Assembly: GCF_011006175.1 (NCBI RefSeq)
Contig: NZ_CP048795.1
Span: 682,001-746,000 of the forward strand
DNA from: Hydrogenobacter sp. T-8
GTDB lineage: Bacteria; Aquificota; Aquificia; Aquificales; Aquificaceae
Length of the DNA stretch: 64,000 nt
Direction: 5' to 3'
The notes beneath the pieces were generated by a model that had not been told where the DNA came from, did not search any database, and worked only from the letters and a program-made list of their open reading frames with translations. A program made the position numbers and the translations under genes. Shown in pieces: positions 1 through 64,000 of this stretch (position 1 is its first letter; every line of letters starts with the position of its first letter).

Positions 1-1
1 A

Positions 2-892
2 GAGAAGTACGGCAGGCGAGTGCAAAAGATAACAGTTGCACTACCCTTTACCTGTCCCAACATAGATGGCACAAAGGCAAGGGGTGGATGCACCTACTGT
101 TTTTCTGGCACAAGACCCGCACACCTTGAGCCATACATTCCTCTGCGTCAACAGATAGAGGAGGGCATAAGAAGGGCAAAAAACCGATACGGTGAAAGGC
201 TCTACTTTTTCATATACTACCAGTCCTACTCTAACACCTACGGAGAGTATGAATACCTCAAGTCTGTTTACGACACCGCTCTTGAATTTGAAGAGGTGGT
301 GGGTATAGATGTGGGGACTCGTCCAGACTGTGTTCCAGAGTGGGTGCTTGACCTTCTTGAAAGCTACTCAAAAAGAGGGCTTGAGGTATGGGTAGAATAT
401 GGGCTCCAGAGTGCTAACTTCAAAACCCTGAGGTTTATAAACAGGGCTCATGGAGTTTCTGACTTTGTGGATGCGGTGCTGAGGACAAAGAAAAGAAACC
501 TAAAGGTGTGTGCCCACATAATCTTGGGACTGCCTTACGAAGACCAAGAAGACATGCTTGAAACGGGCAAGCTCATAGCAAGCCTACCAGTAGATGGCAT
601 AAAGATTCATCCTTTACATATAATAAAAAACACAAAGATGGCGGAACAGTATCTAAGGGGTGAGTTTGCTGTGCTTAGCCTCCAAGAGTATGCAAAAAGA
701 GCTGTTGACATTCTGGAAATACTACCACCACAGATGGTAATACATAGGCTCACTGGAGAGGTAGAACCAGACAGGCTCATAGCACCAGACTACTGCACCT
801 ATGCTAAGAAGCAAGAGGTCATAAAGGCAATAGAAGAAGAGCTTGTAAGACGAGGAAGCTATCAAGGCTGTAAGCAACCCTTTAACCGATGA
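2..892 (+). CDS. Radical SAM protein, TIGR01212/YhcC family (5' end outside window)
   Basis: Radical SAM protein of the YhcC/YtqA (TIGR01212) type; its substrate is not established here. The iron-sulfur cysteines are visible in CPNIDGTKARGGCTYC, with the CxxC pair typical of the family. Reading continues in frame upstream of the GTG at 20 as EKYGRRV, which matches the RRYGQKVHKLT-like stretch preceding the cluster in YhcC proteins. The GTG at 20 is therefore probably internal, and the true start lies before the window. The 3' end overlaps the next start (ATG at 889) by 4 bp, so the two genes are probably co-transcribed. The family assignment is firm; the exact reaction is unknown. Confidence 0.85.
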   Translation, partial: EKYGRRVQKITVALPFTCPNIDGTKARGGCTYCFSGTRPAHLEPYIPLRQQIEEGIRRAKNRYGERLYFFIYYQSYSNTYGEYEYLKSVYDTALEFEEVVGIDVGTRPDCVPEWVLDLLESYSKRGLEVWVEYGLQSANFKTLRFINRAHGVSDFVDAVLRTKKRNLKVCAHIILGLPYEDQEDMLETGKLIASLPVDGIKIHPLHIIKNTKMAEQYLRGEFAVLSLQEYAKRAVDILEILPPQMVIHRLTGEVEPDRLIAPDYCTYAKKQEVIKAIEEELVRRGSYQGCKQPFNR

Positions 893-2082
893 AGAAGCAT
901 CACTGGGCTCTGATATCTCTTTCTGTTAACCTGCTTCAAGCACTTCTTAAGTTCATAGCGGGGATTTTGACAGGAAGCCTATCTATGGTGGGTGAAGCGG
1001 TTCATTCTCTTTCCGACTCCTTTGCCTCTGTGGTAGCCTTTATTACCATAAAGCTCTCCGACAAGAAAACTAAGAGGTTTCCATATGGTCTATACAAGCT
1101 GGAAAACATAGGCTCTATAGTGATAGCCTTCTTCCTGCTTTTGACCGCCTATGAGATGATAAGGAGGGCTATAAGCAAGGAGGTGGTAGTAAAGGAAGAG
1201 TATCTTGGCTTGGGTCTTGGTGTGGTGGTCTTTTCTCTCCTTAGCTCTCTGACCCTTTCCTTTCTTGAAAGAAGGGCAGGCAAAAGGCTCAACTCTCCTA
1301 CCCTTATAGCGGACTCTTACCACACTCTTACCGATGCCTTTGGCTCTTCTTTGGTGCTTATGAGCCTTTTGGGAGTTTACATGGGCTATCAGCTTGACAG
1401 ATACTTTGCCTTTGGTGTTGCCTTACTTATAAGCTATACCGCTTTTAGCATACTTTGGAAAGAGGTATCGGTGCTATTGGATGTGTCTGCGGATGAAAAG
1501 ACCCTTGATAGAATAAGGCAGGTGCTTCTCTCTTTCCCAGAGGTCAAGGAGATAAAGGGTCTTTTTGTGAGAAGTTCTGGTGGAAAGCTCTTTGCGGATT
1601 TGGTGATTGCATTGGAGGGTAGAGACTTTATAAGAATGCACCAACTTGTTGACCAAATAGAGGAGAAGCTAAAGGAAGAGATAAGGGAGCTTGATATGGT
1701 CTTTATACACTATGAACCTGTGGATGGTGAAGACCTAAGGGTAGGGGTGCTTGTGGATGAAAGAGGAAATATAAGCCAAAAGTTTGAAAGAGCTAAGGAA
1801 CTTCTTATCTTTGGTGACTCTCCAGAGAGGATAAAAGAGTTGCCAAAAGATGAAGTAGATATATCTGAGCTCGTATGCAATAAAGGTTTGCTTGTGGTCA
1901 TCTGCGGACATCATCCAGAATCCTCAAAGGCGAAGGGAATTTTAAGTCAGAGGGGCGTATTTGTTTGGGAAACAGAGGAGAAAAACCCTTACAAGGCTCT
2001 GAAAGAGGTGGTTTATAATTTATGCGATGTCAAAAGTACTCATAAAGAAGGTCAGGCTCATAGACCCCTCTCAAAACCTTGA
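889..2082 (+). CDS. Cation diffusion facilitator transporter with C-terminal NifX-like domain
   Basis: CDF-family divalent cation/proton antiporter of the inner membrane. The paired metal-binding motifs are seen as HSLSD (H39, D43) and HTLTD (H145, D149), within about six hydrophobic segments covering residues 1-200. A cytoplasmic ferredoxin-like domain follows to about residue 275. From about residue 283 there is an extra domain of about 90 residues (VGVLVDERGNISQKFERAK...) that resembles the dinitrogenase iron-molybdenum cofactor (NifX/NifB C-terminal) fold. This makes the protein longer than a usual CDF of about 300 residues. The last 56 bp overlap pyrC. The metal substrate is unknown; the extra domain suggests metal sensing or delivery (inference). 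Confidence 0.85.
   Translation: MKKHHWALISLSVNLLQALLKFIAGILTGSLSMVGEAVHSLSDSFASVVAFITIKLSDKKTKRFPYGLYKLENIGSIVIAFFLLLTAYEMIRRAISKEVVVKEEYLGLGLGVVVFSLLSSLTLSFLERRAGKRLNSPTLIADSYHTLTDAFGSSLVLMSLLGVYMGYQLDRYFAFGVALLISYTAFSILWKEVSVLLDVSADEKTLDRIRQVLLSFPEVKEIKGLFVRSSGGKLFADLVIALEGRDFIRMHQLVDQIEEKLKEEIRELDMVFIHYEPVDGEDLRVGVLVDERGNISQKFERAKELLIFGDSPERIKELPKDEVDISELVCNKGLLVVICGHHPESSKAKGILSQRGVFVWETEEKNPYKALKEVVYNLCDVKSTHKEGQAHRPLSKP
2014..2019 (+). promoter_or_regulatory. -10-like element of pyrC
   Basis: TATAAT lies inside the end of the CDF gene, 7 nt before the ATG at 2027. The position would give pyrC its own leaderless or nearly leaderless transcript. No convincing -35 box was identified. Confidence 0.4.
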
Positions 2083-3301
2083 CAGCACAAAGGACATTCT
2101 TATAGAAAAGGGAAAGATAAAAGCCATAGGGGATGACATTTTTGAGCTTGAAGCTCAGCTTATAGAAGGTCATGGTCTTATTGCCTGCCCCTCTTTTGTA
2201 GACCTGCATGTGCATCTGAGAGACCCAGGTCAAGAATACAAGGAGAACTTGGAAAGCGGTATGAAATGTGCTGTCGCTGGGGGTTTTACCACCCTTGTAT
2301 GCATGCCAAACACCAAGCCAGCTATAGACTCACCAGAGATTGCACAGTATATAGTTAGAAAGGCGGAGGATATAGGTCTTTGTAGAGTTCTACCCTCTGG
2401 CGCTATAACTAAGGGGAGAAAGGGACAAGAGCTTGTGGACTTTTTTGCCTTGAAAGAGGCTGGATGTGTTGCCTTTACCGACGATGGTGCTCCTCTTATG
2501 GACTCAAGACTTATGGAAAAAGCTCTAAAGCTCACCGCTCAGATTGGCTCTTTTATAATGAACCACTGCGAGGATGACAGGATTGCCAACGGGCATATAA
2601 ACGAGGGGTATGTAAGTTCATTGCTTGGTATAGGGTCAAGACCTGCAGGTGCGGAAGACCTTTTGGTGGCGAGGGACTGCATACTTGCCTACCACGCGGG
2701 CGGGCATATCCATATACAGCATCTTAGCTCTTCCTTGAGCGTGGAGATAATAAGGTTTTTCAAGGAAAAGGGGGCAAGGATAACCTGTGAGGTAAACCCC
2801 TACCATCTTCTCTTTACAGAAGAAGAAATTCTAAACTCTTACTCTAATGCAAAGGTAAACCCACCACTAAGAAGTCAAAAGCATCGCAGAGCTCTTTTGG
2901 AGGCACTCAAGGACGGAACAATAGACTGCATAGCGACAGACCATGCTCCTCATGCACTTTGGGAAAAGGGGCAGATAGAAAAGGCTATGCCTGGCATGAT
3001 AGGATTGCAAACCGCTTTGCCAATGATGCTCCAGCTTGTAAGAGAAGGACATATAAGCCTCTCAAGGATGGTGGAGTTAATGTCTTGCACACCTGCAAAA
3101 ATACTCGGTCTTGCAGACTGTGGAAGCCTAAGGGAAGGCTCAAAAGCGAATTTGGTGCTCTTTGACCCAGAAAAGGAATGGGTTCTCAATGAAGAGACAA
3201 ACCTCTCAAGGTCCAAAAACACACCGCTTTGGGGTAAAAGGCTCAAAGGTAAGGTTCTTTATACTATCTTTGAAGGTAGGATAGTTTATCAGGATGTTTA
3301 A
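2027..3301 (+). CDS. pyrC: Dihydroorotase
   Basis: Type I dihydroorotase of about 424 residues, interconverting carbamoyl-aspartate and dihydroorotate in pyrimidine synthesis. The metal-binding motif DLHVHLRDPG is near residue 60, NHCEDD is in the middle, and TDHAPHA is near residue 305, as expected for the amidohydrolase barrel. The start at 2027 gives MSKVLIKKVRLIDP, a typical N-terminus; it lies within the upstream CDF gene. Another ATG at 2022 is out of this frame. The stop overlaps the tyrA start by 8 bp. The length is normal and all catalytic motifs appear intact. Confidence 0.95.
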   Translation: MSKVLIKKVRLIDPSQNLDSTKDILIEKGKIKAIGDDIFELEAQLIEGHGLIACPSFVDLHVHLRDPGQEYKENLESGMKCAVAGGFTTLVCMPNTKPAIDSPEIAQYIVRKAEDIGLCRVLPSGAITKGRKGQELVDFFALKEAGCVAFTDDGAPLMDSRLMEKALKLTAQIGSFIMNHCEDDRIANGHINEGYVSSLLGIGSRPAGAEDLLVARDCILAYHAGGHIHIQHLSSSLSVEIIRFFKEKGARITCEVNPYHLLFTEEEILNSYSNAKVNPPLRSQKHRRALLEALKDGTIDCIATDHAPHALWEKGQIEKAMPGMIGLQTALPMMLQLVREGHISLSRMVELMSCTPAKILGLADCGSLREGSKANLVLFDPEKEWVLNEETNLSRSKNTPLWGKRLKGKVLYTIFEGRIVYQDV

Positions 3302-4145
3302 GAGAGTTGCGGTAGTAGGTGTTGGCTTTATGGGAGGCTCTTTTGCTCTTGCCTGTAGGGAAGCGATTGGCTGTGAAGTCTTTGGGATAGATATAAATCC
3401 TCAAGCGTTAGAAAAAGGCAAGCAACTGGGTGTCATTCAAGAGGGCTCAACTGACCTCAAGAGTATAAGCCTGTTTGAGCCAGACTTGGTGATGTTGGCA
3501 ACGCCTGTGAGAACCTTTGTTCCGATAGCAGAGGTTATAAAAGACCATATAAGCAAGGAGTGTGTAGTTTCCGACCTTGGCTCGGTAAAGGGAAGGCTTG
3601 TTTACAGGCTGGAAGAAATACTTGGCGAAAGGTTTGTGGGAGGACATCCTATAGCAGGCACAGAAAAGGCGGGAGTGGAAAACTCTCTGAAAGACCTCTT
3701 TAGAGGAAAGCGATTTATCCTCACACCCACAGAAAAAACTCACAGGGAAACAAAGGAAAAGATAAAAGACCTGTGGACTAAAATCGGCTCTTTGGTTGAA
3801 GAAATGGACCCATACGTGCATGACTTTGTTTTTGGAGTGGTTTCTCACCTGCCTCATGCGGTAGCCTTTGCCCTGATGGATGCGGTAGAAAGGCTAAGCA
3901 AAGAGATAGACCTCTTTAGATACCCTGGCGGTGGCTTTAGGGACTTCACTCGTATAGCTGGCTCTGACCCAGTTATGTGGAGGGATATTTTTTTGGAAAA
4001 CTCCCAGGAGGTGGTCAAAGCTATAGAGGTGTTTATGTCCTCTTTGCAAAGACTAAGGGAAGCCATAAGGGGAGGGAAAGAAGAGGAACTCACTGAGTAT
4101 CTTCGCAAAGCGAGTGCAAAAAGAAGGTCTTTGGAGATTTCTTAA
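3294..4145 (+). CDS. tyrA: Prephenate dehydrogenase
   Basis: NAD(P)-dependent prephenate (or arogenate) dehydrogenase of tyrosine synthesis, 283 residues. The Rossmann nucleotide motif GVGFMGG sits at residues 9-15, and the family motif GGHPIAGTEKAG is near residue 120, with SHLPHAVAFAL further on. It lacks fused chorismate mutase or ACT domains and so resembles the monofunctional TyrA characterised from Aquifex aeolicus. It overlaps pyrC by 8 bp and is likely translationally coupled to it. Its stop codon lies within the first unit of a Pho-box-like direct repeat. Confidence 0.93.
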   Translation: MFKRVAVVGVGFMGGSFALACREAIGCEVFGIDINPQALEKGKQLGVIQEGSTDLKSISLFEPDLVMLATPVRTFVPIAEVIKDHISKECVVSDLGSVKGRLVYRLEEILGERFVGGHPIAGTEKAGVENSLKDLFRGKRFILTPTEKTHRETKEKIKDLWTKIGSLVEEMDPYVHDFVFGVVSHLPHAVAFALMDAVERLSKEIDLFRYPGGGFRDFTRIAGSDPVMWRDIFLENSQEVVKAIEVFMSSLQRLREAIRGGKEEELTEYLRKASAKRRSLEIS

Positions 4146-4170
4146 CCAAATCTTAACCAATTCTTAGCAT
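4141..4170 (+). promoter_or_regulatory. Pho-box-like triple direct repeat
   Basis: Three 8-bp units, CTTAACCA (4141-4148), CTTAACCA (4152-4159) and CTTAGCAT (4163-4170), are separated by 3-bp spacers, an 11-bp period. This matches the spacing of Pho-regulon operators, especially the cyanobacterial CTTAACCT-type box. It directly precedes the remains of an alkaline phosphatase gene. The array overlaps the tyrA stop codon. The cognate PhoB-like regulator is not in the window. Confidence 0.6.
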
Positions 4171-4786
4171 AGGAAGGTTTGGCGTAGAGGGTTGTCCAGA
4201 GCAAAACAAGACTTCTATGCTGGGTGCGGACCCAAAAAGGTGGTTTTTCTCAAAACTAAGGGAGGGGAACTATCGTTGGAAGGTGTGGGCAAGTAGTGTG
4301 CAGTTCTCAAGGTCTCAGACAGATGGTAAGTTTGGCTCTTTGGATGCTTGGGACGGCTACGCAGGGGAGAGGTCTCAGATACTTAACTTTTTGAAGGAAA
4401 GGGGTATGAATAATCTAATTGCCATAACTGGCGATAGGCATGCAAGCCTTGTGACGGAAATTCCAGAAAGCTACGAAAGACCAGAGAGACTCCTTGGTGC
4501 AGAGTTTATGACGCCTGCGGTGTCTTCTATCAATGCAAAAGAAGGTGGCTGGTGGAGGAGAAATTGGAGCTATGCATCCCTTGAGGAATTCCAACAGGCG
4601 GAGATGAAACAAAACCCTTGGATAAGACACATAAACTCCATAGACTGCTGGGGCTATAGCGTGCTTAGGCTAGCAAAAGACAGTGCGGTCTGCACCATAT
4701 ATTCGGTAGACAAATACAGAAAAGACTCAGAGAAGAAAATAGACGCACAGTTTACCTATGCTAATGGTAGGTTAGAGAGAGCTTAG
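4157..4786 (+). pseudogene. PhoD-type alkaline phosphatase remnant (C-terminal part only)
   Basis: The frame opens just after a stop at 4154-4156 and runs to 4786. From the ATG at 4217 it gives 189 residues with features of the C-terminal third of PhoD phosphatases: MLGADPKRWFFSKL, WDGYAGERSQILNFL, AITGDRHASLVTEI and AEFMTPAVSS. The N-terminal domain and most metal ligands of a roughly 500-residue PhoD are absent, and no signal peptide is present. The bases before the ATG read SIGRFGVEG...QNKTSMLG, which looks like two PhoD segments joined by a deletion. It is most simply a decayed gene, although a short product could still be made. Its 3' end overlaps the opposite-strand zinc-ribbon gene by 15 bp. 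Confidence 0.75.
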
Positions 4787-5146
4787 GAGCTTTTGTATAT
4801 GTTTTTCAACAACAGAGTTTCCCTTTTCAAAACCTACGTACCTTATACAGTCTATGGCTTCTCCTGTTCCTATACTATGCAACGCATCCACTATGGCTAT
4901 TAGCTCGTAAGTATCTGAGCTTTCTCTAAAAAGTTTGCAAAGCTCTTGAACCGCACTTTTGACCTTCCTCTTACCTATAAGCTCTATGATAAACATCCTT
5001 GTTTGAACTACTGGGTTCCTCAAGCCAAGGATAAGCTTACTGTCAAAGTCAAGAGAATGAAAGGACTCAAGGTTTGCACCACAATTTGGGCAAGTACGGT
5101 CATCTTCTTTTACCTCATGCCAACAGTAAGGACAAAACCACACCAT
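4772..5146 (-). CDS. Zinc-ribbon protein with HEAT-like repeats
   Basis: Protein of 124 residues. An N-terminal zinc ribbon CPYCWHEVKEDDRTCPNCG (two CxxC pairs) is followed by two or three short helical repeats of HEAT/PBS-lyase type (AVQELCKLFRESSDTYELIAIVDALHSIGTGEAIDCI). Such proteins usually act as small scaffolds; no partner can be named. The start ATG at 5146 is 20 bp from the divergent serS start. On this strand, TATTTT sits 7 nt before the ATG, so the pair shares a promoter core. Confidence 0.7.
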   Translation of the reverse strand: MVWFCPYCWHEVKEDDRTCPNCGANLESFHSLDFDSKLILGLRNPVVQTRMFIIELIGKRKVKSAVQELCKLFRESSDTYELIAIVDALHSIGTGEAIDCIRYVGFEKGNSVVEKHIQKLLSSL

Positions 5147-5148
5147 AG

Positions 5149-6441
<1,293 letters not shown>

Positions 6442-6464
6442 TTTAGCAAAGGCTTAAAGCATGG

Positions 6465-6470
6465 TATAAT
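6465..6470 (+). promoter_or_regulatory. -10-like element before the first Rpn gene
   Basis: TATAAT lies 7 nt before the GTG at 6478, with no Shine-Dalgarno sequence between. This is a clear example of the near-leaderless arrangement repeated through the window. Confidence 0.5.
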
Positions 6471-6477
6471 CCTTAAC

Positions 6478-7425
6478 GTGTCTTCAAAAGACATAGCCCT
6501 AAAAGACATATTTGAAGAAATCCCTTACAGGCTTAGCAAAATACTTGCACCAGCACCCATAAAGGAACTGCTACCCACAAACTTCCCTTCCACAGAGCTA
6601 AGAGTGGACTTTTTAGCAAGGCTTGAGGATGAAAGCATACTGCATATAGAGTTCCAATCCTTTAACGATACAAACATGCCCTTTAGAATGCTACGCTATT
6701 ACCTTGCTATATTGGAGAGATATCCAACCAGTCCCATAAAACAGCTCCTTGTTTATGTAGGAAACAGAAAGTTAAGGATGAAGTCAAGGCTAAGGCTTAG
6801 AAACCTTAGCTTTAGCTATGAGATGATTGACATAAGGCAGGTAGACTGCAAAGTGCTTTTGGAAAGCCCAGACCCTATGGATAGGCTTTTAGCTTGTTTG
6901 TGTAAGGTGGAGGACGAGGCATATCTGATAGAGAAACTCATAAAGACTATGGAAGGCATGAACGAGGAAGAAAGGAAGGACTATCTACTGAAGGCATTGA
7001 CACTGACAGAGTTAAGACCTAACTTAAGGATAAAGTTGACAGAGGAGGTCAGGCACATGCCTATAGTGGTCAGACCTGAGGATATAAGATTGCCAAAGAG
7101 AAAGTTGAGAAAGGACATTCTGTATAGGCTTGGGCTTGAGGAGGGTAAGCAGATTGGACTTGAAGAGGGTAAACAGATTGGGCTTGAAGAAGGTAAGCGG
7201 ATTGGACTTGAGGAAGGTAAACAGATTGGACTGGAGGAAGGTCTTTTAAAGTCTGCACAGGATATGCTTATAGCCATAATTGAGGGTAAACTTGGCTATG
7301 TGCCAGAAGGTCTGGAGGGAAGGGTAAGGGAGATAAAAGATAGAGAGTTTTTGTATGCTTTGATTAAAAAGTTGATAGCCTCTGAAAAGGTGTTGGAGGT
7401 CTTGAAAAAGGAGTTGAATATCTAA
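6478..7425 (+). CDS. Rpn-family PD-(D/E)XK nuclease/transposase-like protein, copy 1
   Basis: Protein of 315 residues of the Rpn (recombination-promoting nuclease) / transposase_31-like group. The nuclease core is visible as LRVDFLARLEDESILHIEFQSF, where D and the E-x-Q motif correspond to the PD-(D/E)XK active site. A helical region follows. From about residue 219 the octapeptide GLEEGKQI is repeated four and a half times. The GTG start is chosen because the paralogue at 10877 aligns from KDIALKD and TATAAT lies just upstream. The paralogue is almost identical over about 230 residues but has only one octapeptide. These proteins move or damage DNA in other bacteria; whether this one is active is not known. 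Confidence 0.8.
   Translation: MSSKDIALKDIFEEIPYRLSKILAPAPIKELLPTNFPSTELRVDFLARLEDESILHIEFQSFNDTNMPFRMLRYYLAILERYPTSPIKQLLVYVGNRKLRMKSRLRLRNLSFSYEMIDIRQVDCKVLLESPDPMDRLLACLCKVEDEAYLIEKLIKTMEGMNEEERKDYLLKALTLTELRPNLRIKLTEEVRHMPIVVRPEDIRLPKRKLRKDILYRLGLEEGKQIGLEEGKQIGLEEGKRIGLEEGKQIGLEEGLLKSAQDMLIAIIEGKLGYVPEGLEGRVREIKDREFLYALIKKLIASEKVLEVLKKELNI
7132..7242 (+). repeat. 24-bp tandem repeat encoding GLEEGKQI
   Basis: Four full 24-bp units (7132-7155, 7156-7179, 7180-7203, 7204-7227) and a partial fifth encode GLEEGKQI or GLEEGKRI. The reading frame is kept. The neighbouring paralogue carries one unit, so the copy number has changed since duplication. Confidence 0.9.
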
Positions 7426-7449
7426 TTGGTGTGTTTTTGGCTTGGGGGT

Positions 7450-10400
7450 TTAGTTGTGTGTGAGTTTTCTTTCTATGAGCTCTATTTCCTCCGGAGTTAG
7501 TTTGTATAGTTGATAAACCAGTTGGTCTATTTGTCTTTCAAGCTCTTGGGTGTCCGCATTTGGGTCTTGGGCTTTTATTTGCAATATCTGACTTACAAGC
7601 TCTTCTATTTGCTCCGCTATGGCTTGGTTTTCTTTTGTAATGGGTGGAATGGGAAGAAAGTTCATATATTCAGTAAATCCTCTCGTCGTCCGTCCACCCA
7701 AACGTGCACCTAAGAAGTGTGTATAGTAAAAACTAACCACCTTTGAGTTTAAAAGTCCAAGTAGGTAGTATATGCTAAGATTTCCCTCAGGTATTATAAA
7801 ATAGGTTGTGTTATCACCAACGATACCACTTGGAACATAACAGAACTTAAAACCTATATCGGAATATCCTATTTTATCCTTTAGCAAAAACTCAAGCTTC
7901 TCTTTACTCGGTGGTGCTTGCAATTCATACCATTTTTGATTTCCAGCCCTCTTGATTAGAAAAGATTTGTATTTTTCTAAATGTGCTTTGATAGAAGAGA
8001 GTTTTTCAATATTTACGTTTCTGTATAGCACCAGCATGTATTTATCTTCAGCCTCGTAAATATATCGCTTTATATTTCTTCCTTTAATACATTGCTTTAT
8101 TATCTCTTCTGTCCTCCTCCTCTCCTCCTCATCCCTACAATTAGCCAAAATCTCCTCCCTCCTTTGACTATCTATAATAAAGGCTTCATTAAAGCCTGTC
8201 TTTATCCCAAAGTATATCCTCACATCCCAATCCTTCAATGGCTTCCCTACCTTCTCTATCTTCTCCTTTAGCCTTAGAACCTCTTCCTCTTCCAACACAT
8301 ACACATCATCGCTTAACTTCTCCTGTGAAAGATAAAAAACTTTGCTCCTTATGAACTCTCTTAAGCTACCTTCCTTTAGCTCCCTGTCCGCTACAGCTAC
8401 CTTTATGGCAGGGTTCTTCTCCTTTATCTTGCTAAGTATGACTATGCTCGTGTCTACTGTCGCACTCTCAAATACTCTATGCCCTGCAAAGTCAAGCAAA
8501 AGTTCTATCCTTGTATTCTCCCTTAAATATTTCCTTAGTTTCCTCCCGTATCTTGCCCTCATCCATTTATTGCTCGTTATGTATGACAATACTCCCCCCT
8601 CCTTTAATAGCTCATAGCCCCTAACTATAAAGTATACATACAGGTCCGCAGTAGACTCGTATATGTTTGGATAGTTCTGTCTTAATAGCTCCTTTGTCTC
8701 CTTTAGTCTCTCCTGTCTTACATAGGGTGGGTTTCCTATAACAATATCAAAGCCTTCAACTCCAAACATCCACTCTGGGTCAAACCAGTCCGCTTCAGAA
8801 AGCTGGTCAAAAATGTCAAAGTCCGCTATCTTCTTTGCAAGTTCACTGCTCCAACCACTCCTCTGTAGCATCTCCTTTATCTTCTCCCTTATCTCCTTCG
8901 CTTTCTCTTGAATCCTCTTCTTCTCCTGCCTCGTCCTTACGCTAAAGTGTCTCTTGTATAGCTCCAATAGCTCCTTCCTTAGGTCATTAAATTCCCTCGG
9001 CATAAGGCTATGTTGAGGTCTTTGTAGCTTTATCAGAGTGTTGGCACTTACAAAGTTTGTCTCAAGGTGTGGCAAGGGTTTTATGCCAAGGTTCTCCTTA
9101 CTGGGGTCTATCTTCTGGTCTATTAGCAAAGTTAGGAAAAACCTTAGCTTGGTTATCTGTATAGCTATGGGCTGTATGTCTACGCCATATATGGAGTTCT
9201 GGATTATGTATAGCTTCCTTGCATAGTCTGGCTCTCTTAAGGCTTGGTCAAAGTTCTCGTTTAGCTCCTTCAATAGCTCCTCTCTTACTTCCTTGCTTTC
9301 TCTCTCAAAGATTTCCTCTGCACTCTTCAAAACCTTTTCTTTTTGCTTTTCCTTCCACAGGCTGTTGTCTGGGTCTACCTTCTCAAGAAGTCTTACAAGC
9401 TTATGAAGCACTGCCATAGGAAATGCTCCAGAACCTACCGCAGGGTCTAAAACCTTTATACTGTCTATGCTCTCTACTATTTGCCTTCTCTCTTCTTCTG
9501 TAAGCTCAGGCATCCGCTCAGAACTAAAAAGCTCCTCTAACCTCTTCTCATCAATGTTTGTCTTCCTCTTAAAGTATTCAAGCAAAGCACTCTCCACCAT
9601 AAAGTCCACTATCTCTATAGGTGTGTAGTAGCTTCCTGTTAGTTTCCTTGCGGTTTCCTGTGTCTCTGGATTGTAGCTCGCAAGAAGGTTCTCAAAAATG
9701 TGTCCCAGTAGCTCTGGGTCAAGAGACACTTCTACATCCAAAGGAGTACTCTCATCTGTGGTGAAATTGTAGTCCTTTAGGATATTAATAAGACCTTTAA
9801 CTCTTTCCCTCTTTCTCTCTCCATAAAAATCCGAAAGGTCTTGAGTTCTCTCTTCAGAAAAGAAAAGGTAGTCTGGAATTCTTGCCCTATACTTTTCGTT
9901 TCTCGTAAAGCCATCCACATAGTTTTTATCCTCATCAAGACACTCAAAAAGCCCACCATTGATAAAAGGCACCCTCTCAAAAAGCCTTATAAACTCCTCT
10001 TCGGAAATCTCCAACAGCTCCTTATACCTGTATAGGTTCTTTACTCCAAAGTCCTGTCTGTTTTTTAGAAAATCTTCGTTGTTAGCAAACCTTCTACCTT
10101 TAGCAGGTGTGTTAAGAGTAGCAAAAAATAGGTTTTGCAAAATAGCGTTGTAGTAATTAGTGCCCTTCATAAAGTCCTTCACTATGTGTTTCAAACTTTC
10201 AGGCTCAAAGATAAGGCTTGGAACTAAGTTTTTCTCCTTCAAAAACCATACAAACACAAGCCGTGTAATAAGCCTAATAAGATGCTCTTCCTTTCTTCCA
10301 GAAGGAAAGAATACTTGAGGGTCCTTCAAAGCCCAAGCATACCAGTTTTGAATTTCTCTGTAGAACTCCTTTATGAGAGGCTTTCTTGAGAAACTTTCCT

Positions 10401-10857
10401 TTATCTTTTCAAGACTTTCAAAACTCAAAGTATTCAAAGCCTTTTCAAAGGTTCTGTATCTTTTACCCTTTTCCACAAAGTAGGTATAACGCTTATAGCT
10501 ACTAAGCTCTACCTTTTTTCCCTTGTATAGTGCATAGACAAGGGAGAGTCTAAAGTTTCCAGTTTCGTCATAGAAGGCAAAGAGTCCAACATCAAAAAAG
10601 TCATTTTTGAGTATGTTTTTTGCAAGCTCAAATTGTTTTTTCTTTCCACTTCTTTCAGAAAGCTCAGCTTGGGTTTTTATAGCCCACACACCAAACCTAT
10701 TGTTATCCTCAAGCTCCTTCTGTGCCAAAAGCTCAATATCTGTAAAGTTTTCTACAGGTGCGTATTTTTCTCTAAGGAAGCGAAAGTCTTCGTCCTTTTC
10801 TTCCAAAAACCTTACTAAAACCTCTGGGCTAAAGCTGTCTATAAGATCCTGAAGCAT
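7450..10857 (-). CDS. Eco57I-type adenine-specific DNA methylase / type IIG-like R-M protein
   Basis: Large protein of about 1135 residues. The gamma-class N6-adenine methyltransferase core carries motif I (VLDPAVGSGAF) and motif IV (IVIGNPPYVRQERL). A C-terminal TaqI-like specificity region follows (RIYFGIKTGFNEAFIID). The N-terminal 400 residues resemble those of Eco57I-family fusion enzymes, but I see no clear PD-(D/E)XK triad there, so cleavage by this protein is unproven. The start is set at the ATG at 10857 (MLQDLIDSF). The longer open frame to 11034 runs through the divergent Rpn gene, while TAAAAT lies 7 nt before 10857. It is probably one half of a defence module with the helicase at 11800-15033. 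Confidence 0.85.
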   Translation of the reverse strand: MLQDLIDSFSPEVLVRFLEEKDEDFRFLREKYAPVENFTDIELLAQKELEDNNRFGVWAIKTQAELSERSGKKKQFELAKNILKNDFFDVGLFAFYDETGNFRLSLVYALYKGKKVELSSYKRYTYFVEKGKRYRTFEKALNTLSFESLEKIKESFSRKPLIKEFYREIQNWYAWALKDPQVFFPSGRKEEHLIRLITRLVFVWFLKEKNLVPSLIFEPESLKHIVKDFMKGTNYYNAILQNLFFATLNTPAKGRRFANNEDFLKNRQDFGVKNLYRYKELLEISEEEFIRLFERVPFINGGLFECLDEDKNYVDGFTRNEKYRARIPDYLFFSEERTQDLSDFYGERKRERVKGLINILKDYNFTTDESTPLDVEVSLDPELLGHIFENLLASYNPETQETARKLTGSYYTPIEIVDFMVESALLEYFKRKTNIDEKRLEELFSSERMPELTEEERRQIVESIDSIKVLDPAVGSGAFPMAVLHKLVRLLEKVDPDNSLWKEKQKEKVLKSAEEIFERESKEVREELLKELNENFDQALREPDYARKLYIIQNSIYGVDIQPIAIQITKLRFFLTLLIDQKIDPSKENLGIKPLPHLETNFVSANTLIKLQRPQHSLMPREFNDLRKELLELYKRHFSVRTRQEKKRIQEKAKEIREKIKEMLQRSGWSSELAKKIADFDIFDQLSEADWFDPEWMFGVEGFDIVIGNPPYVRQERLKETKELLRQNYPNIYESTADLYVYFIVRGYELLKEGGVLSYITSNKWMRARYGRKLRKYLRENTRIELLLDFAGHRVFESATVDTSIVILSKIKEKNPAIKVAVADRELKEGSLREFIRSKVFYLSQEKLSDDVYVLEEEEVLRLKEKIEKVGKPLKDWDVRIYFGIKTGFNEAFIIDSQRREEILANCRDEEERRRTEEIIKQCIKGRNIKRYIYEAEDKYMLVLYRNVNIEKLSSIKAHLEKYKSFLIKRAGNQKWYELQAPPSKEKLEFLLKDKIGYSDIGFKFCYVPSGIVGDNTTYFIIPEGNLSIYYLLGLLNSKVVSFYYTHFLGARLGGRTTRGFTEYMNFLPIPPITKENQAIAEQIEELVSQILQIKAQDPNADTQELERQIDQLVYQLYKLTPEEIELIERKLTHN

Positions 10858-10858
10858 G

Positions 10859-10870
10859 TATGATATTTTA
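10859..10870. promoter_or_regulatory. Shared divergent -10 region (methylase / Rpn copy 2)
   Basis: Leftward TAAAAT (10870-10865) lies 7 nt before the methylase ATG at 10857. Rightward TATGAT (10859-10864) lies 12 nt before the ATG at 10877. The start codons are 19 bp apart. Confidence 0.45.
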
Positions 10871-10876
10871 ACTTGT

Positions 10877-11737
10877 ATGCAGAAGGATATAGCTTTAAAA
10901 GATGTTTTTGAGGAAATACCACACAGGCTTAGCAAAATACTCACACCAGCACCCATAAAAGAGCTACTGCCTACCAACTTCCCTTCCACAGAGTTAAGAG
11001 TGGACTTTTTGGCAAGGCTTGAGGATGAAAGCATATTGCATATAGAGTTTCAGTCTTTTAACGACATTAACATGCCTTTCAGAATGCTACGCTATTACCT
11101 TGCTATATTGGAGAGATATCCAACCAGTCCTATAAAACAGCTCCTTGTGTATGTGGGAAACAGAAAGCTAAGAATGAAGTCAAGGCTAAGGCTTAGAAAT
11201 CTTAGCTTTAGCTATGAGATACTTGACATAAGGCAGATAGACTGCAGAGTGCTTTTGGAAAGCCCAGACCCTATGGATAGGCTTTTAGCTTGTTTGTGTA
11301 AGGTAGAGGATGAGGCATATCTGATAGAGAAACTCATAAAGACTATGGAAGGCATGAACGAGGAAGAAAGGAAGGACTATCTACTGAAAGCCTTGACATT
11401 GACAGAACTGAGACCTAACTTAAGGATAAAGTTGACAGAGGAGGTTAGGCACATGCCTATAGTGGTTAGACCTGAGGATATAAGATTGCCAAAGAGAAAG
11501 TTGAGAAAGGACATTCTGTATAGGCTTGGACTTGAGGAGGGTAAGCAGATTGGAAAGTTAGAGTTCGCACAAAATATGGTTATAACTCTCGTAGAGAGTA
11601 AGCTTGGCTATGTGCCAGAGGGCTTGGAGGAAAGAGTAAGAGAGATAAAAGACAGAGATTTTTTACACGCTTTGATTAAAAAGTTGATAAGCTCTGAGAA
11701 AGTATTGGAAGTGTTGAAGAAGGAGCTAAATCTCTAA
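10877..11737 (+). CDS. Rpn-family PD-(D/E)XK nuclease/transposase-like protein, copy 2
   Basis: Close paralogue of the gene at 6478, with the same LRVDFLARL...HIEFQSF nuclease motif and matching sequence through LRKDILYRLGLEEGKQIG. It then lacks the extra octapeptide repeats and diverges moderately in the last 70 residues. I place the start at ATG 10877 (MQKDIALKD) because copy 1 aligns from here; an in-frame ATG at 10856 would put the start codon upstream of the probable -10 element. Product 286 residues. Together with copy 1 it brackets the methylase gene as direct repeats. Confidence 0.8.
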   Translation: MQKDIALKDVFEEIPHRLSKILTPAPIKELLPTNFPSTELRVDFLARLEDESILHIEFQSFNDINMPFRMLRYYLAILERYPTSPIKQLLVYVGNRKLRMKSRLRLRNLSFSYEILDIRQIDCRVLLESPDPMDRLLACLCKVEDEAYLIEKLIKTMEGMNEEERKDYLLKALTLTELRPNLRIKLTEEVRHMPIVVRPEDIRLPKRKLRKDILYRLGLEEGKQIGKLEFAQNMVITLVESKLGYVPEGLEERVREIKDRDFLHALIKKLISSEKVLEVLKKELNL

Positions 11738-11799
11738 AACTTCGTCATATACTTGGGGTGCAGTTAACATAGAAAGGCAAACTTTGGCTCGTAAACCTT

Positions 11800-14700
11800 T
11801 TATAGTCTATTTTCAACCGCAAGTATATAAACGGGCTCATGGCTTTCCATAAGGACTTTTACCTCTGGGTCTGGATATTCTTCCTTGAGTTGCATAAGTT
11901 GTTTCTGCAAGTCCTTTCCCAAGGACAGGTTTCTTATTTTGTTTATCACGTATTTTGGCACAGTGCTGTAATTCTCTATGTTTTCCATAAGGTTTTTCAC
12001 ATATTGACGTAAGTCCTCTGGTAGTTGATGGTTCCTGACTATAGTATTTAGCATACTCCACGCTTCTGAATAACTTCTCTGTAATTTTCCTATTGTTTTT
12101 GTTGCAGCATGGTTCAAAAGCTCATTGTAGTTTTTCCAAAAGCTCTCAGAGAGCTCAAGAGGTCTATCTTGATAACTTGCCTTAATATGCTCGTATACAT
12201 CCTCAAAACTAACTATCTTTGGCTGTCCTTCTGGCTCTTTGTAGCCAACAAATAGGTCTGTGCCTTTCTTTATTAGCACTATAAGGTTTTCTTGGCTGTG
12301 CCTTTTTGCAGTCTTTACTCTGTATGGAAACTCTTCCACAACCTTTAAAACCTCTGGGTGCTTTTTCTTTATTTCCTCAAATTCCTTTCTTACCTTTGAG
12401 AAAAAGCTCTCCTGCTCTGCTTCCGTGTAGGTGGTAAGTCTCCTGTATAGCTCAGAGGGTTGTGGCTCTTCCTCTGGTGAAAATATCTTTGCATCCTCTC
12501 CCAAAACCTTGTGAATCATAAACATCTTGTTCTGGGCTATTTCCCTTGAACGCACTATATCCGCTCCCCTTTCTGTAGGGAAGAAGTTTACAATGTAAAG
12601 CTCCTTGTAAACCTTTTTACCAATACGGTTAATCCTTCCAACCCTCTGGATAACTCTTACAGGGTTCCAGGGAATATCGTAGTTTATAACCACTCCTGCG
12701 CGGTTTAGGTTAAAGCCCTCTGAAAGCTTGTCAGTGGCAAGCAAAATGTCATACTCATCTTTCTGCTCTTTTGCACTGGCATCAAAGTTTTTGTATATGG
12801 ACTCTATGGTTTGTTTTGAGAGGTTTCCATGGGCACAAAGAACCTTATCACCAAAAGCTTCATTAAGGATTTTACATAAATATCTGGCAGTATCCACATA
12901 CTCTGTAAAAACTACCACCTTTCTGTCTTTTAAAAACTCCTTTATTGTTTCTATGAGCTTTTTTGCTTTTGGGTCTTCTCTTTCCAAACCTATTCTTTCA
13001 AACTTCTCCAAAAGCTCCCTAAAAAGCCTTATGTCCCTCTGTATATCTTCAACAAACTTTTTACCAAGCTCTTCTATCTTGTAAACTTCATGATACTTTG
13101 ACTTCTTGCCTTGTTTGTATACTTCCTCTAATTCTTTTAGCTTTTGCTCTACAGTTTCATCGTCTTCAACAGAAAGTATCTCTTCTATGATGTCTCTGTC
13201 AAGCACAAAGCTTTTTGTTCTTTCTATGAAATCCAAAGCGTTTTCGTGAATTTCTAAGAACCTTTTGAGGCTATTTTTAAAGGCTCCAAAACTGCTTTCA
13301 AACCTCTTTACCAGTAGTCTTCTCATGAAGCTATAAAGGTTTTTCTGATAGAGGTAAGTAAAATCCTCATTTTCTTCCTCTTCTCTTTTGTATCTCTCTG
13401 GAAAGTATATGGCTCCTGTAAACCTTCCACCTTCTGAGAGGTCGGTAAAGGCACTTATGACCTCGTCGTAAAAGTATAACTGCTCTGGTGTTAACTCAAA
13501 AAACTTCTCTATAGGGTCTTTTACTTCAGGAAGGTCTATTCTGTCTGGGTAATACCGTAGGTCAAGCCTGTTTCTTCTTATAACTACTGGCTCAATAATA
13601 CTTCTTATCTGCCTTGCCAAACTCTTTGCGGTTTCTTTTACCTTGTTTATGTCTATGTCATCTTCTTTGAAAAGTTCCTTATAATACTTTCGGGCACGTT
13701 CTTCGTTGCTCTTGTTTGAGGAGTTCCAATAGGTTTTTATGTAGGATAGTTTTTTGAAGTCTCTTTCAAACTCTTCAAATTTACCTTCAAGGTCTTCGTC
13801 AAAGACTATGGTGGATTTTTTGGGAATGGTAAAGAGTTTTAGCATGGCAAATATATCCGAAGGTCTGTTGTTAAAGGGAGTTGCACTCAAGAGTAGCACC
13901 CTTTTACCACTGCATATCTGTTGCAGATAGGTGTAGCTTTTGGTGTTTTCGTTTCTAAACCTGTGGGCTTCGTCCACTATAACAGTTTGGACATCTTGGT
14001 GTTTCTCCACATATTCTAAGGCTTCCCTTAACTTTCCCACAGAAAAGACTCTCCAGTCATGCAGTCCAAAGTCCGCCAAGTATTTTTTCCATCCATAGTT
14101 TTCTCCTTCGTCTCCTATGAGGTGTGGTGGTGCAATAACAATTCCTCTTGTGCCAAGTCTTTTGGCTACCGCAACCGCTATAACAGACTTTCCAAGCCCT
14201 ACCACATCTGCCAAAATAACACCATTATGGGTGTTTACTATTCTAACCGCCTGTGCGATGGCTTCCACTTGATAGCTATAGGCTTTATATCCTGCCTCTT
14301 CCAATAGAGTCTTTATGGTGTTTTTTGAACTTTCTGAGGTATCTGTGTAGCTTTCCATGTAGGTTTTAAGTGCATATACATAGGCTTCAAAGGGGCTTAT
14401 AGCCCTTAGAAAGGTTTTTGTTCTGATATGGTCTAATATCTTGTTTACATCAAGGGATACCGCTTCTTTCCATAGTCTATCAAAGTATGCTTTAGCTTCT
14501 TCAAAGCCGTAGTCCCTTATTTCCACATTAAACTCTTCTTGATAGCTAAGCCCTGCGCTGGTTAGATTGCTACTGCCTGTTATAAAAAGGTGTGGTATTG
14601 CTTGTCCCTCTTCCAAGATAAAAAGGTAAAGCTTTGCATGATTAGGTTTCCTTGTCTTTTTCAAAAGAAGTTTCTTTTCCTGTAGAAGTTTTATAAAAAA

Positions 14701-15033
14701 CTCCACTTGCTCGTAGGTTTCTTTTCTGTCCGTATCACCGGAGGTAAAAGCCTTGTCCAAAGAGAGGAAAAATTGATTTCTTGGGTCTGAAGTCTCAAGA
14801 GCATATTCATAGAGCCTGTTTATCCTCTGGTCCACATCAAGCCCAACGAGAATCTTTATATGTCCTTCTCTTAGCTTTCCCTTCTCCTCCATATCTTTGA
14901 GAACCTCATACAAGAAGGGTGCGGAGGAAAAGTAGAAAAAGCCCACAAGGATGTTTATTTCCACACTTTTGGGGATTATATACCTTAGCCTCTGCTCAAG
15001 GGTTTTCTGGTCGCTGTTTGTTATAAAGGGCAT
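11800..15033 (-). CDS. SNF2-type helicase with N-terminal phospholipase D-like domain
   Basis: Protein of 1077 residues. Residues 1-200 form a PLD-like domain with HAKLYLF (HxK) and GSSNLTSAG, as in PLD-superfamily nucleases. An SNF2/SF2 helicase follows: Walker A LADVVGLGKS, VIVDEAHRFRN (DEAH), LLSATPFNN and motif VI QRVGRINRIGK. The pairing with an Eco57I-like methylase resembles the DrmD (SNF2) plus DrmMI (methylase) part of class 1 DISARM, but drmA, drmB and a free drmC are absent; here the PLD part is fused to the helicase. DNA restriction or translocation is inferred from the family. The C-terminal 250 residues are not recognised. Confidence 0.85.
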   Translation of the reverse strand: MPFITNSDQKTLEQRLRYIIPKSVEINILVGFFYFSSAPFLYEVLKDMEEKGKLREGHIKILVGLDVDQRINRLYEYALETSDPRNQFFLSLDKAFTSGDTDRKETYEQVEFFIKLLQEKKLLLKKTRKPNHAKLYLFILEEGQAIPHLFITGSSNLTSAGLSYQEEFNVEIRDYGFEEAKAYFDRLWKEAVSLDVNKILDHIRTKTFLRAISPFEAYVYALKTYMESYTDTSESSKNTIKTLLEEAGYKAYSYQVEAIAQAVRIVNTHNGVILADVVGLGKSVIAVAVAKRLGTRGIVIAPPHLIGDEGENYGWKKYLADFGLHDWRVFSVGKLREALEYVEKHQDVQTVIVDEAHRFRNENTKSYTYLQQICSGKRVLLLSATPFNNRPSDIFAMLKLFTIPKKSTIVFDEDLEGKFEEFERDFKKLSYIKTYWNSSNKSNEERARKYYKELFKEDDIDINKVKETAKSLARQIRSIIEPVVIRRNRLDLRYYPDRIDLPEVKDPIEKFFELTPEQLYFYDEVISAFTDLSEGGRFTGAIYFPERYKREEEENEDFTYLYQKNLYSFMRRLLVKRFESSFGAFKNSLKRFLEIHENALDFIERTKSFVLDRDIIEEILSVEDDETVEQKLKELEEVYKQGKKSKYHEVYKIEELGKKFVEDIQRDIRLFRELLEKFERIGLEREDPKAKKLIETIKEFLKDRKVVVFTEYVDTARYLCKILNEAFGDKVLCAHGNLSKQTIESIYKNFDASAKEQKDEYDILLATDKLSEGFNLNRAGVVINYDIPWNPVRVIQRVGRINRIGKKVYKELYIVNFFPTERGADIVRSREIAQNKMFMIHKVLGEDAKIFSPEEEPQPSELYRRLTTYTEAEQESFFSKVRKEFEEIKKKHPEVLKVVEEFPYRVKTAKRHSQENLIVLIKKGTDLFVGYKEPEGQPKIVSFEDVYEHIKASYQDRPLELSESFWKNYNELLNHAATKTIGKLQRSYSEAWSMLNTIVRNHQLPEDLRQYVKNLMENIENYSTVPKYVINKIRNLSLGKDLQKQLMQLKEEYPDPEVKVLMESHEPVYILAVENRL

Positions 15034-15049
15034 GGCTCTATTAGCTTAG

Positions 15050-15055
15050 TATAAT
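15050..15055 (+). promoter_or_regulatory. -10-like element of ileS
   Basis: TATAAT lies 8 nt before the ileS ATG (15064). The helicase start (15033) faces the other way, 30 bp from ileS. Confidence 0.5.
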
Positions 15056-15063
15056 ATAACCTC

Positions 15064-17823
15064 ATGCGAAACTACGCAGAAACCTTAAACCTTCCAAAGA
15101 CGGATTTTCCAATGAAGGCAAACCTGCCAGAGAGAGAGCCTCAAATACTTCAGAAGTGGCAGGGGCTATACAGAAAGCTCTGGGAGAGAAACAAGGACAA
15201 ACCCCTTTTTGTGCTACATGATGGACCACCTTATGCTAACGGGCATATTCATATAGGGCATGCTCTCAACAAAGTCCTTAAAGACCTTATTGTCAAATAT
15301 AGGCTTTTGACAGGATACAATGTGGACTTTGTGCCTGGTTGGGATTGTCATGGACTGCCTATAGAACAGCAGGTGGAAAAGGAGCTAAAGGAGAAAAAGC
15401 TCTCCAAGGAAGAGCTTGGTAAGGTGGAGTTTAGAAGGCTTTGTAGAGCTTATGCGGAGAGGTTTATAAAGGTTCAAAAGGAAGAGTTTATAAGGCTTGG
15501 TGTCCTTGCGGACTGGGAAAATCCTTACATAACCATGGACCCTGCCTATCAGGCACAAGAAGTAAGGGAATTAGGAAGGGTCTTCAGTAGGGGCTTGGTC
15601 ATAAAGAGCAAAAAACCCGTCTATTGGTGTATATATGACAAAACCGCAGAGGCGGAGGCGGAAGTAGAATACTACGAGAAGGAAGACCCAAGCATATATG
15701 TGAAGTTTCCACTAAGGGACCAGCCAAAAACATACCTGCTTATATGGACTACCACTCCTTGGACTTTGCCTGCCAACCTTGGCGTTATGGTGGGAGAGGA
15801 CTACGAGTATGTCTTTTTCAAGTCTGGAGAAGAGACCTACATATTGGCAAAGGAGTTATTAGAAAGTGTCAAGTCTCTTACGGGTATAAACGGAGAGGTT
15901 ATAAGGCAGGTAAGGGGGTCTGAGCTTGTGGGTCTTGAGTATTTTGCACCCTATGGGGGCAGGGTAAACAAGGTCTACCCCTCGGAGTTTGTGGAGCTAT
16001 CTACAGGAACAGGTCTTGTTCATATGGCACCGGGTCATGGTAGGGAGGACTATTTGGTGGGTCTTAGGTATGGGCTTGAGCCCTTTGCACCCGTGGATGA
16101 CGAGGGTAGGTTTACCCAAGAAGCACCAGAGTTTATAAGGGGCAAGAGGGTCTTTGAGGCAAATCCTCTCATAATAGAAGACCTGAGGGCAAGAAGTCTG
16201 CTGCTTTGGGAAGGCAAGATGAGGCACTCCTATCCTCACTGTTGGAGATGCAAAAATCCTGTCATATTTAGGGCAACGCCTCAATGGTTTATAAGCATGT
16301 CAGGTCAGGTTGATGGTAAGAGTTTTAGAGAAAAGTGCCTTGAGGAGATAGAAAAAGTTCAATGGATTCCACCCTACGGTAAAAACCGCATAGGGTCTAT
16401 GGTAGAAAACAGACCAGATTGGTGTATATCTCGTCAAAGGTTCTGGGGTGTGCCTATAACGGTCTTTTATTGTAAAAACTGCGGGCATGTGGTCTCTGAC
16501 TTAGAGGTATTTGAGAGGATAGCTAATATGATAGAGACTTCTCCGGAGGGAGCTGACCTTTGGTTTGAGAAGTCTCCAGAGGAGCTCCTGCCAGAGGGCT
16601 ATACCTGTCCTTCCTGTGGCTCAAGGGAGTTTATAAAGGAAGAGGATATTCTGGATGTGTGGTTTGACTCTGGCTCTTCTCACGCACAGGTTTTGAGAAA
16701 GAGGGGCATTCAGAAGGCAGACCTCTACCTTGAGGGTTCGGACCAGCATAGGGGATGGTTTCAGGCATCTTTGCTTGAGTCCGTTGCCAGCTACGGAGAA
16801 GCACCCTACAAGGCGGTCCTTACCCATGGCTTTACGGTGGATGAAAAGGGCAGAAAAATGTCCAAGTCCTTAGGAAACGTGGTCTCACCTCAGGAGGTCA
16901 TAAAGCAATACGGTGCGGACGTGCTTAGGCTTTGGGTGGTATCCGAGGACTACACGGAGGATGTGAGGCTCGGAAAGGGCATAATCCAAAGACTTGTTGA
17001 GGACTATAAGAAGATAAGAAACACTATAAGGTTCTTGCTAGGAAACCTTTATGACTTTGAACCCTCAGAGGCAGTGCCCTACGAGGAACTTCACCACTTT
17101 GACCGTTGGATGCTTTCATACCTGCAGAAACTTCTCCAAGAGGTTCATAAGCATTACCAAGAATACGCCTTTCATAGGGTCTATCACTTAGTAAGAAACT
17201 TCTGCTCTGTGGAGCTTTCGAGCCTGTATCTTGATGTTTTAAAGGATAGGCTCTACGTTTATGCTCCAAACAGCTGGGAAAGAAGGTCTGCTCAAACAGT
17301 CCTTTATGCCTTGGCGGAAGCCCTCATTACTTCAATCGCACCCTTTCTTAGCTTTACCGCAGAGGAGGCTTGGGAGCACCTAAGGAAGACAAACCCAGAG
17401 CTTCCAGAAAGCGTCTTTATGCACCACATGCCTCAAGGAAAAGAAGAGCTAATTGATGAGCAACTCTTCAAGGACTACGAGTATCTAATAAGGCTAAGAG
17501 GGGATGTGATGAAGGCGATAGAAATAGCAAGAAGGGACAAGGCGGTAAACCACCCATACGAAGCTCAAGTCTTTCTGTGGGGAAAAGGCTTGGAAATTGC
17601 GAGAGAATATGAAGACTACCTTAAGTATTTCTTTACTGTGAGTGCAGTTAAGTTTTCAGAGGGTGGTAGTTATGTTATAGAGGGTGAGGAGGTAAAGGGT
17701 ATAAGAGTGGGCGTGTCTCCTGCGGAAGGTAAGAAATGTCCAAGATGCTGGCTATACTACCCAGAGGAAGAGTTTGAGGGAGAAGTATGCAAAAGATGTG
17801 CAGGAGTGCTACAAGAGGTATAA
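15064..17823 (+). CDS. ileS: Isoleucyl-tRNA synthetase
   Basis: Class Ia synthetase, 919 residues, normal bacterial-type length. The HIGH motif appears as [10 protein letters not shown] near residue 64 and the KMSKS loop as KMSKSLGN near residue 600. The editing (CP1) domain between them includes [12 protein letters not shown]. The C-terminus has the zinc-binding [21 protein letters not shown]. The N-terminus [24 protein letters not shown] is canonical, confirming the start. The small coiled-coil membrane protein follows after 25 bp. Confidence 0.97.
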
Positions 17824-17848
17824 ATTTAATAGATTACGAGGAAGTGTT

Positions 17849-18265
17849 ATGGTTAGGCTTATACTTCTTTTAATCGTGCTTTTGGGCTTTGGCTTTGCCA
17901 AGGAGGTCTCCTTTACCCAAGAAGACAGGGAAAGACTTAGAAATATGGAGATAAAAATAGAAAGACTTGAAACAAAGATGGATGTAGGCTTTCAGCAAGT
18001 AGATAAACGTTTTGAGCAGATGGAGAAGCAAATAGACAGGCTTACTCAGATAATGATAGCCATCTTTGGTGGTCAGCTTCTCTTGATAGCCACTATAATT
18101 GGGCTTATCCTGTGGGATAGGAAAAGCACTGTGAAAAGGGCTACAGATGAGGCTCTTGAGAAGTTTGAAAAGGGCAAGTTTTCTAAACTTTTGGACGCAC
18201 TCAGAGACCTCGCAGGTGAGGACGAAAGGCTTTATAGGGTCTTGAAAAAGTATAATCTACTGTAG
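17849..18265 (+). CDS. Small membrane/coiled-coil protein of unknown function
   Basis: About 138 residues. I start at ATG 17849 (MVRLILLLIVLLGFGFA, a probable signal peptide or anchor) because GAGGAAG lies 6-12 nt upstream; the longer open frame from 17774 overlaps ileS. A coiled-coil stretch (KMDVGFQQVDKRFEQMEKQIDRL) is followed by a second hydrophobic segment (IMIAIFGGQLLLIATIIGLILW). A charged cytoplasmic tail follows. The layout suggests a membrane protein with an external coiled coil. No function is recognised. It lies between ileS and nrnA in the same direction. Confidence 0.7.
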   Translation: MVRLILLLIVLLGFGFAKEVSFTQEDRERLRNMEIKIERLETKMDVGFQQVDKRFEQMEKQIDRLTQIMIAIFGGQLLLIATIIGLILWDRKSTVKRATDEALEKFEKGKFSKLLDALRDLAGEDERLYRVLKKYNLL

Positions 18266-18275
18266 GAGGAAAGCC

Positions 18276-19277
18276 ATGTTTGAACAAAGCATACCACTAA
18301 TAGAGCTTTTAAAAAGGGAAGAAGGCCCTATCCTCATAGCCAGCCATGAAAACCCAGATGCGGACACATTGGGAAGTGCCCTTGCCTTATACCTTTTTCT
18401 AAAGAAAAAGGGTAAGAAGGTTATTGTGGGTTGTAAGGATAAAGTGCCACACTTTTTAGACTTTCTGCCGGGAGCCGGTGATGTAGTCCCGCTTCCAGTT
18501 AACGAAGTCTTTAGCCTTGCCATCGTAGTGGATGCCAGTGGCTTCTACAGGGTTAACTCAGAGGTGAGAGCTTTCAAGAGGGCAAGGATAGACCACCACA
18601 TAGGCGGAGAGTTCTATGGAGAGTATGACTACATAGACCCGTCCGCACCATCCACCACAGCCCTTGTTTACAGACTAATCTGTCAGTGGGATAGGTCTGC
18701 CATAGACAAGGATATAGCACAAAACCTCTATGCTGGGCTTGCCACAGACACGGGCTTTTTTAAATATTCTAACACCAACGCAGAAACCTTCCAACTGGCA
18801 AAGGAGCTTGTAGAGCTTGGAGCTGAACCTCATTGGACTTATGTGAACTTTGCGGAAAGAGAGAGCTTAAACAAGATGAGGCTGATATCAAAGGTGCTTG
18901 ACACCCTATCACTTCATGAAGATGGTCTTGTTGCAGGTATAACCATATTTGACAGGTTCTTTAAAGAAACTGGTTGTGAGTATTCAGACAGCGAAGGACT
19001 TGTGGGTTATCCCAGGTCTCTGGAAGGAGTGGAAGTGGCTTACGCCATTATAGAAAAGCCTGACGAAGGTGTGTGGAAGGTTTCCCTTAGGTCCAAGGGA
19101 AAAGTGGATGTGGCGAAGATAGCGGAAGCTCTTGGTGGTGGAGGGCACAAGTATGCATCTGGTTGTAAGATTAAGGCTGATAGCTATGAATCTGCTCTTG
19201 AAAAGCTCCTTAGTGCCATAAGAGAAGGGCTTGAAAGGGAAGGTTTAATAAAGCATGCTGTAAGCCAGACCACCTAA
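18276..19277 (+). CDS. nrnA: DHH-family phosphoesterase (NrnA-like nanoRNase/pAp phosphatase)
   Basis: 333 residues. The DHH domain has SHENPDADTLGSALAL, VVDASG and DHHIGGEF; the DHHA1 domain has the glycine-rich GGGGHKYASGC. These match bifunctional oligoribonuclease/3',5'-bisphosphate nucleotidase NrnA, which degrades 2-5 nt RNAs and pAp in the cytoplasm. AGGAGG lies upstream of the ATG at 18276. The 3' end overlaps the converging ydcF-like gene by 33 bp, so the two transcripts overlap tail to tail. Confidence 0.88.
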   Translation: MFEQSIPLIELLKREEGPILIASHENPDADTLGSALALYLFLKKKGKKVIVGCKDKVPHFLDFLPGAGDVVPLPVNEVFSLAIVVDASGFYRVNSEVRAFKRARIDHHIGGEFYGEYDYIDPSAPSTTALVYRLICQWDRSAIDKDIAQNLYAGLATDTGFFKYSNTNAETFQLAKELVELGAEPHWTYVNFAERESLNKMRLISKVLDTLSLHEDGLVAGITIFDRFFKETGCEYSDSEGLVGYPRSLEGVEVAYAIIEKPDEGVWKVSLRSKGKVDVAKIAEALGGGGHKYASGCKIKADSYESALEKLLSAIREGLEREGLIKHAVSQTT

Positions 19278-19964
19278 GTGTTCTCTAAGAGCCTTGTAGC
19301 TATCGTTTAGGACGCTCATTCTGGGAATAAAGCTGTATAGGTTGTAGCTTTTGTCTTGTTTGAAATCTGTAGGATATGGAATAGTCTCCAGCCCTGCCCT
19401 CCTGAAGGTTTCCACAGCTCTACGCATATGGTATGCGGATGTAATGAGAACTATCTTCTTAAAGTTTCTCTCTTTGCATATTTCTTTTACATACTTAGCG
19501 TTTTCAAAGGTATCTCTGCTTCTTACTTCGGTAATTATCTCCTTTTTGTCTACACCAAGCTCTTCAAGAACCTGTTTCATCACCTCAGCCTCGGGAAGTT
19601 TTCCTATACTTGCACCGCCCGAGAGGATTATAGGCAATCCATATCTTTTGTGAAGTATGAAGCCTGTTAGAAGCCTTTTCATTGAGTCTTCCTTGAGAAT
19701 ACCCGTATTGTAAGAGCCACCTCCCAGAACTACAAGGGCATCCGCCTGCACTTCCCTTGGAACAGGATAGGCTTCTTCCAAAGGTTTGTATAGCATGTCC
19801 TTTACTGGTTCTACTGACAACAGATAAAGCCCGAATGCACCAAAGAAGGCGAGCAAACTGACGACCCTTCTCTTGGAAATGACCGCTATAATGAGAAAAA
19901 GAATAATAAAAAGCGTTGGAGGTAGGAGGATGAGACTTAGGAGCTTTTTGAGGAAAAAACTCAT
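19245..19964 (-). CDS. YdcF/ElyC-like DUF218 membrane protein
   Basis: 239 residues. Two N-terminal hydrophobic segments (residues 8-30 and 35-52) are followed by a DUF218 domain: ALVVLGGGSYNTG, YGLPIILSGG, ESRDTFEN-like VRSRDTFENAKYVKE and ITSAYHMRRAVETFRRAG. Relatives (SanA, ElyC, YdcF) act in envelope integrity or on polyprenol-linked precursors. It is the last gene of the leftward operon and overlaps exbD by 4 bp. Confidence 0.85.
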   Translation of the reverse strand: MSFFLKKLLSLILLPPTLFIILFLIIAVISKRRVVSLLAFFGAFGLYLLSVEPVKDMLYKPLEEAYPVPREVQADALVVLGGGSYNTGILKEDSMKRLLTGFILHKRYGLPIILSGGASIGKLPEAEVMKQVLEELGVDKKEIITEVRSRDTFENAKYVKEICKERNFKKIVLITSAYHMRRAVETFRRAGLETIPYPTDFKQDKSYNLYSFIPRMSVLNDSYKALREHLGGLAYSMLY

Positions 19965-20353
19965 CTCCGTGTTCTAACGCCTATAAGCACGTTCTCCACT
20001 TGGTTGCGTTTACCGATATCCATAAGAGCGACCACAAACTTGTGAGCGGTATCCTCATCCGCTTCTATCACTAATGTCTTTGGCTTTTTCTCTTGAATAA
20101 GCGTTTCTATCTCCTCAAGGCTAACATCCTTACCGCCCACCTGATACCTTCCATCTTTTAAAACTTGAACTCTAAAGACCTCAAGGCTTATCTTCTCACC
20201 CTCTTTTGCAAAGGGAAGCTTTACCGCAAGAAAGGTAATAGGGGATTGAAAGGCAATAACCGCAAGAAAGAGAAAGACCGCAAGGAGGGTATCCACTAAG
20301 GGAACTACATCTATGTATGTTCTCTCATCGTAGCCGAGCCTCCTCCTTCTCAT
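19961..20353 (-). CDS. exbD: ExbD/TolR-family proton-channel subunit
   Basis: 130 residues with one N-terminal membrane helix carrying the essential aspartate (VPLVDTLLAVFLFLAV), then a periplasmic domain. It pairs with the ExbB/TolQ protein encoded just upstream to use the proton-motive force. It overlaps both neighbours by 4 bp. No TonB or TolA gene is in view, so import energisation and envelope maintenance are both possible. Confidence 0.9.
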   Translation of the reverse strand: MRRRRLGYDERTYIDVVPLVDTLLAVFLFLAVIAFQSPITFLAVKLPFAKEGEKISLEVFRVQVLKDGRYQVGGKDVSLEEIETLIQEKKPKTLVIEADEDTAHKFVVALMDIGKRNQVENVLIGVRTRR

Positions 20354-20964
20354 CTTAGCATCCTCAAAACTTCAAAAATCTCAAACTCTATCCTATCAAG
20401 TATACTGTTTCCCCATATTCTAAAGAGCCAATAGGCAATAAGGGCTGGTATGGCAACCGCAAGACCTGTAGCTGCGGCCACAAGTGCTTCACTTATACCT
20501 TTTGAAAGGAGAACCATTGCCTGCTCGGGATTTGCGGTCGCAAAGGCGGAAAAAACCTTTATAAGACCGGTGATAGTGCCAAAAAGCCCAATGAGGGGTG
20601 CAACGCTTGCGGTGGTGGATAGCAATGGCAGGTTCTTTTCAATCCTTGGCGCCAAAAGGGAAAGCTCAAGGTCAAGGACTTTTATCATATCTTCTTTACT
20701 AACCTTCCCATCTCTGTATCCCTGTAGCATGTCCTTGAGTAGGTTTGCGATAAAGGAGCTTTCTGTGGAAAGGAGTTTTATCGCACCTTCTATGTCTCCG
20801 CTTGCAATAAGAGGTTTTAGGTCTCTTACAGACTTACCTATGTAGAAAGAAGAGCGAAGATGAAATACGCGTTCCACTATCACAGCCCAAGAGACCACAG
20901 AAAGAAAAATAAGAGGATACATGGCAAGCCCACCTTTCTGAAATAGCTCAAAAAGTCCTTCCAT
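20350..20964 (-). CDS. exbB: ExbB/TolQ-family proton-channel subunit
   Basis: 204 residues with three membrane helices: one near the N-terminus (YPLIFLSVVSWAVIVERVF) and two in the C-terminal half (STTASVAPLIGLFGTITGLIKVF and AATGLAVAIPALIAYWLF). The conserved GLFGTITG and GLAVAIPA stretches define the MotA/TolQ/ExbB family. It follows the large TPR gene by 1 nt and overlaps exbD by 4 bp. Confidence 0.92.
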   Translation of the reverse strand: MEGLFELFQKGGLAMYPLIFLSVVSWAVIVERVFHLRSSFYIGKSVRDLKPLIASGDIEGAIKLLSTESSFIANLLKDMLQGYRDGKVSKEDMIKVLDLELSLLAPRIEKNLPLLSTTASVAPLIGLFGTITGLIKVFSAFATANPEQAMVLLSKGISEALVAAATGLAVAIPALIAYWLFRIWGNSILDRIEFEIFEVLRMLR

Positions 20965-20965
20965 A

Positions 20966-23506
20966 TCACCTCACCTCACATTTTGGTAAGCCTTGTCTGA
21001 GCTTATTGTATGAATTTACCTCCTCTGGTTTTGACTTGTTTAGGTCAAACCTCTCCAACAAACAGCTGGCATCTCTCCTCGCACCCAACTCTATAAGTAT
21101 TTTAGCACCCTCCAAAACAGCTTGATTGTAGTATGGTTCTTCCTTGTAGTTAAGGGATATTTCTACGAAGTTTTCAAGAGCCTTTTTCTTATCACCCTTT
21201 TTGAGACTGTCAAGACCGAGAAGGAAAAGAGCCTCTCCTCGCAAGCTCCTGTCCGGGCTTTTAATCACATAGCCTATCAGATCCGTCTCTCCTGTCTGTC
21301 TGTATAGGTCAATAAGATACTTCTCAAAGTCTCTACTTCTATAGCCAGCCTTTATAAGCTCACGAGAAAGAGAAAGGGCGGAGGATGCGTCTTTTAAGGC
21401 AAGATAAAGACCCAGTGCCCTAACCTTATCTTGGATGTCTCCCTCCGCAAGCAAATCCGCAAGACTTTTGGTGTCTCTTGCTGAAGTGTATAACTTTATA
21501 AGCTCCTCTCTCGCCTTAGCCCTATCCTCCTGAGGCTCAGCCTCCTTGTATACCTTGTAATAAAGCACCAGTTTTTTGGCAGGGTCTTCTTCCATCTCCG
21601 CCATCTTAAGTATGGCTTTAAACCTAAGGGGTGTGTCAAGAAGCTTTAAAAGCTCCCTTTCCGCTCCCCTTTTGTCTCCCTTTCTTGCCAAGAGGGATGC
21701 ATACTGGTAGATTACCTCAGGCTGGGGGTTTTTCTCCCTTTGCATGTAATCCAGAAGGAGCTTTTCCAGTTCTTCGTCGCTTACTCCCTTACCAGAAAAC
21801 TCAAACAGAGACAGAGTTGCCTGCTTAGCCTCCTCGCTATCTGGATACCTCTTTAAAACCTCGTAATAGCTCTCCTTTGCCTTTTCTACATTTCCAGCAT
21901 TGTAATAGGCATCACCCATCCTAAGCAAGGCTTTTGCCTTTAGTGGACTTTTATCTGAAACTCTTCCAAAGAAGGACACCGCTTTTTGATAATTGCCTTC
22001 TAAAAAGTAGGACATTCCCAGTAGATAAAGCTCTTCGTCCGACCTTTCTGTGAGAAAACTCCTTGCCAGTTTCGTATCCCCCATCATGAGTGCGGAGCGA
22101 GCCTTTAGAATGTTTGACCTCTGGTCTGTTTTCCCCTGAAGAAGGCTTATGACCTCCTTGTATCTCTTGAGGTTGTATAAGGCTATAGCCCTGTAGTATG
22201 GGTCTTCAAAAAAGCCTAAAGCTCCAAGCCAATCTCCTCTCCTGAATCTCTCCCAACCTGAGAACTCTCTTGCGAGGTCAGGGTAAAGCTTTGATACTTC
22301 AGAAATTACAGGGTTTAAGTCCCCGTTGGTCCAATAGAGGGCTTCAAGAAGCCACATGTAGTCTTCTCTGTCCTTGCCCTTCTTGTTTTCCAAAAGGCTT
22401 ATAACCCTTATGTAATCTCCCATCTTAATCGCTGAATAAACCGCATACCTTACGTTCCCCGCCTCAAGAAAATTAAGAAGGGCAAGGGAATAGTCTCCCG
22501 CATTGTAGGCTATTATGCCTGCCCTCTCCAAAAAGTTGGGATTCTTCGTGATGCTATACGTAAGCCTCGAAAGGTATATGTCCCGCTCAGATAGAAGAGC
22601 GTATAGTTCACTTGTAAGTCTTTGGTTAAGGCTTTCTAAGATGCTTGCGTATCTGAAGGCTTCCTCTCCTTTACCTTCTCTGTATTCTATAAGTGCAAGA
22701 TAATAGAGAGCTATTTCTCTATAGGGACTGCTTGGTGCAGAGTACAGGGAAAAGGTCTCCTTTGCTCCACGTAGGTCGCCAGAGAAATACTTAACTACTG
22801 CAGACCTAAGGGAAGTGCTATCCTTGTATAGGACATTTTCTTGTCCCCTCACAAAATCCGCTACATAACCGCAATACTGAGAAAAGACCACGTTGCTACA
22901 GTTAGGTTCTTGCACTCTACCCTCTTTGATAGCCTTTACCGCCTGCCAGAGCTCATCCCTATTTTCTGGCACAGAGTCTCTAAGGATAAAATGCAAGGCA
23001 TAGTAAGCTTCGCAGGCAGGCTTCTGATATATGTGGGAAAACTGACAGGAGCTCCTAAAGAGCTCAAGGGCTTTGTCTTTCTGGTCTCTTGAGTAGGCTA
23101 TAAGCCCTAAAACATACTCCGCCATAGGCTTAAAGGGAGAGTTGGGGATAAGAACAACCTTTGAAAGCTCCTCCTCTGCTAAGGCGTATCTACCCCTTAG
23201 ATAGTAGTCCACCCCGAGCCTATAGGAAAGAGCATCCCTTGGCTCTCCACAACTTATTCCACCGCCCCTTTCCACAGGCTTGACTGGAACAAATTCCATA
23301 AACTTTGGCGGTTCAAGAAGCTCAGAAGAGAGGTCAAGCTCCCTTGTTTGTAGCATAGGAAGTTTTTCCGGTGGTATGAGTTTGGGCTTTTCTTCAAAGA
23401 CCTTGCCTGTAAGCTCCACATTTATGTCAAACTCCTTGGTTATCTGCTGGGCAAGGACAAAGGACAACAAAAGCAAAAAACTAAAGAGCCTTATGGGCTT
23501 CCACAT
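20966..23506 (-). CDS. Exported TPR-repeat protein
   Basis: 846 residues with a signal peptide (LFSFLLLLSFVLAQ) and tetratricopeptide-type helical repeats through most of the length (for example YRLGVDYYLRGRYALAEEELSKV, KALLRMGDAYYNAGNVEKAKESYYEVLKRYPDSEEA, ALFLLGLDSLKKGDKKKALENF). It is probably periplasmic and a protein-interaction scaffold. Its position directly before exbB-exbD suggests it works with that proton-driven complex, like large TPR proteins next to Exb/Tol genes elsewhere (inference). It overlaps the end of pspA by 26 bp. Confidence 0.85.
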   Translation of the reverse strand: MWKPIRLFSFLLLLSFVLAQQITKEFDINVELTGKVFEEKPKLIPPEKLPMLQTRELDLSSELLEPPKFMEFVPVKPVERGGGISCGEPRDALSYRLGVDYYLRGRYALAEEELSKVVLIPNSPFKPMAEYVLGLIAYSRDQKDKALELFRSSCQFSHIYQKPACEAYYALHFILRDSVPENRDELWQAVKAIKEGRVQEPNCSNVVFSQYCGYVADFVRGQENVLYKDSTSLRSAVVKYFSGDLRGAKETFSLYSAPSSPYREIALYYLALIEYREGKGEEAFRYASILESLNQRLTSELYALLSERDIYLSRLTYSITKNPNFLERAGIIAYNAGDYSLALLNFLEAGNVRYAVYSAIKMGDYIRVISLLENKKGKDREDYMWLLEALYWTNGDLNPVISEVSKLYPDLAREFSGWERFRRGDWLGALGFFEDPYYRAIALYNLKRYKEVISLLQGKTDQRSNILKARSALMMGDTKLARSFLTERSDEELYLLGMSYFLEGNYQKAVSFFGRVSDKSPLKAKALLRMGDAYYNAGNVEKAKESYYEVLKRYPDSEEAKQATLSLFEFSGKGVSDEELEKLLLDYMQREKNPQPEVIYQYASLLARKGDKRGAERELLKLLDTPLRFKAILKMAEMEEDPAKKLVLYYKVYKEAEPQEDRAKAREELIKLYTSARDTKSLADLLAEGDIQDKVRALGLYLALKDASSALSLSRELIKAGYRSRDFEKYLIDLYRQTGETDLIGYVIKSPDRSLRGEALFLLGLDSLKKGDKKKALENFVEISLNYKEEPYYNQAVLEGAKILIELGARRDASCLLERFDLNKSKPEEVNSYNKLRQGLPKCEVR

Positions 23507-24116
23507 ACAAATCTCCTAAGTGGCATGTTATATTAAGCCTCATTATAACATTCCTATCTCTTTCCATGTGAGCCAGAGAATAGCTGGCATTATCACAGCC
23601 AAAGGACCAAAACTTAGAAAGGTCTACTTTGAGAAGGGCACAGTAGATGGCTCTTATAGGCACTGTGTGTGAGACCACCGCCACCGCCTGCTCCCAATGT
23701 TTTTCCTTTATCTCCTCAAGAAAATCCTTTACCCTCTCATATACCTGCTGAAGGCTCTCGCCACCTTCAAAGCTTACCTTGTGAGGCTCTTCAAGCCACT
23801 GTCTGAACTGCTCTGGAAACCTCTCTTGGACTTCTTCCACCAATAGCCCCGACCACGCACCGTGGTCTATCTCTATAATCCTTCTATCCTCTATTACCTC
23901 AAGCCCCTTTGCCTTTGCCACCTCCTGTGCGGTCTGGAGGGTTCTTTTCAAAGGAGAGGAGTATATGGCATGTAGCTCAATGCTTTGAAAGTGTTCTCCC
24001 AGTCTTTTGGCTTGAGCTTTGCCCCTTTCTGAAAGCTCTGGGTCAAGAAGCCCTTGATATCTGCCAATGGGGTTCCACTGGCTCTCTGCGTGTCTTATTA
24101 TATATAGCCTTACCAT
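23481..24116 (-). CDS. pspA: Metal-independent phosphoserine phosphatase (histidine phosphatase family)
   Basis: 211 residues. The catalytic RHAESQWN (His9) and later VVSHTVPIRAIYCALL are the histidine-phosphatase signatures. Length and sequence, including IIEIDHGAWSGLLVEEV and a C-terminus DLYVEAHKAL, match the PspA phosphoserine phosphatase described from Hydrogenobacter thermophilus rather than ordinary phosphoglycerate mutase. It would carry out the last step of serine synthesis. The upstream class V aminotransferase overlaps it by 7 bp and could supply the preceding step. Confidence 0.88.
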   Translation of the reverse strand: MVRLYIIRHAESQWNPIGRYQGLLDPELSERGKAQAKRLGEHFQSIELHAIYSSPLKRTLQTAQEVAKAKGLEVIEDRRIIEIDHGAWSGLLVEEVQERFPEQFRQWLEEPHKVSFEGGESLQQVYERVKDFLEEIKEKHWEQAVAVVSHTVPIRAIYCALLKVDLSKFWSFGCDNASYSLAHMERDRNVIMRLNITCHLGDLYVEAHKAL

Positions 24117-25234
24117 ATTTTGTGTTCCATAATGGTTCGACTGTAGGTCTTCACTCCTTCTCCAAGCTCCACGCCAAAGCCAAGCCTTTTGAGGACTACC
24201 TCAAGCATTCCAATAAGCATAAGACCGTCCTTGGGATCTACGCCCATGTGGGATATGCGGAATATTTTACCCTTAAGACTGTCCTGCCCTCCTGCCACCC
24301 TTATACCAAGTTTTAAAAGCTCTTTTCTTATGTCTTCTGACCTCTCGGAGTATATGGCACTTACAGAAAGGGATGGATTTTCCGCAAATTTCCTTAGACC
24401 CAAGGTCTCCAATGCCCTTATAGTTCCCTCTGAAAGTGCTTTATGTCTTTTTTCAACCTTCTCCATGCCTTCTTCAAGTAGCATAAGTAGAGATTCTCTC
24501 ATGGCAAGTATCAGACTTATGGCAGGCGTCCATGCGGTTTGACCTTCCTTTTGTTTAGAAAGCTCTCTCTTTACGCTAAAGTAGAAGGCTCTATCCACAA
24601 GGCTTTCTTTTGCACGTTCGGAAAACCAAAGCACAGAAAGACCAGGAGGGAGCAAAAAGCCCTTTTGAGAGCCACCCACTATCACATCAAGGTTCCACTC
24701 AGAGGGTTTTATATTATAAACACCAAGTGCAGTGATGGCGTCCGCCACACACAGGGCGTTAAACTCTTTGCAAACCTTACCTATCTCGGATGCTGGATGG
24801 TATGCTCCAGTGGAGGTTTCTGAAACTTGAAAGAGCACACCCTTGCACTCTGGGTTTTCTTTCAGAAGCTCTCTTACCCTCTCTGGGTCTGCGGATTTGC
24901 CCCATTCTACCTTGTATTCTATAGGTCTTAGACCCCAATGTTGAGCGAGCTTTAGCCACCTTTCGCCAAACTTCCCACCGTTTATCACAAGCACCTTATC
25001 GCCCTCTTTGAAAAAGCTAAGTATGGCAGATTCCATCGCCCCAGTGCCGGAGGAGGCAAAGAAAACGAAATTGTCCGATGGCTCATCCAAAAGCCTTTTA
25101 AAGAGCTCTCTCACCTCAAGAAAGGCATTTTTAAACTCCTCTGTCCTGTGATGGATTATCTGCCTTCCGAGGACTTCTCTTACCCTTTCGGGAAGCTCTA
25201 CCGGACCAGGTGTGAAAATTCTTTCACGACGCAT
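24110..25234 (-). CDS. Class V aminotransferase (alanine-glyoxylate/serine-pyruvate type)
   Basis: PLP enzyme of 374 residues when started at ATG 25234 (MRRERIFTPGPVELPERV, the usual N-terminus). The longer open frame to 25303 crosses the divergent gene and its promoter. The PLP lysine is in VGGSQKGFLLPPG; VADAITALG is the cofactor aspartate region. The family covers alanine-glyoxylate and serine-pyruvate aminotransferases. Operon position before pspA suggests the phosphoserine aminotransferase role in this organism (inference). TAAAAT lies 8 nt before the start codon. Confidence 0.85.
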   Translation of the reverse strand: MRRERIFTPGPVELPERVREVLGRQIIHHRTEEFKNAFLEVRELFKRLLDEPSDNFVFFASSGTGAMESAILSFFKEGDKVLVINGGKFGERWLKLAQHWGLRPIEYKVEWGKSADPERVRELLKENPECKGVLFQVSETSTGAYHPASEIGKVCKEFNALCVADAITALGVYNIKPSEWNLDVIVGGSQKGFLLPPGLSVLWFSERAKESLVDRAFYFSVKRELSKQKEGQTAWTPAISLILAMRESLLMLLEEGMEKVEKRHKALSEGTIRALETLGLRKFAENPSLSVSAIYSERSEDIRKELLKLGIRVAGGQDSLKGKIFRISHMGVDPKDGLMLIGMLEVVLKRLGFGVELGEGVKTYSRTIMEHKIW

Positions 25235-25236
25235 GG

Positions 25237-25248
25237 TAGAATATTTTA
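25237..25248. promoter_or_regulatory. Shared divergent -10 region (aminotransferase / EamA)
   Basis: The near-palindrome GGTAGAATATTTTACC (25235-25250) holds rightward TAGAAT, 12 nt before ATG 25255, and leftward TAAAAT, 8 nt before ATG 25234. The start codons are 20 bp apart. Confidence 0.5.
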
Positions 25249-25254
25249 CCCTAA

Positions 25255-26085
25255 ATGCTTGGACTTTCTCTGGCTTTGCTATCCTCCATATTTTGGGGGA
25301 CAAACGACTACCTTAGCAAAAGGCTTTTGATAAAGGGACTGGATGAAAACTTCACCCTGTGGGTTAGATTTCCCATAGCCTTCTTACTTCTTACACCCCT
25401 TGGCATTCTCTACTGGGACTTTAATATAAAGGTCTTGACTTATGCCCTAATATGGCTTCCTCTTGAAGTCCTCGGTGGCGTGTTTTTCATCAAAGGTTTG
25501 AAGTATGCACCCCTTTCTGTGGCCATGTCCTTTTATTCCTTTATGCCCGTCTTTTCTGCCCTCTTTGGCTGGCTTATTCTTTCCGAAGAGCCTTCTCCTA
25601 TAGGTATGCTGGGTATGTCTTTGGTAATCTTCGCTACTTTAATTCTTGTAGGTTTTTCACCAAAAGAATTTTTCAAGAAAAACAGGGGAGTTGTCTACAT
25701 GATCCTTTCCACTGTCTTCTTTGGCTTTAATGTAGTTATAGGCAAGGCGTCCATAATAGAGAGCAATAGCCTTTTCTTCAGCTGGTTTTATACCCTTTGT
25801 ATGAGTTTTGGCACTTTGGTTTTTGTAAAACCTTCTGAAGTCTTCAGAAAAGAAAACTACAAGCATTGGGAAATACCTTTACTTGGATTCCTCTTTGCAG
25901 TAGGAGATGCTCTATACAATCTCGCCCTTTTGCTTACCCTTTCCTCTTACGTGGCATCCGCAGAAAGGCTTTCCTTGCTGATAGCTATTCTCTACGGAAA
26001 GGTGCTTCTGAAGGAAGAAACAAAGCGTGTAGTTTTTCCGGCTCTTCTTATGATAGCAGGTAACACTTTTATGGCTTTTGACTAA
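25255..26085 (+). CDS. EamA/DMT-family transporter
   Basis: 276 residues with about ten hydrophobic helices in two EamA halves (for example ALLSSIFWGTNDYLSKRLL at the start and YMILSTVFFGFNVVIGKASI in the second half). These are inner-membrane drug/metabolite exporters; the substrate cannot be told. The 3' end overlaps the opposing gamma-carbonic anhydrase gene by 17 bp. Confidence 0.88.
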   Translation: MLGLSLALLSSIFWGTNDYLSKRLLIKGLDENFTLWVRFPIAFLLLTPLGILYWDFNIKVLTYALIWLPLEVLGGVFFIKGLKYAPLSVAMSFYSFMPVFSALFGWLILSEEPSPIGMLGMSLVIFATLILVGFSPKEFFKKNRGVVYMILSTVFFGFNVVIGKASIIESNSLFFSWFYTLCMSFGTLVFVKPSEVFRKENYKHWEIPLLGFLFAVGDALYNLALLLTLSSYVASAERLSLLIAILYGKVLLKEETKRVVFPALLMIAGNTFMAFD

Positions 26086-26590
26086 GGTAGGAGTTTTTGT
26101 AGTTTATGTAGTTTTTAGCAGATTCTTCGATGAGCCTCATTTCCTCTTCCTTTAGGTCTCTCACCACCTTTGCAGGAAAGCCTGCCACAAGCACGCCAGA
26201 TGGAAATTTCTTGTTAGGTGTTAGCAGTGCACCAGCACCCACAAGCACATAGTCCTCAATCTCCACACCATCCATTACCACCGCACCCATACCTATAAGC
26301 ACATAGTTTCCTATCCTACAGCCATGTAGTATCACCCTATGTCCCACAGTGACAAAGTCTCCTATCAGCGTAGGGTGCGTATCGTGCGTAACGTGAACCA
26401 CAGAGTTATCTTGAATGTTTGTCCCCTTCCCTATGCGTATGTAGTTCACATCACCCCTTATCACAGTGCCATACCAAACAGAAGAGTCCTCTCCTATTTC
26501 CACATCTCCTATAACTGTGGAGTTCTCCGCAAGAAACACAGAGGGATGTATTACAGGATACTTGTCCTTGTAAGGCTTAACTATTGCCAT
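26069..26590 (-). CDS. Gamma-carbonic anhydrase-like hexapeptide-repeat protein
   Basis: 173 residues. Left-handed beta-helix repeats (STVIGDVEIGEDSSVWYGTVIRGD) carry the motif NIQDNSVVHVTHD and the histidines of VTVGHRVILHGCRIGN, matching the metal ligands of gamma-class carbonic anhydrases (CamH/YrdA group). The role may be CO2/bicarbonate handling; many members are untested. On this strand, TAAAAT ends 6 nt before the ATG. Confidence 0.85.
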   Translation of the reverse strand: MAIVKPYKDKYPVIHPSVFLAENSTVIGDVEIGEDSSVWYGTVIRGDVNYIRIGKGTNIQDNSVVHVTHDTHPTLIGDFVTVGHRVILHGCRIGNYVLIGMGAVVMDGVEIEDYVLVGAGALLTPNKKFPSGVLVAGFPAKVVRDLKEEEMRLIEESAKNYINYKNSYLSQKP

Positions 26591-26599
26591 AGGAATATT

Positions 26600-27658
26600 T
26601 TAATAGAGCCTTTTGCAGTCTTCCCAAAGGTATGAGGCTTTAGTGATTGGAAAGTTTATTGACCTAAACTCCATAAAGTCTTTCTCCACTTTGAGCTTAA
26701 AACTTTTCCACCTCAAAGGCTTTTCTTCTATTTGGTATTTAAACTCCGCCTTCAACTGTGGATTCCTTACCCTAAAGGCGTAGGCTTTGCCTCCCACATA
26801 CACATAACCGTAGGCAGTGTTGTCCTTCTCATGGTAAAACCTAACCGCAGAGAAATACTCGCCTAATAGTAAACCATGCCCCTGATGAACTAAGAGAGAT
26901 TTCCTTACTCCACTCCCATCTTCGCCTTCACCAGCTATAAGCGTTAACTCTGAGTCTACACACCTAAAATAATCAAAGCCTTGTCTCCTGTATAAGAGGC
27001 TTTCAAGTCCTTCAACACCCACTATAAAGCCCTCCGAGTCTCCTTCTATCTCAAGCCTTCCCACCGCCCAGCTTCCGTTGGTATATCTAAGATAGTCGTT
27101 CCCTCTCCATGTACTTCTCAATGCCCTAAGCGGTTTCATCTTAGGGTCCATCCAGAGGATAAAGCTGTCATAGTTACCTTCTTGTCCTATCCTTCCCACC
27201 AACACATAACCCCCGTCAAACTTAGCAAGGCTATAGGCGTAAAGGTGTTCACCCACGGATAAAGCCCTACCCTTTTTGTTTTTCAGGTCCACAAGGAAAA
27301 GATGCCATAGCTTCTCTTTTGCACCACCTACCGCATAATTACAATCTGTTTGCCAAAGTATGCCCTTGGGACCTACAAAAGAACGCACCCTTCCAGAAGC
27401 CTTCTCATAAAATAGGAACAAAGCCCTATCTCCCGAGTGTCCTACCGCCACGTAAACATGACCACACTCCTTCACGCTATACAAACCTTCGTCCCCCTTG
27501 CCACCTAATATAAGAGCAATCCCCTTCTCCTTATCCACTAAAAGAGCTTGATAGCCCTTACCTTCTTTGAAAACCCTTCCCACCAAAACCTGACCATCAG
27601 AGGCGAAAAGGGCACTGTTGTATAGTCCTTCCGCCTGTAGGACAAGACACTCAAGCAA
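26600..27658 (-). CDS. Hypothetical protein, possible beta-propeller
   Basis: 352 residues, not recognised. It has repeating short strands with a glycine-rich rhythm (GQVLVGRVFKEG..., GHVYVAVGHSGDRALF, GGYVLVGRIGQEGNYDSF, GSWAVGRLEIEGDSEGF), spaced about 40-45 residues, which would fit a beta-propeller. There is no signal peptide. The start is a TTG at 27658 preceded by AGAGGAT; the nearby ATGs are out of frame or stopped. It is transcribed divergently from the small secreted protein at 27716. Confidence 0.6.
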   Translation of the reverse strand: MLECLVLQAEGLYNSALFASDGQVLVGRVFKEGKGYQALLVDKEKGIALILGGKGDEGLYSVKECGHVYVAVGHSGDRALFLFYEKASGRVRSFVGPKGILWQTDCNYAVGGAKEKLWHLFLVDLKNKKGRALSVGEHLYAYSLAKFDGGYVLVGRIGQEGNYDSFILWMDPKMKPLRALRSTWRGNDYLRYTNGSWAVGRLEIEGDSEGFIVGVEGLESLLYRRQGFDYFRCVDSELTLIAGEGEDGSGVRKSLLVHQGHGLLLGEYFSAVRFYHEKDNTAYGYVYVGGKAYAFRVRNPQLKAEFKYQIEEKPLRWKSFKLKVEKDFMEFRSINFPITKASYLWEDCKRLY

Positions 27659-27715
27659 ATTTCATCCTCTTTTCATCTTTAGTTAATTATATTTCCTCAA
27701 AAAGGAGGAAGTGCT

Positions 27716-27979
27716 ATGAGAAGATTCCTTGCCACATCTACCCTGTTGTTAGGTTTGGCTGGCATAAGTAGTGCAGGTGATAGGGTTTACCTTTCCTTTG
27801 GGGTAAATCTTGGATATCCTTCCTGCCCAGAAAGGAGGGTTGTCTACGTAGATAGAGGTCCAGAGGTGGTTATAGTAAAACCCGCACCTGTCTATTACTA
27901 TGCTCCTTACGAAAGGGTGGTTATAGTGGAAAAGCACAAGCCCAAACATTGGAAAAAGCACCACCGCTGGGACTGGTAA
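27716..27979 (+). CDS. Small secreted Tyr/His/Pro-rich protein
   Basis: 87 residues. There is a clear signal peptide (LATSTLLLGLAGISSAG). The mature part is rich in Val, Tyr, Pro, Lys and His and ends KHKPKHWKKHHRWDW. A strong Shine-Dalgarno (AAAGGAGGAAG) precedes the ATG. The histidine/lysine cluster might bind metals or the cell surface; the function is unknown. It is a single gene between two promoter regions. Confidence 0.65.
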   Translation: MRRFLATSTLLLGLAGISSAGDRVYLSFGVNLGYPSCPERRVVYVDRGPEVVIVKPAPVYYYAPYERVVIVEKHKPKHWKKHHRWDW

Positions 27980-28011
27980 AACTTACAAGCATGTAACTAA
28001 GTTAAATGAAA

Positions 28012-28049
28012 GACCCTTCTTGACCTCGTTTCATATAGGGTTATATACT
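28012..28049 (+). promoter_or_regulatory. Promoter of the DJ-1 operon with shared 13-bp motif
   Basis: -35 TTGACC (28020-28025), an 18-bp spacer, and -10 TATACT (28044-28049). The 13-mer GACCCTTCTTGAC (28012-28024) overlaps the -35 and recurs at the same place in the promoter beside the HxlR regulator (32478-32490). A GGGAGGAGG ribosome-binding site follows. Confidence 0.65.
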
Positions 28050-28069
28050 TTGAGGGAGGAGGTGCAACC

Positions 28070-28618
28070 ATGAAAAAGGTTCTAATACTTACAGGAGACG
28101 CAGCGGAAGCCCTTGAAGTTTTTTATCCCCTTTACAGGCTCAGAGAAGAAGGCTACGATGTAAAGGTTGCAACGCCCGGGAGAAGGGTTCTTCAGACAGT
28201 GGTTCATGATATGGAGCCCAATGTGATGGAAACCTACACAGAAAAGCTGGGATACAAACTGGAAGTGGATATGAACCTAAAGGATGTAAACCCCGAGGAG
28301 TTTGATGCCCTATTTTTGCCCGGTGGAAGAGCTCCAGAGTATGTGAGGACGCACCAAAAGGCTTTGGATATCGTTAGGCACTTCTTTGAGAGAAACAAGC
28401 CTGTGGCTACCCTATGTCATGGACCTCAGCTTTTGGTGGCTGCGGGTGTGGTGAAGGGCAGAAGGGTTAGTGCCTTCTTTGTTCTAAAGCCAGACATTGA
28501 GATGGCAGGTGGAGAGTATGTGGACGGTGTGGTGGTAGACGGAAACCTTGTGTCTGGAAGGGCTTGGCCAGACCTGCCTGAGATAATGAGGGAATTTCTA
28601 AAACTTTTGAGAAGGTGA
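28070..28618 (+). CDS. DJ-1/PfpI-family protein
   Basis: 182 residues, complete DJ-1/PfpI fold. The nucleophile elbow is VATLCHGPQLL with the reactive cysteine, and FDALFLPGGRAPEY carries the conserved glycine-rich strand. Family members act as glyoxalases, deglycases, chaperones or peptidases on damaged proteins and carbonyls. It is the first gene of an operon with a WrbA-like flavoprotein and a molybdo-oxidoreductase, so aldehyde or carbonyl defence is a reasonable inference. Confidence 0.88.
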   Translation: MKKVLILTGDAAEALEVFYPLYRLREEGYDVKVATPGRRVLQTVVHDMEPNVMETYTEKLGYKLEVDMNLKDVNPEEFDALFLPGGRAPEYVRTHQKALDIVRHFFERNKPVATLCHGPQLLVAAGVVKGRRVSAFFVLKPDIEMAGGEYVDGVVVDGNLVSGRAWPDLPEIMREFLKLLRR

Positions 28619-28621
28619 GGT

Positions 28622-29179
28622 ATGGGAAGGGTGTTGGTGTTGTATGATAGCAGGACTGGAAATACGAAGAAGATGGCAGAGCTAGTGGCGGAGGGAGCAA
28701 AAAGGGTGGAGGGAACGGAGGTAAGATTACTGCACGTGGACGAGGCAAGCAAAGAAGATGTGCTTTGGTGTCATGGGCTGGCGGTTGGGACGCCTACCAA
28801 TATGGGCATAGTCTCTTGGAAAATAAAGAGGTTTTTTGATGACACCATTGGAGACCTCTGGGGGCAGATAGACGGTAAAATTGGCTGTGCCTTTTCCTCT
28901 TCTGGCGGATGGGGTGGTGGCAACGAGGTGGCTTGCTTGTCTGTCCTGTATATGCTTATAAACTACGGCTTTCTGGTTTTTGGTCTTACCGACTACACAG
29001 GCAAGAAGTTTACACTACATTACGGTGCAGTGGTTGCAGGTGAGCCAAGAAGCCAAGAGGAGAAAGAAGCATGTCTTCGCTTAGGTGAAAGGCTCGCTCA
29101 GTATGTGGCGGTGCTATACGAAGGTAGAAGGGAGCTTATAGACCACATAAGGAACTTTGGAGGCAAGTTTCCATGGTAA
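28622..29179 (+). CDS. Flavodoxin-family NAD(P)H:quinone oxidoreductase (WrbA-like)
   Basis: 185 residues. The FMN phosphate-binding loop is LYDSRTGNTKKMA at the N-terminus; later PTNMGIVSWKIKRFFDDT and SSSGGWGGGNE are the WrbA-type flavin contacts. It probably reduces quinones by two electrons in the cytoplasm. It follows the DJ-1 gene by 3 nt and overlaps iorA by 7 bp, so the genes are tightly co-expressed. Confidence 0.85.
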   Translation: MGRVLVLYDSRTGNTKKMAELVAEGAKRVEGTEVRLLHVDEASKEDVLWCHGLAVGTPTNMGIVSWKIKRFFDDTIGDLWGQIDGKIGCAFSSSGGWGGGNEVACLSVLYMLINYGFLVFGLTDYTGKKFTLHYGAVVAGEPRSQEEKEACLRLGERLAQYVAVLYEGRRELIDHIRNFGGKFPW

Positions 29180-29631
29180 AAGACTTTGAGCTAAGGATAA
29201 ATGGCAAAGTATACAGGGTTAGAGCCTTTGAGGATGAGCCTCTTCTCTGGGTTATTAGGGAAAGGCTGAGTCTAACAGGCACGAAGTTTGGATGTGGTAT
29301 AGGTGTGTGTGGTGCTTGCACCCTTTTGGTGGGAAGGCAGGCGGTCAGGTCTTGTCTTTTACCAGTTAAGGATGCGGTAGGAAAGGAGATAACCACCATA
29401 GAAGGACTTCCCTCAAACCATCCTCTCAAAAGGGCATGGATTGAGCTTCAAGTACCTCAGTGTGGATACTGTCAGCCTGGTCAAATTATGGAAGCCTACG
29501 CACTGCTTCTTGAAAACCCAAAACCCACAAGGGAACAGATAGTTCAGAGGCTTTCTTCTCACCTTTGCAGGTGCGGAACTTACAATAGGATAGTAAGGGC
29601 GGTGGAAAAGGCAGTAGGAGGAAGGACATGA
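29173..29631 (+). CDS. iorA: [2Fe-2S] subunit of xanthine-oxidase-family oxidoreductase
   Basis: 152 residues. Two [2Fe-2S] clusters: the plant-ferredoxin type GCGIGVCGACTLLV and the C-terminal CGYCQPGQI...CRCGTY. This is the small electron-transfer subunit seen in isoquinoline 1-oxidoreductase and aldehyde dehydrogenases. The stop overlaps the start of the large subunit by 4 bp (ATGA). Confidence 0.88.
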   Translation: MVKDFELRINGKVYRVRAFEDEPLLWVIRERLSLTGTKFGCGIGVCGACTLLVGRQAVRSCLLPVKDAVGKEITTIEGLPSNHPLKRAWIELQVPQCGYCQPGQIMEAYALLLENPKPTREQIVQRLSSHLCRCGTYNRIVRAVEKAVGGRT

Positions 29632-31712
29632 TAACAAGAAGAGACCTTTTAAAGTTGAGCGGTCTTACCCTCTCTGTTATGCTAATGCCTGAGGGATATA
29701 GGATTTTAAAAGCTCAAGAAGTGCCAAGAAGGTATGCACCAAACCTTTGGATAAACCTCTCAAGGGATAACTATCTTACAGTGCTTGTTAACAAGTCGGA
29801 GATGGGACAGGGTGTGTATACAGGGCTTGCCATGCTTGTTGCGGAGGAATTGGACTTTCCTTGGGAAAGGGTAAGGGTAAAACCAGCACCTGCAGGAAGG
29901 GCCTATGTGGACCCTAAGATGGGTATACAGCTAACGGGTGGTAGCACCAGCGTAAGGAACATGTATGAAACCCTAAGGCTTGCGGGGGCAAGTATGAGGG
30001 AAATGCTTATTGCCTCTGCAAGCAAAAGGCTAAAAGTTCCTGCGGATAGGATAAGGGCGGAGAGGGGCTACCTGCTTGTGGAAGACAAAAGGTATGCCTA
30101 CGGAGAGTTTGTAGACCTTGCAAGCAAGGAACAAATACCTGCAAAACCAAGACTAAAGGAGTCAAAGGAATTCATATACATAGGCAGGTCTGTGCCAAGG
30201 ATTGACGCACCAGAAAAGGTAGATGGGAAGGCGGTTTTTGGTATAGACACCTTTGAGAAAGGTATGGTTTATGCGGTGGTGGAAAGACCACCCTACTTTG
30301 GAGCAAAGGCTCTCAAAGTGGACAGCACGGAAGCCAAAAGAGTGCCAGAAGTGGTAGATATCTTTCCCATCTCCACAGGAGTGGCAATATGTGGGGAGTC
30401 TCTCTGGGCTTGTCAAAAGGCAAGACGGTCTCTAAAGATAGAGTGGAGTGAGAGCTTTGTAAAGGGTTGGGAAGACAAGGACTTGGAGAAATACTTCTTG
30501 CAAAAGCTAAGGGAAAGGGGTGATGTGGTAAGGGTCAAGGGAAGCCCCCAGAGGGTCTTTGAAGGCTCTCCAGTAAAGGTTGAGGAGACCTACATACAAC
30601 CCTACCTCTATCATGCCACCATGGAGCCTATGGCTTGCCTTGCATGGGTGAAGAAGGATGAGTGCATAGTTTATGCACCTACACAATCTCAAACGTGGGT
30701 GTTGGAAACCGCAAAGAGGGTCAGTGGACTGCCAGAAGGCAGGATAAAGGTCATAACCACCTACCTTGGCGGTGGTTTTGGAAGAAAAGCAAATGTGGAG
30801 TTTGTGGCGGAAGCCCTTGAGATTTCCAAAAGGCTTTCAAGACCCGTAAAGCTCATATACACAAGAGAGGATGACATAAGGTCTGGCTACTACAGACCCT
30901 ACAGTGCCACTCATATCAAAGTCTCTGCAGACCAAAGGGGGAACATAAATTCTCTTAGCTTTAAGATAGCGGTTCAACCACTGCTTGGTGGGAGGGCTTC
31001 AGTGGAAGGAGTGGAAAACACACCCTATAACATTCCCAACCTTTATGTGGAAAAGGTTGACGTGGAGCTTCCTATAAGCGTATGGTTTTGGAGGTCTGTG
31101 GGGTCAACCCACAACGCCTTTAGCCTTGAAACCATATTAGACCGCATAGCCTATCAGACAAAACAAGACCCGGGAGAGCTAAGGCTAAAGCTCCTAAGGG
31201 ATAACCCAGTAGCCTACAGGGTAGTCCAGACTGCCATGGAGAGGTCTGGCTGGGGCAGGAAGAAAAATCTTGGCATAGCCTATCACTACTCCTTTGGAAG
31301 TCATGCCTGTCATGTGGCGGAGGTGGAGCTTGACACAAAAAGTGGACAGGTCAAGGTAAAAAGGGTGGTGGCGGTCATAGATGTGGGTCCTGTGATAGTC
31401 CATCCAGACCTTATACGCTCTCAGGTAGAAGGCTCTGTAGTTATGGGGCTAAGCATGGCTCTTAAGGAGAAGGTGAGCTTTAAAGGTGGTGGTGTGGAAA
31501 ACAGCAACTTTGGGTCTTATGGGCTTTTGACCATGGATGAAACGCCAGAGATAGAGGTTCATATTCTTACCTCAAATCGTCAAAGGGGTGGTGTAGGAGA
31601 GCCGGGGCTTCCACCAACTGCACCTGCGGTTGCCAATGCACTCCTTTGGGGCTATGGCATAAGAGTAAACAGACTTCCTATGACGCCAGAATATATAAAG
31701 AGCCTGCTATGA
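29628..31712 (+). CDS. iorB: Molybdopterin subunit, IorB-like aldehyde/N-heterocycle oxidoreductase
   Basis: 694 residues. The N-terminus MITRRDLLKLSGLTLSVML has twin arginines and a hydrophobic core, suggesting Tat export of the folded IorAB complex. Family motifs include NKSEMGQGVYTGLAMLVAEEL, GGGFGRKAN and, near the end, the active-site Glu region GGVGEPGLPPTAPAVANAL. No separate FAD subunit is encoded here, as is usual for IorAB-type enzymes. The substrate is unknown; the DJ-1 and quinone-reductase neighbours point to aldehydes. Confidence 0.85.
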   Translation: MITRRDLLKLSGLTLSVMLMPEGYRILKAQEVPRRYAPNLWINLSRDNYLTVLVNKSEMGQGVYTGLAMLVAEELDFPWERVRVKPAPAGRAYVDPKMGIQLTGGSTSVRNMYETLRLAGASMREMLIASASKRLKVPADRIRAERGYLLVEDKRYAYGEFVDLASKEQIPAKPRLKESKEFIYIGRSVPRIDAPEKVDGKAVFGIDTFEKGMVYAVVERPPYFGAKALKVDSTEAKRVPEVVDIFPISTGVAICGESLWACQKARRSLKIEWSESFVKGWEDKDLEKYFLQKLRERGDVVRVKGSPQRVFEGSPVKVEETYIQPYLYHATMEPMACLAWVKKDECIVYAPTQSQTWVLETAKRVSGLPEGRIKVITTYLGGGFGRKANVEFVAEALEISKRLSRPVKLIYTREDDIRSGYYRPYSATHIKVSADQRGNINSLSFKIAVQPLLGGRASVEGVENTPYNIPNLYVEKVDVELPISVWFWRSVGSTHNAFSLETILDRIAYQTKQDPGELRLKLLRDNPVAYRVVQTAMERSGWGRKKNLGIAYHYSFGSHACHVAEVELDTKSGQVKVKRVVAVIDVGPVIVHPDLIRSQVEGSVVMGLSMALKEKVSFKGGGVENSNFGSYGLLTMDETPEIEVHILTSNRQRGGVGEPGLPPTAPAVANALLWGYGIRVNRLPMTPEYIKSLL

Positions 31713-32095
31713 AGGTAAGCCTGCCCTTTCTCCAGCACTTGGGTGCAAGGCTTTTGCATATAAGCTCAGGGGAGGCAAGGCTTGGGCTTTTGGTGGAAGA
31801 TTATCACCTTCAACACCTTGGATATGTGCATGGTGGTGTTATATCAAGCCTTGCGGACAACACAGGCTGGTTTGCGGTCATCTCTGACCTACCAGAGGAT
31901 AAGACCTCTGTAACCATTGAGATAAAGGTAAATTATCTTAAGCCTGCGGTAAAGGGTGAGCTTTTGGCAGTAGGAAGGCTCTTAAAGAGGGGCAAAAAGG
32001 TAGCCTTTGCGGTGGTGGAGGTTTGGCAGGATTCTGAGCTTGTTGCCTACGCTACAGGGACATATGCGGTGCTGGAAAACAAAGGAGAAGTTTAG
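31709..32095 (+). CDS. PaaI-type hotdog thioesterase
   Basis: 128 residues from the ATG at 31709, which overlaps the iorB stop (ATGA). LGYVHGGVISSLADNTGWFAV is the hotdog active-site helix with the HGG motif. It hydrolyses acyl-CoA thioesters of aromatic or small acids in relatives. Last gene of the DJ-1 operon; its stop overlaps the stop of the converging HxlR gene. Confidence 0.87.
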   Translation: MKVSLPFLQHLGARLLHISSGEARLGLLVEDYHLQHLGYVHGGVISSLADNTGWFAVISDLPEDKTSVTIEIKVNYLKPAVKGELLAVGRLLKRGKKVAFAVVEVWQDSELVAYATGTYAVLENKGEV

Positions 32096-32454
32096 CTTGA
32101 GTTTTCCTCTTGGCATTCTAATGCATTGATAGACATAGCTTCCACATATTTTAGACCCCATTTATGTATGGCGTTAAATACATCCTCAAGGCTCTTGCCT
32201 ATCTCTGTTAGCTCATACTCTACCATAGGAGGCACTACAGGGTATACGGTTCTGCGTATAAGTCCACAAGCTTCAAGCTCTCTTAACTGTTTTGAAAGCA
32301 TCCTTTGAGTAATACCAGGTATAGCCCTCTGAAGTTCTGAAAATCTCTTCTTTCCATCCATTAGGTTCTTAAGAATGTATAGCTTCCATTTACCGCTTAG
32401 TATCTGTATGGCAAGCTCTGCTGGGCATACTACAGAGTTGTTATTAGGTTTCAT
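32092..32454 (-). CDS. HxlR-family winged-helix regulator
   Basis: 120 residues from the ATG at 32454 (MKPNNNSVVCPAELAIQILSGKWKLYIL). The HxlR motif includes GKWKLYILKNLMDGKKRFSELQRAIPGITQRMLSKQLREL. A cysteine at residue 10 sits where redox-sensing members (YodB, HypR, QorR) have their reactive thiol. TATACT lies 7 nt before the ATG. It is flanked by two operons of redox enzymes and probably controls one or both (inference). Confidence 0.85.
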   Translation of the reverse strand: MKPNNNSVVCPAELAIQILSGKWKLYILKNLMDGKKRFSELQRAIPGITQRMLSKQLRELEACGLIRRTVYPVVPPMVEYELTEIGKSLEDVFNAIHKWGLKYVEAMSINALECQEENSS

Positions 32455-32477
32455 GAAGGATAGTATATAACAAAAAG

Positions 32478-32514
32478 GACCCTTCTTGACACGCCTGCGG
32501 AGCAGGTTTAAACT
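32478..32514 (+). promoter_or_regulatory. Divergent promoter/operator beside the HxlR gene
   Basis: Rightward promoter TTGACA (32486-32491), 17-bp spacer, TAAACT (32509-32514). The spacer holds the palindrome CCTGCGGAGCAGG (32493-32505), well placed for a repressor. The 13-mer GACCCTTCTTGAC (32478-32490) overlaps the -35 and is shared with the DJ-1 promoter. The leftward hxlR -10 TATACT is at 32467-32462. Confidence 0.65.
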
Positions 32515-32536
32515 CAAAAGCAGGAGGTGGGAAAAC

Positions 32537-32955
32537 ATGAGTGTGATAAAAGGTGTAAACTTCTGGAGTTTTCTCTTTGCTTCCCAGATGGGTGGGCTAT
32601 GGTAGTGCTTGATATGGTATATGCTGGCTGGTTTGGGCTTTTTGGCATATTTCCCGGCACAAAGGATTGGGGGTGGGTGCTAAAACACCAGATAGATGCT
32701 ACACTTTTTGCCATACCCCTTGTGCTTCCCTATGTGTGGAGGTTACTTCCTGGTCCTGGTCTCATAAAGGGCATAGTTTACGGCGTTCTTTGGCACATAT
32801 TTGTTATAGTGGTGTCCTTCGTGGGTAGTCTGGGGGATGCCTTGTGGTTTCAAAAACCCATGCAGATGAATGCACAAATTAGCACCTTTGTGCTTCACAT
32901 AGTGTGGGGTGGTCTCACAGGCTTTCTATACAATCCACCAGAAAAGGAGGTATAA
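32537..32955 (+). pseudogene. Small multi-pass membrane protein, frameshifted near 32594
   Basis: AGGAGG (32522-32527) precedes ATG 32537, which reads MSVIKGVNFWSFLFASQMGGLW and then stops. The downstream frame continues MVVLDMVYAGWFGLFGIFPG...LVLPYVWRLLPGPGLIKGIVYG...HIVWGGLTGFLY to 32955. One extra G in the GGG run at 32594-32596 would join them as QMGGAMVVLDMVYAGWF, giving a protein of about 140 residues with four membrane helices. The alternative in-frame start (GTG 32527) lies inside the Shine-Dalgarno and encodes an unlikely N-terminus. It could be a true mutation, a phase-variable tract or a sequencing error. Function unknown. Confidence 0.7.
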
Positions 32956-32957
32956 AC

Positions 32958-33152
32958 ATGGCAAGACTTGTAAAGTTCACAGAAAAGGGTCCGTACAAAC
33001 TTCAGATAGGGGAAGAGACCTATTATCTGTGCCAGTGTGGTCTCTCTAAGAAGTTTCCCTTCTGTGATGGCTCTCACAAAAGAACAAGGGATGAAGAGGA
33101 AGGAAAGCTATACCTATACGATGAAAATTCAAGGGTAGAAATAAGGCTATAG
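32958..33152 (+). CDS. CDGSH iron-sulfur domain protein
   Basis: 64 residues from ATG 32958 (MARLVKFTEKGPYKL), with AAAGGAGG upstream; the longer open frame overlaps the previous gene. CQCGLSKKFPFCDGSH is a complete mitoNEET-type [2Fe-2S] site with three Cys and one His. Such proteins are redox-active and can transfer clusters. It is third or so in the redox operon to the right of hxlR. Confidence 0.9.
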   Translation: MARLVKFTEKGPYKLQIGEETYYLCQCGLSKKFPFCDGSHKRTRDEEEGKLYLYDENSRVEIRL

Positions 33153-33161
33153 GAGGTTGTC

Positions 33162-33386
33162 ATGGAAAACTTTGACAGGGAAAAGGCAAAAGAGTATCTA
33201 AGAAGGCTTGAAAGCCTAAGTCAGATGATATACGCCTGTGCGGAGGAGGCGGAAGAGTGTGCGGGCTACGCTCCAATGGAAGGTTGTGAAAGGTTCATGA
33301 AGGCTCTTATGGAAGACCTTAGAAAGAACCTTGAGTCAGTAAGAGAAGCCATAGACTACTGGAAGTATCAACTTCAGGAGGAATAG
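33162..33386 (+). CDS. Small acidic helical protein of unknown function
   Basis: 74 residues, probably all helical (EYLRRLESLSQMIYACAEEAEECAGYA, then KALMEDLRKNLESVREAIDYWKYQL), with three cysteines. AGGAGG lies before the ATG and the next gene starts immediately after the stop. The tight packing supports a real gene. No function is recognised. Confidence 0.6.
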   Translation: MENFDREKAKEYLRRLESLSQMIYACAEEAEECAGYAPMEGCERFMKALMEDLRKNLESVREAIDYWKYQLQEE

Positions 33387-33947
33387 ATGGCTTTTAAGTT
33401 TCCAGAAGAAAACTGGCGGGTGCTTCTTTTGCCAGAAAGACAAAGTTGGCAAAACCTTGAGGACTTTTTCAAAGTAGCAAAGCCAAATAAAGAGGAGGTT
33501 TGGGCAGATATTGGGTGTGGTCCAGGATACTTTACCATACCCCTTGCGGAAAGGGTAAAAAAGGTCTATGCCATAGACCAGTCAGGCTTTATGTTAGATA
33601 GGTGCAGAGAAAGGGCTAAAAGCCTTAGAAACATAGAATATATCCAGTGTGGAGAAAACCGTATACCTCTTGAGGACAAATCGGTGAATGTAAGCCTTCT
33701 CGCAAACCTATTTCATGAACTTTTAGAGCCCAAAGCCTTTATGGAAGAAGTAAACAGGATAACCACCCACAAGATAATCCTCATTGACTGGCATCCCATA
33801 CCATCACCAGCAGGACCACCCCTTGAGGATAGAATTCCAGAGGAAAAGGTCATTGACTTTATGCAAAAAGAAGGCTTTAAACTCATAGAAAGCCACGCCA
33901 TATTTCCATACCATTATTTTTTAATCTTTCAGACAAAGGAGGTATAA
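33387..33947 (+). CDS. Class I SAM-dependent methyltransferase
   Basis: 186 residues. Motif I VWADIGCGPGYFTIPLA and the following acidic residue in VYAIDQSG bind S-adenosylmethionine; NVSLLANLFHEL is motif IV-like. It is a UbiE/methyltransf_11-type small methyltransferase; the substrate is unknown. The start abuts the previous stop, with AGGAGG 7 nt upstream. Confidence 0.85.
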   Translation: MAFKFPEENWRVLLLPERQSWQNLEDFFKVAKPNKEEVWADIGCGPGYFTIPLAERVKKVYAIDQSGFMLDRCRERAKSLRNIEYIQCGENRIPLEDKSVNVSLLANLFHELLEPKAFMEEVNRITTHKIILIDWHPIPSPAGPPLEDRIPEEKVIDFMQKEGFKLIESHAIFPYHYFLIFQTKEV

Positions 33948-33948
33948 G

Positions 33949-34527
33949 ATGGTATGTATAATCTACGCCCATCCAAACCCAAAGAGCTTCAACAAGGCTA
34001 TAAAGGAAGTTGTCCTTGAGACTTTGTCCGCCAAGGGTGTTCAATACAACTTGAGAGACCTATATGCCCTTGAGTTTAATCCTGTCTTGTCCGCAAGGGA
34101 TTTTGAAACCTTTTTATCGGGTGGCGTGCCAGAGGACGTAAGAAGGGAGCAGGAGATAATAAAAGGTGCAAAACTTTTGGTCTTTATATATCCCATATGG
34201 TGGACAGGCATGCCTGCAATCCTAAAGGGCTACATAGATAGGGTTTTTAGCTACGGTTTTGCTTACGAAGAGAGAGATGGAGAGCTTGTTGGACTTCTCT
34301 CTGACAAAAAAGCCTTCATAATAAACACCCTTGGAGCTTCTGAGCTTGACTATAGACCCTCAGGCATGGAGGAGTGCCTAATAAAGACCACGGATATTGG
34401 CATTTTCAAGTTCTGTGGCATTGAAGTAATAAGACATCTTTTCCTGTATGCAGTGCCATACGTAAGCGACGACGAAAGGAAAGCCATGTTAGACAAGGTC
34501 AAAAAACAGCTGGAGGAAGTGCTATGA
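33949..34527 (+). CDS. NAD(P)H dehydrogenase (quinone), flavodoxin-like fold
   Basis: 192 residues of the NQO1/KefF/MdaB family. IIYAHPNPKSFNKAIKE is the nucleotide-binding start, and VFIYPIWWTGMPAILKGYIDRVFSYGFAY is the family signature. It gives two-electron reduction of quinones with FMN or FAD, preventing redox cycling. AAAGGAGG precedes the ATG; the stop overlaps the nitroreductase start by 4 bp. Confidence 0.9.
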   Translation: MVCIIYAHPNPKSFNKAIKEVVLETLSAKGVQYNLRDLYALEFNPVLSARDFETFLSGGVPEDVRREQEIIKGAKLLVFIYPIWWTGMPAILKGYIDRVFSYGFAYEERDGELVGLLSDKKAFIINTLGASELDYRPSGMEECLIKTTDIGIFKFCGIEVIRHLFLYAVPYVSDDERKAMLDKVKKQLEEVL

Positions 34528-35144
34528 AAGAATGTTTAAGATTAATCACAGAAAGGAGGTCTATTACCTTTTTTGACCCAAGGAGGGATGTGCCAGATGA
34601 AATAATAAAGGAGATACTTGAGGTTTCCGCAACCGCACCCTCTGGCTACAACCTTCAACCATGGGAAGTTATAGTGGTAAAGGATAAGGAGAAAAAGAAG
34701 AGGCTAAGGGAAATATGCTATAACCAACAAAAGGTGGAAGATGCCAGTGCTAACATAGTGCTTATTGCCAACACAAGGGCAGGCTTTGAGCATGTGGACA
34801 GAGTTTTGCAAAGCTGGGAGGAGCTGGGCTATATAAAGCCAGAGGCAAAAGAGAGCCTAAAAAGCCAAATTATAGCAGGTTGGCAAGACCCTCAAAGAGC
34901 CTTCAGAAAAGCGGTTAGAGACACAGCCCTTTTTGGCATGACTATAATGATAACTGCCAGAGCCTACGGGCTTGAGACCCATCCTATGGAAGGCTACGAC
35001 GAGGCAAGGCTTAAGGAATTTTTGCAGATAGAAGACCACAAGGTAGTGCCTATGATAATAGCCATAGGATACAAAGACCCATCCAAAGAGCTTTTGCCAA
35101 GGGCTTACAGGTTTAAGTTTGAGGAGTTTGGAAAGATAGTCTAA
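34524..35144 (+). CDS. Nitroreductase-family protein
   Basis: 206 residues with the N-terminal ITERRSITFFDPRRDVPDEIIKEILEVSATAPSGYNLQPWE signature that binds FMN. Family members reduce nitro groups, quinones or flavins with NAD(P)H. Translational coupling to the quinone reductase supports a joint role in electrophile reduction. Confidence 0.9.
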   Translation: MKECLRLITERRSITFFDPRRDVPDEIIKEILEVSATAPSGYNLQPWEVIVVKDKEKKKRLREICYNQQKVEDASANIVLIANTRAGFEHVDRVLQSWEELGYIKPEAKESLKSQIIAGWQDPQRAFRKAVRDTALFGMTIMITARAYGLETHPMEGYDEARLKEFLQIEDHKVVPMIIAIGYKDPSKELLPRAYRFKFEEFGKIV

Positions 35145-35897
35145 ATGGAATACTTCCTTTTATCCTTTTGCTCTGCCTTTTTGGCAGGAGCTATAAACTC
35201 AGTTGCAGGTGGTGGGACGCTTATTACCTTTCCCACTCTCCTATGGCTTGGGCTTGACCCAGTGGTTGCCAACATAACAAACACCGTTGCCCTCTGGGTA
35301 GGCTCCCTTTCTGGTGCTTTTGGCTTTAGGAAAAGAATACAGGAGGTAAAAAGCCTTATTCTGCCTTTTCTTATCTCTTCTACTGTAGGTGCGGTAGTGG
35401 GTGCGGTGCTTTTAATAAAAACACCCTCTCAAACCTTTAAGTCCATAGTGCCCTTTCTCATATTCTTTGCGGTCTTTATGCTTGCCTTTAGCGAGGTCAT
35501 AAGAAGATTTTTGGCTAAGTTTGTAATTCAAGAGAAAAACCTTCCTTTGCTTTTGCCTCTTTTCCTTCAGTTTATAACCGGCGTATATGGAAGTTACTTT
35601 GGTGCAGGCATAGGCATAATGATGCTGGCGAGCCTAACGCTTTCTGGAGTGTATCACATACACACCGCAAATGGGCTAAAAAACCTTCTTGGCTTTTCTA
35701 TAAACCTCCTTGGTGCTATTATTTTCATATTTAGTGGTAAGGTAAGTTGGGCTTACGCACTTTTTATGATGCCGGGCTTTGCTCTTGGTGGATATGCAGG
35801 AGCAAAAATCTCTCAAAGGTTTAAGCCAAAGGTGGTAAGGTTCTTTGTAATAGTGTGGGGGCTTTTCATAGGAATTTACCTGCTTTTGGTAGAATAG
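35145..35897 (+). CDS. TSUP/TauE-SafE family membrane transporter
   Basis: 250 residues, about eight helices. The paired motifs NSVAGGGTLITFPTLLWLGLDPVVANITNTVALW and YFGAGIGIMMLASLTLSGVYHIHTANGLKN are the TauE/SafE signature. Such proteins export sulfur-containing or organic anions. It begins at the base after the nitroreductase stop and ends the redox operon. Confidence 0.88.
   Translation: MEYFLLSFCSAFLAGAINSVAGGGTLITFPTLLWLGLDPVVANITNTVALWVGSLSGAFGFRKRIQEVKSLILPFLISSTVGAVVGAVLLIKTPSQTFKSIVPFLIFFAVFMLAFSEVIRRFLAKFVIQEKNLPLLLPLFLQFITGVYGSYFGAGIGIMMLASLTLSGVYHIHTANGLKNLLGFSINLLGAIIFIFSGKVSWAYALFMMPGFALGGYAGAKISQRFKPKVVRFFVIVWGLFIGIYLLLVE
35890..35895 (+). promoter_or_regulatory. -10-like element of aroA
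   Basis: TAGAAT, embedded in the last codons of the TSUP gene, lies 6 nt before the aroA ATG at 35902. Confidence 0.4.
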
Positions 35898-35901
35898 TCA
35901 T

Positions 35902-37197
35902 ATGCTTAAACTAAGAAGGGCAAAAAAGGCAAAAGGCGAGCTAAGAGTTCCTTCAGACAAGTCCATATCCCATAGGGCGGTAATATTCTCTGCCATAGCA
36001 GAGGGTGAAAGCCACATAAAAGAGTGGTTAGCTTCCGAAGATACAAAGGCAACCTTAGATATAGTAAAAAAACTTGGCGTGGAAGTAAAGAGAAAGGGAA
36101 AGAACCTAAGGGTAATTGGAAGGGGATATCAGTTTCGTGAGCCACTTGAGGTGCTTGATGCCAAAAACTCTGGCACTACCGCAAGGCTTATGATGGGGGT
36201 GTTAGCCACTCAAGACTTTTTCAGTGTCATAACGGGGGATGAAAGCCTAAGGCAAAGACCTATGCTAAGGGTTGTAGAGCCTCTCAGACAGATGGGAGCC
36301 TTTCTTGATGGAAGGGAAAAGGGAAACAAACTTCCTGTGTGCATAAGAGGTGGTAAGTTAAGGGGTATTTCCTTCTTTAATAGAAAGGCATCCGCACAGG
36401 TAAAGTCCGCACTTTTGCTTGCAGGGCTAATGGCGGAAGGATACACGGAGGTTTTAGAGCCTGTCCTTTCAAGGGACCACACGGAGAGAATGTTAAGAAC
36501 CTTTGGTGTGGAGATTATTCAGTTAGAGGGACAGGAGGGTCATGTGGTAAAGCTCACGGGAGGGCAAAGCCTTAAAGCTACTGAGATATTCTGTCCTGCG
36601 GACCCATCCTCTGCGAGCTTTTTTATCGTTTTGGCTTGCCTTCTTGAAGGCTCGGAGCTTGTTCTCAAAGATGTCCTTGTAAATCCTACAAGGGATGGCT
36701 TTTTTAGAAAACTCAGACAGATGGGAGCGGACATAAGGTATGAAAACCTAAGGGAGCTATCTGGGGAGCCAGTAGCGGACCTTTACGTTAGGTATAGTGG
36801 AAGGCTAAAGGGTGTGGAGGTTTTGCCAGAAGAAGTGCCTTCTATGATAGATGAGCTTCCTATCCTGGCGGTGGTTATGGCTCTTGCGGAAGGAAAGTCT
36901 GTGGTAAGGGGTGCTCAGGAGCTTCGCGTAAAAGAAAGCGACCGTATAAGGGCAGTGGTTGAAAACCTTAGGTCTATGGGTGCAAAAGTCCAGGAGCTTG
37001 AAGATGGCTTTGAGATAGAGGGCGTTGAAAACCTCAAGGGTGCTACCATAAAGACCTACAAAGACCATAGGATAGCCATGGCTTTTTCCATAGCGGGGCT
37101 TGTGGCGGAGGGTGAGACTGTGATAGATGAACCTGCCTGCGTTGCGGTTTCTTATCCAAACTTTTACAAAGACCTTGACTATATTATAAAGGGATGA
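35902..37197 (+). CDS. aroA: 3-phosphoshikimate 1-carboxyvinyltransferase (EPSP synthase)
   Basis: 431 residues, complete. PSDKSISHRAVIFSAIAEG holds the shikimate-phosphate-binding lysine, DAKNSGTTARLMMGVLA is the PEP/glyphosate-contact loop, and KESDRIRAVVENL is the C-terminal signature. It works in the shikimate pathway to aromatic amino acids. The stop overlaps the coiled-coil gene by 4 bp. Confidence 0.95.
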   Translation: MLKLRRAKKAKGELRVPSDKSISHRAVIFSAIAEGESHIKEWLASEDTKATLDIVKKLGVEVKRKGKNLRVIGRGYQFREPLEVLDAKNSGTTARLMMGVLATQDFFSVITGDESLRQRPMLRVVEPLRQMGAFLDGREKGNKLPVCIRGGKLRGISFFNRKASAQVKSALLLAGLMAEGYTEVLEPVLSRDHTERMLRTFGVEIIQLEGQEGHVVKLTGGQSLKATEIFCPADPSSASFFIVLACLLEGSELVLKDVLVNPTRDGFFRKLRQMGADIRYENLRELSGEPVADLYVRYSGRLKGVEVLPEEVPSMIDELPILAVVMALAEGKSVVRGAQELRVKESDRIRAVVENLRSMGAKVQELEDGFEIEGVENLKGATIKTYKDHRIAMAFSIAGLVAEGETVIDEPACVAVSYPNFYKDLDYIIKG

Positions 37198-38453
37198 CAG
37201 TGGAAGAGCTTCTTTCCAAGATGCGAGCGGTCTTTACTCCAGAGCAGGTGGAAGTGCTTACTGAGTTTATTAAGTTTTTAGACAAGTTGGTAAAGGCTAC
37301 CGACTTTATGGAAGTAAAGGAGGCTATAATCCGACTTGAGAACTCCATTGAGTCTCTAAGGGATGTGGTCAGAGAGCTTGCTCAAAACCAAAGGAAAGTG
37401 GATGAAAGCATCTTGGAGCTTAAGGAAGTCCAGAAGGTAACCGAGCAGAGGATAGCAGAGCTTGCAGAAGCACAGAGGAGGACAGAAGAGTCAGTTAGAG
37501 AACTCCATGAAGCACAAAAGGTAACTGAACAAAAGATAGCAGAGCTTACAGAGGCTCAGAAGAGGAATGAAGAAGAGCTAAAAGAATACAGAAAGATAAC
37601 TGAGCAAAAGTTTGCTGAGCTTGCGGAATCTCAAAGGGAAATGCAACAAGCAATCAAAGAACTTACAGAGGCTCAAAAAAGAAATGAGGAATCAGTCAAG
37701 GAACTGCGTGAAGCACAGAAAATAATTGAACAAAAGATGGCAGAACTCATAGAGGCTCAAAGGAGAAGTGAGGAAGAGTTTAGAGAATACAGGAAAATAA
37801 CAGAACAAAAGTTTGCAGAGCTTGCAGAAGCTCAAAAGAGAAACGAGGAAGAACTCAAAGAATACAGGAAGATAACTGAGCAAAAGTTCGCTGAACTTGC
37901 AGAGGCTCAAAGGAAAAATGATGAATCAGCCAAAGCACTGCGTGAGGCACAAAGGATAAGTGAGCAAAAGCTCGCTGAACTTTCTGAGGAATCTAAAAAA
38001 ACTCAAAGGATTTTCCAAGAGTTTATGGAATCTCAAAAGGAGCTTAACAGAAAACTCGGTGGCATAGACCAAACAATGGGTTATATGCTTGAAAATGAAG
38101 CCTATAGGAACTTGCCTGGCTACCTTGAGAGAAAGTTTGGTATAAAGGTTCACACTCGCATAATAAGAAAAGAGGTAAATGGAAAGGAAATAAACCTTTT
38201 GGCGGAGGGAGAAAGAAACGGGCAAAGGGTTTTGATAGTGGGCGAGGCAAAAAGCAGGTTAGCCATAGGTCCAGAGAGGGCTAAGGATATCTTTGAGGAG
38301 TTAGAGGATAAAATAAGGGCTGTGCTTGAGGAGTATAGAGAATACACTGAGGAGAATGTAGTGCCAGTCATAGTTACTCACTTTGCCAGTAAAGGTTTTC
38401 TGGAAGAGGCGGGCAAGCAAGGATACATAGTGGTTCAGAGCTTCGAATGGTGA
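37194..38453 (+). CDS. Long coiled-coil protein with C-terminal PD-(D/E)XK-like domain
   Basis: 419 residues. Residues 45-285 form a long coiled coil built from two interleaved repeats, of the types AEAQKRNEEELKEYRKITEQKFAE-like (about 25 residues) and VKELREAQKIIEQKMAEL. The C-terminal 130 residues read GIKVHTRIIRKEVNGKEINLLAEG...RVLIVGEAKSRL, where E and the GEAK motif fit a PD-(D/E)XK nuclease core, as in DUF3782-type proteins common in thermophiles. It is coupled to aroA by a 4-bp overlap and overlaps argA. Its role is unknown; DNA-related activity is inferred. Confidence 0.75.
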   Translation: MTVEELLSKMRAVFTPEQVEVLTEFIKFLDKLVKATDFMEVKEAIIRLENSIESLRDVVRELAQNQRKVDESILELKEVQKVTEQRIAELAEAQRRTEESVRELHEAQKVTEQKIAELTEAQKRNEEELKEYRKITEQKFAELAESQREMQQAIKELTEAQKRNEESVKELREAQKIIEQKMAELIEAQRRSEEEFREYRKITEQKFAELAEAQKRNEEELKEYRKITEQKFAELAEAQRKNDESAKALREAQRISEQKLAELSEESKKTQRIFQEFMESQKELNRKLGGIDQTMGYMLENEAYRNLPGYLERKFGIKVHTRIIRKEVNGKEINLLAEGERNGQRVLIVGEAKSRLAIGPERAKDIFEELEDKIRAVLEEYREYTEENVVPVIVTHFASKGFLEEAGKQGYIVVQSFEW

Positions 38454-38932
38454 TTAGAAAGGCAAAGTTAAAAGACGCAGGAGAGATATATAACCTGATA
38501 AACCATTATGCCAAAGAAGGCATCTTACTTCCCAGAAGCCTTAACTCCATATACGAGAACATAAGGGATTTCTGGGTCTGCGAAGAAGGTGGCAATCTTA
38601 TAGGTTGTGCGAGTCTCCACATAGTCTGGGAAGACCTTGCGGAGATAAAGAGCCTTGCGGTAAGCGAAGAGCATAAAGGTAAAGGCATAGGCACTATGCT
38701 TGTGGAGGCGTGTTTGAAAGAGGCGGACGAGCTCGGTGTTAAAAGGGTCTTTGTCCTCACCTACGCTCAGGGCTTTTTCTCAAAGCTAAACTTCGAAGAA
38801 GTAGAGAAGATAAAACTACCTCACAAGGTCTGGGGTGAGTGTGTAAACTGTGTTAAGTTCCCCTCTTGCGATGAGATAGCCATGTGGATAGACCTTGAAA
38901 AGGTCAGTATAAAACATGATGCCAAAGTTTAG
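38447..38932 (+). CDS. argA: Short N-acetylglutamate synthase-like GNAT acetyltransferase
   Basis: 161 residues. The acetyl-CoA loop is EHKGKGIGTMLVEACL. Features such as LLPRSLNSIYENIRDFWV, DLAEIKSLAV, KRVFVLTYAQGFFSKLNF and ECVNCVKFPSCDEIAM match the short GNAT-only ArgA enzymes that start arginine synthesis. It overlaps the coiled-coil gene by 7 bp and polA by 17 bp. Confidence 0.8.
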   Translation: MVIRKAKLKDAGEIYNLINHYAKEGILLPRSLNSIYENIRDFWVCEEGGNLIGCASLHIVWEDLAEIKSLAVSEEHKGKGIGTMLVEACLKEADELGVKRVFVLTYAQGFFSKLNFEEVEKIKLPHKVWGECVNCVKFPSCDEIAMWIDLEKVSIKHDAKV

Positions 38933-40649
38933 CTACATAACATCAAGGGAAAGACTTGCTGGTGTATACAACCACCTTAAGGAGGAAAGATACCTTTTCC
39001 TTGACACAGAGGTCTCTGGTGACCAGATAAGACTTGTTCAGGTTGGGGGGCAAGAAGACATATTCATACTGGACCTTTTTGACCTTGGGGAAGAGGGTGT
39101 GGTATTTCTTAAGAGGTTGCTTTCTGAAAGAGGTATAGTGGGGCATAATTTGAAGTTTGACCTTAAATATCTATATACCTATGGAATAGAACCCTATGCG
39201 GTTTTTGATACTATGATAGCAAGCCAGCTTCTTGGGAATACAGACAAGCACTCTCTTCAAAAGGTTGCCATGCACTACCTGGGGCAGGTTCTGGACAAGG
39301 GGCTTCAGGCATCAAACTGGGGACAACCTTTTCTTGGAAGAGAACAGCTTGAATACGCCGCCTTGGACGTTAAGGTGGTAAGAGACCTTTTTTATCTTTT
39401 TCTTGAAAAGCTGAACGAACACCCTCACAGGGAAGAGGTGCTCCTCAAAACGAGAACTTCAAGGGTCTTTGGGCTTACTAACCCAGTTGCCATAGTGGAG
39501 ATGGCTTTTGTGCAAGAGACCGCAAAGTTAGAGATGGTGGGTATACCAGTGGACAGAGAGGAGTTGGAGAGGAAGCTAAAGGAACAAGAAAAACTCCTAC
39601 AAAAACGGGTCATGGACTTTATGCTTCGGTATAGAACAGACCCTATGTCTCCCAAACAGGTGGGAGACCTTCTCACAAAACGTTTTGGTCTTGACCTTCC
39701 AAAGACAGAAAAGGGTAATGTTTCTACCGATGATAAGGCTTTGGCGGAGCATTCGCTCCATCCTGTGGTATCTGAGCTTCTTGAAATAAGGGGTTTGAAA
39801 AAAAACATAGAGAAACTCCAAGAGATAAAGGAAAAACTTAGGGGCAACAGAGTATACCCTGAGTTTAGGCAAATAGGTGCTATAACTGGCAGGATGGCAA
39901 GCATGAACCCAAACGTGCAAAACATACCAAGAAATCTCAGGAGCATCTTTAAGGCAGAAGAAGGCAAAACCTTCGTCATAGCGGACTTTTCTCAGATTGA
40001 GCTAAGGATAGCAAGCGAATACGTGGGGGAGGAGAGGATGATTCAGGCTTTCATGGAAGGCAAAGACCTTCACCGCTACACCGCCAGTGTATTTTTAGGC
40101 AAACCTGAAGACCAGATAACAAAGGAGGAGCGTCAGCTTGCCAAGGCGGTGAATTTTGGTCTCATATACGGCATATCCGCAAAGGGTCTTGTGGAATATG
40201 CAAAGACATACGGAGTAGACCTCTCCCTTGAGGAGGCTCAGAAGATAAGGGAAAGCTTTTTTGGCTATTACACCGCCATAAGAGCGTGGCATGAGAGGGT
40301 AAAGAAAGAGCTAAGGGAGTTTAAAGAGTCAAGGGGACACACACTGCTTGGAAGACATTATACCGCTCATACCTTTCCAGATGCAGTAAACTACCCAATA
40401 CAAGGCACAGGAGCAGACCTTCTTAAACTTTCTGTCCTTATGTTTGACGCAGAACTGAGAAGAGAAAACCTCAGGGCTAATGTGGTTAACCTTGTTCATG
40501 ACGAAGTTTTGGTGGAATGTGAGGAACATATTGCGGAGAGGGTCAAGGAGCTTTTAGAAAGGGCGATGAAGCATGCGGGTAAGATAGTGCTTAAACAAGT
40601 CCCTGTAGAGGTGGAAGTTTCTATAAACAAAAGGTGGGAAAAGGACTAA
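38916..40649 (+). CDS. polA: DNA polymerase I, 3'-5' exonuclease plus polymerase (no 5' nuclease)
   Basis: 577 residues. The exonuclease domain starts at once: FLDTEVSG (Exo I), HNLKFDLKYL (Exo II) and YAALDVKVVRDLF (Exo III). Polymerase motif A is VIADFSQIELRIAS, motif B is RQLAKAVNFGLIYGIS and motif C is NLVHDEVLVEC. The 5'-3' nuclease of classical PolA is absent, as in Aquifex aeolicus PolA; family studies relate these enzymes to polymerases of hot-spring phages and to apicoplast polymerases. The start is ATG 38916 or 38919. Confidence 0.93.
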   Translation: MMPKFSYITSRERLAGVYNHLKEERYLFLDTEVSGDQIRLVQVGGQEDIFILDLFDLGEEGVVFLKRLLSERGIVGHNLKFDLKYLYTYGIEPYAVFDTMIASQLLGNTDKHSLQKVAMHYLGQVLDKGLQASNWGQPFLGREQLEYAALDVKVVRDLFYLFLEKLNEHPHREEVLLKTRTSRVFGLTNPVAIVEMAFVQETAKLEMVGIPVDREELERKLKEQEKLLQKRVMDFMLRYRTDPMSPKQVGDLLTKRFGLDLPKTEKGNVSTDDKALAEHSLHPVVSELLEIRGLKKNIEKLQEIKEKLRGNRVYPEFRQIGAITGRMASMNPNVQNIPRNLRSIFKAEEGKTFVIADFSQIELRIASEYVGEERMIQAFMEGKDLHRYTASVFLGKPEDQITKEERQLAKAVNFGLIYGISAKGLVEYAKTYGVDLSLEEAQKIRESFFGYYTAIRAWHERVKKELREFKESRGHTLLGRHYTAHTFPDAVNYPIQGTGADLLKLSVLMFDAELRRENLRANVVNLVHDEVLVECEEHIAERVKELLERAMKHAGKIVLKQVPVEVEVSINKRWEKD

Positions 40650-40659
40650 ATTATTAAAC

Positions 40660-41325
40660 ATGGGGAGGTTTTGGATTTTAACAATTTGGTTTTTAGTCTT
40701 TTCTTGCGGACCAAAGCTAAGCACTCTGGAAGAATATGAGAGGAAAAATCCATATCCTGCTGGTGAAGAAAAACTTGAGTATGCCTCAAGAGGAAGCATT
40801 ATGCCAAAAAACGGCTACCAAGACCTCTACTCAGAAAGAAGGGCAAGCAAAGTGGGTGATGTTATATTCCTTCAGGTAGTGGAAAGCATAAACGCTGTGG
40901 AAAGCGTTTCAAATCAAACTCAAAGGTCATCAGCCTTTCAGCAAGGTATTAGTTCCTTTTTTGGTATCTCACAAAACACCCTTGCAGATATAGGTGGTCG
41001 CGGCTCTGGAAATGTAAACACAAAGGGGTCTGGTAAAGTCCAACAAACAGGTGTCTTGACCACAAGGCTTGCGGGTAGGGTAATGAAGGTTTATCCCAAC
41101 AACACCATGCTTATAGAAGCTAAGAAAAATATAATAATGAACAACGCCCAAAGGGAGGTGGTTCTGAGGGGTGTAGTAAGACCAGAAGACATAGACAGCA
41201 CCAACACCGTCTCCAGCGATAAAATAGCCAACCTTGAGGTTTTCATAGATGGAAAGGGTTTTCTGGCAGATGGAGGTAGCCCAGGATGGTTTGCAAGAAT
41301 ATTAGCAAAGGTTTTGCCTTTCTGA
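40660..41325 (+). CDS. flgH: Flagellar L-ring protein (lipoprotein)
   Basis: 221 residues. The signal peptide ends in a lipobox-like LVFSCG, so the protein is probably anchored in the outer membrane. FlgH features: SERRASKVGDVIFLQVVES, a Gly/Ser-rich middle, and RLAGRVMKVYPNNTMLIEAKKNI...GVVRPEDID. TAAATT lies 7 nt before the ATG, overlapping the polA stop. It overlaps flgI by 40 bp. The partner rod and hook genes are elsewhere. Confidence 0.93.
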   Translation: MGRFWILTIWFLVFSCGPKLSTLEEYERKNPYPAGEEKLEYASRGSIMPKNGYQDLYSERRASKVGDVIFLQVVESINAVESVSNQTQRSSAFQQGISSFFGISQNTLADIGGRGSGNVNTKGSGKVQQTGVLTTRLAGRVMKVYPNNTMLIEAKKNIIMNNAQREVVLRGVVRPEDIDSTNTVSSDKIANLEVFIDGKGFLADGGSPGWFARILAKVLPF

Positions 41326-42371
41326 TACTTTTCTTTTCTTTTAGCTTTGCCACACGCATAGGAGATGTGGCAACTATAGAAGGAAATAGGAGCAACTACC
41401 TTGTAGGCTACGGTCTCGTGGTAGGGCTTAGGGGTACAGGCGATGGAAAAAGCACCCTCTTTACGGTGAAGAGCATAGCCAATATGCTAAATAGGATGGG
41501 TATAGTGGTAGACCCAAGGAGGATGACCACAAAAAATGTAGCGGCGGTGATGGTTACAGCCAAGCTCCCACCCTACGCAAAGCCAGGGATGTCCATAGAC
41601 GTGGAGGTTTCCTCCATAGGTGATGCAAAAAGCCTTGAGGGAGGAACACTTTTGTTAACACCCCTACGAGGTCCAGATGGCGAAGTCTACGCCCTTGCTC
41701 AAGGGCAGGTTATAGTAGGGGGTTACGAGGCGAGGGGTAGAGGGGCTCAGCAAGTGAAGAACACACCCACGGTTGGTAGGATACCAAACGGTGCAGTGGT
41801 GGAAAGGGAACTGCCCCTACAAGGAACGTGGGAAGAGTTAAGTCTTTATCTGGACAGTCCAAGTTTTTCCTTGGCAAAGCTCATACAGGACAGGATAAAC
41901 ACAGAGTTTGGTGTGCAGGTTGCTCAGGCTGTGGATGCAAGCACTGTAAGGCTTAGGATTCCAAAGGAGATGAACCCCGTTGATTTTCTTGCCAAGGTGG
42001 AAGACATAAGGATTGATGTGCCATCTGTGGCAAGGGTTGTTGTGGACAGCAGGACTGGAACAGTTCTTCTGGGTGGTGATGTTACTATAAACCCAGTCTC
42101 GGTGGCCGTGGGTAGCCTTACGGTCACCATCAAGGAAGCCCCAGAGGTGGTTCAACCACCTCCCCTTTCACCGGGTGAGACAAGAACAGTCCCAAGAACA
42201 GAGTTAAAGGTTCAGGAAAAGGAGGCAAGGCTTGTGGAGCTAAGGGGTGCAAGTGTCTCACAGCTTGTGGAGTCCCTTAATAGGATAGGAGCCACACCGA
42301 GAGAGATAATATCAGTCCTGCAAGCCATTAAAGCCGCAGGAGCCTTGAGGGCAAAGTTAGAAGTTCTCTAA
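41286..42371 (+). CDS. flgI: Flagellar P-ring protein
   Basis: 361 residues with an N-terminal signal peptide (GFAFLILFFSFSFA). Typical FlgI sequence follows: RIGDVATIEGNRSNYLVGYGLVVGL, TTKNVAAVMVTAKLPPYAKPG, and C-terminal LVESLNRIGATPREIISVLQAIKAAGAL. It assembles the periplasmic P ring with FlgA's help. The ATG lies within flgH, preceded by GGAGG. Its stop overlaps the end of the converging rnr gene. Confidence 0.95.
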   Translation: MVCKNISKGFAFLILFFSFSFATRIGDVATIEGNRSNYLVGYGLVVGLRGTGDGKSTLFTVKSIANMLNRMGIVVDPRRMTTKNVAAVMVTAKLPPYAKPGMSIDVEVSSIGDAKSLEGGTLLLTPLRGPDGEVYALAQGQVIVGGYEARGRGAQQVKNTPTVGRIPNGAVVERELPLQGTWEELSLYLDSPSFSLAKLIQDRINTEFGVQVAQAVDASTVRLRIPKEMNPVDFLAKVEDIRIDVPSVARVVVDSRTGTVLLGGDVTINPVSVAVGSLTVTIKEAPEVVQPPPLSPGETRTVPRTELKVQEKEARLVELRGASVSQLVESLNRIGATPREIISVLQAIKAAGALRAKLEVL

Positions 42372-44452
42372 ACTAAGACAAGCTCAAGCCTTGCTCTGTC
42401 TTCGTCCACGCCCACCACCTTGACCCTTACCCTATCGCCCAACCTGTAGACTTTGCCACTGCTCACGCCCACAAGCCTGTAGGCAGGCTCATCGTATACA
42501 TACTGGTCCTCTTTGAGAGTGCTTATGTTTACAAAGCCCTCCACAAGATATTCCTGAATTTCTACAAAAACACCAAAGGAAACAACGCCAGTTATTATTC
42601 CCTCAAACTCCTCACCAATATGAGCCTTCATAAAGCGTGCCTTTAACCTGTCTATGGCTTCCCTTTCCACTTCCTCCGCAAGCCTTTCCTGTTGTGAAAG
42701 GTGCATGCCTGCCATTTCAAGATATTCAAGGGTCTTTTCGTAGTTTATATCCTGACCTCTTAGAGCCTTTTTAAGAAGTCTATGGACTATCAGGTCAGGG
42801 TATCTCCTTATAGGTGAGGTAAAGTGAGCGTAATGCTCTGATGCAAGACCAAAATGCCCTAAGTTGTGAGGAGAGTAATGAGCCCTTTTCATGCTTCTGA
42901 GGGTCAAAAACCTCACCAGGTTTTCCTCTGGTCTTCCTTCAAAGTCCTCTATTATCTTCTGGAAGAACTTTGGGCTGAGGGAGGGCTTTTTAACCTTGTA
43001 GCCAAGCCCCGCAAGAATTTCAAGAAGGTTTTCCACCTTTTGGGGGTCTGGCTTTTCATGAACCCTGTAAAGGCATGGATATCCCATACTTTCAAGGTGC
43101 ATGGCTACCGTTTCGTTTGCAGAGACCATGAACTGCTCTATTATCCTATGAGCTACATGTCTCTCATAGGGCATAAGGGCAACAGGCTCGCCAAATTCGT
43201 CCACCACAAGCTCCGCCTCTGGCAAGTCAAAGTCTATGCTTCCCTTCTCCCATCTTACCCTTGAGAGTATCCTGTAGAGGTTTTCCATGAGCCTGAGAGG
43301 CTCCACAAGCTGTGGATACTTGCTTTCGAGAGCTGGATCACCCACTATGAGCCTGAGGGATTCGTTATAGGTAAGCCTCGCCTTGCTCCTTATGACGCTT
43401 TCGTATATGTGGTATTCTAAAAGCCTTCCCCTCTCATCAAAGTGCATCTCACAGGTAAAGGCAAGCCTGTCTTCGTTGGGTCTAAGGCTACAAAGGTCTC
43501 CTGCAAGCCTTTCTGGAAGCATATGCAACGCCCTGTCAGGCAGGTAGAAGGTAAAACCTCTCTTGAAAGCCTCCTTATCTGTTGCAGAACCCTCTTTAAC
43601 AAAGTAGGAAACATCCGCAATGTGAACCCAAAGCCTATATCCCTCGGGAGTTTTCTCTATGGCCACTGCGTCGTCAAAGTCCTTTGCCCTCTCTGGGTCT
43701 ATGGTAAAACACAGCTGGTCTCTTAAGTCTTTTCTATTTCTTAGCTCTTTGTTAAGGTCCACTTGGATAGCCCCTACTTCCTTCAAAACCTCTTGAGGAT
43801 ATGAGGTAGGCAAGTTATACTTTCTTATAAGCACCTCTATAACGAGGTTTTTATCCTCAGGATGACCGAGCACCTCCTTTATTCTACCTACCGCAGGATT
43901 TTCTCTTGTAGGAAACTTCTTTATCTCCACAACCACAAGAGTGCCATCCTTTAGGTCTTGACACTTGTCTCCTTCAAGAAGTATGGTTTGATGCTGGTTT
44001 TCGTCCACAGGTATACCAAGACAGAACTTTTTTCTTTTAAGGAGCTTACAAACTATTTCCTTTTTCGCCCTCTTTAGGACTCTGAGAACCCTTATCTCCT
44101 TTTTACCCTTATATTCCACAACCTTCGCCTTTACCACATCACCCCCGAAGAGCCTCACCATCTCAAAGGGAGGTATGTATATGTCCTTTTTGCCTTCTCC
44201 TATCTGCAAAAAGCCAAAGCCCGCAGGGTAGGGTATCACCTTTCCGCTTACTATCTCTTCCTCCACATAGGAATACTTACCCTTCTGTAAAAGAACCTTA
44301 CCAGACTTCCTAAGAGACTTAAGAGCCTTTTTTAGACTTTTTCTCCCCTTCTGGTCAAGCCCAAGCCTATTGAGTATTTCCTCAAAGCTAAGAGGCTTTT
44401 TGCTATTCTTAATAAGGTTTAGGATTTTATCCTCTATGGATACCCCTTCCAT
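42368..44452 (-). CDS. rnr: Ribonuclease R
   Basis: About 694 residues from ATG 44452 (MEGVSIEDKILNLI). The order is an N-terminal winged helix, cold-shock domains, the RNB catalytic domain with TIDPERAKDFDDAVAIE, and a C-terminal S1 domain (GVVSFGVFVEIQEYLVEGFVN). It degrades structured RNA 3'-5' and matures tmRNA in other bacteria. An ATG at 44470 is in frame but overlaps the divergent gene; I prefer 44452, with TTAAAT 8 nt upstream. Confidence 0.93.
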   Translation of the reverse strand: MEGVSIEDKILNLIKNSKKPLSFEEILNRLGLDQKGRKSLKKALKSLRKSGKVLLQKGKYSYVEEEIVSGKVIPYPAGFGFLQIGEGKKDIYIPPFEMVRLFGGDVVKAKVVEYKGKKEIRVLRVLKRAKKEIVCKLLKRKKFCLGIPVDENQHQTILLEGDKCQDLKDGTLVVVEIKKFPTRENPAVGRIKEVLGHPEDKNLVIEVLIRKYNLPTSYPQEVLKEVGAIQVDLNKELRNRKDLRDQLCFTIDPERAKDFDDAVAIEKTPEGYRLWVHIADVSYFVKEGSATDKEAFKRGFTFYLPDRALHMLPERLAGDLCSLRPNEDRLAFTCEMHFDERGRLLEYHIYESVIRSKARLTYNESLRLIVGDPALESKYPQLVEPLRLMENLYRILSRVRWEKGSIDFDLPEAELVVDEFGEPVALMPYERHVAHRIIEQFMVSANETVAMHLESMGYPCLYRVHEKPDPQKVENLLEILAGLGYKVKKPSLSPKFFQKIIEDFEGRPEENLVRFLTLRSMKRAHYSPHNLGHFGLASEHYAHFTSPIRRYPDLIVHRLLKKALRGQDINYEKTLEYLEMAGMHLSQQERLAEEVEREAIDRLKARFMKAHIGEEFEGIITGVVSFGVFVEIQEYLVEGFVNISTLKEDQYVYDEPAYRLVGVSSGKVYRLGDRVRVKVVGVDEDRARLELVLV

Positions 44453-44468
44453 TGTAAAATATTTAACC
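44453..44468. promoter_or_regulatory. Shared divergent -10 region (rnr / 101-residue gene)
   Basis: Only 16 bp lie between the opposite start codons. Rightward TAAAAT (44455-44460) is 8 nt before ATG 44469. Leftward TTAAAT (44466-44461) is 8 nt before ATG 44452. The core TAAAATATTTAA is nearly symmetric. Confidence 0.5.
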
Positions 44469-44774
44469 ATGAAAGACTGGAAAATTTACAGTGCAAAGAT
44501 TGAAGAATTAAGGAAAGTCCTTGAGGAAAGCCTGAGCGGTCTTGATGTAGAGTATGAACTTATAACTCCCGAAAACCCAAACTTTGACAAAAGCCTTAAA
44601 GTTCCCTACCTCCTCCTGAGATACTACACAGACGAGCAACATTCCCATGAGAGAAAAATAGAGCTTTTTGAGTATTACTTTGATACCCCGGTTGAAGAGA
44701 CCGCAAAGCTCATAAAGGACATGGTTGAAGAATTTCTTATGGAAATAGACCAGAGCGAATACGGTGGTGGTTGA
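44469..44774 (+). CDS. Small protein of unknown function
   Basis: About 101 residues from ATG 44469 (MKDWKIYSAKIEELRKVLEESL). It is acidic and mixed alpha/beta, ending DQSEYGGG. The open frame continues upstream to 44370, but that part runs through rnr. It has its own -10 element and lies 41 bp before rpsO. No family is recognised. Confidence 0.6.
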   Translation: MKDWKIYSAKIEELRKVLEESLSGLDVEYELITPENPNFDKSLKVPYLLLRYYTDEQHSHERKIELFEYYFDTPVEETAKLIKDMVEEFLMEIDQSEYGGG

Positions 44775-44815
44775 GATATAATAATATCTTTTGAAGAAAC
44801 CCAGGAGGAAAAAAG

Positions 44816-45088
44816 ATGGCATTACCAAAGGCGTTAAAGGAGGAGCTTATAAGAAGTTTCCAGAGGCATGACAAAGACACGGGTTCCCCAGAGGTGCAGA
44901 TAGCCATATTAACGGAACGCATAAACAAGCTCACCGAGCACCTTAAAAAGCACAAAAAGGATGTGCACTCAAGGAGGGGGCTTATAGCCCTCATACACGC
45001 AAGAAGAAGGCATCTTGAATACCTCAAGGAGAGGGACTACAAGAAGTATTTAGAGGTGGTAGAAAGGCTTGGGTTGAAGGTAAGATGA
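44816..45088 (+). CDS. rpsO: 30S ribosomal protein S15
   Basis: 90 residues, typical S15: [39 protein letters not shown], then [18 protein letters not shown] is at 44777-44782 and AGGAGG lies before the ATG. The rpsO-pnp order is the conserved arrangement. The leader is short and no S15 regulatory pseudoknot was identified. Confidence 0.97.
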
Positions 45089-47163
45089 TGGAAAGAGTAG
45101 TGGCAAAGCTGGGAGAGTCTGAAATTTCTATAGAAACGGGACTTTATGCCAAATTGGCGGACGGTGCGGTAGTTGTCCGTCAGGGTGAGACCGCAGTGCT
45201 GGTGACTGCGGTTATGTCCGAAGAGCCAGTTCAGGGCATAGACTTTGTCCCTCTGTCGGTAGACTACAGAGAGCAGTCCTCCGCTTGGGGTAAAATTCCA
45301 GGAGGTTTTGTAAAGCGGGAGGGCAAGCCCACAGACAGAGAGGTGCTGGTCTCGAGGGTAATAGACAGACCTATAAGACCAATGCTACCCGAAGGCTTTT
45401 TCCACGATGTTATAATCACAGCCCTTACCCTCTCTGCGGATGACAAATACGACCCTGATGTGCTTGCCATAACCGGAGCCTCGGCTGCGCTCCATATATC
45501 ACGCATACCCTTTGAGGGTCCCATAGCAGGAGTGAGGGTTTGCAGGGTAGATGGCAAGTTTTCCGCAAACCCCACCTATGAGGAAAGACAGAAGGCAGAC
45601 CTTGAGATAGTTATGGCTGGGAGCAAGGACGCTATAGTTATGGTGGAAGGTGGGGCAAAGGAGGTGGACGAGGATACCCTTGCAGAAGCTCTATACTTTG
45701 GACTTTCCGCCATACAAGACCTTATAAGAGCTCAGGAGGAGCTAAGGGAGAAGGTTGGAGTTCCAAAGGTTTCTTTTGAAAGCATGGAGCTTCCCGAAGA
45801 TATCCAAAAGCAACTTGAAGAATTTTGCACTCCAAAGATAATCCAGTCCTTTGGTATATCAGATAAAAGGGAAAGGAAAACCTTCCAGTCTGACATACTT
45901 AAGGAGTTCATAGAAAGCTATCAGATCCCAGAAGACTTACATTTCAAGCTCTCCTACAATTACAAAAAGCTCATAAGCAGGCTGATGAGAAAACAAGTCC
46001 TCCAAGAGGGCAGACGCATAGATGGAAGAGGACCCAAGGACATAAGACCCATAAGCATACAGGTTCATCCCTTTGAGAGACCTCACGGCAGTGCCATATT
46101 CACAAGGGGTCAAACCCAGGCTTTTGCCACAGCTACCTTAGGCTCACCAGAAGAAGCTCAGATGGTGGAAAGCATATACGAAGGTGAAACCTTCAAGAGG
46201 TTTATGCTCCACTACAACTTCCCACCCTTTTCTACCGGCGAAGCCAAGCCATGGGGTCCACCAAGAAGAAGAGAAATAGGACACGGTGCTCTTGCGGAAA
46301 GGGCAATAGAACCTCTTATCCCGCCAGAGACAGAATTTCCCTACATTATAAGGGTAGTCTCTAACATCCTTGAGTCCAACGGTTCTACTTCCATGGCAAC
46401 TGTTTGTGCTGGTTCTTTGGCTCTCTTTGATGCAGGAGTGCCTCTCAAAAAGCACGTAGCAGGCATAGCCATGGGGCTTATAATGGAAGGCGAGTCCTAT
46501 GTCATACTCTCTGACATACTAGGAGACGAAGACCAGCTTGGAGACATGGACTTCAAAGTAGCTGGCACAAGAGATGGTATAACCAGCGTGCAGATGGACA
46601 TAAAGATAAAAGGTTTAAGGAAAGAGATAATGAAGGAAGCCCTCCAGCAGGCAAAGGAGGGAAGGTTATACATTCTGGAAAGGATGTATGAAGCCATGCC
46701 AGAGCCGAGAAAAGAGGTATCCCCCTACGCGCCCAAGATAGAGATAATCACCATACCAGAAGACAAGGCTTTGGTGGTAATAGGACCAGGCGGGAGAAAT
46801 GTCAAAGAGTTCAGAGACAAGATGGGTGTGTCCGTATGGGTGCATGAGGGTGGAAGGGTGTCCTTGACCTCCAACTCAAAGGAAGCCATAGAGGAGGTCA
46901 AGCGGATAATCCAGGGACTTGTGGCAGAGGTGGAAGTGGGCAAGGTTTACAAGGGCAAGATAACAAGGGTTGAACCCTATGGCGTTTTTGTAGAGATACT
47001 GCCCGGGAAGGTGGGGCTCTTGCACGTGAGTAAGATGGAAGGATATATTAAGGATGTTAGGGCTCGCTTTAGCGTAGGGGATGAGCTCTTGGTGAAGGTG
47101 CTTGAGGTAGACGAGCAAGGAAGACCAAAGCTCACCAATATGGGCATAAAGGAGCCGGCGTAG
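45085..47163 (+). CDS. pnp: Polyribonucleotide nucleotidyltransferase
   Basis: 692 residues. Two RNase PH domains ([16 protein letters not shown] in the second), then KH ([17 protein letters not shown]) and S1 ([26 protein letters not shown]). It is a phosphate-dependent 3' exonuclease and RNA-degradation enzyme. The start ATG overlaps the rpsO stop as ATGATG. The last 10 nt, including the TAG stop, are also the first 10 nt of the tRNA-Thr gene. Confidence 0.97.
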
Positions 47164-47225
47164 CTCAGCGGCAGAGCGAGGCACTCGTAATGCCTAGGTC
47201 GTGGGTTCAAATCCCACCGCCGGCT
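47154..47225 (+). tRNA. tRNA-Thr (anticodon CGU)
   Basis: 72 nt clover-leaf. Acceptor GCCGGCG pairs with CGCCGGC (47218-47224). The anticodon stem AGGCA/TGCCT encloses CTCGTAA, anticodon CGT. The T arm is GTGGG-TTCAAAT-CCCAC, and the discriminator is T (47225). CCA is not encoded. It overlaps the pnp 3' end by 10 nt and precedes dut by 11 nt. Confidence 0.95.
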
Positions 47226-47236
47226 TGGAGAAGGCT

Positions 47237-47683
47237 ATGAAGATAAAGGTCAAAAGGCTTCCTCATGCGGAAGGGCTACCATTACCCTTTTATGCCACAG
47301 AGCATGCCTCTGGTATGGACTTGCTTTCTGCGGTCTACGAGCCCATAGTCCTAAAGCCTATGCAGAGAGCACTTATTCCCACAGGCATTGTGGTTGAAAT
47401 ACCACCGGGCTACGAAGCCCAAATAAGACCTAGGAGCGGTTTAGCCATAAAACACGGCATAACCCTTCTAAACACCCCAGGCACCATAGATGCGGACTAC
47501 AGAGGGGAGATAAAGGTAATTCTTATAAACCTTGGCGAGGAAGACTTTGTAATAAACAGAGGGGACAGGATAGCACAGATGGTCATATGCCCAGTGGTAA
47601 GGGTTGAGTTGGAGGAGGTGGAGGAACTTAGCACCACCCGTAGGTCTGATGGAGGCTTTGGTTCAACGGGTTATAATATATGA
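47237..47683 (+). CDS. dut: Deoxyuridine 5'-triphosphate nucleotidohydrolase
   Basis: 148 residues from ATG 47237 ([21 protein letters not shown]); the longer open frame runs into the tRNA. The five dUTPase motifs are visible: [37 protein letters not shown] and [11 protein letters not shown]. It keeps uracil out of DNA and makes dUMP. Length is normal for trimeric dUTPases. Confidence 0.96.
47672..47677 (+). promoter_or_regulatory. -10-like element of the antiporter operon
   Basis: TATAAT at the very end of dut, 9 nt before the ATG at 47687. Confidence 0.4.
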
Positions 47684-47686
47684 GCC

Positions 47687-48874
47687 ATGGACCTTCACAC
47701 CATTTTCCTCTATCTTGCCATAATACTCTTTCTGGCGAGGGTGATAGGAGACACTTTTGGAAGGCTTGGACTGCCACCAGTCCTTGGAGAGATATTGGTA
47801 GGTGTTCTGTTGGGCAAAAGTGCCCTTGGTCTTATCCAGCCCAGTGAGGTTATAAGGCTTCTTGCGGAGATAGGGGTCATACTTCTGCTTTTTCATATAG
47901 GGCTTGAGGCGGATATAAACCAGCTCAAAAAAGTTGGCTTATCAGCCTTCGTAGTTGCCTTTGTGGGTGCCTTTACGCCGATGGTTCTTGGAACGCTTTT
48001 GAGCCACTATGTGTTAAACCTGCCACTAACCGTTTCCCTTTTTATAGGTGGGACTTTGACTGCCACCAGTATCGGAATAACCGTAAGAGTGCTTGACGAC
48101 CTTGGGAAGATGAAAGAGAGGTTTGCACAGATAGTGTTAGGTGCTGCGGTGCTTGACGATATCTTTGGTGTTGTGGTGCTTGCAGGTCTTTTTGAGTTTT
48201 CAAAGGAAGGTGTGGTTCACTTTGATGCCATAACTATGCTTGTTTTGTATATTGCTACCTTCTTTGTTTTCTCACCCATACTTGCCCAGATACTGGCAAG
48301 GATAATAGCTATACTCTCTAAAAAGCTAAAAACAGAAGACTTTATACCACCCACGGTGGTTGCCACCATATTCCTCTTTGCCTTCCTTGCTCACGAGGTC
48401 GGCTCTCCAGAGATACTTGGAGCTTTTACCGCAGGTTTAGCCCTTTCAAGACGCTTTGCATTACCCTTTGCGGTGTTTCTTAGAACGGACGAAAGGCTCG
48501 CCCACAAGGTAGAACATACCATAATGCCACTGGTTTGGGTTCTCACACCCATATTCTTTGTTTATGTCGGGCTTCAGCTAAATCTAAAAGCCATAGACTT
48601 TAGCTCTGCCAAATTCTGGGTTCTTTCCCTTTTGGTGTTAGGAGTTGCGGTCTTTGGAAAGGTTATATCAGGCTTCTTTGTGAGGGGTTCTTTGAGAGAA
48701 AGACTACTAATAGGCTTTTCCATGCTTCCAAGGGGTGAGGTAGGGCTTATATTTGCGGAGTTTGGAAGGCAAAGTGGTCTCTATGACGATACGCTCTATG
48801 CGGTGGTCATATTTGTAGTAGCTATTACGACGCTTCTTGCACCTGTTATTCTCAAGTATCTTGCAAAGGAATGA
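47687..48874 (+). CDS. CPA2-family cation:proton antiporter (KefB-like)
   Basis: 395 residues, about 12 membrane helices and no TrkA-N domain. Family features: GRLGLPPVLGEILVGVLLG, GVILLLFHIGLEADI, LDDIFGVVVLAGLF and FSMLPRGEVGLIFAEFGR. It probably exchanges Na+ or K+ for protons; the ion cannot be decided. The stop overlaps queA by 4 bp. Confidence 0.88.
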   Translation: MDLHTIFLYLAIILFLARVIGDTFGRLGLPPVLGEILVGVLLGKSALGLIQPSEVIRLLAEIGVILLLFHIGLEADINQLKKVGLSAFVVAFVGAFTPMVLGTLLSHYVLNLPLTVSLFIGGTLTATSIGITVRVLDDLGKMKERFAQIVLGAAVLDDIFGVVVLAGLFEFSKEGVVHFDAITMLVLYIATFFVFSPILAQILARIIAILSKKLKTEDFIPPTVVATIFLFAFLAHEVGSPEILGAFTAGLALSRRFALPFAVFLRTDERLAHKVEHTIMPLVWVLTPIFFVYVGLQLNLKAIDFSSAKFWVLSLLVLGVAVFGKVISGFFVRGSLRERLLIGFSMLPRGEVGLIFAEFGRQSGLYDDTLYAVVIFVVAITTLLAPVILKYLAKE

Positions 48875-49887
48875 AGGTAGAAGATTTTGACTATGAGCTT
48901 CCTGAAGAGCTAATAGCTAAGTATCCTGTCCAGCCAAGGCACGAGGCAAGGCTTATGGTTTTAAACAGAGCAGAAAAAAGCATAAGGCAAGACATTTTTT
49001 GGAACTTACCCTTATACCTCAATAGGGGAGACCTCTTAGTTTTTAACAACTCCAAGGTCTTGCCTGCAAGGCTTTATGGCAGAAAACCCACTGGTGGCAA
49101 GGTGGAAGTCTTGCTAACAGATTTTGTAAACAAAGAAGTAAACAAAGAAGAATGGTATGCCCTAATAGGAGGCAAAGGTATAAAGGAAGGTCTTATAATC
49201 CATGTAGGGGATGACCTACAAATAGAAGTGTTAGAACACGTAGAGGGAGGAAAGTTCAAAGTAAAACTTTTAGCACAAGACCCAATAAAAGCTCTTGATA
49301 AGTATGGAAAAATTCCCATACCACCCTATCTCAAAAGAGAAGAAGAACCCGTAGACAGGGTCTACTACCAGACAGTGTTCGCTCAAGTGGAAGGCTCTGT
49401 GGCAGCACCTACCGCAAGCCTTCACTTTTCAGAGGAGTTATTGCAGAGGTTAGAGGAGTTTGGCATCAAGAAAACCTTTATAACTCTTCATGTATCCTAT
49501 GGGACTTTTAAGCCAGTAAAGGTTTCTGAGGTGGAGCTACACAGGGTTGAGCCTGAGTATGTTAAAGTTTCAGAGGATACAATTAGGCTAATAAAGGAAA
49601 CAAAAGAGAGAGGAAACAAGGTTGTAGCGGTTGGCACAACTGTTGTAAGAGCTTTGGAAACAGCAGGTTTTGAACCCTTTGAAGGCTGGACAGACCTATA
49701 TATATACCCGGGCTATAGCTTTAAGGTGGTGGACGCACTAATTACGAACTTCCATCTTCCCAAGTCTTCGCTCCTTTTCCTTGTGTGTGCCTTTGGAGGT
49801 AGAGAGTTTATCCTTCAGGCTTACAAAGAGGCGGTAAGAGAAAGGTATAGGTTTTACAGCTATGGAGATGGGATGTTGGTGCTCTAA
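48871..49887 (+). CDS. queA: S-adenosylmethionine:tRNA ribosyltransferase-isomerase
   Basis: 338 residues. MKVEDFDYELPEELIAKYPVQPRHEARLMVLNR at the start, GSVAAPTASLHFSEELL in the middle and FHLPKSSLLFLVCAF near the end identify QueA, which forms epoxyqueuosine in tRNA. Full length; its end abuts the converging guaB gene with no gap. Confidence 0.95.
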   Translation: MKVEDFDYELPEELIAKYPVQPRHEARLMVLNRAEKSIRQDIFWNLPLYLNRGDLLVFNNSKVLPARLYGRKPTGGKVEVLLTDFVNKEVNKEEWYALIGGKGIKEGLIIHVGDDLQIEVLEHVEGGKFKVKLLAQDPIKALDKYGKIPIPPYLKREEEPVDRVYYQTVFAQVEGSVAAPTASLHFSEELLQRLEEFGIKKTFITLHVSYGTFKPVKVSEVELHRVEPEYVKVSEDTIRLIKETKERGNKVVAVGTTVVRALETAGFEPFEGWTDLYIYPGYSFKVVDALITNFHLPKSSLLFLVCAFGGREFILQAYKEAVRERYRFYSYGDGMLVL

Positions 49888-51348
<1,461 letters not shown>

Positions 51349-51352
51349 TTAA

Positions 51353-52693
51353 TTATATGCCAACCTCTATCTCGTATTGCCTTATTTTTCGGTAAAGGTT
51401 AGAAAGGTCTATGCCTATGACTTCTGCGGTTTTTCTAAGGTCGTAGCCATACTCCTTGAGCTTTCTCTCTATGAAAAGCTTTTCAAAGGCTTGCCTTGCC
51501 TTTCTGAGGTCTGTCTCCTCCAGCAGAGAGCCTATGTCCTCTGGCTCATGGTCAAAGCCCAAAAGGTTTCTTAGGTCCTTCTCTGATATCTGCGTTCCCT
51601 CATGAAGTATAACAAGCCTCTCCATGAGGTTTTTCAGCTCCCGCACATTGCCCTTCCACTGGTAGGTCTCCAAGAGCCTTTTGGCACCCTCGCTCAAATA
51701 CTTGGGAGGCTTGCCATAATCTTTGAGGAACTTACTCAGAAAATGCTCCGCCAGCAGAAGAATATCCTCACCCCTTTCTCTTAGAGGTGGCAGTTGAACC
51801 ACGAAGGTGGATATCCTGTGGTAGAGGTCTTCCCGGAAGTTGCCTTTTTTTACCTCCTCTTGGAGGTCTTTGTTGGTAGCACAAATGAGCCTAAAGTCTG
51901 ACCTAATTACCTGCGTCCCACCAAGTCTTGTAAATTCTTTTGTTTCAAGCACTCTAAGGAGCTTTGCCTGTGCCTTTGGACTTAGCTCGGAAACCTCATC
52001 CAAAAAGAGCGTGCCACCATGAGCCAGCTCAATTTTACCGAGCTTTCTTTGACTGGCGGAGGTAAAGGCACCCTTTTCGTAGCCAAAAAGCTCTGCCTCC
52101 ACAAGGTCATCGGGAAGCCCAGCACAGTTTATGTCTATAAAGGGTCCCTCTGACCTCTCTGAAAGGATATGTATTCTCCTTGCCACAAGCTCCTTTCCCG
52201 TGCCACTTTCTCCTACGATAAGGACATTGGCGTTGGTCTTTGCCACCTTGTGGACAAGTTCCTTTACCTGTAGTATCTGCCTGCTTTTGCCAATTATTGG
52301 GTCTTGGTCTTCTTCTTTTCTTGACCTTATGGTCTCCCTTAGGGCTTTTTCTACCGTTGTCAAAAGCCTATCCATAGAAAAGGGTTTTTCAAGAAAGTCA
52401 TATGCACCTTCCTTTATTGACCTAACCGCATGCTCCGTCTTGCCATGACCTGTTATGACTATAATGGCAGAACCTGGGAGTTTTTCCTTCAGGTAAGAAA
52501 TGTATTCAAGCCCATTACCGTCAGGAAGCCAAAGGTCTAAAAGCACACAATGAAAGTAAAAACGCTCTACCTTTTCCCTCATGGACTTTATACTGTCTGC
52601 GACGGATACACTGTAGCCTTCTTCCTCAAGTATACTCCTTAGGGTTTCTCTTATACCCTTTTCGTCATCTACCACCAATATGTTAGCTTGCAT
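51353..52693 (-). CDS. NtrC-type sigma-54-dependent response regulator
   Basis: 446 residues. Receiver domain (VVDDEKG, phospho-acceptor Asp in LLDLWLPDGNG, EKPF), AAA+ domain (Walker A GESGTGKE, Walker B GGTLFLDEVSEL) and C-terminal Fis-type helix-turn-helix (DLRKTAEVIGIDLSNLYRKIRQY). The sigma-54 contact loop reads GAFTSA instead of the usual GAFTGA. No sensor kinase is adjacent. TAAATT lies 7 nt before the ATG. Confidence 0.92.
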   Translation of the reverse strand: MQANILVVDDEKGIRETLRSILEEEGYSVSVADSIKSMREKVERFYFHCVLLDLWLPDGNGLEYISYLKEKLPGSAIIVITGHGKTEHAVRSIKEGAYDFLEKPFSMDRLLTTVEKALRETIRSRKEEDQDPIIGKSRQILQVKELVHKVAKTNANVLIVGESGTGKELVARRIHILSERSEGPFIDINCAGLPDDLVEAELFGYEKGAFTSASQRKLGKIELAHGGTLFLDEVSELSPKAQAKLLRVLETKEFTRLGGTQVIRSDFRLICATNKDLQEEVKKGNFREDLYHRISTFVVQLPPLRERGEDILLLAEHFLSKFLKDYGKPPKYLSEGAKRLLETYQWKGNVRELKNLMERLVILHEGTQISEKDLRNLLGFDHEPEDIGSLLEETDLRKARQAFEKLFIERKLKEYGYDLRKTAEVIGIDLSNLYRKIRQYEIEVGI

Positions 52694-52697
52694 AGGT

Positions 52698-52706
52698 TAT
52701 AATTTA
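52698..52706. promoter_or_regulatory. Divergent -10 region (NtrC-type gene / DUF2939 gene)
   Basis: Rightward TATAAT (52698-52703) serves the gene at 52727, which also has an AAGGAAGG ribosome-binding site. Leftward TAAATT (52706-52701) is 7 nt before ATG 52693. Confidence 0.45.
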
Positions 52707-52726
52707 ACAGCAAAGGAAGGGAAAAT

Positions 52727-53311
52727 ATGAAAAAAGCTATCATACTAATAATCCTAATCCCCATGCTAATTTTCAGTGCGTGGCTCTTTGCAAGCCCATA
52801 CATAACCCTTAAAAGGTTCGGCTCTGCTTTGGAAAGGGGTGATGCCGATGAGGTATCCAAATATGTAGACTATCAAGCCTTAAGGGAAGACCTTAAAAAA
52901 GACCTAAAGGCCCTTTTAGCCAAAGAGGTGGCTAAGGAGGCAGATACGGAAGAGGTTGGTCTTTTTGCCTTAGCCCTTGGAAGCCTGTTGATAGACCTTT
53001 TTGTGGAAATGGCAGTCTCACAAGAGGGGCTTGCATACATAATGGAAAAGGGTCGCATGCCCACAGAAGAAGTAGTAATGCAAAACTCAGAAGCTAAGGA
53101 AGAAAAACCAAAAGGCATGAAAATATCCACAGACAACACAAATGCAGATACAAAGGAAGAGCTTGAAACAAGTGCAAGCTACAAAGGCATAAATACTTTT
53201 GTATATCGCATAAGAGATAAAAGCTCCAAAGAAGGCATAGACCTTGTTTTTGAAAGAAGAGGCTTAGCAGATTGGAAGTTGGTAGGCATGGATTTTCACT
53301 TCAAGGAATAG
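52727..53311 (+). CDS. DUF2939-family membrane-anchored protein
   Basis: 194 residues. An N-terminal membrane anchor (AIILIILIPMLIFSAWLFASPYITL) is followed by FGSALERGDADEVSKYVDYQALREDLKKDL, typical of DUF2939, and a C-terminal lobe DLVFERRGLADWKLVGMDF. Probably periplasmic; function unknown. It overlaps the converging pgl gene by 11 bp. Confidence 0.8.
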   Translation: MKKAIILIILIPMLIFSAWLFASPYITLKRFGSALERGDADEVSKYVDYQALREDLKKDLKALLAKEVAKEADTEEVGLFALALGSLLIDLFVEMAVSQEGLAYIMEKGRMPTEEVVMQNSEAKEEKPKGMKISTDNTNADTKEELETSASYKGINTFVYRIRDKSSKEGIDLVFERRGLADWKLVGMDFHFKE

Positions 53312-53951
53312 CTATGTCGGTAAATATGTAGCTCCTTAATTTTCCTGCAAGCCTGCTGGCAGGAATGTCTTCTCCTTTGAGAATAGCTTCAAGGGCTTGC
53401 CTTTTTTCCTCGCCTTTTAGGAAAAAGATAAGGACACAGGATTCATTGAGATAATCTTCTTTTAGAGACAGCCTAAGAAGTCCATCGGGAGACCTGCTTA
53501 TGCAAACTTTTGGACTTACATCTTCACACTCCACGCCCGGAAACAAGGAGGCGGTATGCCCGTCCGCACCCACACCAAGAAGTGCTATATGTAGCCTGTC
53601 TGGAAGTTGAAAACTGTAATCCATAGCACACTCCTCTGGTGGCATCTCCGTCTTAAAAAAGGCAAGCCTGCCTCTATTACCTATCGCCTCCTTTACCACC
53701 CTATAGTTGCTAAGCTCAGAAGACAGAGGCACATATCTCTCATCACTAAGATAAAACCTAAGCCTATCCCAAGGTAGCCTCTGAGAAGAAAGCATCCTGT
53801 AAAGCTCTATGGGAGTTTTCCCACCTGCAAGAGCAACATGGCAAACCCTTTCCCTTTTGAGAAATAGACTAAAGAGTCTAAGAAGAAACTTAAGCAGAAG
53901 CCCATCCACCTGTGGAGAAAAAAAGAGAATTTTGTTATTCACCTTCCGCAT
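53301..53951 (-). CDS. pgl: 6-phosphogluconolactonase
   Basis: 216 residues of the NagB/DevB sugar-lactonase family. VALAGGKTPIELYRML, FYLSDERYVPLSSELSNYR and LLGVGADGHTASLFPG are the active-site segments. It hydrolyses 6-phosphogluconolactone in the oxidative pentose-phosphate route. TATAAT on this strand lies 11 nt before the ATG. Confidence 0.92.
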   Translation of the reverse strand: MRKVNNKILFFSPQVDGLLLKFLLRLFSLFLKRERVCHVALAGGKTPIELYRMLSSQRLPWDRLRFYLSDERYVPLSSELSNYRVVKEAIGNRGRLAFFKTEMPPEECAMDYSFQLPDRLHIALLGVGADGHTASLFPGVECEDVSPKVCISRSPDGLLRLSLKEDYLNESCVLIFFLKGEEKRQALEAILKGEDIPASRLAGKLRSYIFTDIAIP

Positions 53952-53958
53952 GGTATGG

Positions 53959-53968
53959 TATAATTATA
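53959..53968. promoter_or_regulatory. Palindromic TATAATTATA element
   Basis: Perfect 10-bp palindrome giving TATAAT on both strands. Leftward it fits pgl. Rightward no convincing gene follows, only a hairpin at 53985-54000 and a 12-codon frame. Confidence 0.4.
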
Positions 53969-53984
53969 AGCAGAAAGGCTTTTG

Positions 53985-54000
53985 GGGAGCATTTGCTCCC
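53985..54000. other. GC-rich hairpin in the pgl-RHH gap
   Basis: GGGAGC-ATTT-GCTCCC forms a 6-bp stem with a 4-nt loop. No T-tract follows on either strand, so a Rho-independent terminator is not supported. It might cap the end of the leftward RHH transcript or belong to a small RNA started at 53959. Confidence 0.35.
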
Positions 54001-54056
54001 ATGACATTTTGGCAACTGAATAGGGCTTTGGGTTTTTGAGAGCAAGGGGATAGTAT

Positions 54057-54269
54057 TCACTCAAGAGGTTTGAGAAGTCCCTCTTCGTCAACTTGCATTA
54101 TGGTGGTCTTTTGCCTTAGCTCCTCCAACTCCTTTAACTTTTTGGCTATTAGCTCTCCCATTGAGATGTTCCTTTTTATGCTCTCTATACGCAGGCTCTC
54201 CCAGAGGTCGTAAGGTAGGATGATAGTGGTTTTCTTGAATTTTTGCCTTTTCTGAGCCTTGTTTCTCAT
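54057..54269 (-). CDS. Ribbon-helix-helix DNA-binding protein
   Basis: 70 residues. KKTTIILPYDLWESLRIESIKRNISMGELIAKKLKEL has the strand-helix-helix pattern of Arc/MetJ/CopG regulators, preceded by a basic tail. CATAAT lies 7 nt before the ATG. No toxin gene is adjacent, so it may be a stand-alone autoregulator rather than an antitoxin. A six-half-site array overlaps its probable -35 and the sequence upstream. Confidence 0.75.
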   Translation of the reverse strand: MRNKAQKRQKFKKTTIILPYDLWESLRIESIKRNISMGELIAKKLKELEELRQKTTIMQVDEEGLLKPLE

Positions 54270-54290
54270 AGCTTATATTATGCCATATGA

Positions 54291-54342
54291 CCGTATGACC
54301 ATAACGCCGTAAAAACATAAATACGGTTTTACGGTAATACGG
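54291..54342. promoter_or_regulatory. Six-half-site palindromic operator, 8-bp phasing
   Basis: CCGTA, CCATA and CCGTA begin at 54291, 54299 and 54307. TACGG begins at 54322, 54330 and 54338. Each trio has an exact 8-bp period and the whole is symmetric about 54316.5. Ribbon-helix-helix proteins such as MetJ bind tandem 8-bp boxes cooperatively, so this is probably the operator of the adjacent regulator. Confidence 0.7.
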
Positions 54343-54453
54343 CGTATAGCTCAAAGCCTTGTCTCTCAAGGATTTAAATTTGACAATACCACACTCAACC
54401 TTGCAGAACCTGCCACTTTTGGCAAACCACCTTCACTTGAGAGGGGTACCCCC

Positions 54454-54482
54454 TTGACAAAAGGCTTGATATGTCTTATTAT
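54454..54482 (+). promoter_or_regulatory. CRISPR leader promoter
   Basis: TTGACA (54454-54459), 17-bp spacer, TATTAT (54477-54482). Transcription would start about 15 bp before the first repeat and read through the array rightward. It identifies the left end as the leader side. Confidence 0.65.
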
Positions 54483-54502
54483 TCTTTATGTGGTGAGTTG
54501 AG

Positions 54503-55388
54503 GTTGCTAATCTACCGTGTGGAGTTGAAACCAAATAGGATGGTCTGCTTGTCTATGGATATCTTGGTTGCTAATCTACCGTGTGGAGTTGAAACTCGAT
54601 TAGCCATTTCTCTGTTATGCTCATAACCTCTGTTGCTAATCTACCGTGTGGAGTTGAAACTTTGCTGCAGAAGCTATTAGATAGATGTCAAGCGTTGTTG
54701 CTAATCTACCGTGTGGAGTTGAAACATTTTTTCAGGCGGGTTTCCTTTCCACAAACTCACATGTTGCTAATCTACCGTGTGGAGTTGAAACGTTATACTA
54801 AGGATCAATTTTGGGTTAAAGAACATCGTTGCTAATCTACCGTGTGGAGTTGAAACTCGCGCACCACTTCTGCCAGTATCTGGCAGAAGCGGGGTTGCTA
54901 ATCTACCGTGTGGAGTTGAAACCTCTTAACCTTTCAAATCCCTCATCCAACCTTAAGAAGTTGCTAATCTACCGTGTGGAGTTGAAACTCAAAGAGGTGA
55001 TGTCCTTCTCCTTTAAATCCTCCTTAAGTTGCTAATCTACCGTGTGGAGTTGAAACTGTACCAAAAAGGCTTTACCTACTGCCTTTACGAATAAGTTGCT
55101 AATCTACCGTGTGGAGTTGAAACTATGAACTTACTGAAGGAAGGTATATCCGCACTACTGTTGCTAATCTACCGTGTGGAGTTGAAACTCAAAGAGGTGA
55201 TGTCCTTCTCCTTTAAATCCTCCTTAAGTTGCTAATCTACCGTGTGGAGTTGAAACTATGCTGTGTCTATCCGCCTCAAGACCTGTTGTTTCTGTTGCTA
55301 ATCTACCGTGTGGAGTTGAAACTAAGAGTGCGAGGGAACTCTCTTATCCTTTTGCTAAGGTTGCTAATCCACCGTGTGGAGTTGAAAC
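54503..55388 (+). CRISPR. CRISPR array, 14 repeats of 29 bp and 13 spacers
   Basis: Repeats begin GTTGCTAATC and end GTTGAAAC; they start at 54503, 54567, 54632, 54697, 54763, 54828, 54894, 54960, 55028, 55095, 55160, 55228, 55294 and 55360. Spacers are 35-39 nt. The last repeat has one T-to-C change at its 11th base, marking the trailer end. The repeat can fold as UCUAC-CGU-GUGGA, leaving the 8-nt handle GUUGAAAC, as in Cas6-processed type I or III systems. Spacers 8 (54989-55027) and 11 (55189-55227) are identical. No cas1, cas2, cas6 or effector gene is in the window. Confidence 0.98.
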
Positions 55389-55415
55389 CCAGCATTGAAA
55401 ATATGGAGCTTAGGC

Positions 55416-55421
55416 TATAAT
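55416..55421 (+). promoter_or_regulatory. -10-like element of the thiF/moeB gene
   Basis: TATAAT 9 nt before the ATG at 55431 and 28 bp after the last CRISPR repeat. Confidence 0.45.
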
Positions 55422-55430
55422 TTATTAGCC

Positions 55431-56246
55431 ATGTTCCAGTTTACTGAAGAGCAAATAAAGAGGTATGCAAGGCATATAATCCTGCCAGAGGTTGGTGGCA
55501 AGGGACAAGAAAAACTTCTCAAGTCAAAGGTGCTTGTGATAGGTGCTGGTGGGCTTGGGTCTCCTGCCATATACTACCTTGCTGCTGCTGGTGTAGGCAC
55601 AATTGGCATAGTGGACTTTGACGTGGTGGACTATTCTAACCTTCAAAGGCAGATACTCCACAACACAGAAAGAGTAGGCATGCCAAAGGTAGAGTCCGCA
55701 CGCATGACAGTGGAAAAGCTAAACCCAGACGTGAAGGTCATAACCTACAACACTATGATAAATAAGTCCAACATAATGGATATCATAAAGGACTATGATG
55801 TGGTGCTTGATGGGACCGATAACTTTCCTACGAGGTTTCTCATAAACGATGCTTGCTACTTTCTTGGAAAGCCTCTTGTCTCCGCAGCGATGCTAAGGTT
55901 TGAGGGACAGATAACTGTTTTTGACTACAGGGATAAGGAAAATTCACCCTGCTATAGATGTCTATACCCTGAGCCACCACCACCGGGGCTTGTTCCCTCT
56001 TGCCAAGAGGCAGGCATATTAGGTTCCATAGGCGGAATAATGGGCTGTATTCAGGCAACAGAAGCTATAAAGGTTCTCTTAGGTATAGGTGAACCTTTGG
56101 TGGGTAAGCTTCTCATAATGGATGCTTTGTCTATGGACTTTAGAAAGGTAAAGCTCCGCAAGGACCCACAATGCCCCCTCTGTGGCAAAGAGCCAAAGAT
56201 AAAGGAACTAATAGAATACGAGCAGGTCTGTGAGGCGAGGTTTTAG
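55431..56246 (+). CDS. ThiF/MoeB/HesA-family adenylyltransferase
   Basis: 271 residues from ATG 55431 (MFQFTEEQIKRYARHIILPEVGGKGQ); the longer open frame starts near the CRISPR trailer. The nucleotide motif is GAGGLGSPAIYYLAAAGVG; RQILHN and DGTDNFPTRFLINDACY are the E1-like catalytic segments. Zinc cysteines appear as CYRC and CPLCG. It activates the C-terminal glycine of MoaD or ThiS for sulfur transfer. A MoeB role fits the molybdo-enzyme in this window, but ThiF cannot be excluded. Confidence 0.88.
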   Translation: MFQFTEEQIKRYARHIILPEVGGKGQEKLLKSKVLVIGAGGLGSPAIYYLAAAGVGTIGIVDFDVVDYSNLQRQILHNTERVGMPKVESARMTVEKLNPDVKVITYNTMINKSNIMDIIKDYDVVLDGTDNFPTRFLINDACYFLGKPLVSAAMLRFEGQITVFDYRDKENSPCYRCLYPEPPPPGLVPSCQEAGILGSIGGIMGCIQATEAIKVLLGIGEPLVGKLLIMDALSMDFRKVKLRKDPQCPLCGKEPKIKELIEYEQVCEARF

Positions 56247-56291
56247 TCAGAAAAACTAACTTTTTGGCGTTAAGTATTTTATGTGAGAGAT

Positions 56292-59200
56292 ATGAAAGAC
56301 TTAACCATTCTTGAAGGTTTTGTCTTTGAGGGGGCTTTTAAGATAGGATTTCTACAAAGGGTAGCACCTGATTATCTCAAAGGTTTTAAAAGAATTTTCT
56401 TTGACCTTTTGAAAACCGAAGGGTTAAAGGAAGAGCTTATAGAAGAACTTCAAAAGCCTATAGAGGAGTGGGGCAATATTGGCACAACTATAACACCTGA
56501 AAATGCGGAGAGGGTATATACGCTTATCACATATCTGCTTGGATACCACGGTGGTTTTTTGTATGCGGGAGATGGCAAAAACATAAAGCTTGAAAAGTTT
56601 GAAATGGGTGAGGAATCCTCAGACATTGTTTGGAGAAATGCAGACCTCGTTTACATAAAGGGCGAAACCCTCTACATAGTGGACTTTAAGCTCTCTGGAC
56701 TTATCTCTTGGTTGAAGGAAGTTTTTGATAGAGGTAGAAGTGAGGAACTTAGGGACTTGCCAAGACTTCCAGTAGCCAACCCAGGAGTGCCAGTTAATAT
56801 TTCTCTGGGAGAGTTGGACTTTTCTAAATTTGTTAAAAACTTCCTCTCTCTAAAGCATACACTTATGGACTTGAAAGAAGTCTTTGTGGAGATAAAGGGC
56901 TTTTCTCAATTGATTTGTTATGCGGTGGACTATCTTACGGAAAAGGGAGATAAAGGGCTAAGGGAATTGTGCCTTGAGCTGTTGTATCCCTCTGCAGAGT
57001 CCTACAGGATAAGGTTTATGCTTTCTGGGGGTGTATCTGGGCTTTCCAAATACAGAGAGGAAGTAAAGGAGATATACAGGAGTTTAAGGAGTAAGGAATG
57101 GGCTTACGATGAGCTTGATGAAACTGTGGAAAAGAGGGTTGGGAAAAGGGAAAGGTTGGAAAGGAAAATAAAGGAAGAGATACAAGTGTATCTTGAGGAG
57201 ATAAAGCGGAGGGAAGAAGCTCCCATTTTTGTAAACACTAATCCTATACAGGAAGCAAGAAAGGATGTTAGAGAAAAACTGGAAAACTTCCTCTCCTCTC
57301 AAGGGAACTGCAAGGCTATTGCACTGCTTCATTCCGCAGGTAGTGGAAAAACTTCTACATTGAGAAACCTCATACTTAACTCTGAGGGAAATCACATAGT
57401 GCTATACATGGCTACGAGGATAAGCCTTGTAGAGAAGGAAAGGTATAGTGTGGAGAAGAGTGGCAAGCCTGTGAAGGTCATATACGAAAGGAGAAAACCC
57501 TATGAAGGCAATCTATTAAAGCATACAGGTGAAGGTTTTGAGCACACGGAAAATAAAGAAGGTATCATCAAAAGGATAGTGGATAAGGTTTTGGATGCGA
57601 TAAGGGAAAAGCATTCACAAATATGGGGTTTTGCCACTATACAAGCGATCGTGGACATGCCTACTAAAAATACCGCAGAGCACCTTGACAAGCTCCTAAG
57701 GTCAAACGCCCTTGAAAATTACCACATTCATATTGTTCTTGATGAGTTCTTCGGATACAGAAATGGTCTTGATGCAGTGCATAGAATGTTTGAGTTCCTT
57801 TTAAAGGCAAAGAGGATGGGAGGTAAGGCTTATCTGTATCTTTTTGATGCCAACGGATACTCTCCAGAGCTTTTAGAAAGGCTTATGTATGAGTTTAGGT
57901 CTTATGGAGTTGTTCCAGACTCTCTTATCCTCTGTGGTTATAAACCTGCTTTGCAAACTCAATACGAGGAAATTCCCTTCGAAATATACGCTAAGCATGG
58001 ATACCCTGCCAAGGGTCTATACATATACAGGAAGTTTATACTTGACGTGGGACACAAGGAGCAAGACAGGTTAATAGAGCTTATAGGGGACTACGTTATC
58101 CAAAACCTGCAAAGGGAAAGCACTGCATTTTTGTATGTGCAAGACAAGGAGATGATAACAAAACTTTCTGAATACTTTAACACCAGAGGTGTTTCTAACC
58201 TTTACATAACCGCAAGTTCCAGAAAAAGTCAAAGGGACATAAACGAGGGAAGGCAAGATATTATTATGGGCACTTCTGCAGTTTCGAGGGGTCTTGATTT
58301 TAGCAGACCGCACAAACCTGTGGAAAAAATCTTTGTAGTTATAACAGACTGGGGTATAGAGCAAAACCTTGTTGAAGTTATACAAGCTATTTCAAGGGCA
58401 AGGGGCGACGAAGTTACAGAACAAAAACCTAAGCATATCCATCTTATCCATGTGATTCAAAAAGAAAATCCATACGTAGTTGAAAAGATAACTCAGCTCG
58501 TAGAGTATCAGGACAAGGAATTGGTGAGCCTTTTTTACAGAAGAGAGCAGCTAAAACAAAAATTGTTGCTTGACTTGGTGGTCCAAAGGATAATAGAGGA
58601 CTTTCTTAGAACTCCAAACAGGTCTGTTATAGTGCCTATTCCTGCACAGCACATCACTATTTATAAAATGCATCGCTTTTCTGAGCTTGAAAATATAATA
58701 AAGTTTCTTGAAGATGTCTACATGATGGAATCAAAAAACCAAGAGGTATCAATGTATATACGTCTGCTGGTAAAAGAGATTCTATCTGGTATGTTTATGT
58801 ATACAAACGATGTGCCAAAGAACCTTGAAAAAGTGGAATATTACCATCCATACATACTTATAAGAGGTAAACTTCATATGGGCTTTGACAATCAGAGAAG
58901 AAAGAGTGCAAAGGATTATTTAGAAAAGGTTAAGGCTAAACTTATGGAGCATAACGAGGATAAGACAAGGGAAATAGAAGAGTTTCTAAACGTTATTGCA
59001 CCTAAGGAGGTATACGAGACCATCTTTCTTATACCAGTTTACTCTTGGGTTTTTACAAAGTATGTTTTGGGCGAGCAGGGAGACGAGTACCTTAGGTTTA
59101 ATATCTCAGGTAGGGTGGGCAGAGGTGGTGCGGTGGTGCTTGGTGCAAACATGGAAATAACCACGAGCTGTAAGAACATAATAGGTAGAAAGGAATACGC

Positions 59201-59303
59201 GGTTATTCCTCTTGGAGAGGACTATCCTTACAGAGAGGTTCTAAGTGGACGCTTTGCCAAGTTTCCTATAGAATTTATTTACAAACTTCTTGTGGAGGGG
59301 TAA
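56292..59303 (+). CDS. RecB/Cas4-like nuclease fused to an SF2-type helicase
   Basis: About 1003 residues (GTG 56283 is an alternative start; TATTTT is 11 nt before ATG 56292). The N-terminal third has a RecB-type PD-(D/E)XK core: ADLVYIKGETLYIVDFKL (D and DxK) and FSQLICYAVDYL (QxxxY). The helicase follows: Walker A LLHSAGSGKTS near residue 350, motif II IVLDEFFG, motif V MGTSAVSRGLDF and motif VI VIQAISRARGD. The last 300 residues are unrecognised. The next gene follows after 3 bp. DNA unwinding and cleavage in defence are inferred from the domains. Confidence 0.75.
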   Translation: MKDLTILEGFVFEGAFKIGFLQRVAPDYLKGFKRIFFDLLKTEGLKEELIEELQKPIEEWGNIGTTITPENAERVYTLITYLLGYHGGFLYAGDGKNIKLEKFEMGEESSDIVWRNADLVYIKGETLYIVDFKLSGLISWLKEVFDRGRSEELRDLPRLPVANPGVPVNISLGELDFSKFVKNFLSLKHTLMDLKEVFVEIKGFSQLICYAVDYLTEKGDKGLRELCLELLYPSAESYRIRFMLSGGVSGLSKYREEVKEIYRSLRSKEWAYDELDETVEKRVGKRERLERKIKEEIQVYLEEIKRREEAPIFVNTNPIQEARKDVREKLENFLSSQGNCKAIALLHSAGSGKTSTLRNLILNSEGNHIVLYMATRISLVEKERYSVEKSGKPVKVIYERRKPYEGNLLKHTGEGFEHTENKEGIIKRIVDKVLDAIREKHSQIWGFATIQAIVDMPTKNTAEHLDKLLRSNALENYHIHIVLDEFFGYRNGLDAVHRMFEFLLKAKRMGGKAYLYLFDANGYSPELLERLMYEFRSYGVVPDSLILCGYKPALQTQYEEIPFEIYAKHGYPAKGLYIYRKFILDVGHKEQDRLIELIGDYVIQNLQRESTAFLYVQDKEMITKLSEYFNTRGVSNLYITASSRKSQRDINEGRQDIIMGTSAVSRGLDFSRPHKPVEKIFVVITDWGIEQNLVEVIQAISRARGDEVTEQKPKHIHLIHVIQKENPYVVEKITQLVEYQDKELVSLFYRREQLKQKLLLDLVVQRIIEDFLRTPNRSVIVPIPAQHITIYKMHRFSELENIIKFLEDVYMMESKNQEVSMYIRLLVKEILSGMFMYTNDVPKNLEKVEYYHPYILIRGKLHMGFDNQRRKSAKDYLEKVKAKLMEHNEDKTREIEEFLNVIAPKEVYETIFLIPVYSWVFTKYVLGEQGDEYLRFNISGRVGRGGAVVLGANMEITTSCKNIIGRKEYAVIPLGEDYPYREVLSGRFAKFPIEFIYKLLVEG

Positions 59304-59306
59304 GCG

Positions 59307-61628
59307 GTGGAGAAGGAACTGCTTGGAAGACAGTGGGACGATAGGATGGATGCCTTTTCTAACGGTGAGTTTATAAGCAGAAATTTTGTCTGTGCGGGGC
59401 TTTTCTACAATGGAAACTCGCAATACTTGGACAATATGGCAAAATTGGCTAAGAAGCTCATAGATAGGCAGAAGGTGGACGGAGAGCTCAAGGGATTTTT
59501 GGAAAATCTAAACTACAAAGTTTCTGGGAATGCCATATATAGCAGGCAAGTGGTTAACAGATGGGTAAACCTGTTTAAGGTTGTGAAGTCTGACCAAAAG
59601 GTAGGTTTTTATAGGAAGAGTGCGAATGAGAGGTTTGACGTTGCAGAGCTGGACTTGGGAAATCCTTCCGATATTCAACACTATGCAGGTATTATCTTTT
59701 TGAGAATAAGAGGCTATGAGGATCAAGAGCTTTCTGAAGAGCTAAAGTATGACCTAAGACAAGAGCTCTTGGAGGAGTGGCTTGAGGTTGCGGAAGACCG
59801 ATGGGTAAGGGAGTATCTTAAAAGGGTTAAAGAAATCTTAGAGGACATCAAGCGTGGGGTATATGGTTCACACTATCGCTTTCCCTTCTCTACTTTAGCT
59901 TACTATCTTTTTCCTGTAAACTTTGACCGTTTTGAAAACGTTATACTCGTCTCAAGCGTTAGTATGTATAACAGAAGACCAGATACCAAGCAAAACCTTT
60001 GGCAGGAACTACAAAAGACTAAAGACTTTGAAGACTTAAAAGGACACTTGGAGAGCAAGGGTAAAAGTCTAAGGGACTTGGAAGAGCTTTTAGACCAAGC
60101 CTTTAAAGAGGAGAACTTAGCTAGGCTTCGCAAGGATTGGTTGAAGTTTATTAAAAAGGTGCTAAACGGAGGAATAGAAAGTAGAAGACTTGTGGGTGCT
60201 TTTCTTAAGAAGAGGGATAGAGGCAAGAAAACCTCTGTGAGCTACGGCTATTACGAAGTGCCAGCAAGGAACTTGGAGCTTTTCCTTTTCTACGAGGATG
60301 GAATAGAAAACAGGTATATAGAGCTTTTAAAGGATAGACTAGCTAAATTTAAATACGCTGGGGATGTGAAAATTAGTGTGAAGAATGAAAAACCAATACC
60401 AATACATTCACTTTTTGGAGGAGAGGAATATTTCAGAATTCTAAAGGGCTTGGAAGGTGGTTCAAAGGAGCTAAGACACGAGGAATCTGTGAAACTTCTA
60501 TATGCCCTTGCTTATTTTACCGCAAGGTTAAACGGATTTTTAAGGTTAAGTATGGAGCAGAAGGAAAAGCTTATAGGAGCACTTTTGCTTTTGAATACAA
60601 ACCTTGAAAGAGACCAAAGGTATGACTTTTGGGATAGTATTAGCTTTTTGTATGACTACTACGGAGTGCCCTTTCAAACCGTAACAAAACGTTTTCTTTC
60701 TATACTTGAAAATGGTAAAGGAAGTTCAAACGCAATCAAAAACATGCTTATAAGCCTCTACAAGGACACAAAGATACTTCACTTTAACTTTGATGGCTTT
60801 AAACTTCCAGAAGAGGTTGTGGTCTACGTTATACTTGAAAAGCCATCACCACGGTTCTTCTATGAAAAAAGCGAAATGTCCTTAGTTTCCGCAAGTAGAC
60901 ACTACATGTATGAGGTTTACACTATTAAATCAAAGGGTAATGAGGCAAGTATTGAGCTTGAGGATAAGTTTTTTGTGATGTGCGATTATTTTGGAGACGA
61001 TGTGGATAGATTGAAGGAGTACATAAAGCAGAGGATAGAGGACAAAAGAAGCAGGTTCTGTTTTATCAGTGCATTAAAGGATGGATATGCAAAGGTTCTT
61101 TATGAGGATATGTGTAGCTACAGCGATTTTGAAAGGAAAGCCCTTTTTATAAGATACAAGGAACTAAAGACCGCATACGTTTCTCAGAGGGCGGACAATG
61201 ACTGCCTTGTTATATACACTCAGCAGTTTAATGAGCTTGCAAAAACTCTGGGTATAAGGCTTGATGAGGACGCAGCGGCCATAGCCATAAAACCTGCCAG
61301 ACCTTCAAGGGAATTTGAAGACATATATCATCCTGCCCTGCAGGTCTTTTACACCGAGAAAATAGGGTGGTCATCTGATGAGGTTTACTCTCAACAGCAC
61401 AACCTTTTCCTCTTTACCCTTATCGCCCTTTCCATGTATGAAAGCGAAGCCTTTCAAGTGCCTTACAGCAAGCTAAGTCTATACTCAAAGGAAAGGAATA
61501 TCTATCTGAATATAAACCGTCAAACAAACGAGGGGCTTAAAAGCTCCTACAGGTTTCCCTTAAGAACTCTCTTGTATGAATTGGTGGAATTCTTCAGACA
61601 TCTCCCTGGCGATAAGGAAGTGAGTTAA
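59307..61628 (+). CDS. Divergent Argonaute/PIWI-like protein (candidate)
   Basis: 773 residues starting at GTG 59307, with GGAGGGG upstream. No plain family match, but the C-terminal 330 residues follow the pAgo MID-PIWI order: YYGVPFQTV (G453, Q457, like GIPxQ) then a helix NAIKNMLISLYKDTK (like NIALxLxAKxGG). Next come strand EVVVYVILEK (about 502), FISALKDG (D592, like IHRDG), ALFIRYKEL, and finally LFLFTLIALSMYESEAFQVPYSKLSLYSK (718-728), like the LT...P...YAH/YAD end. The first catalytic Asp appears replaced by Leu and the last His/Asp by Lys728, so slicing is unlikely. The N-terminal half is unrecognised. It is probably a guide-binding partner of the upstream nuclease-helicase. Fold assignment is by eye. 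Confidence 0.5.
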   Translation: MEKELLGRQWDDRMDAFSNGEFISRNFVCAGLFYNGNSQYLDNMAKLAKKLIDRQKVDGELKGFLENLNYKVSGNAIYSRQVVNRWVNLFKVVKSDQKVGFYRKSANERFDVAELDLGNPSDIQHYAGIIFLRIRGYEDQELSEELKYDLRQELLEEWLEVAEDRWVREYLKRVKEILEDIKRGVYGSHYRFPFSTLAYYLFPVNFDRFENVILVSSVSMYNRRPDTKQNLWQELQKTKDFEDLKGHLESKGKSLRDLEELLDQAFKEENLARLRKDWLKFIKKVLNGGIESRRLVGAFLKKRDRGKKTSVSYGYYEVPARNLELFLFYEDGIENRYIELLKDRLAKFKYAGDVKISVKNEKPIPIHSLFGGEEYFRILKGLEGGSKELRHEESVKLLYALAYFTARLNGFLRLSMEQKEKLIGALLLLNTNLERDQRYDFWDSISFLYDYYGVPFQTVTKRFLSILENGKGSSNAIKNMLISLYKDTKILHFNFDGFKLPEEVVVYVILEKPSPRFFYEKSEMSLVSASRHYMYEVYTIKSKGNEASIELEDKFFVMCDYFGDDVDRLKEYIKQRIEDKRSRFCFISALKDGYAKVLYEDMCSYSDFERKALFIRYKELKTAYVSQRADNDCLVIYTQQFNELAKTLGIRLDEDAAAIAIKPARPSREFEDIYHPALQVFYTEKIGWSSDEVYSQQHNLFLFTLIALSMYESEAFQVPYSKLSLYSKERNIYLNINRQTNEGLKSSYRFPLRTLLYELVEFFRHLPGDKEVS

Positions 61629-61644
61629 AATATATATTATTCCC

Positions 61645-61971
61645 ATGGAACTCATAAGCATAGAAGACTTTCTAAAATTAGACATAAGGCTTGCGAAGGT
61701 TCTTTCTGCGGAGAGGGTAGAAGGCTCGGAAAAACTTCTAAAGCTGAGGGTTTCTCTTGGAGAAGAGGAGAGGACGCTGATGGCTGGTATAGCAAAGCAC
61801 TATAGCCCAGAGGAGTTGGTGGGTAAGAAGGTGCTAATGCTGGCAAACCTAAAGCCAAGAAAGATATTTGGCGTGGAGTCTCAGGGTATGGTGCTGGCAC
61901 TCTCTGATGGAGAAAACCTATCTGTGATTGTTCCAGATAGAGATATAAAAGAGGGTGCAAAGGCAAGTTAA
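61645..61971 (+). CDS. Trbp111/MetRS-beta-type tRNA-binding protein
   Basis: 108 residues forming one OB-fold tRNA-binding domain: FLKLDIRLAKVLSAERVEGSEKLLKLRVSLG...ERTLMAGIAKHYSPEELVGKKVLMLANLKPRKIFGVESQGMVL. It matches the free-standing methionyl-tRNA synthetase beta subunit/Trbp111 known from Aquifex aeolicus. It binds the corner of L-shaped tRNAs as a dimer. AT-rich -10-like sequence (TAAAAT, TATTAT) lies just upstream. Confidence 0.88.
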   Translation: MELISIEDFLKLDIRLAKVLSAERVEGSEKLLKLRVSLGEEERTLMAGIAKHYSPEELVGKKVLMLANLKPRKIFGVESQGMVLALSDGENLSVIVPDRDIKEGAKAS

Positions 61972-61974
61972 AGT

Positions 61975-62754
61975 ATGAGGTTCATAGAGCCTATAAAAGG
62001 ACTTGAGCTTGAGTTTGCCATTATACCTTCTGAAAAGATATTGATACCCTCTATTCAACGTGAGCTTTCGGATATGCACATAAAGAGACTTATGGAATCC
62101 ATGGAAAAGGTGGGTTTTGTAGAACCCATATCGGTAGTTCCTACAGAAGATGGTTATTATGAAGTTATAAACGGACAACACAGGGTTGAGGCTGGTAGAC
62201 AGCTTGGCATGAAGGAGTTCCCAGCCATAATATTGCCACCCTCTGCCAAGGACTACATAATAGCCCTAAACATAGAAAAGGTTCCTTCCTTAAAGGACAA
62301 AGCCCATCAGGCTTATGAGATATTTATGTCCTATCTCCAAAGGGACCCAAACCTTTCCGAATACCGTTTAGAAAGGTTCATAGAGGATGCCCATTTAATT
62401 ACAGTGGGCTTTGTGGTAGACAGATATGAAGACAAGAAGTTTCCTGGCTACGCCTTTGAAAAAGTTCTCAAAAAAGTGGACGCCTTTCTGGAAAAGCCTT
62501 TGAGCGAAGCGGAAAAGGAAAGGGAAGAAAGAGCTAAGATCCTTCTCAAAGCAAAAGAGGTTTTAAACAAAAGATACGAAGAACTTGGATTAAAAAACGC
62601 ACTTCAAAAAGAGGCTATAGTCTCAAAAGCTTTTCAGAGTGTTTATGGAAAGTATGTGAGAATGTTAAGTGAAGACTTTTACCAGGTTTTTGAAAAACTC
62701 ATCCCTGCAATAGAAAGCGTTAGCTTTGAAGAGGGAGAGCTTGAAGAGTTTTAG
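61975..62754 (+). CDS. ParB/Srx-domain protein
   Basis: 259 residues. Residues 15-100 form a ParB-like N-terminal domain with IQRELSDMHIKRLMESMEKVGFVEPISV and the NGQHRVEAGRQLG motif (GxxR-type CTP/phosphate loop). A helical C-terminal part follows, without an obvious ParB helix-turn-helix or parA neighbour. It is therefore more likely a ParB-fold enzyme or regulator than a partition protein. It ends 2 bp before the tmRNA 3' end. Confidence 0.75.
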   Translation: MRFIEPIKGLELEFAIIPSEKILIPSIQRELSDMHIKRLMESMEKVGFVEPISVVPTEDGYYEVINGQHRVEAGRQLGMKEFPAIILPPSAKDYIIALNIEKVPSLKDKAHQAYEIFMSYLQRDPNLSEYRLERFIEDAHLITVGFVVDRYEDKKFPGYAFEKVLKKVDAFLEKPLSEAEKEREERAKILLKAKEVLNKRYEELGLKNALQKEAIVSKAFQSVYGKYVRMLSEDFYQVFEKLIPAIESVSFEEGELEEF

Positions 62755-62756
62755 TT

Positions 62757-63101
62757 TGGTGGAGGCGGCGGGAATCGAACCCGCGTCCGAGAACCTTCAG
62801 AACCCAGAGCCTCTACAGGCTTAGCCAGCGTTTTACTTCTGACCTCTTGGGCGTCCACTGGCAAACTCCCAAGAGGCGAGCAGGGAAGTTTTTCGGTGTG
62901 AGCCAGCCCTGCACCAGCTCGCACCTACACCCCTGTCTCTAAGCCCTGTCAACCACCCAGGGGCACAGCGGTTGCAGAGCCACTGCCTTCAGTTAGGCAG
63001 CGAGAGCGAGTTCCCTTTCGGGAAGTGTTTTTAGTGGCTCTTTAGGTTGCCACCCTGCCTGCAACCCTGTCCTACGGTTCCCGTCGAACCCATTCGCCCC
63101 C
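62757..63101 (-). ncRNA. ssrA: tmRNA
   Basis: 345 nt read leftward. The 5' end GGGGGCGAATGGGTTCGACGG pairs with the 3' end CGCCTCC-A-CCA, and CCA is encoded. The T arm GCGGGTTCGATTCCCGC is present. The tag reading frame ends PERELALAA followed by TAA (62995-62993). A TTCCC-GAAA-GGGAA hairpin lies within the tag region. No alanine codon is visible at the expected resume site. A promoter TTGACA, 17-bp spacer, TATATT lies upstream on this strand, overlapping the channel gene start. Confidence 0.95.
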
Positions 63102-63114
63102 TAAGGGAACTATG

Positions 63115-63120
63115 TAAAAT
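63115..63120 (+). promoter_or_regulatory. -10-like element of the channel gene
   Basis: TAAAAT 10 nt before ATG 63131. The same short region also carries the leftward tmRNA promoter. Confidence 0.4.
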
Positions 63121-63130
63121 ATAAATAAAC

Positions 63131-64000
63131 ATGCCAAAGCTGTCAAGGAAAGTAAAAGATGTAAGAAAAAAGCTCAGACTAAAAAAGAAGAAAGAAAAGC
63201 AGTTGATAGACTTCTATCAGAGCAGGTTAATAGAATCTCTAAAGGAGCTGAGAATACCCCTTCTTTTGCTCCATTTTCCCTTAGCATAGGCACACTGGGA
63301 TATATGGTGCTATCTGATGGTAACTTCATAGACTCCATATATATGACCGTTATAACCATAGGAACGATAGGCTTTGGAGAAATAGCTAAGGGAACAGACA
63401 CTCCAGTAGGCAGAATATTCACCACCTTTCTCGCCCTAATGGGTATAGGCGTATTTACTACATCAGTGACGGTAATTGTCAGGCTCTTCCTTGTGGGCGA
63501 TGTGCTAAACCTAATAAAATACATAAGGATGCTCACAGATATTGAAAAGTTAAAAGACCACGCCATAGTGTGTGGATATAACAAAACATCTGCATGGCTT
63601 GCGGAGGCTCTGCGTAAAAGGAAAATTGACTTTGTGGTTATAGACGCAAGGGAGGAAGCCTTAAAGTATCTACAGCTACACAACATAAGGTATTTCATAA
63701 CAGAGGAGCCTTTTAAAAAGACCGCTCTTAACTCTGCAGGGATACATAGGGCAAAGTATCTTATTGCCAACATGGAGGATGAGGCAAAAAACATAGCGGT
63801 TATTGCCACTGCAAGACTTCTCGTGCCTGATAAGAATAAGCTATTTATATATTCTACCGCACCCACTGACGGCACAGCCCAGAAGTTGGAAGAGCTTGGT
63901 GCCAACAAGGTTATAGTTCCAGACAAGCTAATAGCCAATAGGATATTCTCTTATATGCTACACGAGGCTGGAGGTTATGTTTCCGACCTCTTTGACAGGA
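63131..64000 (+). pseudogene. Two-helix potassium channel with RCK/TrkA-N domain, frameshifted near 63278 (3' end outside window)
   Basis: ATG 63131 starts MPKLSRKVKDVRKKLRLKKK...ELRIPLLLLHFPLA and then meets a stop. The downstream frame has a channel pore, SIGTLGYMVLS...YMTVITIGTIGFGE (selectivity filter TIGFG). A TrkA-N/RCK regulatory domain follows: DHAIVCGYNKTSAWLAEAL...DFVVIDAREEALKYL. That frame has no start codon before the pore. One extra C in the CCC run at 63278-63280 would join the two as HFPLSIGTLGY. The gene could be truly broken, or a base may be missing in the sequence. It continues past the window end. Confidence 0.75.

What the first reader, a model, noticed from the sequence alone, without database searches (positions are those of the whole stretch)
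56292..61628. Two-gene module: RecB-like nuclease-helicase plus divergent Argonaute/PIWI-like protein
Seen: a nuclease core (VDFK, QLICY) fused to an SF2 helicase, followed after 3 bp by a 773-residue protein. The order of motifs in its last 330 residues fits pAgo MID-PIWI (GVPFQ, SLYKDTK, VYVILEK, ISALKDG, VPYSKLSLYSK). Known: catalytically dead pAgos usually recruit a partner effector nuclease or similar enzyme, and long pAgos often sit beside Cas4-like nucleases and helicases. Inference: an inactive guide-binding protein directs the nuclease-helicase against invading DNA or RNA. The PIWI-RE family is another possible placement. It sits in the same island as a CRISPR array.
Basis: partly seen in the sequence, partly recalled or inferred. 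Interest (0 to 1): 0.9.

Follow-up and report, generated by a model that had tools for sequence, protein, structure and literature searches.

The report
Argonaute-like protein with nuclease-helicase partner
This hot-spring bacterium carries a two-gene unit that pairs a cutting-and-unwinding enzyme with a very divergent, apparently non-cutting relative of Argonaute (the guide-reading protein of RNA interference); it looks like a new variant of bacterial systems that use such a pair to find and destroy invading plasmids or other DNA.

Summary
H (56283-59303, 1006 aa) has an N-terminal RecB/Cas4-type nuclease motif set and an SF2 helicase. A (59307-61628, 773 aa) follows after 3 bp, its ribosome-binding site inside the end of H. 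No sequence library names A, but an AlphaFold2 model (pLDDT 74, pTM 0.78) matches only Argonaute-superfamily chains at significance: 29 of 29 Foldseek hits with E<=1e-3. The Argonaute catalytic aspartates are not conserved; the nuclease and helicase residues of H are, in 17 relatives. All 20 Aquificota genomes with this type of H have A directly downstream, and the two proteins' identities correlate at r=0.97. Best explanation: a guide-loaded, non-cutting Argonaute recruits a nuclease-helicase onto invading DNA, working like DdmDE and ApsAB. It is not filed as a member: there the nuclease is C-terminal, here N-terminal, and no sequence relationship was found. PIWI-RE is not supported; the CRISPR array is one of several dispersed arrays, unlinked to the pair. 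Guide binding, target and activity are untested. Sister H genes elsewhere in Aquificota and on cyanobacterial and proteobacterial plasmids have lost the nuclease lysine and pair with large unnamed proteins, hinting at a wider group.

The parts
56283..59303 (+). Gene H: 1006-aa nuclease-helicase (GTG start; ATG at 56292 is an alternative)
   Evidence: ORF; relatives in 20 Aquificota genomes; dN/dS about 0.15-0.23
56505..57020 (+). H residues 75-246: predicted RecB/Cas4-type PD-(D/E)XK nuclease core; D121, D134-x-K136, E203, Q209-x3-Y213
   Evidence: Residues conserved in 17 H proteins of three subtypes; alpha-beta-beta-beta-alpha-beta order in the AF2 model. No library match, so this is motif and topology evidence only
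57243..58502 (+). H residues 321-740: SF2 helicase core (Walker A AGSGKT 352-357, DE 487-488, FDA 521-523, Q701...R705-x-R707)
   Evidence: Pfam Helicase_C 8e-5; fold matches to SF2 helicases, VIA Z up to 19.5 over about 303-906; motifs conserved in all 17
58503..59300 (+). H residues 741-1006: C-terminal region of unknown role, with a strongly conserved tail (EDYPYxEVLSGRF) in subtype I
   Evidence: Alignment; no library match
59294..59300 (+). Ribosome-binding site of A (GGAGGGG) inside the last codons of H, implying translational coupling
   Evidence: Sequence; similar arrangement in L017, L022, L023
59307..61628 (+). Gene A: 773-aa divergent Argonaute-fold protein
   Evidence: AF2 model pLDDT 74, pTM 0.78; all 29 Foldseek PDB hits with E<=1e-3 belong to the Argonaute superfamily; VIA Z up to 10.6 over 113-765
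60564..60794 (+). A residues 420-496: MID-like domain with Y439, W442, P455-x-Q457-T458, K478-N479, S483, K/R486, K/R489
   Evidence: Residues kept through three subtypes; secondary structure
60813..61601 (+). A residues 503-765: PIWI (RNase H-like) domain with degenerate active site; E511 on the first strand, S/T at the end of the fourth strand (ISA/ITA), K722 (Y-S/A-K) near the C-terminus
   Evidence: Secondary structure, alignment; mapping to DEDX positions is inferred from strand order
54503..55388 (.). CRISPR array, 14 repeats of 29 nt; NOT considered part of the system
   Evidence: same repeat at five other sites in the genome; no array near the pair in relatives

Best explanation
A two-component defence module that works like DdmDE/ApsAB. 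Protein A is a catalytically inactive Argonaute-fold protein that holds a short nucleic-acid guide and finds complementary sequence in an invading element (most likely plasmid or other multicopy DNA). It then recruits protein H, which loads on the opened DNA, travels along it with its SF2 helicase motor and cuts it with its N-terminal RecB/Cas4-type nuclease. Shown here: the fold of A, conserved nuclease and helicase residues in H, loss of conserved PIWI catalytic residues, obligate pairing and co-inheritance. Inferred: guide binding, the A-H complex, a DNA target, and defence as the function.
For: Argonaute fold of A. The helicase motifs and the D-x-K / Q-x3-Y nuclease residues of H are conserved in 17 H proteins. 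H is immediately upstream of A on the same strand in 20 of 20 genomes, with gaps of +3 bp down to overlaps. Identity matrices of A and H correlate at r=0.975 (Mantel 0/2000). Purifying selection acts on both. Distribution is patchy and genomic context changes, twice beside known defence genes: a type III-A CRISPR operon in L024; a type IIG restriction enzyme and an AAA/AriA-like gene in L023. Decayed copies exist (L028 internal deletion, L080 with stops). In the two characterised systems of the same make-up an inactive Argonaute-like protein works with a helicase-nuclease against plasmids (PMC12409362, PMC11096173).
Against: No sequence similarity of A to any Argonaute, DdmE or other family was found. 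Domain order in H is the reverse of DdmD and ApsA. The canonical Y/R-x3-K part of the MID guide pocket is missing (only Q457 and K478/K486/K489 remain). No experiment exists for any relative. In most genomes the neighbours are housekeeping genes, not defence islands. The AF2 model rests on 10 sequences, several of them fragments.
Confidence: 0.7

Rival explanations
1. Abortive-infection version: A recognises an invader's nucleic acid with a guide and switches H on as an indiscriminate DNA-degrading machine that kills or stalls the cell, as in BPAN and SPARDA systems.
For: Inactive long-B and short pAgos commonly do this with associated nucleases (PMC10620215); Foldseek hits include SPARDA and SPARTA; the nuclease residues are conserved.
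Against: The partner has a helicase motor, as in DdmD and ApsA, which act on the plasmid itself; the abortive long-B effectors described in PMC10620215 are nuclease, SIR2 or membrane proteins, and the paper does not mention helicases.
Confidence: 0.15
2. True DdmDE or ApsAB homologue in which the nuclease domain was moved from the C- to the N-terminus of the helicase, rather than an independent assembly of the same parts.
For: Same parts and same gene order (helicase-nuclease then Argonaute-like protein), both very divergent; ApsA/DdmD form a wide family (PMC11096173).
Against: H and A profiles hit no chain labelled DdmD/DdmE among PDB sequences at E<=10, and Foldseek's significant list for A has no DdmE; neither shows absence of relationship. 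Nuclease position differs; sister families (L047, L049, L093) keep the N-terminal nuclease-like region, so this order is old.
Confidence: 0.25
3. Member of the pPIWI-RE systems (REase + DinG helicase + PIWI-RE).
For: PIWI fold with helicase and nuclease; conserved R738 and E714/E758 in A.
Against: No PF13032 match for nine A proteins or in 136 genomes; two genes instead of three; H has no conserved cysteine set of the DinG Fe-S cluster.
Confidence: 0.03
4. CRISPR-associated effector that uses crRNAs from the adjacent array as guides.
For: Array 0.9 kb upstream of H in the window; a type III-A operon follows the pair in L024.
Against: Same repeat is dispersed at about six sites in the genome; no array within the fetched stretches around the pair in 17 other genomes, some on short contigs.
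Confidence: 0.03
5. Housekeeping or repair role (for example resolving replication intermediates or R-loops), not defence.
For: Often sits among housekeeping genes; some long-A pAgos help resolve replicated DNA (introduction of PMC10620215).
Against: Present in only 20 of 136 genomes of the phylum, patchy within one genus, at varying sites, with decayed copies.
Confidence: 0.07

Closest known systems
DdmDE (Vibrio cholerae plasmid defence)
   Same: Two-gene operon of an SF2 helicase plus PD-(D/E)XK nuclease with a catalytically inactive Argonaute protein that was not recognisable by sequence (PMC12409362)
   Different: DdmD has helicase N-terminal and nuclease C-terminal; H has the nuclease N-terminal. 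No sequence match of H or A to PDB chains of that name
ApsAB (E. coli ST38 antiplasmid system)
   Same: Nuclease/helicase protein followed by a novel Argonaute-like protein, both unrecognised by sequence (PMC11096173)
   Different: ApsA is longer with a C-terminal nuclease (D1420...D1433-V-K1435); ApsB carries Y-x3-K...QG...K and is described as lacking typical PIWI and PAZ; A lacks Y-x3-K and has a recognisable PIWI fold
BPAN and other long-B pAgo systems
   Same: Full-length but inactive Argonaute acting through a separate effector; RsAgo (long-B) is the top Foldseek hit
   Different: pAgo gene is upstream of the effector there; the effectors described have no helicase; A is not matched by the Pfam Piwi model
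pPIWI-RE systems
   Same: Helicase + nuclease + PIWI-fold protein
   Different: Three genes, DinG-type Fe-S helicase, separate nuclease gene, PF13032-detectable PIWI (PMC3702460)
SPARDA / SPARTA short pAgo systems
   Same: MID-PIWI fold similar enough to be among the significant hits
   Different: Short pAgo with APAZ-effector partner; A extends N-terminally and H has no APAZ match

Membership tests
Argonaute superfamily (by fold) | MID plus RNase H-like PIWI domain | tested here: met
   AF2 model; 29/29 Foldseek hits E<=1e-3 are Argonaute/PIWI or the Med13-type chain 7kpv_D, next hit E=0.042 unrelated; VIA Z 10.6, 345 residues, rmsd 4.8
Argonaute superfamily (by sequence) | Match to Pfam Piwi PF02171 or profile homology to pAgos | tested here: not met
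   No Piwi match for any of 9 A proteins; PF02171 does not ring in this genome; hhalign against six Aquificota pAgos E 0.13-0.23
Argonaute superfamily (by sequence) | 5'-end pocket Y/R-x3-K...Q...K in MID | tested here: inconclusive
   Q457 and K478, K/R486, K/R489 kept; no conserved Y-x3-K at the expected spacing
Argonaute superfamily (by fold) | PAZ domain (long pAgo) | tested here: inconclusive
   Region 225-286 is helical in the model; part 113-220 aligns with full-length Agos, but no separate domain test was possible
DdmDE | Helicase-nuclease gene followed by an inactive Argonaute gene | tested here: met
   20/20 genomes; no conserved catalytic aspartates in PIWI, judged by conservation and strand order
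DdmDE | DdmD architecture: N-terminal SF2 helicase, C-terminal PD-(D/E)XK nuclease | tested here: not met
   Nuclease motifs at residues 121-213, helicase 321-740; architecture of DdmD from PMC12409362
DdmDE | Homology of A to DdmE and of H to DdmD | tested here: inconclusive
   No such chain among PDB sequence hits up to E=10 nor in the Foldseek/VIA rows shown; no DdmD/E sequence was on hand for a direct test
DdmDE | DNA-guided plasmid elimination | not testable with these tools
   Needs experiment
ApsAB | C-terminal nuclease in ApsA; Y-x3-K...QG...K in ApsB | tested here: not met
   N-terminal nuclease; Q457-T458 instead of QG, no Y-x3-K (PMC11096173)
pPIWI-RE | PF13032 RNaseH_pPIWI_RE | tested here: not met
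   No match for 9 A proteins; 0 of 136 genomes, though no positive control rang
pPIWI-RE | Operon with DinG-type Fe-S helicase and a separate nuclease gene | tested here: not met
   Two-gene unit; no conserved cysteine set in H
pPIWI-RE | Family-specific R and E in the beta-sheet extension | tested here: inconclusive
   R738, E714 and E758 are conserved in A, but positions cannot be equated without coordinates

The most novel reading that the evidence does not exclude
H and its sister helicases (Aquificota types IV and V; 998-1328-aa proteins on cyanobacterial, Acinetobacter, Acetobacter and Cupriavidus plasmids) define a large unrecognised class of two-protein systems whose partner is always an unrecognisable Argonaute-fold protein. 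Only the Aquificaceae branch keeps a working nuclease (D-x-K). The others (K replaced by S, T or Y) would be guide-directed translocases without their own blade, several of them carried by conjugative plasmids, perhaps for plasmid-against-plasmid competition.
Probability: 0.25. Interest if true: 0.8.

Novelty: new variant of a known kind. Interest (0 to 1): 0.62.

Why it matters
It adds a further, sequence-unrecognisable example of an inactive Argonaute tied to a nuclease-helicase, with the nuclease at the opposite end of the motor, in extreme thermophiles whose proteins suit structural work and, if programmable, heat-stable tools. It makes testable whether Argonaute plus helicase-nuclease defence arose more than once. 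The apparently nuclease-dead sister families ask what such a motor does without its own cutter. The libraries used here (PADLOC 2023, Pfam, NCBIfam) do not recognise A, and H only reaches generic helicase models, so such loci are missed by automatic annotation.

Tried and rejected
Sequence identification of A: Pfam, PADLOC, NCBIfam, PDB by phmmer and by profile: nothing. Profile comparison of A with six pAgos from the phylum, with the type IV and V partners and with the plasmid-borne partners P: no significant match, so homology of those partners to A is a motif impression only ('KN...S' helix, ESE-like C-terminus) and is not claimed. DdmE does not appear in the Foldseek or VIA rows shown for A; this does not exclude it. 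PIWI-RE: rejected as placement. CRISPR linkage: rejected. Viral, plasmid or phage copies: A in viral contigs none, A in plasmids none, H in phages none, viral fold library no significant hit. Nearby tRNA_bind (61645-61971) and ParB-domain (61975-62754) genes: shared only with close relatives and so not part of it. PbeA similarity of subtype II/III H (PADLOC, 3e-7 and 6e-5) concerns the helicase region only.
Full report
What was checked. The Shine-Dalgarno of A (GGAGGGG, 59294-59300) sits in the last codons of H, and a similar arrangement occurs in the three relatives read at the junction. All quoted motifs are present.

Sequence libraries do not recognise A: no Pfam, PADLOC, NCBIfam or PDB-sequence match, nor with a nine-member profile. 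H reaches only generic helicase models (Helicase_C 8e-5; DEAD-box helicase C-domains in the PDB).

Relatives. The window belongs to a 1.8-Mb, single-contig genome whose relatives are labelled Aquificaceae (Thermocrinis, Hydrogenobacter). Searches of Aquificota genomes found A in 22 of 136 and the helicase in 31 of 136 with a broad profile at E<=1e-8, the weakest of which are probably generic helicases. Three subtypes of the H-A pair were seen: I (window and most others), II (G067, G069, G078) and III (G025). In all 20 genomes with an H of subtypes I-III, A lies immediately downstream on the same strand, in some cases running off the contig end there; the G003 copy is split over two contigs. 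Gaps range from +3 bp to overlaps. In one genome a 295-aa remnant of A with its middle deleted survives without H (L028), and one pair has frame breaks (L080). Pairwise identities of A and H correlate at r=0.975 over 13 pairs (0.958 for subtype I alone; Mantel 0 of 2000 both times). For the closest pair dN is 5 to 9 times lower than dS in A and 4 to 6.5 times lower in H, depending on method. The two genes are therefore inherited as one unit under purifying selection.

Fold of A. AlphaFold2 with ten aligned sequences gave pLDDT 74 and pTM 0.78. Foldseek against the PDB: all 29 hits with E<=1e-3 are Argonaute-superfamily chains: RsAgo 7.5e-8, A. aeolicus Ago, SPARDA, SPARTA, A. fulgidus Piwi, KmAgo, Siwi, yeast Ago, and one chain of the yeast CKM (7kpv_D), read here as Med13, which is known to hold a PIWI module (PMC3702460). 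The next hit is unrelated at 0.042. VIA-align gives Z up to 10.6 over 345 residues, with ranges from residue 113 to 765, against both full-length and MID-PIWI-only Argonautes. The secondary structure fits: MID 420-496, PIWI 503-765, an N-terminal/L1-like part 113-220 and a helical stretch 225-286 where PAZ would be; the last two assignments are tentative. The viral structure library gave nothing significant.

Active sites. Across 16 A proteins of three subtypes the conserved residues include Y439, W442, P455, Q457, T458, K478, N479, S483 (MID), E511, H532, Y617, F681, S713, E714, K722, R738, Y748 and E758 (PIWI). By strand order, the first catalytic aspartate position falls near E511, the end of the fourth strand carries S/T (ISA/ITA/ISQ/ITQ), and the C-terminal catalytic position falls in Y-S/A-K (K722). 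No aspartate is conserved, so target cutting by A is unlikely. Half of the guide 5'-end pocket (Q, K) is kept and half (Y/R-x3-K) is not. In H, D121, D134-x-K136, E203, Q209-x3-Y213 and the helicase motifs (Walker A K356, D487-E488, D522, Q701, R705, R707) are conserved in all 17 H proteins. The AF2 model of H (pLDDT 74) shows an alpha-beta-beta-beta-alpha-beta core at 75-246 and an SF2 helicase at about 321-906 (VIA Z up to 19.5). The N-terminal part was not tested by itself against structures.

Context. The pair changes genomic site. In L017, L020 and L021, as in the window, it follows a moeB/thiF-like gene; elsewhere it sits among unrelated housekeeping genes, directly upstream of a type III-A CRISPR operon (L024: Cas10, Csm2, Csm3) or downstream of a type IIG restriction enzyme and AAA/AriA-like genes (L023). 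The CRISPR array in the window uses a repeat found at five further places of the chromosome (about 75, 312, 445, 1179 and 1615 kb), and no array was seen near the pair in 17 other genomes, some of them on short contigs. The array is a neighbour, not a part.

Mechanism. The parts list, gene order and inactive Argonaute match two characterised antiplasmid systems. In DdmDE the inactive pAgo DdmE uses DNA guides to find plasmids and loads the autoinhibited helicase-nuclease DdmD onto the displaced strand (PMC12409362). [quoted passage not shown] The best explanation is that A and H work in the same way. Shown: fold, residues, pairing, co-inheritance, patchy distribution. Inferred: guides, complex, DNA target, defence. 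The main mechanistic rival is abortive infection as in BPAN (PMC10620215).

Membership. It works like DdmDE/ApsAB but is not filed as a member: the nuclease is at the other end of the protein, the ApsB pocket motif is absent, and no sequence relationship was detected. Absence of DdmD/DdmE from the hit lists is not evidence against homology. PIWI-RE (PMC3702460) is not supported: no PF13032 match, no Fe-S cysteines, two genes rather than three.

Wider family. H has sisters: type IV pairs in G043 (L047, H then a 790-aa protein) and G133 (L130, 754-aa protein then H); type V in G041, G045, G047 and G039 (L049, L132, L050, L131), where a 1087-1094-aa protein lies nearby in two of them; and plasmid-borne K proteins in cyanobacteria, Acinetobacter, Acetobacter and Cupriavidus preceded by 1012-1198-aa partners. 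Helicase homology is clear (hhalign probability 99%; hmmsearch 1e-15 to 1e-42). In every sister protein whose site could be read, the D-x-K lysine is S, T or Y. The partners of types IV, V and K could not be linked to A by profile comparison; whether they are Argonautes is open.

Literature. Searches of the held open-access library for this combination found DdmDE, ApsAB, BPAN and PIWI-RE papers but none describing an N-terminal-nuclease version or these Aquificota loci; subscription papers and preprints are not covered.

Verdict. A real, conserved two-gene system with an Argonaute-fold protein that sequence methods miss, and a nuclease-helicase of reversed architecture: a new variant of a known kind.

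Noticed in passing
L093 1421-8127; L094; L096 1100-8664; L097; L098; L099; L100: Plasmid-borne two-gene units in cyanobacteria and Proteobacteria: an unknown protein of about 1012-1198 aa followed by a 998-1328-aa helicase homologous to H whose nuclease lysine is replaced; several plasmids are typed conjugative. No library names the partner.
   Followed up: partly
L049 7413-16793; L132 1-8533; L050 7613-11101; L131 6874-10434: Type V H sisters (1161-1186 aa, D-x-S) in one Aquificota genus; in two genomes a 1087-1094-aa protein lies a few genes away in opposite orientation, with a weak full-length profile similarity to the cyanobacterial partners (E 0.001).
   Followed up: partly
L028 10248-11135: 295-aa remnant of A in which N-terminal (about 27-189) and C-terminal (about 651-769) parts are joined in frame, without H: an internal deletion that still reads as an open frame.
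   Followed up: partly
window 54503-55388: CRISPR array of 14 repeats with one repeat-spacer-repeat stretch duplicated exactly (54960-55057 and 55160-55257); the same repeat recurs at five other chromosomal sites.
   Followed up: partly
window 6478-7425 and 10856-11737: Two paralogous ORFs (direct repeats 88% and 80% identical) flank a 1194-aa ORF on the opposite strand, as after a duplication.
   Followed up: no
window 61975-62754: 259-aa protein with a ParB/Noc-like N-terminal domain and weak GmrSD_N similarity next to the pair, shared with the closest relative; function unknown.
   Followed up: no
L025, L078, L079 (context of the pair): The pair lies between different housekeeping genes in each genome without visible mobility genes, so how it moves is unclear.
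   Followed up: no
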